In this document: in pieces, positions 1 to 64,000 of the stretch
Numbering within the stretch: position 1 is the first letter of the stretch
Layout of the letters: every line of letters starts with the position of its first letter
Assembly (NCBI GenBank): GCA_002696735.1
Contig: NZSL01000010.1
Span: 265,571-329,570 of the forward strand
Direction of reading: 5' to 3'
DNA: 64,000 nucleotides
From: Methylophaga sp.
GTDB taxonomy: Bacteria; Pseudomonadota; Gammaproteobacteria; Nitrosococcales; Methylophagaceae
The notes under the pieces: generated by a model
Databases searched by the model: none
Told to the model about the DNA's origin: nothing
What the model saw: only the letters and a program-made list of their open reading frames with translations
Program-made: the position numbers and the translations under genes

Positions 1-1
1 T

Positions 2-100
2 AATACCAGTCAGTTAAACCATCGTGTTCAATATGAACATGGTGTGTTAGCTGAAGAAAGCAGTAAGCTGCTGAAGGATTTCTTTCGCGGGAAGCGATAG
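2..100 (+). CDS. C-terminal fragment of an unknown protein
   Basis: An open frame runs from the window edge to a TAG at 98-100, giving the last 32 residues of a protein that begins upstream. The tail is polar, with a helical stretch of Glu, Ser and Lys and a basic end (FFRGKR). The fragment is too short to assign to a family. The only support is the open frame and its position upstream of mltF on the same strand, so it could be a chance frame. Confidence 0.4.
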   Translation, partial: NTSQLNHRVQYEHGVLAEESSKLLKDFFRGKR

Positions 101-178
101 ACATCACATTTTCCTGTTCATTAATTGTAAGTTTTGGGAAATTTGATGTGCAAAGCCTTCCTTATGTAGGATAATTTC

Positions 179-1600
179 ATGCCCTACTGTCAGAGTGAAG
201 TTTTGAAAAAGCTAATTTTTCTCCTTTGCATGCTCTGCGTATTAAACGCTTGCAACTCCTCCAGTAATCAACTGGAGCAAATCCTGGAGCGTGGTGAACT
301 TCGTGTGGTGAGTCGCTATGGTTTGACCAGTTATTATAATAATGGTGGTGAAATGGCGGGATTTGAGTTTGAACTGGCGCAACGGTTTGCCGATTTTCTC
401 GGTGTTGATCTCAAAGTGACCGTTCCCGATAACCTCAGCAAAACCCTCGATATGATTGAAAACGGTCAGGCAGATATTGCTGCTGCGGGCTTAACAATAA
501 CCCGGGCCCGGCAAAACAGATTACGGTTTGGCCCAATTTATCATGAAGTCACTCAACAGCTTATTTACCGTCATGGCAGCCAGAAACCGCGAGATATCAC
601 CGAAATCAGCACCGGTCAGTTAGAAATTGTTGCTAATAGCAGCCATGCTGAACAGCTTGCTAATCTTCAACAGGAAATACCATTGTTGTCTTGGACCGAA
701 AACCAGACGATAGACACCAGCGGGTTACTTGAGCTGGTCCAGCTCGAACTTATTGATTACACCATCGTTGACTCTAATGAGATGGCTGCCAGCCATAGTC
801 TTTATCCCGAACTAAGAGTGGCTTTTGATATATCGGATCCCCAGCCATTAGCCTGGGGTATGCGTCGCAATGATGATATGAGTTTACAACTTGCGGTAAA
901 TGCTTTTTTTGAAGAAATAGAAAGTTCAGGCTATCTGGATCAATTAATTGAAAAGTATTTCGGTCATATTCGTCGTTTCGATTATGTTGATTCGCGTGCC
1001 ATTCACCGTCGTATTCAGACGCATCTCCCTCAATATGAATCCACTTTCAAAGCTGCTGCATTAGCCTATGGTTATGATTGGCGCTTTCTCGCAGCAGTTG
1101 CCTATCAGGAATCACACTGGAATCCAGATGCCGTTTCCAGTACTGGCGTACGTGGCTTGATGATGCTGACTCAAGCCACTGCAAATGAAATGGGCGTCAG
1201 CGAGCGGGAAGATCCTGAGCAGAGTATCTTTGCCGGCACAGCCTATCTGACTATTATGAAAACCCGTTTACCGGAGCGGATCGCTGAGCCGGATCGTACC
1301 TGGTTAGCGTTAGCTGCTTATAATATTGGTATGGGGCATTTGGAAGACGCAAGAGTCTTGACGGAAAAAAATGGCGGCAATCCTGACCGCTGGGCTGATG
1401 TTCGCGAAAACCTGCCTTTACTTGCCAAACAGAAGTGGTTCAGCCAAACACGTCATGGATATGCACGTGGCGCCGAGCCGGTGCGTTACGTCGGTAATAT
1501 CCGACGTTATTACGATATTATGTTGCACCATGATGAAGTCAATCAAAATGCTTCCACCCCACCCGCTGAAATTAATGAAACACTTCCAGCAGCATTATAA
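179..1600 (+). CDS. mltF: Membrane-bound lytic murein transglycosylase F
   Basis: MltF cleaves peptidoglycan glycan strands to 1,6-anhydromuropeptides at the outer membrane. The 473-residue product has a hydrophobic N-terminus ending in a lipobox-like LNAC near residue 25. A solute-binding-protein family 3 domain follows (about residues 35-265), then a C-terminal SLT domain (about 285-445). The catalytic glutamate is E311 in AYQESHW, followed by the family motif STGVRGLMMLT. This two-domain layout and length match MltF. The ATG at 179 has an AGGA sequence seven bases upstream; an in-frame TTG at 203 would give a more compact signal peptide and cannot be excluded. The gene ends at a hairpin shared with the convergent dsbA. 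Confidence 0.93.
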   Translation: MPYCQSEVLKKLIFLLCMLCVLNACNSSSNQLEQILERGELRVVSRYGLTSYYNNGGEMAGFEFELAQRFADFLGVDLKVTVPDNLSKTLDMIENGQADIAAAGLTITRARQNRLRFGPIYHEVTQQLIYRHGSQKPRDITEISTGQLEIVANSSHAEQLANLQQEIPLLSWTENQTIDTSGLLELVQLELIDYTIVDSNEMAASHSLYPELRVAFDISDPQPLAWGMRRNDDMSLQLAVNAFFEEIESSGYLDQLIEKYFGHIRRFDYVDSRAIHRRIQTHLPQYESTFKAAALAYGYDWRFLAAVAYQESHWNPDAVSSTGVRGLMMLTQATANEMGVSEREDPEQSIFAGTAYLTIMKTRLPERIAEPDRTWLALAAYNIGMGHLEDARVLTEKNGGNPDRWADVRENLPLLAKQKWFSQTRHGYARGAEPVRYVGNIRRYYDIMLHHDEVNQNASTPPAEINETLPAAL

Positions 1601-1602
1601 AA

Positions 1603-1631
1603 AAGGCCGGTTGCTTTCGCTAACCGGCCTT
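1603..1631. terminator. Bidirectional intrinsic terminator between mltF and dsbA
   Basis: A perfect 10-bp inverted repeat (AAGGCCGGTT and AACCGGCCTT) encloses a nine-base loop. It starts two bases after the mltF stop and lies just beyond the convergent dsbA stop. On the minus strand the stem runs into a short T-rich stretch, so it can serve both genes. Confidence 0.8.
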
Positions 1632-1653
1632 ACCTGCTCTAACAAAACTCGCT

Positions 1654-2295
1654 TTATTTTTCTGCTTCAACTTTTTCAATCAAATACTCAACCACATTAA
1701 GCATTTCAGTCATCCCTCCTGCCAGCGGTGCGTCAGTAAAATAACGTCCATCAACGATAATAACTGGAACACCCTGAACGCCAGATGTTTGGCTGATGAT
1801 CAGTGCTTTTTTTACGTTGGTTTTGACAGTAAACGAATTCATCGTTTCAACGAATTTCTCACGATCAATCCCCTGCTCTTCAACAAAATCGAGCAAACGA
1901 TCTTCAGTATCGAGACGACGCTTATCAATATGAATCGCATTAAATAATGCTTTATGCAACTTTTCAGAATCACCCGTTATTTGTGCAGCATAAAACACCC
2001 TTGCTAACTGCAACCAACTGTCACGGAAAATAGCCGGTACCTGGGTAAATTTCACATTTTCAGGCAAGGTTTCTTTCCATTGCATGATTTGTGAGTCCAA
2101 ATTAAAACAATGTGGACAGGAGTACGAGAACAACTCAATGACTTCAATGTGTTCATTTGAGGTATTTTTCGCCATACGCTCAGTGGTAGGCTTGTAGTGT
2201 TCACCCTCTTTGTAGCTTGTTGAATCAGCTGACACAGACAAAGGCATTAATAATGCCGCTGTGGTGAGTAACAAAGCACGAATTGATCTCGTCAT
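1654..2295 (-). CDS. dsbA: Periplasmic thiol:disulfide oxidoreductase, DsbA family
   Basis: DsbA introduces disulfides into exported proteins. The 213-residue product has a signal peptide ending near VSADS and a thioredoxin fold with the active-site motif C60-P-H-C63. A cis-proline loop (GVPVIIVDG) lies near the C-terminus. I chose the ATG at 2295 because AAGGA lies upstream and a signal peptide starts there; the frame stays open to 2409 but that part overlaps ccsB and looks non-coding. The gene follows ccsB and resB on the same strand after 23 bases. This suggests it is co-expressed with cytochrome c maturation, where haem-binding cysteines must be kept in the right redox state. Confidence 0.92.
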   Translation of the reverse strand: MTRSIRALLLTTAALLMPLSVSADSTSYKEGEHYKPTTERMAKNTSNEHIEVIELFSYSCPHCFNLDSQIMQWKETLPENVKFTQVPAIFRDSWLQLARVFYAAQITGDSEKLHKALFNAIHIDKRRLDTEDRLLDFVEEQGIDREKFVETMNSFTVKTNVKKALIISQTSGVQGVPVIIVDGRYFTDAPLAGGMTEMLNVVEYLIEKVEAEK

Positions 2296-2318
2296 TTCAA
2301 TATCCTTAAATTTTTTAA

Positions 2319-3467
2319 TTACAAACTGCCATAAGAATGAAGGCCGGACAGAAACATATTGACACCCAGAAAGGCAAATAAGGTCACGAACAATCCAACA
2401 ATTGCCCACCAGGCCATTGGTTTACCATTCCATCCTTTTGTCATGCGCATATGCAACCAGGCTGCGTAGTTTAGCCAGACAATCAAAGCCCAAGTCTCTT
2501 TCGGATCCCAAGACCAGTAACCGCCCCACGCTTCAGCAGCCCACAAAGCCCCTAGAATCGTCGCCACCGTAAAAAAGGCAAAGCCCAGGGCAATGCTTTT
2601 ATACATCAGATCATCCATCATTGTCAGTGGCGGCATGGCTTTGACCAACCCACTGTCCGGATTTTTTTCACTACGCCAGCTGACCAATAAATAAGCGATG
2701 CCAATCATGGCAGCCATAGCAAACGCACCGTATCCTATAAAATTGGCTGGTACATGAATTTTCATCCAGTAACTTTGTAATGCCGGGACTAATGGCTGAA
2801 TTTCGTGGGCATTACGTTCAAATGCATACCAAAGCTGAAATATCACAGCAGCAGAGATAACCAGCAAGACGAATCCACCCAGACTACGCACTTGATACCG
2901 ACGTTCGTAGAACAGATACAGTAAAGCCGTTACGACAGCAAACAGAATAAAGACTTCGTAAAGATTGCTGACAGGAATGTAGCCAATATCAGCACCCATC
3001 ATATGCGTTTCACGCCAGCGAACCATCAGCCCTGTCATACCAAAGGTCGTCGCAATCCAGGTAAATACGCTACCAACTTTTTCGGTATAGTCAGATCTGA
3101 AAATCAACCCACCAAAATAGGTAAATGTGGCGGCGATAAAAAATACACTCATCCACATAATGGCTGACTGGCTGGCCAGCATGTATTTGAGCAATCCGTT
3201 AGTTTCAGCAGCCTCCAGATTGGTACCGTATAACTGCAAGGCAATTAGACTGAGCATAGCAACAGCGATAGCGTGACCGCGGAAGCCGGGCCAATGATTG
3301 CCGACAAAGCCCATGCTAATAGCCGTAAACATCAGGATTGAGACCTCATATACGTCCAGCACTTCATGATAAACAGACAAAATACCAATGGTTGCCAGTA
3401 ATAAAAGTGCATACCACCACCAGGTATGGGCAGCAGGTTTTGTCATGATTTCAGTATTCGTTGTCAT
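2319..3467 (-). CDS. ccsB: System II cytochrome c biogenesis protein CcsB (ResC/CcsA type)
   Basis: This is the multi-spanning haem-handling subunit of the System II cytochrome c synthase. It works with ResB to deliver and attach haem to apocytochromes in the periplasm. The 382-residue protein has about eight hydrophobic segments and the tryptophan-rich WWD signature (WGGYWSWDPKETWALIVWL) near residues 310-330. Conserved histidines lie before and after it. Gene naming varies: this family is called CcsA in plastids and ResC in Bacillus. It lies 28 bases downstream of resB and 23 upstream of dsbA, so the three genes with cytochrome c4 look like one leftward unit. An internal ATG at 3446 is an alternative start. 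Confidence 0.93.
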   Translation of the reverse strand: MTTNTEIMTKPAAHTWWWYALLLLATIGILSVYHEVLDVYEVSILMFTAISMGFVGNHWPGFRGHAIAVAMLSLIALQLYGTNLEAAETNGLLKYMLASQSAIMWMSVFFIAATFTYFGGLIFRSDYTEKVGSVFTWIATTFGMTGLMVRWRETHMMGADIGYIPVSNLYEVFILFAVVTALLYLFYERRYQVRSLGGFVLLVISAAVIFQLWYAFERNAHEIQPLVPALQSYWMKIHVPANFIGYGAFAMAAMIGIAYLLVSWRSEKNPDSGLVKAMPPLTMMDDLMYKSIALGFAFFTVATILGALWAAEAWGGYWSWDPKETWALIVWLNYAAWLHMRMTKGWNGKPMAWWAIVGLFVTLFAFLGVNMFLSGLHSYGSL

Positions 3468-3495
3468 AGGTTTCTCATACTCTTTAACGCTTTCA

Positions 3496-5514
3496 TTAAG
3501 AACCTGGCTCCAGGTTGGAGTTCCCGGTTTTAGTTGCTAAAACAGTTTGTTGCTCATTGAAAAATGTATCAAACTCGCGGGCATTTCGATTTGTCGAACC
3601 TGCCAATATAATTTCCGTGTGTTCAGCACCCTCTTCCACCCATGCCCATAAGCGTCTCTGTGGAAGATAGAACAGTAAAAACACACCGATTATCAATAGC
3701 GCACAACCGAAATACACCACATTCTTTCCTGGGGCTTTGGCAATTTGCAGGCCGGTCGATTGAACATGTTCAAAATCAGTCAGCTGCAAAAAGACCGGCG
3801 AACCGTAACGCGATAAGGTGCCAATTGTATCCACACTATCCTGTAAAAACAGTAACTGGTCGTTGGTCACAGTTTGCGGAGTAATGCCATCCATGCTGAA
3901 ATAAATCCGCGCCAGCATCTCCCGTAACATGCCCAGATAAGCAGGCGCCAGATTGTCACGCTCGGCGTCAGGAAGATTGTTATCAATGAAATCCCTGACC
4001 TCATCAAAACCACCCCTGACAAACATGGTGATCAATGTTTCGAGGGTTTGCTGCAAACTGGCTTCAAGAGCTTCATCACGTTCTGGCAACATTGCCAACG
4101 CTTCTTTCATCATCGAATTGGCAATATCTGATACCAGCTCTTCATCACGTAATAACGCTGAATAATTCAAGAACTGCTGCAAGCTGCCATCTTCATCTAC
4201 AGGTAAATAGAGGTAGGCAAAGGATTCTGCAGGACTGTTACGAACACCACTTAAAAAGTATTCGCGACCATCACGCTCAACCGGAAACATATAGTTTTCG
4301 TATTCTCTGGCTTCACCAGTCTCTGTACGTAACTTAAACGTAAAATTCGGACCAAAATCACGTAAATTTCGCTCATCTTCTTCTGTCGGATCAGGGTTGA
4401 TATTAAACGGCCGGAAACTGGTCATTTCCAGCTGCATGGTTTCTTCTCCCCACAGCATTTGACGATTTTCAAATACTTTGGTTTGGATAGAAACAGGCTC
4501 AGTCCCGGCACGGCTATCAAGAGGCCATGCATCGATACTAAGCGAAGAACCACCGTCACTGAAACTGGATTGATAGATCGAGTGGCCTCGATAAATTAAT
4601 GGGTGGTTTACCGCAATAGTAGATTCAAAGGGTTCCGCCAGTTGATCGTCGTGAATCACTAAATCCGATTCAAAAGATTTTGGCTGACCATTGGGATAAT
4701 GTTCGATTCGGAAATCTTTTACTTCAATACGAAAAGGCAGGGCTTGCAACAAATAACCGTCACGAACCGGTAAAAAAACTACTTCTGCCGCCTTGCCTTC
4801 CGGGATACTTACACTCCCCCTAAAACCCTGACTACCAACTGCAAGACGACTTTCTGCAGGTATTTCACGGATCGAAAGATCGCGGGTCTCAATTTTGATT
4901 TCACCGCGCCATTCGGCAAATTTTAATGGCATGTTGCTATCAAACAGACCACCAACACAGATCACCACAATGGCAATATGGGTAAACAGGTAGCCGAGAC
5001 GGTTCATACCGCCACGCATTGCAGAAATTAATACAGCATCATCTTGTTTAACCGTTTGTCTACTGCGGAACCCCAGTTTTTTGAACTCGTGCTGCAAATC
5101 ATTTGCTACTGAAGGCATGGTTGCATTTGATTGCCACTGAGCACTGTGATGCATAGCTTTTAAGGATTTTTTCTGCACATTAGTGCGTAACTGCCACATT
5201 TCTTTAGCCATCGCCGGAAAATGACGAATTACACAAACCGATGTGGAAATGACAAGCAATGCAAGTATGGCGATAAACCAGATAGAACTGTAAACATCAT
5301 AAAGCCCAAGCTGTTCAAATACTTCAAACCAGAAAGGACCAAATTTAATGACATAATCAGCATAGGGCTGGTTTTGCTGTAGAACAGTGCCGATAACAGA
5401 GGCAATGGCAAGTGTCAGCAATAACGTAATTGCCAACTCCATAGAGCCAAGAAATAAAAATAATCGGCGAGAGTAGCTGTTGTGGGAGTGATCTTTCGGG
5501 GTAACTTCAGACAT
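3496..5514 (-). CDS. resB: Cytochrome c biogenesis protein ResB
   Basis: ResB is the partner of CcsB in the System II cytochrome c synthase. The protein is about 672 residues. Three hydrophobic segments occur in the first 200 residues (GSMELAITLLLTLAIASVIGT is typical of the family). A large periplasmic domain of roughly 400 residues follows, and a last membrane segment lies near residue 620. The frame is open from a TTG at 5526, but the ATG at 5514 fits the usual start better. A cytochrome c4 gene lies just upstream, a plausible substrate of the machinery. Confidence 0.92.
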   Translation of the reverse strand: MSEVTPKDHSHNSYSRRLFLFLGSMELAITLLLTLAIASVIGTVLQQNQPYADYVIKFGPFWFEVFEQLGLYDVYSSIWFIAILALLVISTSVCVIRHFPAMAKEMWQLRTNVQKKSLKAMHHSAQWQSNATMPSVANDLQHEFKKLGFRSRQTVKQDDAVLISAMRGGMNRLGYLFTHIAIVVICVGGLFDSNMPLKFAEWRGEIKIETRDLSIREIPAESRLAVGSQGFRGSVSIPEGKAAEVVFLPVRDGYLLQALPFRIEVKDFRIEHYPNGQPKSFESDLVIHDDQLAEPFESTIAVNHPLIYRGHSIYQSSFSDGGSSLSIDAWPLDSRAGTEPVSIQTKVFENRQMLWGEETMQLEMTSFRPFNINPDPTEEDERNLRDFGPNFTFKLRTETGEAREYENYMFPVERDGREYFLSGVRNSPAESFAYLYLPVDEDGSLQQFLNYSALLRDEELVSDIANSMMKEALAMLPERDEALEASLQQTLETLITMFVRGGFDEVRDFIDNNLPDAERDNLAPAYLGMLREMLARIYFSMDGITPQTVTNDQLLFLQDSVDTIGTLSRYGSPVFLQLTDFEHVQSTGLQIAKAPGKNVVYFGCALLIIGVFLLFYLPQRRLWAWVEEGAEHTEIILAGSTNRNAREFDTFFNEQQTVLATKTGNSNLEPGS

Positions 5515-5587
5515 GAAATTGCTCAAACATGAGCCGATGAGTTACTCCGGTGCAATCAGAATCATTGTCACCGGAGCTTATCAGCAA

Positions 5588-6196
5588 TTAATGCAGACCG
5601 GATACATAAGCGGAAACCGCTTTAATTTCTTCCTCAGTCAACTTGGAAGCAATATCACGCATCATTCCATTAGGATCGTTATGACGTTCACCATTTGCAA
5701 AAGCGTGTAATTGCGATTCTGTATAGGCACGATATTGAGCAGATAGTTTCGGCCATTTCGCCGCGGGCATACCACTGCCATTGGGACCATGGCATGCCAT
5801 GCAGGCAGGCACCCCGGATTCGCTATTGCCGCCACGATAAATCTGTTTTCCCAGTTCCAGCAAGTCTTCGCTCACGGCGCCCGGCGCAGTTTCTTTGCTG
5901 GCAAAATAAGCCGCCAAATCAGCCATATCCTGTTCCGACAGGTTGGCCACCATCGGCGCCATTATGGCGTTTTTACGTTTACCACTTTTGAATTCGACTA
6001 GCTGTTTGTAGAGGTAACTGGCATGTTGTCCAGCCAGTTTTGGGTACATATCAGAAGGACTGTTACCATCAGCACCATGACAGGCAGCGCACACAGCTGA
6101 TTTTGTTTTGCCAGCGGAAATGTCTCCTGTGGCAAAAACAAGTGGTGAACTCGATACACCCACCCCAAACACCACTGCAAAAATAAATTTTTTCAT
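5588..6196 (-). CDS. Dihaem cytochrome c4
   Basis: This is a periplasmic electron carrier of 202 residues with a signal peptide (cleavage likely after VFA). It has two homologous class I cytochrome domains, with haem sites at C36-A-A-C39-H40 and C132-M-A-C135-H136. Methionines that could serve as distal ligands lie about 40-45 residues after each site. Cytochrome c4 usually feeds terminal oxidases. The gene leads the leftward block ahead of resB, ccsB and dsbA and is divergent from engB. AGGAA lies upstream of the ATG at 6196. Confidence 0.94.
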   Translation of the reverse strand: MKKFIFAVVFGVGVSSSPLVFATGDISAGKTKSAVCAACHGADGNSPSDMYPKLAGQHASYLYKQLVEFKSGKRKNAIMAPMVANLSEQDMADLAAYFASKETAPGAVSEDLLELGKQIYRGGNSESGVPACMACHGPNGSGMPAAKWPKLSAQYRAYTESQLHAFANGERHNDPNGMMRDIASKLTEEEIKAVSAYVSGLH

Positions 6197-6281
6197 TGTC
6201 GTTCCTGGCTACTAACTTTCGGATACAAAACTTTCGGTATGCTACTCTTATTGGCACTTTTTTGCACCTGGAAAGACTGAC

Positions 6282-6896
6282 ATGTCAGAGTTATACCGAA
6301 GCGCACATTATACTGTCAGCGCCACACAATTGTCTCAACTGCCACCTGACTCAGGTTTCGAAGTAGCTTTTGCGGGCCGCTCAAATGCCGGAAAATCCAG
6401 CGCAATCAACACCATCACAGGAATCAAAGCTCTGGCGCGAATAAGTAAGACACCAGGAAGAACACAAATGATCAATTTTTTTCATCTGGACGATGAAAGA
6501 GCCATGGTAGATCTTCCCGGTTATGGTTATGCCAAAGTCCCGGAAAAGATGAAGCTTAAATGGCAAGCCACCCTGAGCAAATATCTGGAAACGCGCCAAT
6601 CGTTGCGCGGATTAATGCTGATGATGGATATTCGACATCCATTAAAAAACTTTGACCTACAAATGCTGGACTGGGCAAAACAGGCTGAACTGCCGATTCA
6701 TATTTTACTCACCAAGTCGGATAAATTGGGACGCGGTGCTGGGGGTAATGCCCTGCAACAGGTTCGTAAAGAATTAAAAGATGCTGGGTTGGAAGCATCG
6801 GTACAATTATTCTCTTCTTTAAATCATCAGGGACGTGATGAAGCGATTCAGGTACTTGATAATTGGTTTGAATTATCGACCGCCGAACAGCAATAG
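6282..6896 (+). CDS. engB: Ribosome-biogenesis GTPase EngB (YihA/YsxC)
   Basis: EngB is an essential GTPase needed for late assembly of the large ribosomal subunit. The 204-residue product shows G1 (GRSNAGKSS, residues 32-40), G3 (DLPGYG), G4 (TKSDKL) and a G5-like SSLN segment. The switch region (SKTPGRTQ) is typical of the family. Its position divergent from cytochrome c4 is the same as in pseudomonads and relatives. GGAAAG lies upstream of the ATG. Confidence 0.95.
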
Positions 6897-7104
6897 AATA
6901 TTTTTCTTTCTGTTCGCTGAAAATTTATGCTTCAGGTGATGGCAGATGTCATCACTCTCTGCTAACGTTTACGGCATTGGGACATGCAGTGCTAACATAA
7001 CATTTCCAGTTCAATGCTGAACCTGCCGCTTAATGGCAATGTTGCCAGAGCTGGTTCCCTATCCCCGATTTTTTCCATAACGATGCCCATTCAAGGATTC
7101 CGCT

Positions 7105-9612
7105 ATGACGCCAAGATATACTCCGATTACCACCCCGCTGCCTGAACTTTATCAGACATCAAAACTGGGGATGAATACGCTTGCATTAACTGAGGATTTC
7201 AAACGCTATTTCGGTATTTACCTTGGTCAGGACAAGGGCTGTGCTTCAGGTCATTACCTGTATGCAGCTATGGCCCATACACTGCGTGACCGGCTGTTTG
7301 AAAGAATGAAAAATACCAAACACACCTATGCCGATTCGCGCTGCAAACAGGCTTATTACCTGTCCATGGAATTTTTAATGGGCCGCGCCACCGGCAATGC
7401 CGCTTTAAACCTTGGCATTGAAGAACCGTTGAAAAAAGCGCTGGTCAATCTGGGACTCGAATATGAAGAACTTGCCGAATTTGAACATGATGCCGGTTTG
7501 GGTAATGGGGGGCTAGGTCGTCTGGCTGCATGTTTTATTGATAGCTGTGCCACCCTGCAACTACCGGTTACGGGATATGGCTTGCGTTATGAATACGGCA
7601 TGTTCCAACAAAAAATTGAAAATGGCCGCCAACAGGAAATGCCGGATCACTGGTTGCGTGATGGTAATCCATGGGAATTGGAACGGCCTGAATACACTCA
7701 ACGTGTCAAATTTGGTGGACATACCGAGTTACATCGTAACAGTAGTGGTCAAATGGAAATTCAGTGGGTTGATACCAATGATGTACTGGCTGTTCCCTAT
7801 GACTTACCTATTCCCGGCTATCAGAATGGCACCGTCAATCGTTTGCGGTTGTGGAAAGCAGCGGCTACCGATGAGTTTAACCTAGAAGATTTTAATGCCG
7901 GTTCGTATACAGAAGCGGTTGCAGCGAAAAATGAAGCTGAAAATATCAGCATGGTTTTGTACCCAAACGATGCCAGTGAAAATGGTAAAGAGTTACGTTT
8001 ACGCCAACAGTATTTCCTGGCCTCAGCCAGTCTGCAGGATATTCTGGATTACTGGGTGACGACTCATGATGGCAACTTTGAAAATTTTGCCGATAAAAAC
8101 GTCTTTCAACTTAACGATACTCATCCTACTGTTGCCGTTGCAGAACTGATGCGCCTGCTTATGGATGAACATCAATTAGGCTGGGATAAAGCCTGGCAAA
8201 TCACCACCAAAACTATGGCCTACACCAACCATACTTTGTTACCCGAAGCACTGGAACGATGGCCGGCAAACCTGTTTGGTCGTCTACTGCCTCGCATTCT
8301 GGAAATAATTTACGAAATCAATGCCCGATTCCTCAGGGAAGTGGCTAATCATTGGCCTGGCGATAAAGAGCGGCTGGCACGTATGTCTATTATTGAAGAA
8401 GGTGCCCAGCAACAGGTCCGAATGGCTCATTTGGCCATTATCGGTAGTTTTTCCGTCAATGGTGTTGCAGCCTTACATTCTGAATTACTGAAAAAAGGCT
8501 TGTTTGCTGACTTCTATCAGTTATGGCCGGAAAAATTTAACAACAAAACTAACGGTGTGACCCAACGCCGCTGGATGGCCTGGTGTAATCCGGTGTTAAG
8601 TCAACTGATTAGCGAAACCATTGGGGATAAATGGATTACCCGCCTTAATGAGCTGGAAAACCTCGCTCCACTGGCCCATGACAAAGATTTTCAGAAAGCC
8701 TGGCACGAAGCTAAATATGAGAATAAAAAACGTTTAGCGGCATTAGTCGAAAAACAATGTGGCGTGGTGTTTAACCCGGAAGCCATGTTTGATATTCAGG
8801 TGAAACGCATTCATGAATATAAACGCCAACTATTAAATGTTTTGCATGTCATTCATCTTTACGATCAGATTAAACGCGGTAAAACCGAGGGATTACCCAA
8901 ACGCTGTGTTTTGTTTGGTGGTAAGGCAGCCCCGGGTTATGTCATGGCAAAACAAATCATCAAGCTGATTAATAATGTTGCTGATGTTGTAAACAACGAT
9001 CCAGATGTGGGCGATTGGCTGAAAGTTGTTTTTTTCCCCAACTATCAGGTTTCTGTAATGGAAGTCATATGCCCCGCAGCAGATTTATCGGAACAGATTT
9101 CTACAGCCGGTAAAGAGGCTTCCGGTACCGGCAATATGAAATTTATGATGAATGGTGCTATTACCATTGGTACGCTGGATGGGGCAAATATCGAAATTCG
9201 CGAAGAAGTTGGTGATGATAACTTTTTCCTGTTTGGTTTATCTGAAGAAGAAGTTGCAGAAAATCGAGGGCATTATAATCCACAGTCTATTATTGAGAAT
9301 GATGCTGATTTGAAACGCGTGGTGGACTTATTAACCGGCGGCCATTTCAATCAGTTTGAGCCGGGCTGCTTCGATAACATTATTAATGCCTTTACCAGTT
9401 CAAATGACCCCTGGATGACCGTAGCCGATTTCCGCAGTTATATAGATGCTCAGAAACAGGCCGGACAGGCTTATCTGGATAAAGAGCGCTGGACAGCTAT
9501 GAGTATTATCAATGCAGCTAACAGCGGTAAATTTTCAACTGACAGAACCATGGAAGAATACAATCAGGGTATCTGGAAGCTGGAAAAAATTGCGCCACAT
9601 CCAGATAGCTGA
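7105..9612 (+). CDS. glgP: Glycogen/maltodextrin phosphorylase
   Basis: This PLP-dependent enzyme releases glucose-1-phosphate from alpha-1,4-glucans. The 835-residue length is normal for family GT35. The PLP-binding signature EASGTGNMKFMMNG is present, with the Schiff-base lysine at K679. The N-terminal motif GNGGLGRLAACF and the conserved QLNDTHP are also present. AAGGA sits seven bases before the ATG at 7105. The gene stands alone: no glgA, glgB, glgC or malQ lies within the window. It is followed by its own terminator and then a tRNA gene. The 208 bases upstream hold its promoter region and a small imperfect palindrome at 6936-6955, but nothing more certain. Confidence 0.95.
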   Translation: MTPRYTPITTPLPELYQTSKLGMNTLALTEDFKRYFGIYLGQDKGCASGHYLYAAMAHTLRDRLFERMKNTKHTYADSRCKQAYYLSMEFLMGRATGNAALNLGIEEPLKKALVNLGLEYEELAEFEHDAGLGNGGLGRLAACFIDSCATLQLPVTGYGLRYEYGMFQQKIENGRQQEMPDHWLRDGNPWELERPEYTQRVKFGGHTELHRNSSGQMEIQWVDTNDVLAVPYDLPIPGYQNGTVNRLRLWKAAATDEFNLEDFNAGSYTEAVAAKNEAENISMVLYPNDASENGKELRLRQQYFLASASLQDILDYWVTTHDGNFENFADKNVFQLNDTHPTVAVAELMRLLMDEHQLGWDKAWQITTKTMAYTNHTLLPEALERWPANLFGRLLPRILEIIYEINARFLREVANHWPGDKERLARMSIIEEGAQQQVRMAHLAIIGSFSVNGVAALHSELLKKGLFADFYQLWPEKFNNKTNGVTQRRWMAWCNPVLSQLISETIGDKWITRLNELENLAPLAHDKDFQKAWHEAKYENKKRLAALVEKQCGVVFNPEAMFDIQVKRIHEYKRQLLNVLHVIHLYDQIKRGKTEGLPKRCVLFGGKAAPGYVMAKQIIKLINNVADVVNNDPDVGDWLKVVFFPNYQVSVMEVICPAADLSEQISTAGKEASGTGNMKFMMNGAITIGTLDGANIEIREEVGDDNFFLFGLSEEEVAENRGHYNPQSIIENDADLKRVVDLLTGGHFNQFEPGCFDNIINAFTSSNDPWMTVADFRSYIDAQKQAGQAYLDKERWTAMSIINAANSGKFSTDRTMEEYNQGIWKLEKIAPHPDS

Positions 9613-9625
9613 TACCGGATAGAAA

Positions 9626-9679
9626 AACCCCACTGTCATTAACCATATAGGTGTATTGGCAGTGGGTTTCTATTTTTCC
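9626..9679 (+). terminator. Intrinsic terminator after glgP
   Basis: An imperfect stem (ACCCCACTGTCA pairing with TGGCAGTGGGT) with a loop of about 14 bases is followed by CTATTTTT. It lies 14 bases after the glgP stop and before the tRNA promoter. Confidence 0.7.
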
Positions 9680-9704
9680 TGTGGTTTAAGACAAGCAAAG
9701 TCCG

Positions 9705-9710
9705 TATAAT
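9705..9710 (+). promoter_or_regulatory. -10 element of the tRNA-Arg promoter
   Basis: A consensus TATAAT lies 24 bases before the mature tRNA 5' end and is followed by a GC-rich discriminator (TCGCGC) as in stringently controlled stable-RNA promoters. No good -35 hexamer is visible at normal spacing. Confidence 0.55.
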
Positions 9711-9734
9711 TCGCGCTGTCAGCAATCACACAAA

Positions 9735-9811
9735 GCGCCTGTAGCTCAGTTGGATAGAGTGTCGGTTTCCGAAGCCGAAGGTCACAGGTTCAATTCCTGT
9801 CAGGCGCACCA
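9735..9811 (+). tRNA. tRNA-Arg (anticodon CCG)
   Basis: The 77-nt cloverleaf includes an encoded CCA. The acceptor arms are GCGCCTG and CAGGCGC, with discriminator A. The anticodon stem TCGGT/GCCGA encloses the loop TTCCGAA, with anticodon CCG at 9769-9771, so it reads CGG arginine codons. The T-arm contains GGTTCAATTCC. The D-stem is GCTC/GAGT with one wobble pair. There is no attachment-site repeat or integrase nearby. Confidence 0.96.
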
Positions 9812-9846
9812 ATTTTTACTTAACTCTCTTCTCTGGCCACGCGTTA

Positions 9847-11196
9847 TCAGTTTGATTCAGCCCCTGCATGAATATTGGGTTCTAATTGGCCATATTGATC
9901 AAGTTTGTTATATAAAGTCTTAACGGTAATGCCAAGCTGCTTGGCTGCCTTGGTTTTATTTTGCTGACAGGCTTCTAATGTCGACAGAATCAGGCTTTTT
10001 TCAGCATCTTTAATCGAAGTACCGGGCCCGATATCATTTTCTATTGCAGAGTGGCCGTTGCCAAAATCAGGTAGATCATCAACGGTTATTACATCTTCTG
10101 CCAATATATGCGCCCGTTCAACACAATGTTTAAGCTCTCTGACATTTCCCGGCCAACTATATTGAGCAAAAATATCCAGTACATCATCGGAAAATACTTT
10201 GCCTGAATTTGTCGCTTCATTTCGGTAAGCGAGGAAATGTTTGGCCAGCTCAATGACATCATTGTCCCGCTGCCGTAACGGAGGAAGTTTGATGGGAAAA
10301 TGTGCCAGACGAAAATAGAGATCCTCACGCAGAAAACCGGCTTCAATCGCTTCTTCTGGTTCACGATTGGTCGCGGCAATAATCCTTACTTTGGATTGCC
10401 GCACCACATCACTTCCTACTCGACGAAACTCACCACTTTCCAATACTCTCAGCAGTTTACTTTGTAATGCCAGAGGCATCTCAGTGATTTCATCCAGTAA
10501 TAACGTGCCGTTGCCGCCTTGTTCAAAAAAGCCGATATGTTGGTTTACTGCCCCGGTAAACGCACCTTTCTCATGACCAAATAATTCGCTTTCAATAAGA
10601 TCTGCAGCCAACGCCGCACAATTGACTGAAACCATCGGTTCGTTAGCTCTTTCACTTTGTTCATGAATTGTTCTGGCAGCAACTTCTTTACCACAGCCAC
10701 TTTCGCCTATCAGAAATACACTGGCATCTGTCTGGCTGACACGTCGTATCAAACGATAAAGCTTATGCATAGCAGCAGAGGAGCCCAGAAGCGAGCCATA
10801 TTGATCAAGTGTGGAGGTAAGTGTGGCAGTCTGACGGTTTTTTTTCAGCTGTTTGAATTCTGTAGCAAATTCCTGGGCCACTTCAATGAGGGGGGTGAAG
10901 TCGCTCATCTGTCGAAAATGATAAGCCCCCCCTTTACTCATCATTAAGTCCAACCATTTATTGGGTAAACCGTCACTTAATAAAATCCAGTCAGCAGTAG
11001 TTTGCAAAGGATGTGTTTCGAATAATTTATAGTCAGACTCAGTGGCTTTTTGGGGGGCATAGATAACCAAATCTGCTTGATAATCTTGCTCACTCAAGTC
11101 TGCAACCTGAACTAAACTAAAGTTACAGGCAGAAAGCAGTTTGCTCAATTTCGCTGATAAGATTTCATCAGTTGTGATTAACAGTAATTTTGGCAT
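9847..11196 (-). CDS. Sigma-54-dependent transcriptional activator with degenerate receiver domain
   Basis: This is an NtrC-family activator of 449 residues. The N-terminal 110 residues look like a response-regulator fold, but the usual phospho-acceptor aspartate after the third strand is missing (DLVIYAPQ, alanine near residue 47). The central AAA+ domain carries Walker A GESGCGKE (164-171), the sigma-54 contact loop GAFTGA (211-216) and Walker B LLLDEI. The C-terminus has a Fis-type helix-turn-helix (about 400-440). The architecture indicates ATP-driven opening of sigma-54 promoters. No histidine kinase is adjacent, so control may be through expression level or a partner protein. Its target is unknown. 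Confidence 0.88.
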
Positions 11197-11268
11197 AAGA
11201 CCCGTTTTTAAATAATAATTAAATTCGAGTCTAACATGCGGATTTTATAGATTTCTTAACATAGATAA

Positions 11269-11297
11269 AGAGGTTGAAACTTAATGTTTCAACCTCT
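11269..11297 (-). terminator. Intrinsic terminator after the 153-aa four-helix protein gene
   Basis: A perfect 12-bp inverted repeat (AGAGGTTGAAAC and GTTTCAACCTCT) has a five-base loop. It lies about 20 bases past the stop at 11318 and has T-rich sequence on both sides. Confidence 0.75.
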
Positions 11298-11317
11298 TTT
11301 ATGGAATAGCTGATTAG

Positions 11318-11779
11318 TCAACCTATGCGGCGATGATGTCGTTTATCACTTTTTAATCTTAGCAAACGATCCTGACTTAATTGTATATTCGCCAGATGGC
11401 CTGCAAGATAAGATGACATTTGCCGATCGTGCATTCTTCTTACATAAATTTTAAAAATTTCCAATGAATGCATTTCCATTGATTCCAAATCAGCAAGACA
11501 ATCTTTATCAATTACATCCTCACATGTTCCATATGCAACTTTGTAGATTGCCCGCATTGTTAACGCTAACTCACTATTGGAAGGCTGAGTATCCTTGAGC
11601 CCGGCAAAACGCTTGTTAATATCGTCAACAATTTCAGCCCGTACCAGAGCCATTTCACGCAACAACATTCTTATTTCACTGCTGACCACTTTCCTTGCGG
11701 TCATATCGTAGAAGTTGCGTCCATCTGCACAGATACTCTTCAACTCCTGAATAAGTTGCTGATCTCTGTTATTCAACAT
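11318..11779 (-). CDS. Predicted four-helix (DUF2383/ferritin-like) protein
   Basis: This 153-residue, wholly helical, soluble protein has no signal peptide. The N-terminal pattern (LIQELKSICADGRNFYDMTARKV) resembles the DUF2383 or PA2169-type four-helix family, whose members are ferritin-like and often stress-linked. I am not certain of the family. It starts seven bases after the stop of the BON-domain gene and is probably co-transcribed with it. A strong terminator follows. Function is unknown. Confidence 0.55.
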   Translation of the reverse strand: MLNNRDQQLIQELKSICADGRNFYDMTARKVVSSEIRMLLREMALVRAEIVDDINKRFAGLKDTQPSNSELALTMRAIYKVAYGTCEDVIDKDCLADLESMEMHSLEIFKIYVRRMHDRQMSSYLAGHLANIQLSQDRLLRLKSDKRHHRRIG

Positions 11780-11786
11780 GTGACAT

Positions 11787-12347
11787 TCAGTTTGTTACAA
11801 CGAGTTCATCTTTGACTTCAACAACCTTGTCATAACCTTTCGCCATTTCGACCGCCAGATCTTTTTCGGCCTCATTTTTCACGTTACCTTTCAATGTGAC
11901 AACGCCATTGTCGGTTGAGACTTCAATGGCAGTGGCTTCAAGCTCATCATGAGCAGCAAGCTCCATCTTAAGTCCGGCAGTTACAGTCATATCATGCCAT
12001 GCACGGCTAAAAGATTTATCATCGTTGTTATCTTCATTACGATAGTTTTTATCTACCGTCAGGTTATTTTTAACCTCAGAGATACCTTCAATATTTTTTG
12101 CAATTTCACCAGCCAGCTCTTTTTGCGTCTGGTTGTTCACTTCACCACTTAAAACTGCAACCCCACTTTCAATATCCGTATCAATTTTAAAATTATTCAG
12201 TTCGGTGTTCAGCAATAATGATGTTTCTAATTTGCCATCCAGCCAAGCATCATTAGCCTCACCTTGCCAGTCATTTGCTAGCACAGGGGTAGTAACTAAG
12301 GTAGCTGCGGTCAAAATTGCTAAATGGTTCATTTTAATTTTCATCAT
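11787..12347 (-). CDS. Periplasmic protein with two BON domains (OsmY-like)
   Basis: The 186-residue product has a signal peptide ending near VLAND. Two BON domains follow (about residues 45-100 and 118-185), each with the typical gly-val core (GVAVLSGEV and GVVTLKGNV). BON domains bind membranes, and OsmY-type proteins act as envelope stress factors or chaperones. AGGAG precedes the first of two adjacent ATGs. The gene clusters with the four-helix protein gene, csbD and an OmpA-like lipoprotein gene, which suggests an envelope or general stress locus. Confidence 0.82.
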   Translation of the reverse strand: MMKIKMNHLAILTAATLVTTPVLANDWQGEANDAWLDGKLETSLLLNTELNNFKIDTDIESGVAVLSGEVNNQTQKELAGEIAKNIEGISEVKNNLTVDKNYRNEDNNDDKSFSRAWHDMTVTAGLKMELAAHDELEATAIEVSTDNGVVTLKGNVKNEAEKDLAVEMAKGYDKVVEVKDELVVTN

Positions 12348-12512
12348 TTATCTCCTAATTGATTTAATGTCACTCACTAAACAGGTGCTATAACCATGCC
12401 AAGTATATAAACCAAATAAATTCATGGGGTTACTCAACTCTCCCACTTTAAATACTTTAATAATCATGAATAAATTACAAGCTTTATCAGGAAAATATTC
12501 ATGTTTAACAAA

Positions 12513-12534
12513 AAAGACGCCTTTCGGCGTCTTT
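12513..12534 (-). terminator. Intrinsic terminator after csbD
   Basis: A perfect nine-bp stem (AAAGACGCC and GGCGTCTTT) has a four-base loop. On the minus strand it is followed by a T run. It lies about 30 bases past the csbD stop. Confidence 0.85.
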
Positions 12535-12563
12535 GGAGCTAGTGGAATCCAGCAAAAAGCGTT

Positions 12564-12755
12564 CTATTTGGTAAGCGCTTCAACTTCCTTTTCTGCCTGA
12601 TCTTTTGCCAGGCCATATCGCTCCTGCAGGAGACCAACCAATTGCTGGGCATTACCTTTTGTTTGTTCAATTTCATCATCAGTTAAGTCACCCCAGCTTT
12701 CACGAAGCTTACCTTTAACTTGAGTCCATTTACCTTCTGCAATATCTGTATTCAT
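12564..12755 (-). CDS. CsbD-family stress protein
   Basis: This is a 63-residue soluble protein of the CsbD/YjbJ family. The whole length matches the family, with the pattern GKWTQVKGKLRESWGDLTDDE at the start and a run of KGNAQQLVGLLQERYG. Members are abundant under stress or in stationary phase in many bacteria, but the biochemical role is unknown. AAGGAG stands six bases before the ATG. The gene has its own terminator. Confidence 0.88.
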   Translation of the reverse strand: MNTDIAEGKWTQVKGKLRESWGDLTDDEIEQTKGNAQQLVGLLQERYGLAKDQAEKEVEALTK

Positions 12756-12824
12756 TTTTTTCTCCTTGTTGCTCTAAAAAATCTGATACCTAGGGCTTGT
12801 TGCTCTTTATTTATTACCAAAGGC

Positions 12825-12881
12825 TTTTGCTGAAATAAACTTTAAATAATTGCAATAAAGCTCAATGCAGTTTCAGCAAAA
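12825..12881. repeat. Inverted repeat in the csbD/ompA intergenic region
   Basis: The 392-base gap between csbD and the OmpA-like gene holds no open frame. It is AT-rich and contains a perfect 11-bp inverted repeat (TTTTGCTGAAA at 12825-12835 and TTTCAGCAAAA at 12871-12881) separated by 35 bases, upstream of csbD. It could be a regulator site pair or a hairpin. The rest of the gap shows only the ompA terminator near its end. Confidence 0.4.
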
Positions 12882-13098
12882 ATATCAGTCACAAGGAATA
12901 TTACAGAAATCATGCCAAGATGATATGTATCTGTTTTCCATATTAAATCTGGAAATTTTAAAAATAAAGATGCACTAAACCGTGGTAGAAATAACATGGT
13001 GAAATGTAAAATTTTCAACGCTTCAGCGTTTTAAAACGAATCATTTAGTTGCAACTCAAAGTACCTTCTTTACCACTTCACTCAAAACAGCAGACACA

Positions 13099-13124
13099 AA
13101 AAAGGCCCGGTTAAGGGCCTTTTT
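13099..13124 (-). terminator. Intrinsic terminator after the OmpA-like gene
   Basis: A ten-bp stem (AAAAAGGCCC and GGGCCTTTTT) has a six-base loop and reads as hairpin plus T run on the minus strand. It lies 24 bases past the stop at 13148. Confidence 0.85.
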
Positions 13125-13147
13125 CATTTCAACTAAAGTTCTAGTTA

Positions 13148-13993
13148 TTATGGGTTAACAACAAAATCAACACGACGGTTAAGAGCACGACCTGCATCAG
13201 TTTCATTGTTAGCGATTGGATGATTTTCACCCATACCAACTGGAATCAGGTTGTTGCCATTAACACCTTTTGACGTGAGATAGTCAACCACTGACTCTGC
13301 ACGACGTTGTGATAAGTTTTGGTTATATGCTTCAGTACCAATACTATCTGTATGACCTTCAACACGTACTTCAACCACTTCATCACTGTTCAACAAAGCA
13401 TCTACTGCTTCATCAAGAGTTGATTGAGCTTCAGGAGTTAGTGTTGCTTTATCAAATTCAAAGTGAACGTCATTCAATGACAGAATGGTTTCACCGGCGA
13501 TTGGACATCCATCTTGGTCAACGATTACACCCTCTGGCGTATTTGGGCAAAGATCTTTGTAATCCGCTACACCATCTCTGTCTGAATCAATTGGGCAACC
13601 AACATCATCAACTGTTACACCAGCTGGTGTGTTAGCACACATATCGATACCATCGACAACACCATCATTGTCTGAATCCATTGCACAACCATTGGCATCA
13701 AGCAATGCACCTGGAACTGGCTCATGCTCACACATCATTTTTTCTGCTGCTACTTCTTCTGCCTGGGCTTCATCAGTTGGGCAAAGTAATAATGCCAACA
13801 TTGCACCGACTGCAGCGCCACCTACAGCACCAGAGCCACCACTTGCCGCTGCACCGACTGCTGCGCCACCAACGGCACCGCCAAGAGCAGAACACAAAGT
13901 ATAATCTTGATACGCACGCTGGTTTGGACCTGCACAACCAGCCAGCAAACCAATCGTCAGCAATGCTGCCGTTAATTTAACTGTAATATTCAT
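13148..13993 (-). CDS. OmpA-family peptidoglycan-binding lipoprotein
   Basis: The product has 281 residues. A lipoprotein signal with lipobox LLAGC lies near residue 19. A glycine-alanine zipper (about residues 32-70) is followed by calcium-binding thrombospondin-type-3 repeats with DSDNDGV/DSDRDGV motifs (about 95-165). The C-terminal OmpA domain contains the peptidoglycan-binding signature VEGHTDSIGTEAYNQNLSQRRA. The design suggests an outer-membrane lipoprotein that tethers the cell wall. The ATG at 13993 was chosen because AAAGGA precedes it and the signal sequence begins there; the frame is open to 14056. The 172 bases upstream hold no gene and should contain the promoter. Confidence 0.88.
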   Translation of the reverse strand: MNITVKLTAALLTIGLLAGCAGPNQRAYQDYTLCSALGGAVGGAAVGAAASGGSGAVGGAAVGAMLALLLCPTDEAQAEEVAAEKMMCEHEPVPGALLDANGCAMDSDNDGVVDGIDMCANTPAGVTVDDVGCPIDSDRDGVADYKDLCPNTPEGVIVDQDGCPIAGETILSLNDVHFEFDKATLTPEAQSTLDEAVDALLNSDEVVEVRVEGHTDSIGTEAYNQNLSQRRAESVVDYLTSKGVNGNNLIPVGMGENHPIANNETDAGRALNRRVDFVVNP

Positions 13994-14165
13994 AGTTTTA
14001 GTTCCTTTAGATTTATTGCTTAGTTGGTAATCGTTTCTTGATATCTTGGCTGACACGGTGGTTAATCCATGTGTTCAGATTCAGATATCATAATAATACG
14101 ATTTACATTTGGAGTGTAACATATTAAAAAAAAGGCATATTTAATCTTAGTTATGTCCCTGAAAA

Positions 14166-15311
14166 TTAAAAGCGGCTATCCATTGGGTCGCTTTCCATTT
14201 CTAGGGATAAAGCTTGGGCACCAGCGTCCACAGGGAGTTCACCAGTTTCCGAGCCTAACTTGATCATCAACCTTACTTCATTACTTGAATCAGCATTTCG
14301 CAATGCGTCTTCATATGAGATTTCTCCAGCTTTATACAAATCATATAAAGACTGATCGAACGTTTGCATCCCCAATTCCCGAGAACGTTTCATAACATCC
14401 TTGATTTCCGCAACCTTACCCTTTTCGAGCAAATCTCCAATTAATGGCGTATTGAGCAGGACTTCAACTGCCACCGCCCGTCCTGAACCATCTTTTTTTG
14501 GAATCAGCCGTTGTGCCACAACAGCTTTAAGGTTGAGAGACAAATCAAGAAATAATTGCTGGTGCCGGTCTTCCGGAAAAAAGTTAATAACCCTTTCCAT
14601 CGCCTGATTGGCATTATTGGCGTGAAGGGTTGATAAACACAGGTGACCGGTTTCAGCAAATGAAATACCGTAATCCATAGTATCACGACTTCTGATTTCA
14701 CCAATCATAATGACATCTGGAGCCTGTCGCAATGAATTTTTCAATGCCACTTCGTAGGAGTCGGTATCCACCCCCACTTCTCGCTGCGTGACGACACATC
14801 CTGCGTGTTTATGATCAAATTCAATCGGGTCTTCAATCGTTAAAATGTGACCGGTACTGTTTTGATTACGATAACCAATCATCGCCGCCAGTGTGGTTGA
14901 CTTACCACTTCCGGTGGCCCCCACAAACATCACCAGGCCACGCTTGGTCATTGCAAGTTCTTTAATGATTTCAGGAACATGAAGTTCTTCAATGGTGGGG
15001 ATTTCCCCTTTTACCAGACGCAAGACCATAGCGATTCGACTGCGCTGATACAGTGCACTGACTCGAAAACGGCCGGCACCTTTGGTATCGATAGCGTAAT
15101 TACATTCCTTATCGCGTTCAAAAGTACGTTTTTGTTCATCGTTCATGGTGCTCAACACCAATTCACGGGCTTCTTCTTCAGTTAAAGGTTCCTGCGAAAG
15201 TGTTGCCATACGGCCATTTACTTTCAAGGTGGCTGGACGGCCTGAAGTAATAAAAATATCTGAGGCTTCGTGTTTTACCGCAGCTTTAAGAATAGTGACT
15301 ATTTCCATCAT
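14166..15311 (-). CDS. pilU: Type IV pilus retraction ATPase paralogue PilU
   Basis: This is a 381-residue secretion-type AAA ATPase of the PilT/PilU group. Visible motifs are Walker A GATGSGKSTT (about residues 130-140), an Asp box, Walker B MIGEIRSRDTM and His boxes (ETGHLCLSTLH). The sequence, the longer C-terminal tail and the position next to pilT identify it as PilU, which assists PilT in pilus retraction. AGGAG precedes two consecutive ATGs. It begins six bases after the pilT stop, so the two form an operon. Confidence 0.93.
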   Translation of the reverse strand: MMEIVTILKAAVKHEASDIFITSGRPATLKVNGRMATLSQEPLTEEEARELVLSTMNDEQKRTFERDKECNYAIDTKGAGRFRVSALYQRSRIAMVLRLVKGEIPTIEELHVPEIIKELAMTKRGLVMFVGATGSGKSTTLAAMIGYRNQNSTGHILTIEDPIEFDHKHAGCVVTQREVGVDTDSYEVALKNSLRQAPDVIMIGEIRSRDTMDYGISFAETGHLCLSTLHANNANQAMERVINFFPEDRHQQLFLDLSLNLKAVVAQRLIPKKDGSGRAVAVEVLLNTPLIGDLLEKGKVAEIKDVMKRSRELGMQTFDQSLYDLYKAGEISYEDALRNADSSNEVRLMIKLGSETGELPVDAGAQALSLEMESDPMDSRF

Positions 15312-15317
15312 GATCTC

Positions 15318-16355
15318 CTAACGGAACAGATCCTTGTTCACGGCACGGGGTAATGCTTCATGCTTGGTAATTTGCTGACGACGTACCAAATCCTGTAAAC
15401 ACTGATCCAATGTCTGCATTCCTAAGGCACCACCTGTTTGAATTGAAGAATACATTTGCGGGACTTTATCTTCACGAATCAGATTACGGATAGCCGGCGT
15501 ACCAATCATAATTTCATGTGCCGCAATGCGCCCCCCTCCGACTTTCTTCAATAGCGTCTGGGAAATAACCGCACGTAAGGATTCTGACAACATGGAACGT
15601 ACCATATCCTTTTCCGCCGCCGGAAACACATCAATAATACGGTCTATGGTTTTTGCCGCTGATGAGGTATGCAGGGTGCCAAATACCAGGTGACCGGTTT
15701 CCGCGGCAGTCAGTGCCAGACGAATGGTTTCCAGATCACGTAATTCCCCGACCAGAATTATGTCAGGATCTTCCCGCAAAGCACTGCGTAATGCCTCACT
15801 GAAGCCATGGGTGTCACGATGCACTTCACGTTGATTGATTAGACATTTCTTACTGCGGTGTACAAATTCAATCGGGTCTTCAATGGTTAGTATATGTTCG
15901 TTATCTTTTTCATTACGATAATTAATCATTGCAGCCAACGTGGTCGACTTACCGGAACCAGTCGGTCCAGTGACCAGCACAATACCGCGATTATTGTCGG
16001 AAATCTGTTTGAAAATCTCGGGGGCACCCAATTCTTCCAGTGTCAGCACCGTTGAAGGTATGGTCCGGAAAACCGCGGCTGCCCCCCGGTTCTGATTAAA
16101 CACATTGACCCGGAAACGCGCCAGATTGGGAATCTCAAACGAAAAGTCTGCCTCCAGAAACTCTTCAAAATCCTTACGCTGACGGTCATTCATGATGTCA
16201 TATATCATGGCATGCACTTCTTTGTGTTCCATAGCAGGCAAATTGATGCGTTTTATATCGCCATCAACCCGAATCATTGGCGGCTCACCAGAAGAGATGT
16301 GCAAATCGGATGCATTGTTTTTTGCACTAAAGGTCAGCAATTCAGTAATATCCAT
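15318..16355 (-). CDS. pilT: Type IV pilus twitching motility ATPase PilT
   Basis: PilT powers depolymerisation of type IV pili from the cytoplasm. The 345-residue product has an N-terminal PAS-like domain, Walker A GPTGSGKST (about 130-138), the Asp box ILTIEDPIEF, Walker B ILVGELRD and the AIRNLIRE motif near residue 270 that is important for retraction. The start is the ATG at 16355, with AAGGA six bases upstream. The ATG at 16361 directly abuts that sequence and is unlikely. No other pilus genes are in the window. Confidence 0.95.
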   Translation of the reverse strand: MDITELLTFSAKNNASDLHISSGEPPMIRVDGDIKRINLPAMEHKEVHAMIYDIMNDRQRKDFEEFLEADFSFEIPNLARFRVNVFNQNRGAAAVFRTIPSTVLTLEELGAPEIFKQISDNNRGIVLVTGPTGSGKSTTLAAMINYRNEKDNEHILTIEDPIEFVHRSKKCLINQREVHRDTHGFSEALRSALREDPDIILVGELRDLETIRLALTAAETGHLVFGTLHTSSAAKTIDRIIDVFPAAEKDMVRSMLSESLRAVISQTLLKKVGGGRIAAHEIMIGTPAIRNLIREDKVPQMYSSIQTGGALGMQTLDQCLQDLVRRQQITKHEALPRAVNKDLFR

Positions 16356-16446
16356 GCACATTCCTTAATTCGATAATGATGGCTACATGTCGATGACAAC
16401 ATAGCGAATACTGTTAAAGGTAGCGCGCTCCAGACTGGCTTGCAAC

Positions 16447-17145
16447 ATGACAAATTCAAAAACACGTCTGCAATCTGTGATGAACTTCATCAAATTGGCA
16501 GAACAACAGGCTAATCGCTCCCCAGGCTCAGTGAAATTGCTTGCTGTAAGCAAAACCTGGCCGGCATCCCGGCTACGTGAGCTAGCTGAAGCAGGACAGA
16601 TACGCTTTGGTGAAAACTACCTGCAGGAAGCCTTACAAAAAATCGCAGAATTAGCAGATTTACAACTGGAATGGCATTTTATCGGCCCAGTTCAATCCAA
16701 CAAAACCCGTGACATTGCTGCCAACTTTGATTGGGTCGAGAGTGTGGACAGGCTTAAAATTGCGCAACGGTTATCTGACCAGCGACCTACTGAAAAACCG
16801 CCTTTGAATATTTGTCTGCAAGTCAATATTGATGATGAAGCCAGCAAGGCAGGTGTTCATGCCGACGGTTTAATGGAACTCGCTGCTGCAGTAAGCCAAC
16901 TGAAAAATATTCGGTTGCGGGGTTTAATGATCATTCCGGCAATTGCAGAAACGGTTGAACAACAGCTCGATGCCTTTGCCCGGGCGCAGCAACTTTTTTC
17001 TCAACTTAAAACCAACCACGCTACCGTTGATACTTTATCAATGGGGATGTCAGCTGATATGCAGCCAGCTATCTCGCAAGGCAGCACCATGGTCCGGATT
17101 GGGACGGCGCTGTTTGGTGAGAGACATACACCCAATAAACAATAA
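16447..17145 (+). CDS. yggS: PLP homeostasis protein YggS (PLPBP)
   Basis: This is a 232-residue alanine-racemase-fold protein that binds pyridoxal phosphate and buffers the PLP and amino-acid pools; it has no proven enzyme activity. K36 in LLAVSK is the PLP lysine. Other family motifs are FGENYLQE, WHFIGPVQSNK and the C-terminal phosphate loop GSTMVRIGTALFG. It lies divergent from pilT and 48 bases upstream of proC, in the conserved order pilT-yggS-proC-yggT. Confidence 0.94.
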   Translation: MTNSKTRLQSVMNFIKLAEQQANRSPGSVKLLAVSKTWPASRLRELAEAGQIRFGENYLQEALQKIAELADLQLEWHFIGPVQSNKTRDIAANFDWVESVDRLKIAQRLSDQRPTEKPPLNICLQVNIDDEASKAGVHADGLMELAAAVSQLKNIRLRGLMIIPAIAETVEQQLDAFARAQQLFSQLKTNHATVDTLSMGMSADMQPAISQGSTMVRIGTALFGERHTPNKQ

Positions 17146-17193
17146 CCAGTACACTACAGTGTTGAAGAGTCCGTCCCAATGGAGAAAGTTTAA

Positions 17194-18027
17194 ATGATAC
17201 CTTGCAAGCTCGCCTTTATCGGCGGTGGAAATATGGCGCGCAGTTTAATTGGTGGCTTAATCGCCAATGGCATGTCAGCTGAAGATATCCACGTTGCTGA
17301 TAAAAATGCCGCAACACTTGAGTCACTTAACCGTCAATATCCTGTGCAGACGTTTACCAGCAACCAACATGCTATCGAAGGTGCTGATGTCATTATTATT
17401 GCTGTCAAACCTCAGCAACTGCAAGAGGTTGTTAAAGCGCTTCATTCTTCCTGGCAAGAAAAGCAATTACTGATTTCAATTGCCGCCGGCATCCGTATTG
17501 AAGATATTAGCCGTTGGCTGGATAAACCACAGGCTGCGATTGTGCGTGCAATGCCCAATACGCCAGCGTTGGTGGAAGCCGGCGCTACCGCGCTGTTTGC
17601 AAATGAATATGTTAGCCACCAGCAGCATGAATTGGCGGAATCCATCTTGCGTGCCTGTGGTTTGGCAATCTGGCTGAAAGAAGAAAAACACATGGATGCT
17701 GTTACTGCCGTTTCCGGCAGCGGCCCGGCCTATTTCTTTCTGGTGATGGAAGCGATGGAAAATGCGGCTATTGAACTTGGCTTACCGCAGGAAACCGCGC
17801 GACTGTTATGTTTGGAAACCGCATTCGGAGCCGCTAAAATGGCCCTTGAAAGTGGCGAATCTGCCAGCACTTTGCGTAAACAGGTCACCTCTCCCGGCGG
17901 CACGACTGAAAGAGCTATTCATGAACTGGAAGATGGTGGTTTACATGGCTTATTTGAAAACGCATTAGTGGCGGCGGCTTTGCGCGCAAGAGAGCTGGCC
18001 AATGAACTGGGACAAGACCATGCCTAA
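17194..18027 (+). CDS. proC: Pyrroline-5-carboxylate reductase
   Basis: ProC catalyses the last step of proline synthesis, NAD(P)H-dependent reduction of pyrroline-5-carboxylate. The 277-residue protein has an N-terminal Rossmann motif (FIGGGNMARSLIGG) and the C-terminal dimerisation signature (VSGSGPAYFF, then SPGGTTERAI). GGAGA stands upstream of the ATG. The stop overlaps the start of yggT by eight bases, which points to translational coupling. Confidence 0.95.
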   Translation: MIPCKLAFIGGGNMARSLIGGLIANGMSAEDIHVADKNAATLESLNRQYPVQTFTSNQHAIEGADVIIIAVKPQQLQEVVKALHSSWQEKQLLISIAAGIRIEDISRWLDKPQAAIVRAMPNTPALVEAGATALFANEYVSHQQHELAESILRACGLAIWLKEEKHMDAVTAVSGSGPAYFFLVMEAMENAAIELGLPQETARLLCLETAFGAAKMALESGESASTLRKQVTSPGGTTERAIHELEDGGLHGLFENALVAAALRARELANELGQDHA

Positions 18028-18595
18028 TAGCTATTTTTCAAATCCATTGATGTTTCTGATTGAAACACTTTTTCAGCTTTATATGTATATCGTTGCCATA
18101 CGGTTATTGTTACCGCTGATAAGGACTTCATTTACCCATCCTTTGATTCAGACCATTATCCGAATTACCGAGCCACTTTGTGCTCCGTTACGCAGTTTTA
18201 TGCCTAGCACTCGAAAATTTGATTCTGCCGTTTTGCTGCTATTGATTCTGGTCACTTTAGTCAAACTGACGTTGCTACTGAGTCTGGCTGGGGCATGGCC
18301 CGCCCTTATTGGCCTGGTTCTACTGACGGCTGCAGAATTATTTTCCCTGTTTATCAGCCTGTTTACAGTGACGATTATTATCGAAGTACTGCTTAGCTGG
18401 CTGGCTCCTCAAGGATATAATCCGGTCGCCAGTCTGATTCAGGCAATAAATGCCCCTTTGCTGGATCCAGTACGTAAAAGAATGCCGTTAATGGGTGGCA
18501 TTGATTTATCGCCATTAGTCGTCATATTAGGGCTGCAGGTTCTGTCGATGCTGGTGATGCCTTTACTGCTCGGTTCAGCGTACCCCCAGTATTAA
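18020..18595 (+). CDS. yggT: YggT-family membrane protein
   Basis: This is a 191-residue integral membrane protein with two YGGT domains, each with paired hydrophobic helices and the motif RLLLPLI...P or LLSWLAPQGYNP. Members occur next to proC in many bacteria; roles in osmotic or potassium stress have been suggested but are not settled. The ATG at 18020 (GGGA upstream) lies inside the last codons of proC; a longer frame from 18002 lacks a good ribosome site. Confidence 0.88.
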   Translation: MPNSYFSNPLMFLIETLFQLYMYIVAIRLLLPLIRTSFTHPLIQTIIRITEPLCAPLRSFMPSTRKFDSAVLLLLILVTLVKLTLLLSLAGAWPALIGLVLLTAAELFSLFISLFTVTIIIEVLLSWLAPQGYNPVASLIQAINAPLLDPVRKRMPLMGGIDLSPLVVILGLQVLSMLVMPLLLGSAYPQY

Positions 18596-18616
18596 TTTTA
18601 TAGGACACAGTACATT

Positions 18617-19765
18617 ATGTCGGACTCCCTGCCAGCTGACTCAGTCGGATTGGTAACACCTTCACATTTGCATATTGATACGCCGCTGGCGCTGGATTGT
18701 GGGCGGATGCTGCCACAGTTCGATTTGATTTATGAAACCTACGGCACATTAAATGCCGATAAGAGCAACGCTGTTCTTATCTGCCACGCTTTGTCTGGCG
18801 ATCATCATGCTGCAGGGTTTAATTCTCTGGAAGAACGTAAACCCGGCTGGTGGGATACGGCGATAGGTCCAGGAAAAGCCATTGATACCAAGCATTTTTT
18901 TGTCGTTTGTCCGAATAATCTTGGCGGTTGTAAAGGTTCCACAGGTCCTAATACTATTAATCCTGAAACCGGCAAATTATATGGTCCGGACTTTCCCATT
19001 GTGACGGTAGCTGACTGGGTAAAAAGTCAGGCGATCCTGGCAGACTCATTAGGTATTCATAAATGGGCTGCGGTGGTGGGCGGAAGTCTGGGTGGTATGC
19101 AAGCCCTGGATTGGGCAATTACGTTGCCCGAGAGGGTCGGTCATGCACTGGTCATCGCCGCAGCGCCAAAGTTATCTGCACAGAATATTGCGTTTAATGA
19201 AGTGGCCCGAACTGCCATTAAGTCTGATCCTGAATTTCATGAGGGCCGCTATCAGGAATTCGATACTGTTCCACGACAGGGGCTGGGACTGGCCAGAATG
19301 TTGGGCCATATCACCTATCTTTCCGATGAAGCCATGGGCGAAAAATTCGGTCGTGAACTGCGCAGTGGCAAAATTCAGTATGGCTATGATGTTGAGTTCC
19401 AGATCGAGAGTTATTTACGTTATCAAAGCTCCAGCTTTGTAGAACGCTTTGATGCCAATACTTATTTATTAATGACCAAAGCACTGGATTATTTTGATCC
19501 GGCCAAGGAGTTTGATGACGATCTGACTCAAGCAGTCAAAGCCATTCAGGCCAAATCGTTGATTATTTCGTTTACCAGTGATTGGCGGTTTTCACCTTTA
19601 CGCTCTCTGGAAATTGTTGATGCCCTGCTCAGTGCTGGCAAGTCAGTAAGTTATGCCGAAATTGAAGCCACGCAGGGTCATGATGCTTTTTTAATGCCAA
19701 TCCCCCGCTATATGGAAATCTTTGCCAGCTATATGCAGCAAGTTGCAAAAGAGGTGAATAGCTGA
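18617..19765 (+). CDS. metX: Homoserine O-acyltransferase MetX
   Basis: MetX activates homoserine by O-acylation at the start of methionine synthesis. The 382-residue alpha/beta-hydrolase has the nucleophile elbow GGSLGGMQ (Ser157), the oxyanion segment [12 protein letters not shown] and the catalytic His in ATQGHDAFL near the C-terminus. The acyl donor (acetyl- or succinyl-CoA) cannot be decided from family membership alone; many proteobacterial MetX use succinyl-CoA. It overlaps metW by one base (TGATG), the usual metXW operon. Confidence 0.93.
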
Positions 19766-20367
19766 TGACTTTACGGGTTGATTTACAAATTATCAGTGAC
19801 TGGATCCCAGACAATGCCCACGTGCTCGATCTGGGTTGCGGCAATGGATCTTTGTTAAAACATCTGCAGCAACGCAATGTTACCGGTTATGGTCTAGAAA
19901 TAGATAACAGCAAATTTTCCGAATGTATTGCCGGTGGTGTCAACGTTATACAAGCAGACTTGGATGAAGGTCTCAGTCAGTTCGGTGATCAGAGCTTTGA
20001 TTTTGTTATTTTGTCACAAACCCTTCAGGCCGTTAAACGTCCCGACTTTTTACTGAGAGAAATCATGCGGGTTGGCAAGCAGGGAATTATCGGTTTTCCT
20101 AATTTCGGACATTGGCAATGCCGTTTTCAACTAGGGTTACGAGGTAAAATGCCGGTATCCAAAAACCTGCCAAATGCCTGGTTTGATACACCCAATATTC
20201 ATTTATGTACGTTGAAAGATTTTGAAAAGCTCTGTGACCAATATGGTTTTAGTGTGGTGAGCCGCAGTGTCGTTAATCACGAACATAAAGATACGCTTGG
20301 TATTCGCTTATTACCTAACCTGTTCGGCCAGATAGCTGTTTATTTGATTCATAACGGAAACTCATGA
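19765..20367 (+). CDS. metW: Methionine biosynthesis protein MetW
   Basis: This is a 200-residue SAM-dependent methyltransferase-fold protein with motif [14 protein letters not shown] near residue 20. MetW is encoded with MetX and is needed with it for homoserine acylation in several proteobacteria; its own methyl-transfer reaction is not established. It starts on the last base of the metX stop and overlaps pyrE by four bases (ATGA). Confidence 0.92.
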
Positions 20368-21005
20368 AAGATTATCAACGCGACTTTATCGAATTCGCCT
20401 TAGCAACCGGCGTTTTACGCTTTGGTGAATTTACCCTCAAATCCGGACGCATCAGCCCTTATTTTTTTAACAGTGGCTTGTTTAACAGCGGTGCAACACT
20501 GGCTCGGCTGGGACGTTTTTACGCACAGGCGATAACCGAATCCGCGCTTGATTTTGATGTGTTGTTTGGCCCAGCCTATAAAGGTATCCCGTTAGCATCC
20601 ACTGCAGTTATCGCACTGGCCGACCAGCATGATCGCGATGTACCTTATGTATTTAACCGCAAAGAGAAAAAAGATCATGGTGAAGGCGGACAGCTGGTCG
20701 GCGCCGCTCTTAACGGTAAGGTACTAATAATTGATGATGTAATTTCCGCCGGGACCTCCGTAGGAGAATCTGTCGATATCATTCGCGCAGCAGGCGCTGA
20801 ACCAGCAGGTGTCATTATTGCACTCGATCGTCAGGAACGTGGTCAGGGCGAATTATCCGCTATTCAACAGGTAGAGCAAACGCATAAGATCCCCGTCGTC
20901 AGTATTATCTGTCTCAATGACTTACTCAGCTATCTGCAGGATCATCCCGACTTGCAACGACATTTAGCTGCGGTAAAAGCCTATCGGGAACGATATGGGG
21001 TCTAG
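20364..21005 (+). CDS. pyrE: Orotate phosphoribosyltransferase
   Basis: PyrE converts orotate and PRPP to orotidine monophosphate in pyrimidine synthesis. The 213-residue protein shows the PRPP-binding motif [13 protein letters not shown] and the catalytic loop region [12 protein letters not shown]. Its TAG stop lies in a CTAG that is the left target-site copy of an inserted repeat element. The coding sequence is nevertheless full length, ending ...RYGV as in homologues. Confidence 0.95.
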
Positions 21006-21333
21006 GGTCTGTTGATCTTTCATAGCCGCCTCTGTTGTGACTGAAAATGCACCAATCAAGGCGCGAGGAATGCAGTTTGTGAGATACATCCATGTATCTC
21101 ACCCCTAAGGGGCTTACGCTCAAAAACGTTCCTGACGTTTTTGTAGTTGTTCTAAATAAATAACGAGTAACGCTGAGTGGTGCATTTTCAGCCACAACCC
21201 GAAGGGCTGGGACTATTTTTCCGCCCCACAGCGTTGGAAATGACTTATGTAGAACAACTACATCGCATCATTTCCGCCTTGTGAGACAAAAAAATAGCCT
21301 TCAGCAGAGGTGGCTTTGAAAGATCAACAGACC
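21006..21333. mobile_element. MITE-like element with 29-bp terminal inverted repeats and CTAG duplication
   Basis: A 328-bp non-coding element. Its ends, starting GGTCTGTTGATCTTTCA on each strand, match over 29 bases with two mismatches. CTAG directly flanks both ends (21002-21005 and 21334-21337) and reads as a target-site duplication. The inside is packed with perfect inverted repeats: 21079-21102 (11-bp arms), 21121-21143 (9-bp arms), 21143-21154 with 21250-21261, 21236-21243 with 21268-21275, and 21034-21054 with 21178-21198 (one mismatch). No transposase frame is present; the 89-aa frame crossing it is not convincing. The YTAR-type target suggests mobilisation by an IS5-like transposase, which is inference. 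Confidence 0.8.
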
Positions 21334-22092
21334 CTAGGGCCCCCAAATTAATCTGATGGCAATTAATAAGGTCACAATTTCAAAGCTGCGTTTTATCCAG
21401 CGGTTGCCCCAACGCAACGCCAAATGGGATCCCAGATAACCACCCAATAACGATCCTAACAGTAACGCAGGAAGCCAGTCCCATTGTATTTCGCCTAGAA
21501 TACCCAACGTAATCGCGCCTGCACCATTCCAAAATAATCCAACCAGAATCAGCGTGTAAGCAACGGCCCGCTGGTAATCCATGCCAAACCATAATATCAG
21601 CCATATGGTCACAAACAGCCCGGTTCCCGAGGTGAGCGAGCCATTGAGAATGCCCAGAATAAACAATACAACTGCACCAATCAGGTAACCATGGCGCTCA
21701 CGATTTAACGGCGTGTATAACTGACCTAAAGCCGGTTTAAATAAAGAATATATGCCTAATGATCCGGTTAATACGCCCAGGGCAATCTCTGCGATTCGAT
21801 CTGGTACCATTAATATCACACTGCCGCCGATCACTACCCCCGGCAGGCCGGCCACCAAGAGCAATATCACAAACTGACGTTCAAGTCGGCTGGTAGAGAT
21901 GTAACGCAATGCTGCGCCTACCCCTAACGCTACACTGGCCACTTTATGGGTGGCTAAAGCCACAGAAAAGGTCAAGCCAAGGAATATCAAAACCGGGAAC
22001 TGGATTAATCCTGCACCGCCGCCACTTAATGCCGAAAAAGTATTTGCCAGCAAAGAAATGACAAACAGAATAAAATGTTCAATAAAGCTCAA
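21334..22092 (-). CDS. TauE/SafE (TSUP) family anion exporter
   Basis: This is a 252-residue membrane protein with about eight hydrophobic segments in two homologous halves. It carries family motifs (FSALSGGGAGLIQFPVL near the start and NGSLTSGTGLFVTIWL in the second half). TSUP members export sulfite, sulfoacetate or other small organic anions; the substrate here is unknown. The start appears to be TTG at 22092, since no ATG precedes the first membrane helix. The gene is 27 bases from a divergent DUF4124 gene. Its stop codon lies in the right CTAG copy flanking the MITE-like element. Confidence 0.85.
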   Translation of the reverse strand: MSFIEHFILFVISLLANTFSALSGGGAGLIQFPVLIFLGLTFSVALATHKVASVALGVGAALRYISTSRLERQFVILLLVAGLPGVVIGGSVILMVPDRIAEIALGVLTGSLGIYSLFKPALGQLYTPLNRERHGYLIGAVVLFILGILNGSLTSGTGLFVTIWLILWFGMDYQRAVAYTLILVGLFWNGAGAITLGILGEIQWDWLPALLLGSLLGGYLGSHLALRWGNRWIKRSFEIVTLLIAIRLIWGP

Positions 22093-22119
22093 TTTAATAA
22101 GGCTCTCTGGGAAAACATA

Positions 22120-22788
22120 ATGATTTCAATACGCTTTGTAGCGGCTTCGATGCTCAGCGCAACATTATTAATTGCCACAACCGTATCAGCGGCTCAACTG
22201 TACCGTTTTACTGACGAAAACGGTATACCCACTATAAGCAAAACCCTACCGGCAGAAGTTGCTCAACAAGGTTACGATATTCTGGATGAGAAAACGATGC
22301 GGGTGATTGAACGGGTTCCCCCTGCACCGACTGAAGCGGAAATAGCTGAGCGGGAAATACAGAAAAAACTGGAGCTCGAGCAACAAAAACAGGCTGAAGA
22401 AGCCGCCAGAATAGAAGCCGAAAAACGGCGTAAACAGGCTATTTATGATCATAACCTGCTTTCTGCCTATCAATCCGAACAGGATTTGCTTAATGAACGT
22501 AACAAAGACCTGCAATACCGAGAAAAACGTATCGAAATATTAAAAAAGAAGCGTAAGGGTTTACAGCAACGATTACAGCAGGTGCAACAGCAAGCTGCCG
22601 ATAATGAATTAAGTGGTATGGGTCTCAGTGCCAATCTGCAAAGTCGCCTGCAAGCTGCGCAACAGGAACTTGATAATAATCAGTCCAGCATTCAACAGTT
22701 ACAAACTGAAATTGATACGCTTAATATGCAATATGAACTGGATCGTCAGCGCCTGGGTGAGCTGTTGGGAACCGCGGCAGAAGATTAA
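22120..22788 (+). CDS. DUF4124 coiled-coil periplasmic protein
   Basis: The product is 222 residues: a signal peptide ending near VSAAQ, a short DUF4124 domain ([19 protein letters not shown], about residues 27-60), then a long charged coiled coil rich in Gln, Glu and Lys (about 85-215). DUF4124 proteins are common and uncharacterised in proteobacteria. The ATG at 22120 begins the signal peptide; the frame is open from 22075, but that extension overlaps the divergent gene start. It ends with a four-base convergent overlap with hisC. Confidence 0.75.
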
Positions 22789-23840
22789 ACCAGCAAATCC
22801 AGTTGGCTCATCAATAATTGATTTTCAGTGTGATTGCCAATACTGATTCGTAAAAACTGATCAATTCTCGGCTTGTTAAAGTGGCGAACAATCACCCCTT
22901 TTTCCCGCAAGCCCGCCGCTACTGTTGCAGCATCGTGTTGTGGATGTCTGGCAAACACAAAATTCGCCGCCGAAGGCAAAACCTCAAAACCCAATTCTGT
23001 CATAGACTGGGTTAGCCATTCTCGCTCGGTAATAACCTGTTGCTGACATTGTTTAAAGTAGGTTTCATCCTGATAGGCTGCAACGCCCGCTGCAATCGCC
23101 AGACTATCTAGCGGATAGGAATTAAAGCTATCCTTTATCCTAACCAGTGCTTCAATCAACTCTGGATGACCTACCGCAAAGCCAATACGCATACCTGCCA
23201 AGGAACGTGACTTAGATAGAGTTTGTGTGACCAGCAGATTAGGGAAACGCTGAGTTAGCGGAATAGCTGTTTCTCCACCAAAATCGATGTACGCCTCATC
23301 AATGACCACCACCGTGTCGCGGTTCATTTCCACCAGCCGACGAATATCGTCCAGTGATAATAAACAGCCGGTCGGGGCATTGGGATTGGGCAGTATAATA
23401 CCGCCGTTATCTCGTTCGTAATCAGTGATATCGATTGCAAAGTCAGCATTCAACGGCACTAACTCCGAATCAATCTCATATAACTGACAATACACCGGAT
23501 AGAAACTATAAGTGATATCCGGAAATAAAATCGGCTTTCCATGCTTGAAAAAAGCATTAAACACATGTGCCAAGACTTCATCCGAACCATTGCCAACAAA
23601 CACACTTTCAGCTGGCACCTTATGGTAATCAGCAATTGCCTGTTTTAACGGGCCACCATCAGGAACAGGATACAAACGTAAACGCTCGGTTGTAGCCATG
23701 CGAATGGCTTCCAGTACTTTGGGTGAAGGACCAAACGGGTTTTCATTGGTATTGAGCTTAACCAGATTATGGCCGCGCGGTTGTTCACCCGGCACATAAG
23801 GTTCTAATGAATGAACAAAATTACTCCAGAAACGGCTCAT
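22785..23840 (-). CDS. hisC: Histidinol-phosphate aminotransferase
   Basis: HisC makes histidinol phosphate from imidazole acetol phosphate using PLP. The 351-residue fold-type I aminotransferase has the N-terminal motif [13 protein letters not shown], the Asp-containing [10 protein letters not shown] and the PLP lysine in [15 protein letters not shown]. It starts on the last base of hisD (one-base overlap), so hisG-hisD-hisC is a tight operon. Confidence 0.95.
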
Positions 23841-25136
23841 TATTTTTCCTGTAACCGATACTCAGCACTGCGAGCATGTGCTGTCAGACTTTCACCGCGC
23901 GCCAGCACCGATGCAACTTGCCCCAGGCTTTGAGCGCCTTGTGGTGAGACCTGAATCAGGCTGGAACGTTTTTGAAAGTCATAGACGCCCAGGGGAGAAC
24001 TGAAACGGGCAGTTCGGGATGTCGGCAATACATGGTTTGGTCCGGCACAGTAATCACCTAATGCTTCAGGCGTATAACGTCCCATAAAAATTGCACCGGC
24101 ATGACGTATTTTTTTGGCCATTTCCATCGGTTCATCAACAGACAATTCCAAATGTTCTGGCGCAATATAATTGCAGACTTCTATCGCCTGCTGCATATCC
24201 TCGACCAGAATCATTGCACCACGGTTATTCAGTGACGTTTCAATAATGGCCTTGCGTTCCATGGTAGGTAGCAAACGTGCAATGGATTCTTTCACCTTCT
24301 GTAGAAACGCTGCATCAGGAGAAATCAGTATCGATTGAGCATCTTCGTCATGTTCAGCTTGAGAAAACAGATCCATGGCAATCCAGTCAGGATCGGTCTT
24401 GCCATCACAAATCACCAGAATTTCTGATGGTCCGGCAATCATATCGATGCCAACAGTACCGAACACCATGCCTTTTGCTGTCGCCACAAAGATATTGCCC
24501 GGGCCGACAATTTTATCGACCTGTGGAATCGTTTCTGTACCATAAGCCAATGCCGCAACAGCCTGCGCACCACCAATTGCAAAAATGCGATCAACACCAG
24601 CAATCGCTGCAGCCGCTAAAACCAGATCATTTACTTCATCATCCGGTGTAGGTACCACCATGATTAATTCCTGAACCCCTGCGACTTTGGCTGGAATAGC
24701 ATTCATCAACACAGATGAAGGATAGGCAGCTTTACCACCAGGCACATACAGCCCAGCCCGATCCAATGGCGTAACTTGTTGACCTAATAAGGTGCCATCA
24801 GCCTCTACGTAATGCCAGGATTCCTGTTTCTGGTGTTCATGGTACTGACGTACACGTTCTGCAGCTTTTTCCAACGCCTGACGTTGTGCAGCAGGGATAG
24901 ATTCCAATGCCGCTGCAGCCCGTTCCAATGGAATTTCCAGTTCCGCCATAGCAGTTGCTTTTACCCGATCAAATCGTTGGCTGTATTCAACTACTGCCTG
25001 ATCACCACGCTGTTTAACATCTGCCAGAATATTTCTAACTGTGTCGGTTATTGCCGCATCAGAAACACCTTCCCAGGCCAACAACTCGGAAAGCATTGGC
25101 CAGAAATCAGCCTGCTGGAAATTCAATTCACTTATT

Positions 25137-25144
<8 letters not shown>
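23840..25144 (-). CDS. hisD: Histidinol dehydrogenase
   Basis: HisD oxidises histidinol to histidine in two NAD-dependent steps with a zinc ion. The 434 residues are normal for the family. Motifs include [56 protein letters not shown] and the zinc and substrate region [10 protein letters not shown]. The start overlaps the hisG stop by eight bases. Confidence 0.96.
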
Positions 25145-27090
<1,946 letters not shown>

Positions 27091-27315
27091 TTAGCGAGAG
27101 ACGCCCGTTTTCAGTGACAATGCGTGTACAGCACCACTACTGAAGCTGTCACCCAAAGTTGCTTTGACCATACGGTGTTGTTCTATCAGGCTTTTTCCAG
27201 AAAATGACGGACTAAAAACCCGGGCATCAAAATGCTGGCCATCTTCACCAAACACTTCAACATCAGCATCAGGTAAGCCTGCTTCAATCATTGCTTTGAT
27301 ATCTGCTGCTTTCAT
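27091..27315 (-). CDS. ibaG: BolA/IbaG-family protein
   Basis: This is a 74-residue BolA-fold protein. The BolA-like segment GEDGQHFDARVFSPSFSGKS is followed by LIEQHRMVKATLG, containing the His that binds Fe-S clusters with monothiol glutaredoxins. IbaG is the paralogue encoded between the mla operon and murA, as here. It is thought to help traffic or sense Fe-S clusters. Confidence 0.9.
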   Translation of the reverse strand: MKAADIKAMIEAGLPDADVEVFGEDGQHFDARVFSPSFSGKSLIEQHRMVKATLGDSFSSGAVHALSLKTGVSR

Positions 27316-27336
27316 GTTTCACCACTTAAATTATAG

Positions 27337-27633
27337 TTATTGCAGAGGAAGAAGTTCTTCCAATCCGCTTGCTTCTGCCATCGCCAGCATCTGTGCCGGC
27401 ATATTAAAATAACGAATCGGCTTGTCTAATTTTTCAGCCTGACGCATCCATTCGATCAGTAAAGCCAGGCCGGCACTGTCACTACGACTGACTTCACTTA
27501 AATCAACATCAAGCGGATCCACTTCGGCAAACAATTGATCCGTCATATCGATACCGCTGGCAGCGGTATCAAAAGTCAACTCACCGGAGACCAGGATACG
27601 TTTGGTAGCATCGTCAAAAATGAGCTTCATCAT
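27337..27633 (-). CDS. mlaB: MlaB STAS-domain protein
   Basis: This is a 98-residue STAS-domain protein with the core VDLSEVSRSDSAGLALLIEW. MlaB binds the MlaF ATPase and is needed for stability and activity of the MlaFEDB phospholipid transporter. Two adjacent ATGs (27633 and 27630) overlap the mlaC stop, so translation is probably coupled. It is the last mla gene before ibaG. Confidence 0.88.
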   Translation of the reverse strand: MMKLIFDDATKRILVSGELTFDTAASGIDMTDQLFAEVDPLDVDLSEVSRSDSAGLALLIEWMRQAEKLDKPIRYFNMPAQMLAMAEASGLEELLPLQ

Positions 27634-28256
27634 CTGGCTTTATCATTGCGTTTAGCAAGATTTTCAATCAAGGCATCCATTCCGCTGGTTCTAATATCAC
27701 GGTTAAATGATGAACGGTAATTCGTCACCAGACTGATGCCTTCAATTTTGACATCATAAACTTTCCATTCATCGTTCTTGTTTTTATAAAGTGATAATGC
27801 CATCGGAACAGATGGACCGTTTGGTTGTACCACTTCCATTGGTACATCTACCCGCCCCTTTTTCAAGTCATCGCGAAAAGGCAGAAAGCGAATTTCTTCG
27901 TTAGTGTATTCCAGCATTGCCGTAGCGTAGGTTCTGACCAGTAACAAACGGAATTCTTCGACAAATTGGGCCTGTTGTTCAGCTGAAGCATCACGCCAGC
28001 TTCGACCTAATGCCAATTTGGCCATACGCTCGAAATCGAAATGTGGAAACAGGATATCCTGTACCAGCGTATAGATTTTCTGCGGATTGGTTTCCAGTTC
28101 AGCTTCATTATCCTTCAGAGCTTTCAGCATGTTGTCTGAGGCTTCTTTCACTAAAGCCTGTGGCTCCGGCATCGCCTGAGCGGATGCGCTGAACGCCAGC
28201 ATGCCCAGCAAAAATGCTGACATTAACTGGAGAGACACCTGTTTAAATTTAATCAT
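27630..28256 (-). CDS. mlaC: Periplasmic phospholipid carrier MlaC
   Basis: MlaC carries phospholipids between the outer-membrane MlaA complex and the inner-membrane MlaFEDB complex. The product is 208 residues with a signal peptide ending near ASAQA and the Tol_Tol_Ttg2 domain (FPHFDFERMAKLALGRSWR and NGPSVPMALSLYKNKNDEWKVYDVKIEGISLV). The ATG at 28256 has AAGGTGA upstream; a longer frame to 28295 lies within mlaD. No mlaA is in the window. Confidence 0.92.
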   Translation of the reverse strand: MIKFKQVSLQLMSAFLLGMLAFSASAQAMPEPQALVKEASDNMLKALKDNEAELETNPQKIYTLVQDILFPHFDFERMAKLALGRSWRDASAEQQAQFVEEFRLLLVRTYATAMLEYTNEEIRFLPFRDDLKKGRVDVPMEVVQPNGPSVPMALSLYKNKNDEWKVYDVKIEGISLVTNYRSSFNRDIRTSGMDALIENLAKRNDKAR

Positions 28257-28257
28257 C

Positions 28258-28722
28258 TTATTCACCTTCCGCTGTACTGTACAAGAATTGTCCAATTACC
28301 TGCTCCAATACCACCGCTGGTTGAGTCAAATCAATCACATCACCGTCTTCCAGGAAGAAATCATCCGCACCTGGTGACAAACTGATGTATTGCTCTCCCA
28401 GCAAACCTGCAGTAAAGATGCTGGCAGAGGTATCTATCGGAATGTTGTCATATTGTGGATAGATATTAATGGTGACTTTTGCATCATAGGTGTCAGGATC
28501 CAGAGATATTGATGTTACACGACCAACTCTTACGCCTGCCATCGTCACTGGAGATCGTGGTTTCAATCCACCAATATTCTGAAAATTGGCGACGACTTCA
28601 TAGCCTTTTTCATCCGTAATATCACCAAGATTACTGACCTTCATCGCCAACACAAATAAGGCTGCCATGCCAGCTGCGACAAACAAGCCGACCATAATTT
28701 CGGTACTTCTTTTCGAATTCAT
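28258..28722 (-). CDS. mlaD: MlaD MCE-domain protein
   Basis: The product is 154 residues: one N-terminal membrane helix (about 9-28) and one MCE domain (YEVVANFQNIGGLKPRSPVTMAGVRVGRV). MlaD forms a hexameric ring in the periplasm that channels phospholipid in the MlaFEDB complex. The C-terminal helix (VVLEQVIGQFLYS) is the part that seals the ring pore in homologues. It abuts mlaE directly. Confidence 0.94.
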   Translation of the reverse strand: MNSKRSTEIMVGLFVAAGMAALFVLAMKVSNLGDITDEKGYEVVANFQNIGGLKPRSPVTMAGVRVGRVTSISLDPDTYDAKVTINIYPQYDNIPIDTSASIFTAGLLGEQYISLSPGADDFFLEDGDVIDLTQPAVVLEQVIGQFLYSTAEGE

Positions 28723-29505
28723 TTACACATCTCCAAACATCAACGCAGTCAGAACAAAGTCCAGGCCGAGAATAGCGAAAGCGGAATGGACAACTGTCCG
28801 CGTTGTGGCGCGCCCCACACCTTCCGAAGTTGGTGAGGCATCATAACCTTCAAACAGAGCAATCCATGTCACGACAAAACCAAAGACAATACTTTTTATT
28901 ACCCCGTTCAGGATATCTTCATACCAGTCAGTTTTAGCCTGCATCTGTGACCAGAAAGCACCATCATCGACACCGAGCAGGCCATGTCCAACTAAAAAAG
29001 CGCCAAATATTCCTACAGCACTGAATATAGCTGCCAGTAATGGCATGGATATAAGACCCGCTAAAAATCTTGGAGCAACGATACGGCGCATCGGGTCAAC
29101 AGCCATCATTTCCATACCTGATAACTGTTCTGTACTTTTCATCAAACCAATTTCAGCCGTCAGGGCCGAGCCAGCTCGACCGGCAAACAGTAACGCACTG
29201 ACAACCGGGCCAAGCTCTCTGACTAATGATAATGAAACAAGCACACCTAAAGATTCTTCAGCACCAAAATCTACCAGCGTATTATAGCCCTGAAGACCAA
29301 GAACCATGCCCACAAATAAGCCGGATATCAGTATGATGAGTATTGATAAAACACCGACATAAAATAATTGCTGAACAACCAGTGAAAAGCGGAATACCGA
29401 GCTTGGAATCCCTGCCAGCATCTGCACTAAGAACAAATGGCCCCGTCCAAGTCGCTGAAAGGTATCTAGTCCCCAGCGACCAAGGCTGCGCAGCAGCTCG
29501 ATCAT
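28723..29505 (-). CDS. mlaE: MlaE permease
   Basis: This is a 260-residue permease subunit of the phospholipid ABC transporter with five to six hydrophobic segments. The MlaE/YrbE-family core ([38 protein letters not shown]) carries the coupling helix that contacts MlaF. It overlaps mlaF by four bases. Confidence 0.94.
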
Positions 29506-30308
29506 TGTGTTTCCTTTGAATTCAACAGATCATTTTTAAAGTCATTACCCGGGTAATGAAACGGAACAGGTCCATCTGGTAAACCCTGTAAAAATTGCTT
29601 CACCCATTCCGAGCCAGAAGTTTTCAGCGTTTCGGGATTACCTTTCTCAATGACCTTTCCGCCGGACAACAGATAAATTTCATCAGCGATCTTGGTGGTT
29701 TCAGCGACATCATGTGACACGATAATACTGGTCAGTCCCATTGCATCGTTGATGCGGCGTATTAGATTCACCAGTGTACCCATTGAAATGGGATCCTGTC
29801 CGGTAAATGGCTCATCGTACATAATCATCATTGGGTCTAGTGTGACGGCCCGTGCCAGAGCAACTCGGCGCGCCATACCGCCAGATAACTCAGCAGGCAT
29901 CATTTCCCGGGCATTTCTTAAGCCCACGGCCTGGAGTTTCATCAATACCAAATCACGAATCATTGATTCGGGCAACCTGGAATGTTCACGTAATGGAAAA
30001 GCAACATTTTCAAAAACATTGAGATCGGTCAGCAAGGCACCACTTTGAAACAACATTCCCATGCGCTTGCGCAATTCATAGAGCTTGGAATGAGAAAGCT
30101 TGTGGACATTTTGGCCATCAACTTCAACAGTACCGCGATCCGGTTTAAGCTGACCGCCAATCAGTTTAAGCAGCGTGGTTTTACCTGTACCACTCGGCCC
30201 CATGATAGCGGTTACCTTACCTTGGTAGATATCAATATCTACACCGCTGAAGATAACTTTGTCTCCACGGTTAAAATACAAATCCCTGATTTTTATCAGT
30301 GGCGCCAT
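29502..30308 (-). CDS. mlaF: MlaF ATPase
   Basis: This is a 268-residue ABC ATPase. It shows Walker [10 protein letters not shown] (residues 37-45), the signature [16 protein letters not shown] near residue 140 and Walker [14 protein letters not shown]. The C-terminal extension, which binds MlaB in homologues, is present. It is the first gene of a leftward mlaFEDCB operon that keeps the outer membrane outer leaflet free of phospholipids. The 202 bases upstream separate it from a divergent MxaD-like gene and should hold both promoters. Confidence 0.95.
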
Positions 30309-30431
30309 TTTTTACTGCCGATATTAGATATAAAGATCGGTAATTTTCTTGAATCGCTGTTGGTAAGTCAAATCGCTGTGTGGAAAAACCATTCTGTATC
30401 GGCTAAAGTGTTGTCGCCATGTTAAGTTTGA

Positions 30432-30443
30432 GGAACTAGTTCC
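30432..30443. promoter_or_regulatory. 12-bp palindrome in the mlaF/MxaD-like divergent region
   Basis: A perfect palindrome GGAACTAGTTCC sits 68 bases upstream of the MxaD-like gene and 124 bases upstream of mlaF. A TTGACT that could act as a -35 for the rightward gene follows at 30451, but the matching -10 is weak. This may be an operator; no regulator is suggested by the sequence. Confidence 0.25.
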
Positions 30444-30510
30444 ATGGGTATTGACTCAAAGTTCCTGCAGATATTTTGGTAAACCACCGATCAAACGGAG
30501 AAATTTAAGA

Positions 30511-31074
30511 ATGAAGAAATTTTTGCAAATCGTTGCAGCCGCAGTTATCGCCTTACCTTTGGTAGCCACAGCGCACGGCCCTACTCGTCAGGAAGTTGAT
30601 GAGAAAATAGTGATTAATGCTTCACCTGAAAAAGTCTGGAGCATGCTCAAAGATTTTAGCGCCATTGATAAATGGCATCCAGCAGTTGAAAGTGTTGAAA
30701 TGAAGGACGATAAGGTTCGTGTTTTAACATTGAAAAGCGAAGGCAACCCAACTATTACCGAAGAGCTGGATAAAATTAACGACGAAAAAATGACCTTGAT
30801 TTACAAGATCACTGATATGAGCGTCGTTAAAACCATTACGTTTAACAGTCAAGATACACCTTATTACACCTTGCCCGTTTCTACCTACAAATCATGGATG
30901 TATGTTAATGAAGTAGATGGTGGAACTGAAGTAAGATGGCGCGGTAAATTCTATCGTTCTTTCATGGATAACCCACCAGTACCAGAAGGTCAGTCTGATG
31001 CTGAAGCGGTTGAAGCTGTAACTGCTGTGTATAAAAGCGGTTTGGAAAACCTGAAAAACATTATGGAAAAATAA
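30511..31074 (+). CDS. Periplasmic SRPBCC protein, MxaD-like
   Basis: The product is 187 residues: a signal peptide ending at the AHGPTRQ junction, then an SRPBCC (polyketide-cyclase/START-like) domain with the typical start EKIVINASPEKVWSMLKDFSAIDKWHPAVESVE. The signal cleavage context and domain resemble MxaD, a periplasmic protein that in methylotrophs aids electron transfer between methanol dehydrogenase and cytochrome cL. That assignment is by resemblance from memory. GGAGA lies upstream of the ATG at 30511; an upstream frame from 30451 is not supported. A beta-propeller lipoprotein gene follows with a one-base overlap. Confidence 0.72.
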   Translation: MKKFLQIVAAAVIALPLVATAHGPTRQEVDEKIVINASPEKVWSMLKDFSAIDKWHPAVESVEMKDDKVRVLTLKSEGNPTITEELDKINDEKMTLIYKITDMSVVKTITFNSQDTPYYTLPVSTYKSWMYVNEVDGGTEVRWRGKFYRSFMDNPPVPEGQSDAEAVEAVTAVYKSGLENLKNIMEK

Positions 31075-32066
31075 TGCTTTTTTCGAACGACAAAAATGCT
31101 TTTCTGAAAGCGGCCCTTAATCGGGTCGCTTTTTTTATGTTTGCAACGATTTCGTTAAGCGCCTGTGCAGAAAAAACTGACTATGCCTTTATCACCAACC
31201 AGCTCAGTGATGACATAACGGTGATTGATATAAATGAGCGGCAAGTAGTCAGCACGATTAAGGCCGGCAAGGCGCCGGCGGGAGTGGCATTAAGTCAGAA
31301 CGGAAATCGAGTACTGATTACCAATCCTGACAGCCAGAATATTTCCGTTATTGATGCACGTAAATTAACTGAAATCAGCCAGATTCCAGTCGGTCAGGGA
31401 CCGGTCGGTATCGCCACTAACCATGATGGCAGCATTGCTTATGTTGCTGACTGGTACGAACATAAAATCAGTATCGTCGACGTCGATGAACAACAAATCC
31501 GTCATCGTATCAACGTAGGGAAATCACCTGCAGGTATTATCCTCGATGAATCACGTAACCGATTATATGTTGCTAACCGTGATGACAATACTGTCAGCAT
31601 CATCGACACTATTACTGAACAGGTTCTGGAAATCGTAAATGTTGGCAAATCCCCGTTTGGTCTTGCATTAACGACGGACGGACAACGGCTTTTCAGCGTA
31701 AATGTTCAAGATAACAGTGTGACGATGATTGATACTCATAACTTGACAGCAACGTCCACAATCGAGGTTGGTGAATGGCCCTATTGTGCGGTGGCTAGCC
31801 CTGATGGCAAGTTTCTCTATGTGACCAATCAGGATGAAAACAGCGTATCCGTGATAGACATTGCTACACAGAAGAATATTAATACCATTGATGTAGAAGA
31901 CAGTCCGGAAGGTATTGATATAACGGCCAATGGTAAACATCTCTACGTTTCCAACTGGGGTAGTGACAGTGTATCCATCATTGACACGACTACGGGCAAA
32001 CGTATTACTGATGTTAAAACTGGAAAAGGCAGCCGTGCTTTTGGTGATTTTATTATCAGTCAATAA
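31074..32066 (+). CDS. YVTN-type seven-bladed beta-propeller lipoprotein
   Basis: The product is 330 residues with a 30-residue signal peptide ending at a lipobox-like LSAC (Cys31). Seven repeats of about 42 residues follow, each with a core like LYVANRDDNTVSIIDT and a GKSPAG/GKSPFG turn. YVTN propellers are extracytoplasmic; some are encoded with PQQ dehydrogenases, but the role here is unknown. The ATG overlaps the stop of the MxaD-like gene by one base, with GGAAAA upstream. The first 21 codons contain a terminator hairpin, listed separately. Confidence 0.82.
   Translation: MLFSNDKNAFLKAALNRVAFFMFATISLSACAEKTDYAFITNQLSDDITVIDINERQVVSTIKAGKAPAGVALSQNGNRVLITNPDSQNISVIDARKLTEISQIPVGQGPVGIATNHDGSIAYVADWYEHKISIVDVDEQQIRHRINVGKSPAGIILDESRNRLYVANRDDNTVSIIDTITEQVLEIVNVGKSPFGLALTTDGQRLFSVNVQDNSVTMIDTHNLTATSTIEVGEWPYCAVASPDGKFLYVTNQDENSVSVIDIATQKNINTIDVEDSPEGIDITANGKHLYVSNWGSDSVSIIDTTTGKRITDVKTGKGSRAFGDFIISQ
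31107..31136 (+). terminator. Intrinsic terminator embedded in the beta-propeller signal-peptide coding region
   Basis: A ten-bp stem (AAAGCGGCCC pairing with GGGTCGCTTT, one G-U pair), a six-base loop and a run of seven to eight T form a standard intrinsic terminator. It lies 33 bases beyond the stop of the MxaD-like gene but inside the next frame, where it encodes the KAALNRVAFF part of the signal peptide. Confidence 0.75.
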
Positions 32067-32072
32067 TCTGTT

Positions 32073-32828
32073 GTGACAATTCAGATAACTTCCCTGGCTG
32101 TAACTGACGCCACGTTAAGCAATAGAGCGGCCTTACTGGCTGAGCAACTTAATCTTGAATTAATGTTGCCTGATGCAGAAAAAGCCCAGCTGATTTTAAC
32201 GCCTAACCGACTGGAAATTCGTTATCCCCAGCTGGGGGGGCCCGTTTTTATCGATTTTGTTAGCGGTAAAAATCAGCACCGACGTCAATTTGGTGGTGGT
32301 CGGGGTCAGCCACTGGCAAAAGCTGTAGGCCTTAAAAACGGCGCGAATCCAATTATCATCGATGCAACTGCCGGTTTTGGCAGGGATGCTTTTGTATTTG
32401 CCAGCCTCGGTTGTCAGGTGACAATGCTTGAACAGCAACCACTTGTAGCAGCCCTATTGTCCGATGCGATGCAACGTGCAGAGACAGATGCAGAGACGGC
32501 ACAAATTATCTCGCGCATGCAGTTACACCAGAGCGATGCTACGAAGTATTTAGCCAGCCTTAGCGAAGCAGAAAGACCGGATGTGGTTTATCTGGATCCG
32601 ATGTATCCAGCACGAGAAAAATCGGCTCTGGTCAAAAAGGAAATGCAGCTTTTACATCAGCTGGTCGGCCCCGATAGTAATAGTGCCGAGTTACTCAATA
32701 TTGCACGTAAAGTTGCGTTAAAACGGGTAACCGTTAAACGACCAAAAGGTGCTGAATTTTTCGCAGATCAAAAACCACACGTCAGCATTGAAAGTAAAAA
32801 TACCCGTTACGATATTTATACTGGTTAA
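32073..32828 (+). CDS. rsmJ: 16S rRNA (guanine1516-N2)-methyltransferase
   Basis: RsmJ methylates G1516 of 16S rRNA. The 251-residue product has the SAM motif IIIDATAGFGRDAFVFASLG and the catalytic motif VVYLDPMYP, which is distinctive for this family, followed by KRVTVKRPKGAEFF. The start is a GTG at 32073; no ATG is available upstream of the conserved region. It ends six bases from the convergent rarA. Confidence 0.9.
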   Translation: MTIQITSLAVTDATLSNRAALLAEQLNLELMLPDAEKAQLILTPNRLEIRYPQLGGPVFIDFVSGKNQHRRQFGGGRGQPLAKAVGLKNGANPIIIDATAGFGRDAFVFASLGCQVTMLEQQPLVAALLSDAMQRAETDAETAQIISRMQLHQSDATKYLASLSEAERPDVVYLDPMYPAREKSALVKKEMQLLHQLVGPDSNSAELLNIARKVALKRVTVKRPKGAEFFADQKPHVSIESKNTRYDIYTG

Positions 32829-32834
32829 TTGCCG

Positions 32835-34157
32835 TTAGCGTCGTTGTTTATCCAGTTCTCTCAGATGCGCCAGTTTTTCGGCAATTTTGATTTCCAGACC
32901 ACGGTTGACCGGCTGATAATAGTGTCGCTGCGGCATAGTTTCCGGAAAATAGTTTTCTCCCGCCGCATATGCATCCGGCTCATCATGGGCGTAACGGTAT
33001 TCCTTACCGTAATCCAGCTCTTTCATTAACTTGGTCGGGGCATTACGCAAATGCAAAGGCACTTCGGCTGAACCAAAGTTCCTGGCATCCTGCATCGCCG
33101 CTTTAAAAGCGGTATATACAGCATTACTTTTTGGTGCACTGGCCAGATAGACCACCGCTTGAGCAATCGCCAGTTCGCCTTCAGGACGACCCAGTTTATC
33201 AAAGCTTTCCCAGGCATCCAACGCAATACGCAAGCCCCGCGGATCAGCATTACCGATATCTTCAACCGCCATCCGCACAATACGCCGCATCAAATAAACT
33301 GGATCACAACCACCATCCAGCATCCGACATAACCAATACAACGCTCCGTCTGGTGAGGAGCCACGAACTGATTTATGTAATGCCGAGATCTGATCGTAAA
33401 AAGCTTCTCCACCCTTATCGAATCGTCGTAAGGTACCTGATAATACTTCGGCCAGATCAGTCTCATCGACTTCGGTTTGCTGTTTACTGTCTGCTAAATC
33501 AATGGCGATTTCCAACAGGTTCAGCACCCTTCGGCCATCCCCATCGGCTGCTTGCGCCAACTGTTCACGTAACTTATCGCTCATCGCGATATCACGGCCA
33601 GCAAGTCCACGGATACCATCCTGCATAGCCCGCTCAATGATCAGTTTTAAATCATTAATTTCCAGCGATTTGAGTACGTAGACGCGTGCCCGCGATAACA
33701 ATGCGTTATTTAATTCGAATGACGGGTTTTCAGTGGTGGCACCGATAAAGGTAAAGGTGCCGTCCTCAACATAAGGAAGAAAAGCATCCTGCTGCGACTT
33801 ATTAAACCGATGCACCTCATCGACAAACAACATGGTGCGTCGACCACGTTCCTGTTGCAACTGTTTGGCTCTGGCAACAGCTTCACGAACTTCTTTAACC
33901 CCGGCCAATACCGCCGAAATACTGATAAATTCTGCATCACAATAACCAGCGATCAATCGTGCCAGCGTTGTCTTACCAGTTCCTGGAGGGCCCCAGAAGA
34001 TCATTGAATGCGGCTGGCCTGTGGCGATGGCCTGTCTTAAGGGCTTCCCCTCGGCCAGTAAATGTTGCTGACCGATATATTCATCCAGCGACTGCGGCCG
34101 CATCCGATCAGCCAATGGACGGCCGACCTGTGGATGCAGATTATCAAACAGACTCAT
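32835..34157 (-). CDS. rarA: Replication-associated recombination protein A (RarA/MgsA)
   Basis: RarA is a clamp-loader-like AAA+ ATPase that acts at stalled replication forks. The 440-residue protein has Walker [10 protein letters not shown] (residues 56-64), Walker [20 protein letters not shown], sensor 1 [13 protein letters not shown] and the C-terminal tetramerisation region with [24 protein letters not shown]. Its start overlaps the lolA stop by one base. Confidence 0.95.
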
Positions 34158-34789
34158 TAGGGAACGTCGCCCACCACATCAACACCCGATGGCGCTTTGA
34201 ATTCGAATCTTGATGCTGGTAAATCAGGATTAATCTTTAGATTTTTAAACACCAGTCGGGTGCGCTGATCAAAACTGTCTACCATCAGCATTTCACGAAT
34301 ACCCTTTTCATCAAAAGCCAAAGCGACTGTCTGGTAATTGTTGTCATCCGCTTTTGGCACCAGTCGAACCCATTGCAGATCGTCTTCCGATTCCAGTTCC
34401 TGAATATCGTATTCCGCTTCTGGCAAGGTATTGCCGGATAATAAACCTGCTGGCGTTTCGGCTAAGGCTTCATCCTGTAACTTGACTGTGATTTGTTCCA
34501 AATCGACATCGTAAAACCAGATACGCTCGCCATCCGCCACGATTTGTTGCGGGAAAGGCGTTTCATAATCCCAACGGAATTTACCGGGCCTGGATAACAG
34601 AAACTGACCGGTTGCTTCTTCAACCACCTGTCCATCCGTATCAATTACAGTTTGCTGGAAATCCGCTTCCAACTGAGAGACCTCCTGAACAAATGTATTG
34701 AGCCTATCAACAGCCGATTCTGCAAATGCCAATGATGGCAGAATTAACCACCCAAGCATCAACCACTGTATTGCACAGCGTTTTATCAT
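34157..34789 (-). CDS. lolA: Outer-membrane lipoprotein carrier LolA
   Basis: LolA ferries lipoproteins across the periplasm from LolCDE to LolB. The 210-residue product has a signal peptide ending at AFAES and the LolA beta-barrel, with typical motifs [39 protein letters not shown] and [12 protein letters not shown] lies upstream of the ATG at 34789; the frame extends to 34807 without a better start. It is encoded between ftsK and rarA, as in pseudomonads. Confidence 0.94.
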
Positions 34790-34849
34790 TTCTTTACTCC
34801 AAAACATTTCAGGAACAACTAAGACATCAACTGTTACTAACTAATTGCA

Positions 34850-37153
34850 TTAATTACGCGGAGGGGGTGCTAATACTTCACGGCTACCATTGGTTTGCAT
34901 TGCTGAAACCACACCTGCAGCTTCCATCGCTTCTACAATGCGAGCCGCGCGGTTATAGCCGATTTTCAGGCGACGCTGCACTCCGGAAACAGAAGCGCGG
35001 CGGCTTTCAGTCACAATCTGCACCGCTTGATCATAGAGGGGATCAGATTCTCCATCACTGGCATCACCAATGCCGCTGCCCCCCTCGCTATCATCATCCG
35101 CATTATCCTGAGTAATTTCTTCCAGATAATTTGGGCCGCCCTGGGTTTTCAGGAAATTCACCACAGCATGCACTTCATGATCATCGACAAAGGCGCCATG
35201 CACCCGTTCTGGCAATCCACTGCCTGGAGGCAGATATAACATATCGCCCTGCCCTAATAGCTGCTCTGCTCCCATCTGATCAAGGATAGTGCGTGAATCA
35301 ATTCGCGACGACACCTGAAACGCCATTCGTGTGGGTATATTGGCCTTAATCAAACCGGTAATGACATCGACCGATGGTCTTTGGGTTGCCAGAATCAAAT
35401 GAATACCGGCAGCACGAGCTTTCTGGGCCAGCCGGGCGATCAGTTCTTCGACTTGCTTGCCGACCACCATCATCATATCGGCCAGTTCGTCGATAATCAC
35501 CACGATAAATGGCAAAGTTTCCAGTGTTGGAATCGGTTCCCCGGGTAACACTTCAGCCATTGGATCCGGAATGGGTTCACCACTATCAATCGCATCCTGT
35601 ACTTTTTTATTAAACCCAGCGATATTTCGCACGCCTAATGCCGCCATCAGCGGATAACGTCGTTCCATTTCGGCAACACACCAGCGCAATGCATTGGCGG
35701 CTTCTTTCATGTCGGTGACGACCGGCGTCAATAAATGTGGAATATCTTCATAAATTGATAATTCCAGCATTTTGGGGTCTACCATAATTAGCCGGACCTC
35801 TTTCGGAGTGGCTTTATACAGCAGACTTAAAATCATGGCATTTACTGCAACAGACTTACCTGACCCCGTTGTGCCCGCCACCAGTAAATGCGGCATTTTT
35901 TCAAGGTTTGCCACCACAGGTCGGCCGGCAATATCTTTACCCAAGGCCATAACCAGCGGTGATTTACTGTTTTCATAATCACTACAGGCGAGAATTTCAC
36001 GTAACCGAACTACTTCACGTATTTCGTTGGGAATTTCTAAACCAACATAGGGTTTACCCGGAATAATCTCAACAATACGCACACTGGTGATAGATAAGGC
36101 TCTGGCCAAATCTTTCGCCAAACCACTGATGCGGCTGACCTTGATACCAGCTGCAGGCTGTAATTCAAAGCGGGTGACTACCGGACCGGGCTGAACCTCG
36201 ACCACCTGCACTTCCACGCCGAAGTCTTTTAACTTCAACTCCACCAGACGTGATAGCGCTTGTAATACATCTTCGCTATAACCCGCTGTGACAGCTTTTG
36301 GCAGATCCAGTAACGACAGAGTCGGCATACCTGGTGCGTCAGGTGTCTCAAATAAAGGTTGCTGACGTTCCTTTTCTTCGCGTTTGCTGGGTTCTTTTAC
36401 CTGCAACTTTGGCTCAACTCGGACTTTGGCCTTGTGCTGCATTTTCTCTTTCTGAGCGATAAACGTTTCTTCACGTTGCTGACGGGTGCGTCTAACCTGC
36501 AAATTTTCCTTTAGCTCACGACTCCAGCGAGCCACATGAATTAACACCACCATGGCCATCGCACCGAGACGATCAATAACCATCAGCCAAGATAACCCCG
36601 TAAACAACGTTACCCCGGTCAATAGCAGCGCCAATAGCAATAAACTGGTTCCGGAAGCACCAAAAACCGATTCAAAACCATGACCGACGACTTCACCCAG
36701 CACCCCACCAGCACCTAATGGCAACAAATCGGCATAGTCCATTAAACTCAAGGAAGACAAGCCACTGGCTGCAGCCAAGGCCATCACTAATCCAACTGAT
36801 TTCAATACCCAGAAATGTAACGCATCGTCGCCATCCGCACGTTTGCCCCAACTGAATAAAAGCCAGCCACTGAAGCCCACCATAAATGGCGCAAGATAAG
36901 CTGGGAAACCAAAGCCGTACAACAAAGCATCTGCCAACCAGGCTCCGACAATACCGCCCCGGTTCGCGATCAGATCATCAGTACCGGTAGTTGACCACCC
37001 AGGATCCGTCGGTTCGTAGGTTAATAAAGACAGAAGTAAATAAGCCGCCAGTGCCAGCGCCAGAATCAGTGCAGCTTCCCGAAGTCTGAATCCGACTGCG
37101 CCAGCGGTGGCATCCGGTTTATTTTTGTCGTTTGCCTTTGTCGCTTGTGCCAA
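34850..37153 (-). CDS. ftsK: DNA translocase FtsK
   Basis: FtsK couples chromosome segregation to division. The 767-residue product has four hydrophobic helices in the first 180 residues, a short charged linker (about 210-270), the alpha/beta motor with Walker [13 protein letters not shown] near residue 425 and Walker [10 protein letters not shown], and a C-terminal winged-helix gamma domain ([24 protein letters not shown]) that reads KOPS sites. The linker is short compared with E. coli FtsK, as in many other bacteria. Confidence 0.96.
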
Positions 37154-37209
37154 TGTGATAATTCCAATGAAGCCAATTGATTAAGCGCAAATTCTAACAC
37201 AGGTTTTAA

Positions 37210-38226
<1,017 letters not shown>

Positions 38227-38232
38227 AAACTC

Positions 38233-38257
38233 ATAAGGCAGGGCCTCCCTGCCTTAT
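38233..38257 (+). terminator. Strong hairpin between trxB and the universal stress protein gene
   Basis: A perfect 11-bp stem (ATAAGGCAGGG and CCCTGCCTTAT) with a three-base loop lies seven bases after the trxB stop. There is no long T run, so it may be a weak terminator, a 3' stabiliser or an RNA-processing site. Confidence 0.5.
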
Positions 38258-38278
38258 CTATCCTTAGGAGAAATACCA

Positions 38279-38725
38279 ATGGCGCTTTATCAACATATTC
38301 TGATTGCAGCGGATTTTTCCAACCATACGGATATGGTGATTCACCGAGCTAAAGCATTAGCATCGGCTAACAATACACGTTTGAGTTTATGTCATATCGT
38401 AGAGGATTTTCCACTTACAGATTTTGCTTATGAGCCAATGATTAGTGTTGATGCTGATATGCGTGAGGCTTTACTCGATGCAGGCAAAAAACAACTAACC
38501 GCTTTAGGGCAAAAATTTGATATTGAACCAAACAATCAATGGATAGAATTTGGCAGTCCAGGTCGCGACATTGTGCGTATTGCCGAGGAAAACAATGTTG
38601 ATTTGATCGTCGTGGGCTCTCACGGTCGTAAAGGCATTAAAATGCTACTGGGTTCCACCGCCAATGCTGTACTGCATCATGCTGGGTGTGACGTTTTAGC
38701 CGTCAGGTTAAAGGACGAAAGTTAA
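38279..38725 (+). CDS. Universal stress protein (UspA family)
   Basis: This is a 148-residue cytoplasmic Usp-fold protein. It begins YQHILIAADFS and ends with the nucleotide-binding motif VVGSHGRKGIKMLLGSTANAVLHHAGCDVLAV (the G-2x-G-9x-G(S/T) pattern), so it probably binds ATP. AGGAG precedes the ATG. It lies between trxB and an LplT-like transporter gene on the same strand, seven bases upstream of the latter. Confidence 0.9.
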   Translation: MALYQHILIAADFSNHTDMVIHRAKALASANNTRLSLCHIVEDFPLTDFAYEPMISVDADMREALLDAGKKQLTALGQKFDIEPNNQWIEFGSPGRDIVRIAEENNVDLIVVGSHGRKGIKMLLGSTANAVLHHAGCDVLAVRLKDES

Positions 38726-38732
38726 ACCAAAG

Positions 38733-39986
38733 ATGACTTTACGCCTATCGGCTTTAGGACCTTTTCTTGCTGTGGCGTTTATCAATGCCATGGTGGATCT
38801 GGGCCACAAAATTATTGTGCAAAATACCATCTTCAAAATTTATGATGATGCAGCGCAAGTCGGCCTGACAGCCGTTGTTAATGCGTTAATTTTATTACCC
38901 TTTATTTTATTGTTTACCCCGGCAGGTTATCTTTCAGATAGATTTGCCAAACCCGGTATTATGCGCTGGTCGGCTTTCTCTGCCGTCATCGTTACCTTGT
39001 TGATTACACTCTCCTATTATCAAGGCTGGTTCATTTCTGCCTTTGCTTTAACCTTTGTTCTAGCTGCACAAAGTGCGATCTACTCTCCCGCTAAATATGG
39101 CTATATCCGCGAGCTGGCCGGTAAAACTGAAATTGCCCCTGCCAATGGTTTTCTGCAAGCCACTACCATCGTGGCAATTTTAAGTGGGATATTTGTCTTT
39201 ACCATCTTGTTTGAAAGCCTGTTAAGCGATCAGGTTTATCAAAACGAAGCCGATATTATTCGACTGATTGCCCCATTAGGCTGGTGTTTAGTGGGATTGT
39301 CATTATTAGAATTATTGCTGGCATGGCGTCTGCCAGTATTGCTTCCCAGCCAGAAAGAGCATCGTTTTAACTGGGCAGCATATACCCAAGGTAAACAACT
39401 AAAAACCAATGTAAAACTGGTGACTACCAAACCGATAATCTGGTTTTCGATATTGGGATTATCATTATTCTGGGCATTATCTCAAACCATGCTGGCAGTC
39501 TTTCCAGCTTTTGCCAAAATCGTGCTGAATGAAGACAATACGATCATTATTCAGGGTTTATTAGCCTGCTCGGGTCTGGGCATCATCAGCGGTTCTCTTC
39601 TGGCCGGAAAGCTTTGTCGTCAACAAATTCATTTCCCTGTCATTTTGGTGGGGGCCATTGGATTAATCAGCATGCTGTTTGTAATCCCCTACCTTAGTGC
39701 TGTCATTCCATTCGCTTTAACAATCATTGGCTTTGGTTTTTTTGGTGGTTTGTTTATTATTCCACTCAATGCATTAATTCAAATGCATGCTGACATTACT
39801 CAATTAGGCAGTGTGCTGGCTGCGAATAATTGGGTGCAGAATCTGGCGATGATAAGTTTTTTAATCCTGACATATCTGGTGGCCAAAGCAGATACACCCA
39901 GTGCATTATTTTTACAAAATTTACCTTATTTAGCTGTACTATTGATTATCCCAATTCTCATTAAATTAAAACGCAAATTTGTCTGA
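38733..39986 (+). CDS. LplT-like MFS transporter
   Basis: This is a 417-residue major-facilitator protein with about twelve hydrophobic segments. The N-terminus (GPFLAVAFINAMVDLGHKIIVQNTIFKI) and the loop PAGYLSDRFAKP resemble LplT, the lysophospholipid flippase. In many bacteria LplT acts with, or is fused to, the acyltransferase Aas; none is attached or adjacent here. The substrate is inferred from similarity only. Confidence 0.75.
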   Translation: MTLRLSALGPFLAVAFINAMVDLGHKIIVQNTIFKIYDDAAQVGLTAVVNALILLPFILLFTPAGYLSDRFAKPGIMRWSAFSAVIVTLLITLSYYQGWFISAFALTFVLAAQSAIYSPAKYGYIRELAGKTEIAPANGFLQATTIVAILSGIFVFTILFESLLSDQVYQNEADIIRLIAPLGWCLVGLSLLELLLAWRLPVLLPSQKEHRFNWAAYTQGKQLKTNVKLVTTKPIIWFSILGLSLFWALSQTMLAVFPAFAKIVLNEDNTIIIQGLLACSGLGIISGSLLAGKLCRQQIHFPVILVGAIGLISMLFVIPYLSAVIPFALTIIGFGFFGGLFIIPLNALIQMHADITQLGSVLAANNWVQNLAMISFLILTYLVAKADTPSALFLQNLPYLAVLLIIPILIKLKRKFV

Positions 39987-40012
39987 TAAAAACTCACTAA
40001 GAAGGATATTTT

Positions 40013-41050
40013 GTGTCAACGCAATCATCATTCCCGCCCGTTTACACTGAACCTTTTCATCAGGCCTCTGAAAATCTGCGCCGAGCATTACCCTTTATAA
40101 ATCAACATCAGACCCCTATTAATCCGGTAAATTATGCCGTCTGGTACGAATATGTCTCAGGCACCAATCAGGCATTAAAACAAGCGATTGACAGTCGATT
40201 ACAGCAGAAGCAGAAAATCACAGCGGAAATCACCCAGCAGCTTTATGAAAAATACGTATTAATGGGCATGCCGGAAAGGCTTGAAGCCACAAATAATGGC
40301 CTTAGACTGGTCGTCGACAACACGATGAATCAAATTAATAAGGTTGAACTGGCTGCAGATGACTTTTCAGAAGATTTAGCAGTTCAGCAAACCAAACTGG
40401 AACAATCCGAGGATATTTCAGCAATCAAGAGTGTGTTGTCAGAAATACTGGAAAATACTCGTCGACTCGGACAGTCCGGTAGCGAACTCAAGCAGGAGCT
40501 GGCCGAAACCACACAGGAAATTCTGAAACTCAGATCAGAATTGGAAGCCGTAAAACAGGAAGCCAAAACCGATGGTTTAACAGGCTTGTTAAATCGGAGC
40601 AGCCTCAATAAAGAACTTGCCGAATTGTGCCATCATGGTAAAAACGTGTTCACATTAGCCCTGTTCGATCTCGATCACTTTAAACAGGTAAATGACAGAT
40701 TTGGTCATTTACTGGGGGATCGCGTCTTGCAATTTTTTGCCAGTCTGCTGAAAAAACAATGTGAGCATCAACCCAATATAGCAGCCCGTTTTGGTGGGGA
40801 AGAAATGGCGTTGATTTTTATTAACACTCCATCAAATGTTGCCGTGCAAATTGCAGATACTATCCGTCAGCAGCTGGCAGGGAGTAATCTGAAGAAAAAA
40901 GACAGTGAGGAAACCATCGGAACAGTAACAGTTTCGGTTGGACTGAGTCAGTATCAGCCAGGCGATACTACATTGAATATTATTGAACGAGCCGATGTTG
41001 CTTTATATGAATCAAAAGCAGCTGGTCGAAATTGCATTACGTTACGTTAA
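40013..41050 (+). CDS. GGDEF-domain diguanylate cyclase
   Basis: The product is 345 residues with no membrane helix. The N-terminal 180 residues are helical with a coiled coil (about 130-185). A GGDEF domain (about 185-345) follows, with the active-site signature RFGGEEM (GGEEM at 261-265) and the GLLNRSSL and FDLDHFKQVND motifs. The residues for nucleotide and metal binding look intact, so it probably makes c-di-GMP. The RxxD inhibitory site is not seen at its usual place. It starts with GTG at 40013, with AAGGA six bases upstream, and ends against a convergent cytochrome gene. Confidence 0.88.
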   Translation: MSTQSSFPPVYTEPFHQASENLRRALPFINQHQTPINPVNYAVWYEYVSGTNQALKQAIDSRLQQKQKITAEITQQLYEKYVLMGMPERLEATNNGLRLVVDNTMNQINKVELAADDFSEDLAVQQTKLEQSEDISAIKSVLSEILENTRRLGQSGSELKQELAETTQEILKLRSELEAVKQEAKTDGLTGLLNRSSLNKELAELCHHGKNVFTLALFDLDHFKQVNDRFGHLLGDRVLQFFASLLKKQCEHQPNIAARFGGEEMALIFINTPSNVAVQIADTIRQQLAGSNLKKKDSEETIGTVTVSVGLSQYQPGDTTLNIIERADVALYESKAAGRNCITLR

Positions 41051-41326
41051 TCAGAACTTGTAAAACTCGCTATTGAGATACTCGACCACCTGTTTTTGCT
41101 GATCAGGTGTCCAGTTAACCCCAGCGGCAATTGCACAATTAGCGACGCGCTTATTCAGACCTTCCAGGCTTTTAACTCCTCGTTTATCCCGTGTGTATAG
41201 GGAGTTAGCTTTTCCATCGGTCAGTGAAGCATGACATTGCATGCAATTGGCATCGTGCAATTGTTTTCCCTGTGCCAGCGTTGTCGCGCTGACACTGAGG
41301 AAAATCATAGCCACTAAATAACGCAT
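41051..41326 (-). CDS. Small monohaem cytochrome c
   Basis: This is a 91-residue protein with a signal peptide (cleavage near LAQG) and one haem site CMQCH (residues 28-32). No methionine or histidine follows the haem motif, so the usual distal ligand is missing; an extra Cys lies in VANCAIAAG near residue 63. This resembles SHP/DHC-like cytochromes with an open or Asn-ligated haem, which would suit ligand binding rather than plain electron transfer; that is inference. It lies four bases downstream of an M48 protease gene on the same strand. Confidence 0.82.
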   Translation of the reverse strand: MRYLVAMIFLSVSATTLAQGKQLHDANCMQCHASLTDGKANSLYTRDKRGVKSLEGLNKRVANCAIAAGVNWTPDQQKQVVEYLNSEFYKF

Positions 41327-41329
41327 CGC

Positions 41330-42577
41330 TCAGACAGCTGCCCGTGTTTGCAAGGCTGCAATACGTAATGAAGCTGGTGGATGCGAGTCATAGATCGCCG
41401 ACACTAAAGGATCCGGTGTCAGTGTACTGGCATTTTCTTTATACAAAGCCACCAGCGCTGTTATCAAATCGTCGGCATTGGAAACCGAAGCCGCATAGGC
41501 ATCTGCTTCAAACTCGTATTTGCGTGACATCGATGTCATCAATGGATGCAGAAAGAAGCTGAATACCGGAATCACCAGCATAAACAGAATCAGTGCAATC
41601 GCATTATTTTGGGTCTCTACACCCAGACCGGTGTAAAACCAGGTCTGTGTTGATGCCCAACCTAATAGTGCCAGTCCAACCAGACTCATCACGGCCATCA
41701 TCAGCATATTCTTGACGACATGCTTGCGACGGAAATGACCTAATTCATGTGCCAGAACCGCTTCAATCTGATCTTCATTCAAGGTATTAAGCAACGTATC
41801 AAAAAATACGATGCGTTTGTTATTACCCAAGCCAGTGAAATAGGCATTGCCGTGTCCACTGCGGCGTGAACCATCCATCACATAAATTCCCTGACTCTTG
41901 AAACCACAGCGCTGTAATAAACTTTCGACCTTCTGTTTCAGGTTGGCATCATCCAGAGGGGTAAATTTATTAAATAGCGGTGCGATAAATGCCGGATAAG
42001 CCCACATCATCACCACAGCAAAAACCATCCAGGCTGCCCATAAATATAACCACCAAAATTCACCAGTGCTGTTCATCAACCACAAGGTCACCCAGGCAAT
42101 CGGTGCACCGAGCACCAACATCAGCAAAATTTGCTTGCCAAAGTCACCTAGAAATAAGGCAGGTGTATTTCGGTTAAAGCCAAATTTTTCTTCCATTACA
42201 AAAGTGCGATACCAGGACAACGGTAATTCGAGCAGTGACCCAATCACCAGAAAACTCAGAATCAAAACCACCCCTGTTGTCATGGCTGACCAGCCAAAAC
42301 CTTCCCAGGCACCGGACAACATTGCCAAACCACCGCCCAGGGTCCAGAGAATTAACACGACCGCCCCAAACAGACTCTCGCGGCGCATTTGAGCCCCTTT
42401 AGCGGCAGTGTAATCAGCTGCTTTCTGATGTGCGGCCAGACCAATCTGCTCACGAAATGCGGCAGGCACTTCATCGCGATTCGCCAGCACATGGCGACGT
42501 TGACGCAATGACAACCAGATCTCAATCCCCGTCATCAGGGCGAGGGCAATTAAAAATATCCAGCTAAATTCATTCAT
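41330..42577 (-). CDS. M48-family (Ste24-like) membrane zinc metalloprotease
   Basis: This is a 415-residue integral membrane protein with seven or so hydrophobic segments. The zinc site HELGH (H277, E278, H281) lies in a typical VLAHELGHFRRKHV context, and a second glutamate lies in KYEFEADAYA. This is the CAAX-protease-like group that, in bacteria, takes part in membrane protein quality control. The conserved N-terminal extension AADYTAAK is present. The neighbouring small cytochrome gene is probably co-transcribed. Confidence 0.9.
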   Translation of the reverse strand: MNEFSWIFLIALALMTGIEIWLSLRQRRHVLANRDEVPAAFREQIGLAAHQKAADYTAAKGAQMRRESLFGAVVLILWTLGGGLAMLSGAWEGFGWSAMTTGVVLILSFLVIGSLLELPLSWYRTFVMEEKFGFNRNTPALFLGDFGKQILLMLVLGAPIAWVTLWLMNSTGEFWWLYLWAAWMVFAVVMMWAYPAFIAPLFNKFTPLDDANLKQKVESLLQRCGFKSQGIYVMDGSRRSGHGNAYFTGLGNNKRIVFFDTLLNTLNEDQIEAVLAHELGHFRRKHVVKNMLMMAVMSLVGLALLGWASTQTWFYTGLGVETQNNAIALILFMLVIPVFSFFLHPLMTSMSRKYEFEADAYAASVSNADDLITALVALYKENASTLTPDPLVSAIYDSHPPASLRIAALQTRAAV

Positions 42578-42686
42578 AATTTTTTAAACCAGTTAGAATC
42601 GTATAAGGTGTCGTGTACATTAGCCTTTGATACAATCAATGGCAACATAGTTCACCTAAATCTGTAGTAATAAAAAGACGGAGCTC

Positions 42687-43238
42687 ATGGCCAAAAGCAA
42701 ACATAACCTGATCTGGATTGACCTGGAAATGACCGGTCTCGATACCAATAACGACTATATTATCGAAATCGCCACAATTGTCACTGACAGCGACCTGAAT
42801 ATTTTGGCAGAAGGCCCAATCATTGCGATTCATCAATCGGACGCTATTCTGGCGGGTATGGATGAATGGAATACCAAACAGCATGGCGGCTCTGGTCTGG
42901 CTGAACGCGTTCGTAACAGCATTGTCACCGTCGAACAAGCCGAACAGGAAACTCTGGATTTTTTGAAAAAGCACGTCCCTGCAGGCATTTCTCCTATGTG
43001 TGGCAACAGTATTTGTCAGGATCGTCGCTTTATGGCGCGGTTGATGCCGGAACTGGAAGCCTATTTTCATTATCGTAATCTTGATGTCAGCAGCTTCAAG
43101 GAAATTGCGCGGCGCTGGGCACCCAAAGTCGAAAAATCTTTCAAGAAAAAATCTTCACATCTGGCGATGGACGATATTAAAGATTCCATCCGCGAACTGC
43201 AGCACTATCGCGAGCATATGATTAAAGTGCCTGAGTAA
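42687..43238 (+). CDS. orn: Oligoribonuclease
   Basis: Orn is an essential 3'-5' exonuclease that degrades di- to pentaribonucleotides, including pGpG from c-di-GMP turnover. The 183-residue product shows DEDDh residues D12 and E14 in [10 protein letters not shown], the [12 protein letters not shown] segment and the late [16 protein letters not shown] lies upstream of the ATG. It is divergent from the M48 protease gene. Confidence 0.96.
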
Positions 43239-43323
43239 AGTCACCATTTGTAGTAACTACAATTCACGGTAATTTCACAACAACCGCAGGATGATCATTA
43301 CACTCAATTAAATTGTGATTGTA

Positions 43324-43476
43324 ATGGCGCACCTTAAACCAAACTTACCGTCAAAGCAGTGCCTGATCTGCAACCGACCATTCAGTTGGCGAAAAAAATG
43401 GCGTGAGTGCTGGGAGCAGGTGCTTTACTGTTCAGAGCGGTGCCGTCGTCAGCGTAAGCAGGTCAATCGCATATGA
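43324..43476 (+). CDS. DUF2256 small zinc-ribbon-like protein
   Basis: This is a 50-residue basic protein read from the ATG at 43324 to the TGA at 43474-43476. Its pattern matches DUF2256: [19 protein letters not shown], then [11 protein letters not shown]. The four cysteines (CxxC and CxxxC) look like a zinc-binding knuckle. Its stop overlaps the next start by four bases (ATGA), so it leads the operon. DUF2256 genes are often found beside cryptochrome/photolyase genes, as here; function is unknown. Confidence 0.8.
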
Positions 43477-44921
43477 AGCCCTTAGTGGGGTTCCCGGAAA
43501 AAATGGTATTACTCGATTGTGAGACCACGGGTGGTAATGCCATTCGTGATCGTCTCACAGAGATTGCTTTAATCGAAATCACCGATGGCGTTGAAACAGA
43601 CCGGTGGCAGACATTGATTAATCCGGGTATCAGCATTCCCCCATGGATCAGCAAATTAACCGGCATTACCGATTCAATGGTGGCAAACCAACCTTCCTTT
43701 GTCGACATTGCTGAAGAATTGCAGCAACGTCTAGCCGACAAAGTATTTGTTGCCCATCATGTGCGCTTTGATTATGGTTTTATCCGCGAATCGTTTCGTC
43801 GCATTGGTATAAACTTTTCTGCCAAAACGCTATGTTCGGTCAAAATCAGTCGTTTGTTATACCCTGAGCACCGCCGTCATGGAATTGATGCGATTGTTGC
43901 CCGGCTGGGCCTGACCATTAATCAACGGCATCGGGCGATGGATGATGCGCAGGTCATTCTTGAGTTATTCCAGCAGACTCAACGCGATTTTGATGAATTC
44001 ACTCTCCAGCAAGCCTGTAAACAATTATCACAACAAACCCGATTGCCCAGTCATCTGGCTATAGCTGAAATTAATAAACTGCCAGAACGCCCTGGGGTTT
44101 ATCAGTTTTTTGATGAGCAAGGCGCGCTGCTTTATATCGGCAAATCGGTCAATATCAAACAACGTGTGCTCAGTCATTTTGTACAGAATGGCAAACTACG
44201 CAACTCGGAAATGCAGCAACAACTACAGCATATCGATTTTATCGAAACGCCTTCCGATTTTGGTGCCCAGCTGCTGGAAAACCAATTAATCAAAAGCAAA
44301 ACACCGCGCTACAACCGGCGTCAGACCAAAGCCAAGCGACTTTATCAAATCGCTTTAACCGTTGATGAGAAGGGATACCACCGCACCACAATTGAAATGG
44401 CTGACTTGCATCAGCCGCCGGATATCAGTCAACGTTATGGATTATTCCGTAGCCAAAAACAGGCGGAAAAAAAACTACTCGATCTGATTAATGAACATCA
44501 GCTGTGTCAAAAACTTTGCGGCAAGGAAAAAACTAAAAACGGCTGTTTTGGTTATCAGTTAAAAAAATGTCTGGGTGGCTGCTGTGGCGAAGAACCGGCA
44601 ATACGGTACAACCTGCGATTGCAAACTGCATTATCCGGTATTAAAAATCAAGCCTGGCCATGGTCAGGGCCCATTGTAATTACTGAACTGCCGGCAGATG
44701 GCGATTACGAGGCGGCGCATTTTCATCTGGTCGATCAATGGCTTTATCTTGGCACCATTAAAAATCATCATGATGCTTATGAAAAGCTGCAACAGCGATA
44801 TGCTGAACCCCAATATTTTGATCTGGATGCCTACAAAATCCAGCTACGCTTTCTATTAAAACTTCGCCCTAAACAATTATTGATTGAGACATTACGTTTA
44901 CCTGCACAGGAGGCTTCATGA
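43473..44921 (+). CDS. DnaQ-like exonuclease fused to a UvrC/Cho-like GIY-YIG nuclease
   Basis: This is a 482-residue two-nuclease protein. Residues 10-170 form a DEDDh exonuclease domain (D15 and E17 in [29 protein letters not shown]) like the DNA polymerase III epsilon subunit. Residues 200-285 form a GIY-YIG domain with PGVYQFFD (207-214), YIGKS and R231. A cysteine set at 345, 349, 358, 366 and 370 matches the UvrC/Cho region that can hold an Fe-S cluster. The fold order suggests incision by the GIY-YIG part and trimming by the exonuclease. It overlaps the DUF2256 and DUF3429 genes by four bases each, within a photolyase operon. Confidence 0.88.
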
Positions 44922-45331
44922 TCACTAAAAGTCATAGAATTTTAGGCTATGCCGGACTGCTGCCTTTCTTAGGATTGGCAGTTATGAGCTGGCTGGGCTA
45001 TTTATATGCTATCGACTGGTTGTTGAGTTATGCGGCACTTATTTTCAGTTTTCTGGGTGGTCTAATCTGGTATGTCAGCAGCGTTGAAAAGCTTCCCCGT
45101 CATGTGCTGATAGTCAGCATCTCCACCATGTTATGGGCCTGGTGCTGGTTGTTATCTCCAACACATTACTGGTTATGGCTGGCTGCATTATCATTTATTG
45201 GCTTGCACTTATACGAACGGCAGCAACTCCATGAAATCTACTCTGCCGAGTTGATGCGTCTGCGTGCTCATCTATCTTATGGCGCTGCGTTTTTTTTGTG
45301 GCTGGCAGCAATGTCGACATTAAATGTCTAG
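44918..45331 (+). CDS. DUF3429 membrane protein
   Basis: This is a 137-residue protein with about five hydrophobic segments and the N-terminal pattern ILGYAGLLPFLGLAV seen in DUF3429. AGGAGG stands six bases before the ATG. It overlaps the preceding nuclease by four bases and the following photolyase-like gene by eight, so it is embedded in the operon. Function is unknown; co-transcription with photolyase genes is the only clue. Confidence 0.78.
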   Translation: MITKSHRILGYAGLLPFLGLAVMSWLGYLYAIDWLLSYAALIFSFLGGLIWYVSSVEKLPRHVLIVSISTMLWAWCWLLSPTHYWLWLAALSFIGLHLYERQQLHEIYSAELMRLRAHLSYGAAFFLWLAAMSTLNV

Positions 45332-46856
45332 GCTGCGTTATCTCAATCTGATCCTTGGTGATCAACTTGATGCAGAGAGTCAATTATTCGATAACTTTGA
45401 TCCTCAGCATGATCGACTGTGGATGGCTGAAGTGTCAGCTGAGTCCACAGAGTATTTATCAAGTAAACAGCGCACTGTTTTATTTTTATCGGCGATGCGG
45501 CACTTTGCTGAAAAACTCAAAACCGATAACTATCCGCTGATTTACTGGACTTTGAGTGACAAAAAATCCAGTTTCCCAGACGCTTTATCTGCCACGTTAA
45601 AACACGATTCATTTAAAAAAATCCGTTGCGTATTGCCTGGTGATGTCCGGGTTATGAATGAAATACAGCAGTGCGCCAATGATGTTGATATTGAGATTGA
45701 ATGGCTGGCCGATCAGCATTTCATCAGTGAAAAAGGTGAATTCAAAGCCTGGCTTGCCGATCGCAAACAACCGCGAATGGAATTCTGGTATCGCCAACTG
45801 CGTAAAAGCCGACAAATCCTGATGGAAGATGACCAGCCGCTTGGCGGTCAATGGAATTTTGATAAGGACAACCGCAAAAGCTTTGGCAAAAAAGGTCCAT
45901 CCAAATTGCCTGAGCCTTTATTGTTTGAAGCGAATGACATCACTAAACAAGTCATAACCGATGTTGAAAAATTTCTGCCGGATCTCTACGGCAATATTGA
46001 AACCTTTAACTGGCCGGTCAGCCGTGAACAATCTTTGGCAGCATTAAATGATTTTATCCAGCATCGACTGCCACATTTCGGCGATTATCAGGATGCGATG
46101 TGGACTGACGAACCCTGGCTTTATCACTCACGCTTATCGACCTGTCTGAATCTCAAACTACTCTCCCCCGCAGAGGTGATTGCAGCGGCTGAAAAAGCTT
46201 ACACCGACAATAAAGCACCTTTAAATGCGGTAGAAGGTTTTATCCGGCAAATTCTCGGCTGGCGTGAATATGTGCGGGGGCTTTACTGGAGCTATCGTGA
46301 TGACTGGTTGCAGATGAATGCTCTGAATGCCCGACGCAAGCTGCCAGCGTTATACTGGAATGCTGAAACCGAAATGACTTGCCTGCATCACAGTGTCAAA
46401 CAGGTGCTGGATCATGGATACGGCCATCATATTCAACGACTGATGGTCACCGGTTTGTTTGCCTTGTTATGGGGTGTTAAACCCAAGGCTATTCATGAGT
46501 GGTATCTGGCGATGTATGTCGATGCCGTTGCCTGGGTGGAGATCCCGAATACATTGGGTATGAGTCAATACGCCGATGGCGGCATTGTCGGCTCCAAACC
46601 GTATATTGCCAGCGGCGCCTATATTAACCGCATGTCCAATTATTGCCAGTCGTGCCCATTTAATCCAAAACAGGCCAGTGGCGAAACCGCATGTCCATTT
46701 ACCACGCTGTACTGGCTTTTTGTAGACCGGCATCAGGAACTGTTGAGTAAAAACCCTCGTCTCGGTATGCAGGTCAAAAACTGGCACAACAAATCTCAAG
46801 ATGAACAACAGGCCATCAGCCAGCATGCTGAATACTTGTTCAGAAATTTACCGTAA
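45324..46856 (+). CDS. Fe-S bacterial cryptochrome/(6-4) photolyase
   Basis: This is a 510-residue member of the cryptochrome/photolyase superfamily, FeS-BCP branch. The N-terminal domain begins LRYLNLILGDQLD as in this group. The C-terminal FAD domain contains ILGWREYVRGLYW and YGHHIQRLMVTGLFALLWG. The four cysteines expected to hold a [4Fe-4S] cluster are C353, C441, C444 and C457, with the same spacing as recalled for Agrobacterium PhrB (C350, C438, C441, C454). PhrB repairs (6-4) photoproducts, so this is the likely role. It is followed nine bases later by a CPD photolyase gene. Confidence 0.92.
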   Translation: MSRLRYLNLILGDQLDAESQLFDNFDPQHDRLWMAEVSAESTEYLSSKQRTVLFLSAMRHFAEKLKTDNYPLIYWTLSDKKSSFPDALSATLKHDSFKKIRCVLPGDVRVMNEIQQCANDVDIEIEWLADQHFISEKGEFKAWLADRKQPRMEFWYRQLRKSRQILMEDDQPLGGQWNFDKDNRKSFGKKGPSKLPEPLLFEANDITKQVITDVEKFLPDLYGNIETFNWPVSREQSLAALNDFIQHRLPHFGDYQDAMWTDEPWLYHSRLSTCLNLKLLSPAEVIAAAEKAYTDNKAPLNAVEGFIRQILGWREYVRGLYWSYRDDWLQMNALNARRKLPALYWNAETEMTCLHHSVKQVLDHGYGHHIQRLMVTGLFALLWGVKPKAIHEWYLAMYVDAVAWVEIPNTLGMSQYADGGIVGSKPYIASGAYINRMSNYCQSCPFNPKQASGETACPFTTLYWLFVDRHQELLSKNPRLGMQVKNWHNKSQDEQQAISQHAEYLFRNLP

Positions 46857-46865
46857 GGAAACTCC

Positions 46866-48263
46866 ATGCAAGCAACGCAACTGGTCTGGTTACGCAATGA
46901 TTTACGCCTCGATGATCATCCCGCATTGGCATTAGCAGCCGAACAAGGGCCAATCCAGGTAGTATTCTGCGCCACACCCGAACAATGGCAGCAACATGAT
47001 GAATCCCCGGCAAGATTAGGGCTTCGCGCAGCGGTATTACAGGATATCGCTGATCGACTTGCCCAGCTTGGAATACCGTTTCATTTACTCGAAGTCGATT
47101 ATTTTGCCGATGTACCTGCTGAAATACTCAAACTCTGTAAGCAACAAAACATCAGTGATATCTGGTTTCAGGCCGAAACACCGTTGGATGAGCAACGTCG
47201 CGATCAATCTGTTAAAGATGTATTAAGCAAAGCCAATTTCAAGGTGCATCTGCTCGCCGAAGACCTATTGGTCGCCTTACCGGTAAAAACCCAGCAGGAT
47301 GACCCTTTTAAAGTGTTCACGCCTTATTACCGTCGCTGGTTGCAAATCCTCGAAGATATTCAGCAAGCACCTTATGCAAAGCCAAAACCACAGGGTAAAG
47401 CCTTAAAACCAGAGCTATTGAAATGTGATTGGGCCGGAGAATTTCGTGATGATTTATGGCCCGGCAATGAACAAAAAGCGTTGGAACGGCTTTCGGCATT
47501 TTGTGAAATCAAACTGGATGATTATAAAAGTCAACGTGATTTTCCCAGCAAACCGGCCACCAGCACGCTGTCACCATATCTGGCCAACGGCCAGTTAGGT
47601 CCCAGAAGATTACTGGCGACCATTCAGTTTTATTGCGGTGAAGCCAATCGTGACTGGCGTCATGATGACTGGCTTCGCGAACTCGCCTGGCGGGATTTTT
47701 ACAAACAATTATTGCTGTATTTTCCACGCATCAGCATGGGTAAAGCATTCAAACCAGAAACTGAAAAAGTTATCTGGCGCGATGATGAAGCCGGTTTCAA
47801 AGCCTGGTGCGAAGGCAAAACCGGCTTTCCGATTGTCGATGCCGCCATGCGTCAACTCAACCAAACAGGCTGGATGCATAATCGTCTCAGAATGATTACC
47901 GCCAGCTTTCTCAGCAAACTGCTGTTACTCGACTGGCGACGTGGGGAACAGTATTTTCTGCAGACATTAATTGATGGTGAATTCGCCGCCAATAACGGCG
48001 GCTGGCAATGGAGTGCATCAACTGGCGTCGATTCAGCGCCATACTTTCGGGTCTTTAACCCCACCCTGCAATCCGAACGTTACGATCCACAAGGATTATT
48101 TATCAAACGCTTTGTACCGGAGTTAAAAGACGTACCAATCAAGCAACTGCATAATCCACCAGCAGATTTACGCGAACAATACGGTTACCCACAACCGGTA
48201 GTGGATTATAAACAGGCCAGAAAAGATGCCATTGCCGCGTTTAAGGATTTGCCGAAAGATTAG
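46866..48263 (+). CDS. phrB: Deoxyribodipyrimidine photolyase (class I CPD type)
   Basis: This is a 465-residue light-driven repair enzyme for cyclobutane pyrimidine dimers. The N-terminal antenna domain begins LVWLRNDLRLDDHPAL. The FAD domain shows ELAWRDFYKQLL, GKTGFPIVDAAMRQL, TGWMHNRLRMI and ANNGGWQWSASTGVDSAPYFRVFNP. AAGGA precedes the ATG. It is the last gene of the repair operon; a toxin-antitoxin pair is convergent downstream. Confidence 0.95.
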   Translation: MQATQLVWLRNDLRLDDHPALALAAEQGPIQVVFCATPEQWQQHDESPARLGLRAAVLQDIADRLAQLGIPFHLLEVDYFADVPAEILKLCKQQNISDIWFQAETPLDEQRRDQSVKDVLSKANFKVHLLAEDLLVALPVKTQQDDPFKVFTPYYRRWLQILEDIQQAPYAKPKPQGKALKPELLKCDWAGEFRDDLWPGNEQKALERLSAFCEIKLDDYKSQRDFPSKPATSTLSPYLANGQLGPRRLLATIQFYCGEANRDWRHDDWLRELAWRDFYKQLLLYFPRISMGKAFKPETEKVIWRDDEAGFKAWCEGKTGFPIVDAAMRQLNQTGWMHNRLRMITASFLSKLLLLDWRRGEQYFLQTLIDGEFAANNGGWQWSASTGVDSAPYFRVFNPTLQSERYDPQGLFIKRFVPELKDVPIKQLHNPPADLREQYGYPQPVVDYKQARKDAIAAFKDLPKD

Positions 48264-48285
48264 ATGTTAGAGACCATTCAAACCA

Positions 48286-48552
48286 TTATTCATAATGACT
48301 CCAAAGCCGGAGAACTTTTATTACACCCTCGTTTTCCAGGACCTGATAAACCAGACGATGTTGAATGTTAATCCTGCGTGAATAGGCTCCGGAAAGATCA
48401 CCAACCAGCTTTTCAAATGGCGGTGGTTTTCGATAAGGATCTTCTGAAACTAACGTCAGCAGTTCCTGGGCTTTGGGTTTAAGCCCACTTGAGGCCAATT
48501 TTTTTGCATCTTTTTGTGCTTGCTTGGTGTAAACCAACTTCCATGTCACCAC
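48286..48552 (-). CDS. YoeB/Txe-type mRNA interferase toxin
   Basis: This is an 88-residue RelE-fold protein of the Txe/YoeB family: WKLVYTKQAQKDAKKLASSGLKPKAQELL, PPFEKLVGDLSGAYSRRINIQHRLVYQV, and the C-terminal LRLWSHYE with the catalytic His and Tyr. YoeB toxins cleave mRNA at the ribosomal A site. The start overlaps the antitoxin stop by seven bases, the usual antitoxin-first order. Confidence 0.9.
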   Translation of the reverse strand: MVTWKLVYTKQAQKDAKKLASSGLKPKAQELLTLVSEDPYRKPPPFEKLVGDLSGAYSRRINIQHRLVYQVLENEGVIKVLRLWSHYE

Positions 48553-48788
48553 TCAAGCTCCTTATCACATTCTTCAACAGGCGTATCCATACCCTCACGA
48601 ATCGACTCGCGCATCCCAGGAACAGACAATAAAAATAATGTCTCCTGAATAGCGGTCCAGTCTTCTTCCGAAATCAACACAGCCTTATTACGCTTGCCCA
48701 TAATCACCACCGGCTGATGAGACTCGGCCGTTTCATCAATAAGCCTGTAAAGATTACTTCGTGCTTCAGTGGCAGTTATTCCGCTCAT
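48546..48788 (-). CDS. YefM/Phd-type antitoxin
   Basis: This is an 80-residue DNA-binding antitoxin. The N-terminus ITATEARSNLYRLIDETAESHQPVVIMGKRNKAVLISEEDW is the Phd/YefM fold, and the acidic C-terminal tail should wrap the toxin. The ATG at 48788 has GAGG six bases upstream. The pair probably represses its own promoter in the 140-base gap upstream. Confidence 0.9.
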   Translation of the reverse strand: MSGITATEARSNLYRLIDETAESHQPVVIMGKRNKAVLISEEDWTAIQETLFLLSVPGMRESIREGMDTPVEECDKELEW

Positions 48789-48932
48789 GGTAAACCTCAA
48801 CTAATTTTTAAAACTGTGGAAATTGTACGCCTTAATGTACGTTCGTCAATCCGTACGCTTTCTGCGATTTTTAAATTTAGAGAGGAAAAAGATATTAATC
48901 AACTTGTTGTCCAGTGGATTTTTAGAAATCGC

Positions 48933-50432
48933 TTACTCGAGTGGATAACTCGGTTTTTGTTTACTTTGATCACATATCCAGTTAACCCAAAGTTTGTCAT
49001 CGGTGCCTTCTTCAAGGGTCAAATAATTTCGTGCTCGGATATATTGGTCGGAGCCAAAGGGTTTCAACATGGAGATTTTGATGGTTTCGTCTTCATTGAG
49101 AAACTCATCTCGATCATTGGTCACGGCCATAATACCCAACCAGGCAATGCGACTTGGAGACGGATGCAATATGCCAGAGGAAACAACCTGATGAATTTTC
49201 AGTGGTCGATCGTGTTTGCGTGAATCATTAATCACCCCAAGACATCCCAGATGCACATCACCAGACAGAATCACCGTTTTCTGATGCTGTGATTTAATGT
49301 TGTAGCGTTTTTCAGCATTTTGCAGCAAACGCATAATTAAACGAGCACGCTCTCCCTGATGCTCTTTGGAACGCCAGTGATCTTTCAAATCATCAGTCAG
49401 TTCTTCTTCCCAGGGGGTGACATCAAAACTGGCTTCGGTAAATGAAAAGTCACGATACACAACCGGTACAGCTGACATGACTAACAGGTCGCCATTGTTC
49501 ACCTTATTATCAAGATAATCATTAACCATCTGCCACTGGCTGAAACTCATTACCTGTTCAAGCGTGCGCTCGGCTCGGTTGTCGAGTGCCAGGATATGAT
49601 AGTCCCGGAATAAAAAAGCAAAAGCATAATGTTTTGCCTGATTATCCAGCAAACTGATATTTTTGCTGCTACGGATTTGGAATAATTCAAAATAGCGTTT
49701 AGCAATATCATAAACACCCTGATAGACATCGCATTGCTGCATTTCCTCTGGATAGCTGCCCCACCCATCAAATATATCGTGGTCATCCCACATCATCACC
49801 GTCGGTATTGATGCCATCATCAATGACATGGACGGGTTATCCCATCGTTGGCAATAGAGTTTTTCATAAAAACGATTGACCTGATCGCGCATTGTGGCGT
49901 TAAAGGTACGCGACGTTTTTTCTACTTTAGTGAGTTGTAACCATTTCTCTAATTCCGGGACAGCCGACCATATTTCATCCGCATAGAGTTGATCACCGCC
50001 CATCATTAGTATGGAAAAGGGTTGTTGATAATGCTTGCGCTGCATGTCCTCCCATAAGGCGTATGGGTTTTCGGTTTTGGTGAGAATATCTGCACTGGAA
50101 AAACCATTACAGGAGGTATAAGCAAATATCGGCTTTTCATCTAAACCTGGCACATAAAACGTCCAGCGGTCACGACCATGCTTGTCATTGGCTTTGTTGT
50201 TATTCAGATTAATAGTGTAGCTGACAAACTTACCTGAACTGTTTGCTGGTATTTCTGCTTCAACTCGCCAGAAGTAGCCTTTTGATGTTGTCTGAATTTG
50301 CGTTGCCTGAACAGAAATGTCATCCATGATCACCGTAGCGGAGCTCACCGTTTTATCGGTCAAAAAACACACTGTGTAATCAGTGTCCGACTCGACACCG
50401 AGTAAGGGTCCGATCATTAATGAAGAAGACAT
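48933..50432 (-). CDS. PhoD-like metallophosphatase without export signal
   Basis: This is a 499-residue protein of the PhoD/alkaline phosphatase D-like group. An N-terminal beta domain (about 1-95) is followed by a metallophosphatase core with metal-ligand motifs GGDQLYADEIW, TVMMWDDHDIFDGWGS and VILSGDVHLG. Unlike secreted PhoD it has no Tat or Sec signal, so it should be cytoplasmic. Substrate is unknown. GGGAGG stands five bases before the ATG. The next 485 bases upstream hold no gene but contain repeat copy A. Confidence 0.85.
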   Translation of the reverse strand: MSSSLMIGPLLGVESDTDYTVCFLTDKTVSSATVIMDDISVQATQIQTTSKGYFWRVEAEIPANSSGKFVSYTINLNNNKANDKHGRDRWTFYVPGLDEKPIFAYTSCNGFSSADILTKTENPYALWEDMQRKHYQQPFSILMMGGDQLYADEIWSAVPELEKWLQLTKVEKTSRTFNATMRDQVNRFYEKLYCQRWDNPSMSLMMASIPTVMMWDDHDIFDGWGSYPEEMQQCDVYQGVYDIAKRYFELFQIRSSKNISLLDNQAKHYAFAFLFRDYHILALDNRAERTLEQVMSFSQWQMVNDYLDNKVNNGDLLVMSAVPVVYRDFSFTEASFDVTPWEEELTDDLKDHWRSKEHQGERARLIMRLLQNAEKRYNIKSQHQKTVILSGDVHLGCLGVINDSRKHDRPLKIHQVVSSGILHPSPSRIAWLGIMAVTNDRDEFLNEDETIKISMLKPFGSDQYIRARNYLTLEEGTDDKLWVNWICDQSKQKPSYPLE

Positions 50433-50606
50433 TTTTTCCCTCCCTAGATTTTGCTTTATCAGGACCTTCGCGCCCTGTTCTATTTATTTAAGAAAACAAA
50501 ACTACTTTCTGTTTTCTCCGTTCTGTCTTTCCATAATGCATGGTGCATTGAAACGTTGAAAAAATAATATTTCACATTATTAAATGACTAGCAATTTAAT
50601 GAGTTC

Positions 50607-50904
50607 GATCCGCAGATTACATAGATGGACGCAGATTTTTTGGATTAACCATCAAGGCACGGAGGGCATAAATATGAATAAATAATGTAGGTTGGTTTAG
50701 CGCAGTGTAACCCGACAAAGCAAACGTGATTTTTGGGCTTCGTGCCTCAGCGCTAACCTAAGAAGTTTTTACATTATCAATATTGGTGTTTAGGAGGCAT
50801 GGTTAAATCACACCATTGCCTCTAAATTAATCTGCGTACATCTGCGTAATCTGCGGATAAATATCCATATAAACCTCTGTGCGCTTCGTGCCTCTGTGGT
50901 TAAT
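50607..50904. repeat. Large intergenic repeat, copy A
   Basis: This roughly 300-bp non-coding repeat begins with ATCCGCAGATTACATAGATG and carries its inverse near the other end (50828-50858; 30-bp arms with three mismatches). It also has an inner pair related to ATTAACCACAGAGGCACG and a central hairpin around TAACCCGACA...GCGCTAACC. The same module occurs at 52073-52360 in the same orientation. Similar repeats are recalled from intergenic regions of unrelated bacteria. The remaining intergenic bases (50433-50606) show nothing recognisable. Confidence 0.75.
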
Positions 50905-50917
50905 AATCTGAAAGGTC

Positions 50918-51937
50918 TCAGCCATTTAACACAATAATGCCCAAGGCGATGACGTAAACAGAGAGAATTAATGCACTTTCGAAACCAATTCGGCCAATGC
51001 CGTAAGTCTCGCGCCGCACCATGCCAAGCAACAGAATGGCAGTCATCAGGATACTGACCAAGCCCCATGTCATCTGGACGGGTGACATATCGTGATAGAT
51101 GGAATTATGCGGATAGCCCACATCGGCTGCGGCTACTACGAGAATATTAAAACAGTTGGTACCGAAGATATTACTAACTGCCAGGGTCAGCGCGCCATAA
51201 CGTATCGCGGCGATAGTGGTCACCAATTCGGGTGTGGAAGTCGCCAGGGCGGTAAACAAGCCCCCCACCAAAGTGTCCGAAAGGCCAGTGTGATCGGCAA
51301 TACCTTTGGCTGATTCCATTACCATCCAACCCGCGATGCAGGTCACGAAAGCCAGGGTAATAAAACCAAGCCATGTCGCCATCAGGCTGCCATGATGATG
51401 TTTTTGGGGTTTATCCGGAACTGTCTGTTGGGTTGGCCGTGGAAACCACATTGGTCGTGATTGCGCGCGGTGAACCAAGCGCAATCCAAACAAATAGGTG
51501 ACAACGACCACCGGCGTGACTGGATGCACGCCCCAAAAGGAAACTGAGGGCGAGACGATCGCCAGTAATGGCAGTGTCAGCAATACAATCAACAAGCCTG
51601 CGAGTATCAGGTTCACAGGGGAAGCGGCTGCATGCTCCAGATTGGCTTTGCGATACACGATGTCCGCAATACCAAGAAACACCAGATTCACCGCCATGCT
51701 ACCCATAACATTACTCATGGCCAGATCGGGGCGTGAATCCATTGCGGCACTTAATGTCGCAGCAAAGTCCGGTAGCGAAGTCACTCCCGCCAGCAGTAAC
51801 ACTCCAAACAGTGCTTCCCCCATGCCAGTCCGATCAGCCAGTTCATCTGCCAGTTTTGCCAACCGACTGCCAGCGAGAATGATGATCAGAGCAGCGATGC
51901 CAAAAGCGATCACGTTGAACGTCAAGGATGAAAACAT
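50918..51937 (-). CDS. Ca2+/cation antiporter (CaCA/NCX family)
   Basis: This is a 339-residue membrane protein with about ten hydrophobic segments in two inverted halves. The alpha repeats are visible as GVTSLPDFAA (residues 51-60) and ALATSTPELVTTIAA (near 230). In the first repeat the usual glutamate of the PE motif is an aspartate (D57), which may alter ion preference. A His-rich loop (KPQKHHHGS) joins the halves. The gene is flanked on both sides by large related repeats and its stop lies 13 bases from copy A. Confidence 0.88.
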   Translation of the reverse strand: MFSSLTFNVIAFGIAALIIILAGSRLAKLADELADRTGMGEALFGVLLLAGVTSLPDFAATLSAAMDSRPDLAMSNVMGSMAVNLVFLGIADIVYRKANLEHAAASPVNLILAGLLIVLLTLPLLAIVSPSVSFWGVHPVTPVVVVTYLFGLRLVHRAQSRPMWFPRPTQQTVPDKPQKHHHGSLMATWLGFITLAFVTCIAGWMVMESAKGIADHTGLSDTLVGGLFTALATSTPELVTTIAAIRYGALTLAVSNIFGTNCFNILVVAAADVGYPHNSIYHDMSPVQMTWGLVSILMTAILLLGMVRRETYGIGRIGFESALILSVYVIALGIIVLNG

Positions 51938-52072
51938 TTAGGGCCTCAAATGGCGATGAACTACATGCAATAGTAATCAAAACTTAGTCTCAGCCAAGAC
52001 TAACAGCTAATTCGTTGTATTTTTCAGAATAAATCTTGGGTTTCGCAAACCCAGTCAAAACTAATATTATTT

Positions 52073-52360
52073 GATCCGCAGATTACGCAGATGGACGCAG
52101 ATTTTTTTTGAATTAACCACAGAGACACGGAAGGCACAGAGGTTGATAAATGAAGCAGTTCAGGTTAGCGAAGCGTAACCCGACATAAATATAGTGTTGG
52201 GCTTCGCAGACTAAGCGCCAACCTACGAAAAAAATTTATCCATCAACATTTATGGTTTGTAAGGCACGGTAATATCCATATTACTTCTCAAATAATCTGC
52301 GTCCATCTGCGAAATCTGCGGATTAACGACTATATAAATCTCTGTGTCTCTGTGGTTAAT
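52073..52360. repeat. Large intergenic repeat, copy B
   Basis: This is the second copy of the module at 50607-50904, in the same orientation. The 30-bp end arms (52074-52103 and 52294-52323) match with a single mismatch. Inner arms lie at about 52111-52142 and 52340-52361, and the central TAACCCGACA...GGGCTTCG hairpin is preserved. It lies between the antiporter start and the phoX stop. The 135 bases between the antiporter start and this repeat show no gene. Confidence 0.78.
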
Positions 52361-52369
52361 TACTTAGCA

Positions 52370-54250
52370 TCACGTCCCAATCACCCCACCATCCTCTTTG
52401 CTAATAAGCACAGTGGCGGAACGAGGACGACCATTTGGATGATGATCGGGCCAGTTACTGGCCGCGTTAGGGTTTTGGGGGGACTTATTGATGCCACGTC
52501 TTTGCAGAACATCTAACATTTCACCCGGATGCTGAATATTCACCCACATGGTTTTCATATCCGGCGTCATGATAACGCCAGTGACTTCACAACCCACTGG
52601 TCCAGTCAGAAATCGGCGGATTTCACCAGTTGCCGGATCGGCTGCCAACATCTGGTTATTGCCAAATTGTTTAAACGCCCCATCATTCAATACGCTGGCA
52701 CTGACATCGGTCTGAATCCATAACACACCGCGGTCATCGATGTTTAAGCCATCAGGATTGGCGAACTGCTCACCCTCTCCCTCGCCAGCCAAAACAAAAA
52801 CCTGCCAACTAAACTCAGTGGCGGTGGCGTCGGCTTCACTGAATTTAATAATATGACCGAAAAGGTTCTGGTTACGCGGATTAGCGGCATCTTTACCGAC
52901 GTTATCTTGTTGGCCCCGATCACTGTTATTGGTCAGAGAGACAAACACCTCATCGTTATGCGGATGCACCGTGATCCATTCCGGGCGGTCCATTTTAGTG
53001 GCGCCCACGATATCTGCTGCTGCACGGGCATGAACCAGTACATCGGCCTGATCGACAAACCCGTTTTCAGTCGTTAACCCATTTTCACCAAACAGCAGCG
53101 GCAACCAACGGGCGCTGCCATCCTCTTCAAAGCGTGCAACATAGAGAATGCCATCATCCAGCAACCGACCATGATGTGCGCCCAGACTGCCATCCCAGGC
53201 ATCGCGGGTAATAAATTTATAGATGTATTCAAATTTGGAATCATCACCTGAATAAAATGCCAAACGGCCGTCCCTGCCTATTTTGTGCGCCACATTTTCA
53301 TGGGCAAAACGTCCCAGTGCGGTCCGTTTTACCGGAATGCTTTGTGGGTTATACGGATCAAATTCAACCATCCAGCCAAAGCGATTGGCTTCATTAGGCT
53401 CTTTATCCAAATCAAACCGCGCGTCAAACTGCTGCCAGCCGTAATAACTGAACCCCAGCTTATAGCGTTGCCAGCGGCGTTCGGTTTCCGCATCTCTTGA
53501 GTGTTTGGGATCAGCGACAAAGTAATAATGAAAATTCTCTTCGCAGGTCAGATACGTTCCCCAGGGAGTTTTACCATTGGCGCAATTATTGAAAGTACCC
53601 AGCACGTTTTTGCCTTCTGGATCAGCTCGGGTTTTCATCAACTCATGTCCTGCAGCCGGGCCGCTTATCTGCATTGGTGTGTTAGCCGTTAAACGGCGGG
53701 CATAGGTCGATGGACGGACAATTTGCCACTCACCATTTTCCTGTCTGACTTCAATCAGCGATACACCATGAGCATTTTGCTCTTTGGCGACTTTGTCGGC
53801 AGTGTAGGTTTCCGGTGAATGCTTATGGCTGCCATCGGTATGAATGATATCCAGATCCAGATATTCATGATTCATTACCAACAGGCCATGATCATTATTC
53901 TCTGAACCTTTAGGCAATGGAAAATACTGCAAGGCATCATGGTGCATACCGGCCTGTTGCATTTGATCAGCGGCACTATTGCTGGCATCCATGTTAAATG
54001 CCGGACCATCCGAAATAGGATCCCCCCAGCGGTAAAACACTTCAGCCCGGTAGCCTTCCGGCACCACCACTTCATCGAGTAAATCAGCGGTCGGAATCGG
54101 TGTAAAGCCAAGCAATTGAGATTGATTGCGAAGCATTGTAGCGGCCGAGGATAATGGCATGGCAGATGCCAGCATCGCACCTAAACTGAATTGCAGCACT
54201 GAGCGTCGACTCAACTGCTTTTGCAGGAGTGGATCAAAATGGTTGTTCAT
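52370..54250 (-). CDS. phoX: PhoX-family alkaline phosphatase (Tat-exported)
   Basis: This is a 626-residue protein of the PhoX/DUF839 family. A twin-arginine signal (R15-R16 in SRRSVLQF, then a hydrophobic stretch to SSAAT) indicates folded export to the periplasm. Family motifs include GLLVMNHEYLD, NCANGKTPWGTYLTCEENF, RFAHENVAHKIG and NPDGLNIDDRGVLWIQTD. PhoX hydrolyses phosphomonoesters with a Ca/Fe cofactor and helps phosphate scavenging. It starts 30 bases after a chemoreceptor gene on the same strand. I saw no convincing Pho box. Confidence 0.9.
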   Translation of the reverse strand: MNNHFDPLLQKQLSRRSVLQFSLGAMLASAMPLSSAATMLRNQSQLLGFTPIPTADLLDEVVVPEGYRAEVFYRWGDPISDGPAFNMDASNSAADQMQQAGMHHDALQYFPLPKGSENNDHGLLVMNHEYLDLDIIHTDGSHKHSPETYTADKVAKEQNAHGVSLIEVRQENGEWQIVRPSTYARRLTANTPMQISGPAAGHELMKTRADPEGKNVLGTFNNCANGKTPWGTYLTCEENFHYYFVADPKHSRDAETERRWQRYKLGFSYYGWQQFDARFDLDKEPNEANRFGWMVEFDPYNPQSIPVKRTALGRFAHENVAHKIGRDGRLAFYSGDDSKFEYIYKFITRDAWDGSLGAHHGRLLDDGILYVARFEEDGSARWLPLLFGENGLTTENGFVDQADVLVHARAAADIVGATKMDRPEWITVHPHNDEVFVSLTNNSDRGQQDNVGKDAANPRNQNLFGHIIKFSEADATATEFSWQVFVLAGEGEGEQFANPDGLNIDDRGVLWIQTDVSASVLNDGAFKQFGNNQMLAADPATGEIRRFLTGPVGCEVTGVIMTPDMKTMWVNIQHPGEMLDVLQRRGINKSPQNPNAASNWPDHHPNGRPRSATVLISKEDGGVIGT

Positions 54251-54280
54251 AAAAATTCCAACTACAAATTATCACTCGGT

Positions 54281-56242
54281 TTATTGTTTTAGTTGCCCCA
54301 CCAGTTTATTCAAACTCTGGCTGACTTGATTGAGACTGTGCCCAGCCTGTTCAATTTCAGTTATTTGCTGATTCACGGTCTCTGAGCGCTGTTTGATCTG
54401 TTCGGTACTTCTGGCGATATCATCCACTACCGCTGTCTGTTGCTGGGTTGCTGTGGCGATGGAAGCATTGACCTGATGAATATTCTGCACCGCGTTTATT
54501 ACCGGAGTCATCGCTGTTTTAGCTTTAAAACCTTGTTCAGCACATTGTTCAGCAAACTGACTCTGGGATCGAACCGTTGCAGCAGCTTCACCGCTGCTGT
54601 TCAGCAGATCGACAATAATGGCCTGAATTTCTTCCGTTGATTGTTTAGTGCGGGTCGCCAATTGTCGAACTTCATCGGCTACCACACTGAAGCCTCTGCC
54701 ATGTTCACCGGCTCTTGCGGCCTCAATTGCCGCATTCAGGGCCAACAGATTTGTTTGCTCAGCCACACTTTGAATCACCACTAGCACCTGACTGATATCC
54801 TTGCCACGTTGTTCCAATGTATTCATCGTGCTTTCAAATGCTAACAAATCCTCAGCGAGTTGATGACTGGCATTGGCAGCACTGGTTAATTGTTGACTGG
54901 CCTGCTGAGTTGCCTGAGTAGCCTGTTCTGTTGATTCAGCCGCATTTGAGGCACTTTGGGCAACCTCTTTAAAGGAATACGATAACTCGGTGACCGCAGC
55001 CGAAACTTCCTCGGTGGCGGCAATCTGTTGTTGATTGACCGATACCGCCTGCATTGAGGCAGTTTGTAAATCAGTACTGGCAGCCAATACATTTTGAGAT
55101 TGCTGATTCAGCTTATCAATCAACTGAGCAAAATAACTTTGTAGCTGCAGGGCCGATTGCTCAACGGATCGTGATTCGACAAACGGTAGCTGTGAAACCA
55201 GCGTCTGTTGAAAGTTACCTTTAATCATCTGGCTGAAATAATGCTCTAACTGAATTAGAAAACGGATGATTCGTTTCTGTAAAAAATAGAACAGCAAAAT
55301 AGTCAGGATAATAATGGTAACAACCCCCATCATGATCCACTGTACCTGCTGACTGATAGACTGTTTGATGTCTTCTATTTTTAACTGAAACTGATCCAGC
55401 TTATCGGCAAATGTAGAAATCTCGCCACCTAAGGCCGCGCGTTTTTGTTGTAGCTGCTGATCAAACTCTAATGTATTGCTTAATTCTTTTTCATAGCGTC
55501 TGCTCAATGAGAATAATGAGTCAATGCCACGTTGCCCAAGTTCTTCCGGCTCCTGGGGAATTAATGCTTCGGTATTCACTTCTGAATAAACACCAAATTT
55601 TGGCAGAGTATTTAATTGTTCCAACTTATCGATAAACGCATTGTTCGCAGAAACTAATGCTGTTTGAATCTCGCTGGTTTGCAATTCGATATAACGCTGC
55701 CGCAGGCGACCAATATCATTCAGTTGACGACTTAATTCTGCCAGTAGTGCTGTAAAGGATTGCTGATATGGATGCCCCTGCGCTTCTCTATTTTGAGCGT
55801 AGTCGATCAAAAGACCAATTTCACCATCTCGTTCACGTTCATTTTGAATCAGCAGCGCTTGTGGATTACCAGCCAGTTTTCCAGCCTCACGCACTTCAAG
55901 TACTTTTTCCTGAAGCAAGGCAATGGCAGATTGAATCGTCTGATTATCCTGTTCAGTGAGCCAGGTCTGTTCTACGGTAGATAATTCAACAAGCTGTGTT
56001 TCCGCCTGTTGAAGCAGGTCAGCATCACCGGAAGCCAGATAACGGGCCAACAACACCCGAACCTCAATATCAAACCGGGATTTAAATTGCTGGAACTGCT
56101 GGGCGATCTGATAGGGCTTATCTAATTGTTGCCAACCCCAAATACCCGCCAGCACTCCTATCATTAATCCAGCAGCCATAAATATTGCCAGCCATCTTGA
56201 TACCACACTTAATCTCACACCTGCTCCAGTATAAATAGACAT
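54281..56242 (-). CDS. Methyl-accepting chemotaxis protein
   Basis: This is a 653-residue transmembrane chemoreceptor with two membrane helices (about 15-33 and 308-328). They enclose a helical periplasmic sensor of about 270 residues, followed by a HAMP-like linker and a signalling domain with the conserved hairpin tip [42 protein letters not shown]. The ligand is unknown. There is no C-terminal CheR-binding pentapeptide. The 30-base gap to phoX suggests co-transcription. Confidence 0.92.
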
Positions 56243-56278
56243 ACAGGCACGAGACTCTATAGGGTGTTAATGACAGCT

Positions 56279-57352
56279 TTATGACGGGGTATTGTGTTGT
56301 TCCAAAGCCCACTGTACATGTTCACGTACAAGCTCTGAGGGATATTCAATCCGATCCTTTAATGCCGCCAAAACTGTTTGTGAAGTTTTGGCATTCCCCA
56401 GAGCAATAGCAATATTCCGCAACCAACATTCATAACCAATGCGGCGGATTGGGCTGCCTTCAAGGCGTTGCAGAAATTCAGATTCGGTCCAGGCAAATAA
56501 ATCCACCAGCTGAGGGGCATCAAGACCTTCGCGTGGCAAATAAGCCGATTCTGTTGTCATCTGAGCAAATTTGTTCCAGGGACATACCAACTGGCAGTCA
56601 TCACAGCCATATATCCTATTGCCCATCATAGGTCGGAATTCGACGGGGATACTGCCGCGAAGCTCAATAGTCAGATACGAAATACAACGCCGGGCATCCA
56701 GTTCGTAAGGTGCGACAATCGCCTGAGTCGGGCAGATATCGATACAGGCCGTGCAGGAACCACAATGATCAGAGACCGGCTCTGTCAGTGGCAAAGGCAG
56801 ATCAGTATAAATTTCACCCAAAAAGAAATATGAACCGTTTTGCCGGTTTAACACATTGGTATGTTTGCCAATCCAGCCCAGTCCGGATTTTTGTGCCAGG
56901 GCTTTTTCCATCACGGGTGCGCTATCGGTAAAAACCCGATATCCCATTACACCAACGGCCTCCTCAATTCGTTTCGAAAGCCGAAGTAAACGCTTACGTA
57001 TCAATTTGTGATAATCCCGACCCAGCGCATAACGGGAGATAAAACCCAATTCACTCTCGCCCATCACTTGCCATGCATCGGAAGCGGTTTCAGGCCAGTA
57101 GTCCATTCTGGCGGTTATTACGCGAATAGTTCCGGGCATTAACTCTTCGGGATGGGTTCGCAAACTGCCATGGCGTTGCATAAACTCCATCTCACCATGA
57201 AAACCGCGCGCTAACCATTGTTGCAATTGATCTTCAGCTGCAGAAAGGTCAATATCACTGACCCCAAGCTGCTGAAAGCCCAGTGAACGCGCCCAGATCT
57301 GCATATCTTTTAAAAGCGTTCGGGATAACTGCACTGTATTTGAATCGGCCAT
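56279..57352 (-). CDS. queG: Epoxyqueuosine reductase
   Basis: QueG performs the last step of queuosine synthesis, a cobalamin-dependent reduction of epoxyqueuosine in tRNA. The 357-residue protein has two ferredoxin-like [4Fe-4S] motifs: CGSCTACIDICP (C197, C200, C203, C207) and CDDCQLVCP (C250, C253, C257). D143 in FTDSAPVMEK is the likely acid residue, and a C-terminal HEAT-like region is present. It is divergent from nnr, 46 bases away, an order shared with many Gammaproteobacteria. Confidence 0.95.
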   Translation of the reverse strand: MADSNTVQLSRTLLKDMQIWARSLGFQQLGVSDIDLSAAEDQLQQWLARGFHGEMEFMQRHGSLRTHPEELMPGTIRVITARMDYWPETASDAWQVMGESELGFISRYALGRDYHKLIRKRLLRLSKRIEEAVGVMGYRVFTDSAPVMEKALAQKSGLGWIGKHTNVLNRQNGSYFFLGEIYTDLPLPLTEPVSDHCGSCTACIDICPTQAIVAPYELDARRCISYLTIELRGSIPVEFRPMMGNRIYGCDDCQLVCPWNKFAQMTTESAYLPREGLDAPQLVDLFAWTESEFLQRLEGSPIRRIGYECWLRNIAIALGNAKTSQTVLAALKDRIEYPSELVREHVQWALEQHNTPS

Positions 57353-57398
57353 GCGGGCTATTATAAAGAACTGAATTTTTTCATCGGGATATTATTTT

Positions 57399-58889
57399 AT
57401 GTCGACCTTGCCACATGAACTTTACACTGCAGAACAGACCCGTGAACTGGAACGTATTGTCACAGGGCAACATAATATTTCGTCAGCAACATTAATGGCA
57501 CGTGCAGGCGGGGCTGCGCTGGATTGTATTAAATGTCATTGGCCCCAAGCTGAACGTATATTAGTGGTTTGCGGTACTGGAAATAATGGTGGGGATGGCT
57601 TCGAACTGGCCAGACAGGCAATCGCGGAAGAGTATCGCGTCAGCATTTTTCAGGTGGGCGATGAAAAAGAAATGAGCGAGGAAACCTTTGCAGCCCGTGA
57701 AGCAATTCTTGCCAGCGGTGTTGAAATTCATCGGTTTGAAGATAAATTACCCACCACAGACGTTATTGTTGATGCGCTTCTGGGTATAGGGCTCAGTCGT
57801 GAAGTAAGTGGTTACCATGCCTTAGCGGTTAACGCTATCAATGAACATACAAAACGAATACCGGTTTTAGCGCTGGACATTCCTTCCGGTCTTCATGCTA
57901 ACACCGGCCGCGCATTAGGAACCGCCGTCCATGCCACAATCACATTAAGCTTTCTAGGTTTGAACAAAGGGTTATTTACCGGCGAAGGCCCCAATTACTG
58001 TGGCCAGGTCTGCTTTGATTCATTAAAAGTCCCTTCTGCCATCTATAAAGCTTTTACCCCCATTGCGCGTCGGGTCAGTCTGGAAAACGATGCGGCAGGA
58101 CTAGCCCCTCGCGAGCGTACAGGTCATAAAGGTTTATATGGCCATTTGTTTATCATTGGCGGCGATCATGGTATGCCTGGCGCAGCACGCGTTGCAGCTG
58201 AGGCAGGAGCGCGCGTAGGTTCCGGTTTAACCAGTATTGCAACCCGAAGTGCACACGGTCCCATCCTGAATCTGGCCCGACCTGAATTGATGTGTTATGG
58301 CGTTGAAAGTGCCAGTGAGCTTGAGGAATTGCTGCGTCCTGCAAATGCACTTTCAGTTGGCCCTGGTCTTGGCCAGAGTGAATGGGCCATTGCGTTATTC
58401 CAGAAAGCCATTGAAACCAACCTGCCGATGGTCGTTGATGCAGATGCGCTAAATCTGCTGAGTAAAAACCCACAACATCATGATAACTGGGTGCTCACCC
58501 CGCATCCTGGTGAAGCAGCCCGTTTATTGGGTTGTAGCTCAGAAGAAATCCAGGCAGATCGTTTTGCTGCAGTTTATGAACTGCAAAGACGTTATGGTGG
58601 CGTGGTAGTTCTGAAAGGATCAGGAACACTGATTTCCAACGGTGAAGCACCGACCCGTCTTTCCACATGGGGTAATCCCGGAATGGGCAGTGGTGGTATG
58701 GGTGATGTACTGGCCGGGGTCATTGGGGGACTGCTGGCGCAGCATTTTCCAATCATGGATGCCGCCTGTGTGGGCGTCACGCTTCACGGCATGGCGGCGG
58801 ATAAAGCAGCCGAACTTGATGGTGAACGCGGCACACTGGCCATGGATTTGATGCCACATCTGCGTCGACTAGCAAATCTTATCTATTAA
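57399..58889 (+). CDS. nnr: Bifunctional NAD(P)H-hydrate epimerase/ADP-dependent dehydratase
   Basis: This enzyme repairs damaged (hydrated) NADH and NADPH. The 496-residue product has an N-terminal YjeF epimerase domain (about 1-215: CGTGNNGGDGFELARQA, VDALLGIGL) and a C-terminal ribokinase-like dehydratase domain (about 225-490: VDADALNLL, LTPHPGEAARLLG, NPGMGSGGMGDVLAG). Its last base is the first base of the tsaE start. Confidence 0.95.
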   Translation: MSTLPHELYTAEQTRELERIVTGQHNISSATLMARAGGAALDCIKCHWPQAERILVVCGTGNNGGDGFELARQAIAEEYRVSIFQVGDEKEMSEETFAAREAILASGVEIHRFEDKLPTTDVIVDALLGIGLSREVSGYHALAVNAINEHTKRIPVLALDIPSGLHANTGRALGTAVHATITLSFLGLNKGLFTGEGPNYCGQVCFDSLKVPSAIYKAFTPIARRVSLENDAAGLAPRERTGHKGLYGHLFIIGGDHGMPGAARVAAEAGARVGSGLTSIATRSAHGPILNLARPELMCYGVESASELEELLRPANALSVGPGLGQSEWAIALFQKAIETNLPMVVDADALNLLSKNPQHHDNWVLTPHPGEAARLLGCSSEEIQADRFAAVYELQRRYGGVVVLKGSGTLISNGEAPTRLSTWGNPGMGSGGMGDVLAGVIGGLLAQHFPIMDAACVGVTLHGMAADKAAELDGERGTLAMDLMPHLRRLANLIY

Positions 58890-59341
58890 TGTTCTGGCTC
58901 AAAGACGAACAAGCTACTCTGGAATTAGCGGCTAAACTGGCGGCCTTGCTGCCTGATTCAGCATTCTGCATCCACCTCAAAGGTGACCTTGGAGCGGGGA
59001 AAACGACTTTTGTTCGGGGATTGCTCAAAGCTCTTGGCCATTCAGGTAAAGTTAAAAGCCCGACTTACACTCTGGTCGAGCATTATCAGCTCAATGCGCG
59101 GGATATTTACCATTTTGACTTATACCGTCTCGCTGATCCGGAAGAACTGCTCTATCTGGGTATAGAAGATTATTTTTCTGCCAACGCCCTCTCGTTAATC
59201 GAATGGCCGGAACAAGGCACAGGCGTTTTACCTGAGCCCGACCTGCTTATCTCTTTGAAATATCAGACTTCCGGCCGTGAAGTTATTTTTAGGGCTTATT
59301 CCGAAGTTGCTTCTGATATCTGCGACAAACTTCACAACTAA
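58889..59341 (+). CDS. tsaE: tRNA threonylcarbamoyladenosine ATPase TsaE
   Basis: TsaE is the ATPase of the TsaBDE complex that makes t6A37 in tRNAs. The 150-residue protein shows Walker A GDLGAGKTT (residues 32-40), SPTYTLVEHY, HFDLYRLADPEELLYLG and LIEWPEQG. It overlaps nnr by one base and precedes the amidase gene, as in E. coli. Confidence 0.94.
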   Translation: MFWLKDEQATLELAAKLAALLPDSAFCIHLKGDLGAGKTTFVRGLLKALGHSGKVKSPTYTLVEHYQLNARDIYHFDLYRLADPEELLYLGIEDYFSANALSLIEWPEQGTGVLPEPDLLISLKYQTSGREVIFRAYSEVASDICDKLHN

Positions 59342-59441
59342 TTCAGCTTTATTCGCTATCTCATTAAAAATATAGAAAAAAGTCTTGATTTTTTATTACT
59401 TCAATCACAAACTAGCACTGTGTAATTTGTTGGAACTTGCT

Positions 59442-60827
59442 ATGTCTCGTTTGTTATTGGGATTGATATTATTGATGTTTACAGTCGATGCGCTTGCCGC
59501 CTCGGTTGAGAATATCCGTATATCCCAAAATACCAACCTGACCCGGGTGGTACTGGATCTTGATACAGCACTGGAATATTCCAGCTTTACACTGACAAAT
59601 CCGCATCGGTTAGTTGTTGATCTTAAAGCCGCAAAGGTAAACAAAAAATTAATTGCCCCGACATTTAACAGTGCAGTAGTCGAAAAAATCCGTCATGCCC
59701 AGCATGATCAAGAAACATATCGCCTGGTTTTCGATCTTAAACAGCAAACGGACTATGAGATTCAGACTCTGGCGCCTGAAGGTGAATACTCGCATCGTCT
59801 TCTGGTCGATTTAAAACATGGACCAGCCACGGCTCTGGCCACTAACAAATCATCAAAATCACCAGAAAAAGCGGCTGTTAAAGAGGAAGAAAAAGCTTCC
59901 ACTCAAATTACAAAAGTTGATTACACCCCACCACCGCAGCAAACAGCCACTACGACCACGGTACGCAATAGACCGATGCTACCCCGTCGCGATATCGTGA
60001 TAGCAATCGATCCGGGACATGGGGGCCGTGATCCGGGGGCGATTGGCAGAAAAGGTACACGTGAAAAAGATGTGGTACTCGCTATTTCCCGTCGGCTGGC
60101 AAAGCTGGTGGATAACGAACCGGGAATGCGTGCCTTTATGACACGTGAACGCGATGAGTTCATTACCCTGAGACAACGTATTCAGCGAGCCAAACAAAAT
60201 GGTGCGGATATGTTTATTTCCATCCATGCTGATGCCTTCCAACGTAGCAGCGCCAAAGGCTCTTCGGTCTATGTGCTATCGCAACGCGGAGCGAGTAGTG
60301 AGGCGGCTCAGATTCTGGCAGACCGTGAGAATGCTGCTGATCTGGCTGGTGGTATTAGTCTGGAGGATAAAGACGACCTGCTGGCCTCGGTATTACTCGA
60401 TTTATCACAGACCGCCAGTCTTGAAGCCAGTCTTGAAGTGGGTAACAGTGTTCTGGGGGGATTGAAACGCGTTGGCCCGGTACATAAAAAACAGGTTGAA
60501 TCAGCCGCTTTCGTAGTACTCAAATCACCAGACATTCCCTCGGTACTGGTAGAAACAGCGTTTATTTCCAACCCGGAAGAAGAGCGCAAGCTTAATGATG
60601 TCAATCATCAGAACAAACTGGCGCAGGCAATGCTGGCTGGTATTCGTAGTTATTTCCAGAGAAACCCGATAACCCAGCAGGTTAAACCGCAACAACATAT
60701 TGTTAGCAGCGGGGATACCTTAAGCACCATTGCACAACGCTATCGGGTCAATATGTCTGAATTGAAATCCACCAATAATCTGCAAACCAGCAAACTGATG
60801 GTCGGTGACGTTTTAAAAATTCCTTGA
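59442..60827 (+). CDS. N-acetylmuramoyl-L-alanine amidase with AMIN and LysM domains
   Basis: This periplasmic amidase splits daughter cells by cutting peptide stems from glycan. The product is 461 residues: signal peptide (ending near ALAAS), AMIN domain (about 22-125), a Thr/Lys-rich linker, and a zinc Amidase_3 domain (about 185-405) with ligands in DPGHGG, the REKD segment and FISIHADAF, plus the catalytic Glu in LVETAFISNP. A C-terminal LysM (HIVSSGDTLSTIAQRYRVN) follows. The layout equals AmiB of E. coli, and the tsaE-amidase-mutL order supports that. The ATG at 59442 starts the signal peptide; the frame is open from 59385. Confidence 0.93.
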   Translation: MSRLLLGLILLMFTVDALAASVENIRISQNTNLTRVVLDLDTALEYSSFTLTNPHRLVVDLKAAKVNKKLIAPTFNSAVVEKIRHAQHDQETYRLVFDLKQQTDYEIQTLAPEGEYSHRLLVDLKHGPATALATNKSSKSPEKAAVKEEEKASTQITKVDYTPPPQQTATTTTVRNRPMLPRRDIVIAIDPGHGGRDPGAIGRKGTREKDVVLAISRRLAKLVDNEPGMRAFMTRERDEFITLRQRIQRAKQNGADMFISIHADAFQRSSAKGSSVYVLSQRGASSEAAQILADRENAADLAGGISLEDKDDLLASVLLDLSQTASLEASLEVGNSVLGGLKRVGPVHKKQVESAAFVVLKSPDIPSVLVETAFISNPEEERKLNDVNHQNKLAQAMLAGIRSYFQRNPITQQVKPQQHIVSSGDTLSTIAQRYRVNMSELKSTNNLQTSKLMVGDVLKIP

Positions 60828-60868
60828 GTGATTTTGACTGCGGATTTGCTGTTCGCAGCTGTTAAACT

Positions 60869-62551
60869 GTGTCGATGCTGACGCCGAAACGTATCCTTGC
60901 ACTGCCCCTACAACTTGCCAACCAAATTGCGGCTGGCGAAGTTATCGAACGCCCGGCATCTGTCATCAAGGAACTAGTGGAAAACAGTCTGGATGCATCA
61001 GCAACAGAAATTGATGTGACCATTGAAGGTTCAGGCAGTCAGCTGATTCAGGTTCGGGATAATGGTTCAGGTATTCATCCTGAAGATCTCTGTCTGGCGC
61101 TAAGCCGGCATGCCACCAGCAAAATTTCCTCCAGTGATCAGCTGAGCCAGATATCCAGTCTGGGATTCCGTGGTGAAGCCTTACCCAGTATCAGCTCGGT
61201 CTCCAATTTGAGTTTGATTTCCCGGCAGCAGAACAGTGAATGTGGCTGGCAGATTCATCATGAGGAAGATGAACCAGAGCCCGTTGTCCACCCAGAAGGC
61301 ACCACTGTGGCCGTGCGAGATTTGTTTTTTAATCTGCCAGCCCGCCGCCGGTTTCTGCGCAGTGCGCGTACCGAACAGCAACAAATCCTTACCACCATGC
61401 AGCGACTGGCATTAAGCCGCTTCGATGTGCGCTTTCAGTGTCAATTAAATGGCCAGCAAAAGCTCAACCTGCCCATTGCCCAGTCTGAGTCTCAGCAATT
61501 GGCAAGAATTGGCAAAATCTGTGGTCAAGCATTTGTAAAGCAGGCCATAGCGATTGATCAAGCGTTTGATATCATTACGATAAAAGGCTGGTTGGGGCAT
61601 GTGGAGGCGCATCGTCCTCAGGCTGATCAACAATACTTTTTTATTAATGGCCGGGTAATACGGGATCGTCTGATCAGTCAGATAGTGCGTCAGGCCTATG
61701 CCGATTTGATTCCGGCTGGCCGTCATCCAGCCTATGTTCTTTATATGACCATTCCACTGGATCGGGTGGATGTGAATGTACATCCAACCAAACATGAGGT
61801 TCGCTTTCGGGAAACCCGGCTGATTCATGGATTGATCCATCGAGCGGTAAAAGATCAGTTACAGCAACAAATAATTACTGGCCCTGTTCAAAGTCCCTCT
61901 ACGACAAATATGCCACGAATTGCAGAAAAGGCTTCGCTCTATCAAAGACATGACCTTGCCACAGCTCCTCCAGAGTATGCTGTCCATAGGCCGGTATCCA
62001 TTAACCAGACTGACTCAAATAATGCTATTCAGTTAATGCAAATTTTGCACCAACGATATGTCTGGATACATTTTCAGCAACAGCATTATCTGATTGATCT
62101 TCCAAAAGCCCTCTCCAGTTCTCGCCAGCAACAATTCGGCAAGCTGCTAAAACAGTTGCCCTTGAAAAGCCGGCCGATTCTGGTGCCGCTCAGCCAGCCG
62201 TGCAGTGACGCCCAGTTAAACAGTGTTGAAAAACAACAGACATTACTAAACTCATTCGGCTTTGAGTTACAACCGATGGAAAATGCTGTAATCATCAAAA
62301 AAATCCCCATTGCACTGGCACAGCTGGATCTGAACACAGTGGTGTATGCAGTCATCACAGCTGTCACTAAAGATAATATTGATGCAGAGAGTCTTGGTCT
62401 TTATCTTTCTGAGTTATTGCAAACCTCAGATACGATTCTGCCCCAGCAGGCAGAGGAATGGCTGAAATCGGTCACTCTGTCGGAATGTATTGAAAAGCCA
62501 TGGTGTCGAGAACTTGATCTGGCGACACTTGGTAGCTTATTCTCGGACTGA
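60869..62551 (+). CDS. mutL: DNA mismatch repair protein MutL
   Basis: MutL links MutS to downstream repair factors. The 560-residue product has the GHKL ATPase (IAAGEVIERPASVIKELVENSLDA, DNGSGI, GFRGEALPSIS), the transducer domain (VDVNVHPTKHEVRF) and a C-terminal dimerisation domain. The endonuclease motif DQHA...E is absent (YLIDLPKALSSSR at that place), so it should rely on a MutH-like nicking enzyme. The start is GTG at 60869 or the ATG at 60875; no clear ribosome site separates them. In E. coli miaA follows; here an unknown gene does. Confidence 0.95.
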   Translation: MSMLTPKRILALPLQLANQIAAGEVIERPASVIKELVENSLDASATEIDVTIEGSGSQLIQVRDNGSGIHPEDLCLALSRHATSKISSSDQLSQISSLGFRGEALPSISSVSNLSLISRQQNSECGWQIHHEEDEPEPVVHPEGTTVAVRDLFFNLPARRRFLRSARTEQQQILTTMQRLALSRFDVRFQCQLNGQQKLNLPIAQSESQQLARIGKICGQAFVKQAIAIDQAFDIITIKGWLGHVEAHRPQADQQYFFINGRVIRDRLISQIVRQAYADLIPAGRHPAYVLYMTIPLDRVDVNVHPTKHEVRFRETRLIHGLIHRAVKDQLQQQIITGPVQSPSTTNMPRIAEKASLYQRHDLATAPPEYAVHRPVSINQTDSNNAIQLMQILHQRYVWIHFQQQHYLIDLPKALSSSRQQQFGKLLKQLPLKSRPILVPLSQPCSDAQLNSVEKQQTLLNSFGFELQPMENAVIIKKIPIALAQLDLNTVVYAVITAVTKDNIDAESLGLYLSELLQTSDTILPQQAEEWLKSVTLSECIEKPWCRELDLATLGSLFSD

Positions 62552-62578
62552 TTAAACATGCACTGAGGCGGTTTTCAA

Positions 62579-63694
62579 ATGGATCGAGCCCGTACAGGTT
62601 CCACAATCATCGCGGCGATACTCGCTGTTATCGTGTTATTACTGTTTGGCTATTTGTTATGGAGTGACGCGCCGCCAAACCGCAGTGAATTAACAGTCGA
62701 CCCGCCGATAGAAGTAATCGAACCAGAATTACCGCTGGAAATTATTCGCTCCGCTGATGAAGTGCCGGATAGTGAAACCATTCGTGAACAGGAAGCAGAA
62801 GCGTTTGTGGATAATCTGGCGAATTCTGATACAGATACGATTATTATTAATGAATATAACGATATGTTTGTCCGCCCGGACAGCATTATTGCCTTGCCAG
62901 AACTTGAACAACGCGTCACCACATTAAAAAGTCTGATGGATGACACATCGCTTAGCGATGATACTCCAGTGACCATTCGCTATACCGAAGAAACCCGTGA
63001 AAAGACCACCTTGCAGGAATTGGAAACTCAGGAAGAGGATCATATCGCGCCGATTACCATTGTGACTGAACAAGGCGAGACAATTACCGCCCCATTGGTG
63101 GAGTTGTTAAAACGTGAAGATATTGATCAACAGGCGCCTGTGACTCAAATCCGCAAGCAGAAACAGGTCAAACAGCTTAAAGCAGGCGCGCTGGCCGAGT
63201 CAGGTATTCCAGAGAATCAGGAAATTTCTGTCACCATCAGTCGGGGTGTACAAAAACTGGATATCGCCGAGTTAATTGATAGTGATTCAGAAGAAATGCA
63301 GGACAGCCTGTTTTATCTGCACCGGGTAACGGAAGAGGATATTCAAGGTCTCTGGGGCATTATTCAGACCGGTTTGATTCGCAATTTTCGACAGGGAATC
63401 CGCCTGCAGCGTGATGGCTCAGAGCAAAAAGTCAGTGTGCTGATTCCAGCGGATGCAGATGAACCATTACCCACCGGACTAAGTTCATTTTTAGGCAAGA
63501 TTCTGCATGATAAAGTATCGACCAGTTACGTTTATAACTTCAATACTCACACCATGGGCTATGATCCCGACCTGATCCGTCCCGGACAGGAACTGATTTT
63601 AATCCGTTTTTCCAGTGATGAAATCAAACAGATTTACCAATTCTTTGCTGAGCAACGCAACAATACAACAGAAACTTTCGCTATCGGTCGCTGA
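62579..63694 (+). CDS. Hypothetical membrane-anchored acidic protein
   Basis: This is a 371-residue protein I do not recognise. One membrane helix (about residues 9-29) is followed by an acidic, Thr/Glu-rich extracytoplasmic region (about 30-200) and a more ordered C-terminal domain (about 205-350) containing LFYLHRVTEEDIQGLWGIIQTGL. GAGG stands about ten bases upstream of the ATG. It lies 27 bases after mutL, in the place of miaA in many relatives, and its stop overlaps a possible 24-codon frame. Confidence 0.65.
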   Translation: MDRARTGSTIIAAILAVIVLLLFGYLLWSDAPPNRSELTVDPPIEVIEPELPLEIIRSADEVPDSETIREQEAEAFVDNLANSDTDTIIINEYNDMFVRPDSIIALPELEQRVTTLKSLMDDTSLSDDTPVTIRYTEETREKTTLQELETQEEDHIAPITIVTEQGETITAPLVELLKREDIDQQAPVTQIRKQKQVKQLKAGALAESGIPENQEISVTISRGVQKLDIAELIDSDSEEMQDSLFYLHRVTEEDIQGLWGIIQTGLIRNFRQGIRLQRDGSEQKVSVLIPADADEPLPTGLSSFLGKILHDKVSTSYVYNFNTHTMGYDPDLIRPGQELILIRFSSDEIKQIYQFFAEQRNNTTETFAIGR

Positions 63695-63768
63695 TGATTG
63701 TTGAAATTATTTTGATTCTGATTGTGCTTGGCATCATTGCCTTTGCATGGTGGTTTCCGTTTGAGTGA
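63694..63768 (+). CDS. Possible 24-residue single-helix membrane peptide
   Basis: A short frame starts on the last base of the preceding stop (TGATG). It encodes an almost wholly hydrophobic helix ending in WWFPFE. The coupling-type overlap favours a real small membrane protein. Against it, the last 35 bases run antisense over the end of the RND pump gene. Confidence 0.35.
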   Translation: MIVEIILILIVLGIIAFAWWFPFE

Positions 63769-64000
63769 GTCGTTGCTTGTTAAACTCGCCATAACGCAAC
63801 ATCACACTGGGTAATACCAGTAAAGTCAGCAATGTCGACGAAATCAGCCCGCCGATTATAATGGCCGCCATTGGCCCCATAATTTCACGACCCGGGCTGT
63901 CAGCGTTAATTGCTATTGGCAACATCGCCAACGCAGTGACCAATGCAGTAATTAAAATCGATGGCAGACGCTCCAGCGCTCCCTGAATAGCCGTTTCCAT
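63734..64000 (-). CDS. C-terminus of a heavy-metal RND efflux pump (CusA/CzcA-like), partial
   Basis: These are the last 88 residues of a protein that continues beyond the window. The sequence GALERLPSILITALVTALAMLPIAI followed by SPGREIMGPMAAIIIGGLISSTLLTLLVLPSVMLRYG is the final membrane-helix region of the RND family, closest to the heavy-metal efflux branch. The metal cannot be told from this part. The first Met seen is internal, so the start lies outside the window. Confidence 0.85.
   Translation of the reverse strand: METAIQGALERLPSILITALVTALAMLPIAINADSPGREIMGPMAAIIIGGLISSTLLTLLVLPSVMLRYGEFNKQRLTQTETTMQRQ

Follow-up and report, generated by a model that had tools for sequence, protein, structure and literature searches.

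The window, that is the whole 64,000-nucleotide stretch of Methylophaga sp. DNA that was analysed, contains two convergent genes separated by a long palindromic spacer. The first, pyrE (20364..21005, plus strand), encodes an orotate phosphoribosyltransferase of 213 aa and ends GTC TAG (TIGR00336, 206.8 bits for a cut-off of 106.8). The second, a TauE/SafE-family gene (tauE; 21334..22092, minus strand), encodes 252 aa ending GP* (PF01925, 141.6 bits for a cut-off of 32.6) and is closest, in a named collection, to the genes of Methylophaga sp. UBA2689 (97%), M. muralis (93%) and others. Between them lies a MITE of 330 bp, reading GGG...CCC (21005..21334, no strand assigned), which carries no transposase gene and was delimited from its ends and from its family copies. 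The original prediction had placed a 328-bp core at 21006-21333, inside this element, framed by CTAG at both 21002-21005 and 21334-21337, with both genes ending in TAG at the element ends; the sequence and the ORFs confirmed the two CTAG and the two stops. The sequence, together with the TA rule deduced below from copies and empty sites, places the left and right copies of a duplicated TA target at 21003..21004 and 21335..21336 (no strand assigned). The pyrE stop consists of the left TA and element base G21005, and the tauE stop (CTA on the plus strand, TAG on the minus strand, read from 21336 to 21334) of the right TA and element base C21334.

The element is bounded by a left terminal inverted repeat at 21005..21037 (plus strand), whose first 16 bp match the G014 partner insertion sequence described below at 15 positions, and by a right one at 21302..21334 (minus strand), defined by comparison of the arms and of the partner ends. 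With 330 bp, 33-bp arms within the element and no transposase ORF, it has the features of a MITE. Complementarity reaches 92% for the 36-bp arms 21002-21037 / 21302-21337 and 88% for the arms 20997-21037 / 21302-21342. Two internal inverted repeats (no strand assigned) are found at 21142..21262 (arms 21142-21180 / 21224-21262, 74% complementary) and at 21034..21198 (arms 21034-21058 / 21174-21198, 92% complementary). The window has about sevenfold fewer CTAG than its base composition predicts (33 vs 245 expected), so that two CTAG framing an inverted repeat are not a matter of chance. A scan of the window with an 18-nt element end, allowing up to 4 mismatches, yielded no further site, and a plasmid collection searched with the element gave no match.

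The pyrE/tauE spacer is a long imperfect palindrome with a strong predicted fold (z -13.4 vs 100 shuffles), and three terminator-like sites were detected for 0.6 expected. It is thus conceivable that the element was kept as a bidirectional hairpin terminator or an mRNA-stability element between the convergent genes. We consider this improbable: the three matches are to a weak consensus, the Rfam scan of 20800-21600 returned no family above its gathering score (best 11.4 bits for a gathering score of 50), and 20 of the 23 congeners have no such insert between pyrE and tauE. The promoter scan returned 0 promoters.

Copies of the element and their target site

The genome of origin (G000, 3.30 Mb in 19 contigs) was searched for further copies. 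BLAST returned 85 pieces of the element there, a figure that includes matches of copies to themselves in inverted orientation, and the 17-nt element end matched at 169 places when up to 3 mismatches were allowed, vs 7 for the reversed control. The inverted repeats and this multicopy family uphold the earlier view of a MITE-like mobile element. Copies were taken by similarity or among the end matches listed (97 of 169) and represent a sample, not a full census. In length they form groups of about 330, 315 and 264 bp, some copies are longer, and a further class of 45-58 bp consists of little more than two element ends. Such 45-58 bp palindromes are many in G000 (L080:1177-1231, L081, L082, L085-L088 and others), and four of them (L080, L081, L082, L087) sit at the stops of long frames. 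Five G000 contigs (C4, C6, C8, C9, C10) have a copy within some 200 bases of their start or end; the copies therefore seem to break the assembly, which makes the counts lower bounds. Tandem copies at L007:1422-1948 (G000:C7:314119-314650) appear to share the intervening CTAG, and an inserted element may in this way offer a fresh target at each end.

Copies were also present in the congeners G006-G009 and G012-G014, with pieces in G011, G017 and G019. Exact matches to the element end occurred in 9 of the 57 family genomes, in three of four genera; of the places looked at, those in genus g3 contain elements of 82 and 265 bp flanked by TA, and the one in genus g4 is at a contig end. The window copy shares 93-94% identity with copies in G008 and G009, and pyrE+tauE identity between G000 and G009 is only 81%. 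On a weakly supported tree the copies do not sort by species, a pattern that would follow either from spread among species or from a slow rate of change. One site is common to L013 (G000), L146 (G007), L154 (G009) and L166 (G008), which cluster as the same insertion, located at the TTAG stop of a long ORF about 10 bp before an ATG possibly starting the next gene; it is empty in G019, and one of its hosts, G009, differs by 19% in pyrE+tauE. This is an old insertion kept in place.

The target site was deduced from 92 copies in the fetched loci, a set made up of non-overlapping candidates at least 120 bp from a locus end and to which the single G014 stretch fetched (L173) contributed no copy. TA was found at both ends in 53 of them. 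Among these 53, the inner base was nearly fixed (left G in 50, right C in 53) and the outer base varied within a class (left C/T in 50, right G/A in 48), left TTAG being often paired with right CTAG and left CTAG with right CTAA. Near-fixed inner bases and variable outer ones indicate that the element proper runs from GGG to CCC, that the TA around it is the duplicated target, and that YTAR sites are preferred. The remaining 39 of 92 lack TA at one or both ends today, which we take, as an assumption, to be decay.

The IS5 group makes 4-bp YTAR repeats, unlike IS427-like elements, and the original prediction had taken CTAG itself as the target duplication. The window flanks, CTAG on either side, agree with a 4-bp duplication by an IS5-group transposase as well as with a 2-bp one by an IS427-like transposase. 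Identical flanking 4-mers were found, however, in only 16 of the 53 TA-intact copies, on which ground the CTAG duplication was rejected in favour of TA; the inner bases are nearly fixed, the partner transposase is of the NF033580 type, and excerpts of PMC3281130 give 2-bp repeats for 10 of 11 IS427-group elements of Paracoccus. A 4-bp duplication is for these reasons very improbable.

Empty counterparts of nine sites were sought in 11 congeners. At four of the nine, the flanks joined at one TA aligned to the relatives without a gap at the joint: L079 with G008; L013 with G019; L019 with G007, G008, G006, G009 and G019; and L003 with G007, G006 and G013. Some of these alignments have a small gap several bases off the junction. 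L013 with G014, L003 with G012 and L002 with G009 did not give a clean single TA, L012 with G007 proved not to be an empty site, and the remaining searched sites had no spanning alignment among the loci compared.

A partner insertion sequence and the proposed mechanism

A partner insertion sequence (IS) was found with the PF13586 profile in the 24 genomes of the genus and then confirmed by protein search. In G014, locus L114 (1455-2336) holds an intact IS of 882 bp with perfect ends of 17 bp (20 with CTA) and a transposase encoded by an intact single ORF of 253 aa; the other copy, at L122 of G007, is 82% identical to it and has a diverged right end. Both transposases belong to NF033580, 'IS5 family transposase' (268 and 272 bits for a cut-off of 110), and have the domains PF13340 (DUF4096), PF01609 (DDE_Tnp_1) and PF13586 above cut-off. 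Between the MITE and the G014 IS, 15 of 16 end positions are identical, and the left end of the G007 copy matches at 14 of 16. The interiors of the MITE and of the G014 IS are unrelated; the MITE as an internal deletion of the partner was rejected, only the outermost 16-19 bp being common. L114 is flanked as CTA/GGG...CCC/TAG, that is by a 2-bp TA duplication. Two overlapping ORFs with a frameshift are common in the IS427 group and were not treated as defining. The partner instead has its single 253-aa ORF, and the assignment was therefore kept at 'IS427-like'; ISPha1 is a single-ORF member according to excerpts of PMC3281130.

The distribution of the partner differs from that of the MITE. Its protein was matched in 4 of the 24 genus genomes, two of which have only decayed copies, and is absent from G008 and G009, though many MITE copies are there. 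In the genome of origin it had 0 matches, given that contig ends lie near copies and that a gap could hide one; the PF01609 profile likewise detected none there, nor did the PF13586 profile run on the 24 genomes. Since this genome gave no transposase match, we infer the mobilisation of the MITE, and the family looks stranded there, an assembly gap reserved. RUP goes with an IS630-type element; unlike RUP, the present family has an IS5-type partner. A partner of the IS630 type (PF13358) was tried as a candidate and rejected, with 0 of the 24 genus genomes containing one. G007 has, separately, a different multicopy IS5-type IS with two adjacent frames, of about 826 bp between TGTCGTCACG ends at L113, L120 and L123, where the ends were found, and with the same frame at L117, L119 and L121.

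Taken together, these results point, with a probability of about 0.88, to a non-autonomous MITE of the IS5 superfamily (IS427-like), moved in trans by an NF033580-type transposase into the TA of YTAR; it is probably this kind of transposase that moved the window copy. Such a transposase, supplied in trans, would recognise the MITE ends GGGTCTGTTGATCTTT, which would be joined into the TA within YTAR at the pyrE/tauE junction, and repair would duplicate the TA. Read from either strand, the element starts with G, and each TA is thereby completed to TAG for the gene running into that end. TA plus terminal G being TAG, a TA inside a TAA or TAG stop can take the element with the stop kept, and a YTAR common to two convergent genes could take it for both.

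Insertion at stop codons

pyrE and tauE are convergent and adjacent in 24 of 24 genomes, and the proposal that an insertion in their junction left each gene with its own TAG was borne out. The proposed state before insertion, a single CTAG with overlapping stops, is not what the nearest empty relatives carry: G006 and G013, without the element, read GTC TGA GAT TTA G, with separate stops 3 bp apart. This goes part of the way to what the original prediction had itself named as a refutation, a different and longer intergenic region in relatives; on the other side, 4-bp overlapping CTAA/TTAA stops occur in eight more distant congeners (G002, G003, G010, G011, G012, G016, G017, G018). In G019 the two stops are 2 bp apart.

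The junction has been a target more than once, with three different insertions among the seven closest species. G007 and G008 have a related element in opposite orientation at TTAG (the tauE stop), and read TTA/GGG...CCC/TAG where G006 and G013 have plain TTAG, as the TA rule predicts; G009 has a truncated related element, also in opposite orientation. On a pyrE+tauE tree, built with one congener omitted (G011, partial tauE), the window grouped with G007 and G008 (support 100), which paired together with a support of 73. As they share the junction and are closest relatives, the window element and that of G007/G008 might be one insertion, later inverted or replaced by gene conversion. This seems unlikely, since the orientation is opposite, the matching pieces are 79-88% identical vs 93-94% for copies elsewhere, and the flanks differ by 7 and 3 bp.

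Set against G006, G013, G007 and G008, the window is missing 7 bp on the side of pyrE and one codon (3 bp) on that of tauE; the 7-bp difference recurs in G009. The claim that neither protein was changed holds for pyrE, whose length and GV end are kept, and by comparison fails for tauE, which ends GP* in the window, one residue shorter than the GPF* of G006, G007, G008, G009 and G013, a loss that may have come with the insertion or at another time. If these losses preceded the insertion, the target was a single CTAG with overlapping stops; if they followed it, the target was the tauE stop TTAG and the element's TAG later became the pyrE stop. The window insertion may have used an already overlapping site, rather than the YTAR of the tauE stop with net losses of 7 and 3 bp at some other time. 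Insertion into overlapping stops implies an empty allele GGGGTCTAG(AAA)GGCCCCC at this junction, and an empty allele GGGGTCTGAGWTTTAGAAWGG would fit 7 and 3 bp lost with or after the insertion.

Entry into overlapping stops, the mechanism originally put forward, is directly supported at another junction, for the partner IS rather than for the MITE. In G014 the IS separates ppc from a convergent PqiA-domain gene, and each of the two genes has its TAG stop at an IS end. A second protein search identified 11 congeners with a close PqiA homologue, and six of these have insert-free overlapping YTAR stops at the ppc/pqiA junction (TTAG in G021 and G022; CTAG in G020; TTAA in G001, G004 and G005). 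In G023 the TAG of ppc precedes the second stop by a few bases, the two genes of G016 and G018 are spaced further apart, and G011 and G017 have no ppc in the stretch compared.

The frequency of insertion at stops was then estimated. A frame of at least 100 open codons ended at the junction stop for 15 of the 54 copies examined in the genome of origin. Across five genomes, 18 of 77 site clusters were at stop codons, 77 being a slight undercount because repeated flanks join a few sites (L004/L006; L007/L163). In 264 kb of the genome of origin, stops made up 69-70 of 509-691 non-coding YTAR sites (10.1-13.6%), a share which varies with the smallest ORF called a gene. The excess is modest, about twofold over expectation (binomial P 0.0006-0.013, Fisher P 0.002-0.037), and weakest with the most generous gene calling (P = 0.013 and 0.037, respectively); it comes from a sample picked by element similarity, and genes were taken as ORFs rather than from curated annotation. 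Among the 56 sites with a copy of 200 bp or more, 13 were at stops (binomial P 0.003-0.034). Double-stop sites were 1 of 77 vs 2 of 622 in the background, numbers too few for comparison.

Part or all of this excess may reflect tolerance rather than preference. For a TA-targeting element that survives only outside genes, about 10-14% of insertions would be at stops in any case, and in pneumococcus repeats and IS elements, among them RUP and SPRITE, are over-represented between convergent genes, which excerpts of PMC3049150 explain by tolerance. The chances that the placement arose by chance and selection against insertions in genes, with no stop preference, are close to even, if slightly short of it; against it stand the 18 of 77 seen, with P from 0.0006 to 0.037 according to gene calling and test, the agreement of the subset of longer copies, and the three different insertions at pyrE/tauE. 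More tentatively, TA/YTAR targeting combined with G-starting ends may have provided a niche at stop codons, where harmless entry into TAA or TAG, shared stops included, aided a high copy number in the compact Methylophaga genomes.

Relation to known elements

The open-licence literature searched contained no description of this Methylophaga MITE family, nor the rule that TA plus a terminal G rebuilds TAG for both convergent genes. What emerges is a family of MITEs, a likely partner of the IS5 type, and a simple rule by which a TA target and a terminal G give a rebuilt TAG. The rule accounts for the entry of a mobile element into densely coding DNA, overlapping convergent stops included, with little or no damage, and it is testable wherever a genome contains TA-targeting elements with G or A as the first base of their ends.

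The partner resembles the IS427 group (ISPsp10, IS1248, ISPpa2) in its short inverted ends, its TA duplication and its size, 882 bp vs the 832-865 bp given in excerpts of PMC3281130 for 11 of 11 Paracoccus elements. In the excerpted account of ISPsp10 (PMC4133298), a member of that group inserted immediately before a TAA and duplicated TA, and its transposase ends in the target's stop codon. The present case differs from this account in that ISPsp10 takes the target stop for its own transposase, whereas here the G of the element goes to the host stops. The MITE is like the TA-duplicating bacterial MITEs (Correia elements, RUP and Nezha), which excerpts of PMC4133298 and PMC3049150 present as small, palindromic, multicopy, usually TA-flanked and devoid of a transposase, a likeness by description and not by end sequences. 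It is also like the BOX repeats of pneumococcus, which according to excerpts of PMC3049150 encode the stop codon of 36 genes, in that a repeat supplies the stop of the preceding gene; unlike BOX as described there, the present element gives only the third base of the stop and serves both convergent genes. The family thus fits kinds already known, namely IS427-group elements, MITEs and stop-supplying repeats, and adds a new, if ordinary, sort of mini-transposon to those of bacteria, one whose way of landing does almost no harm.
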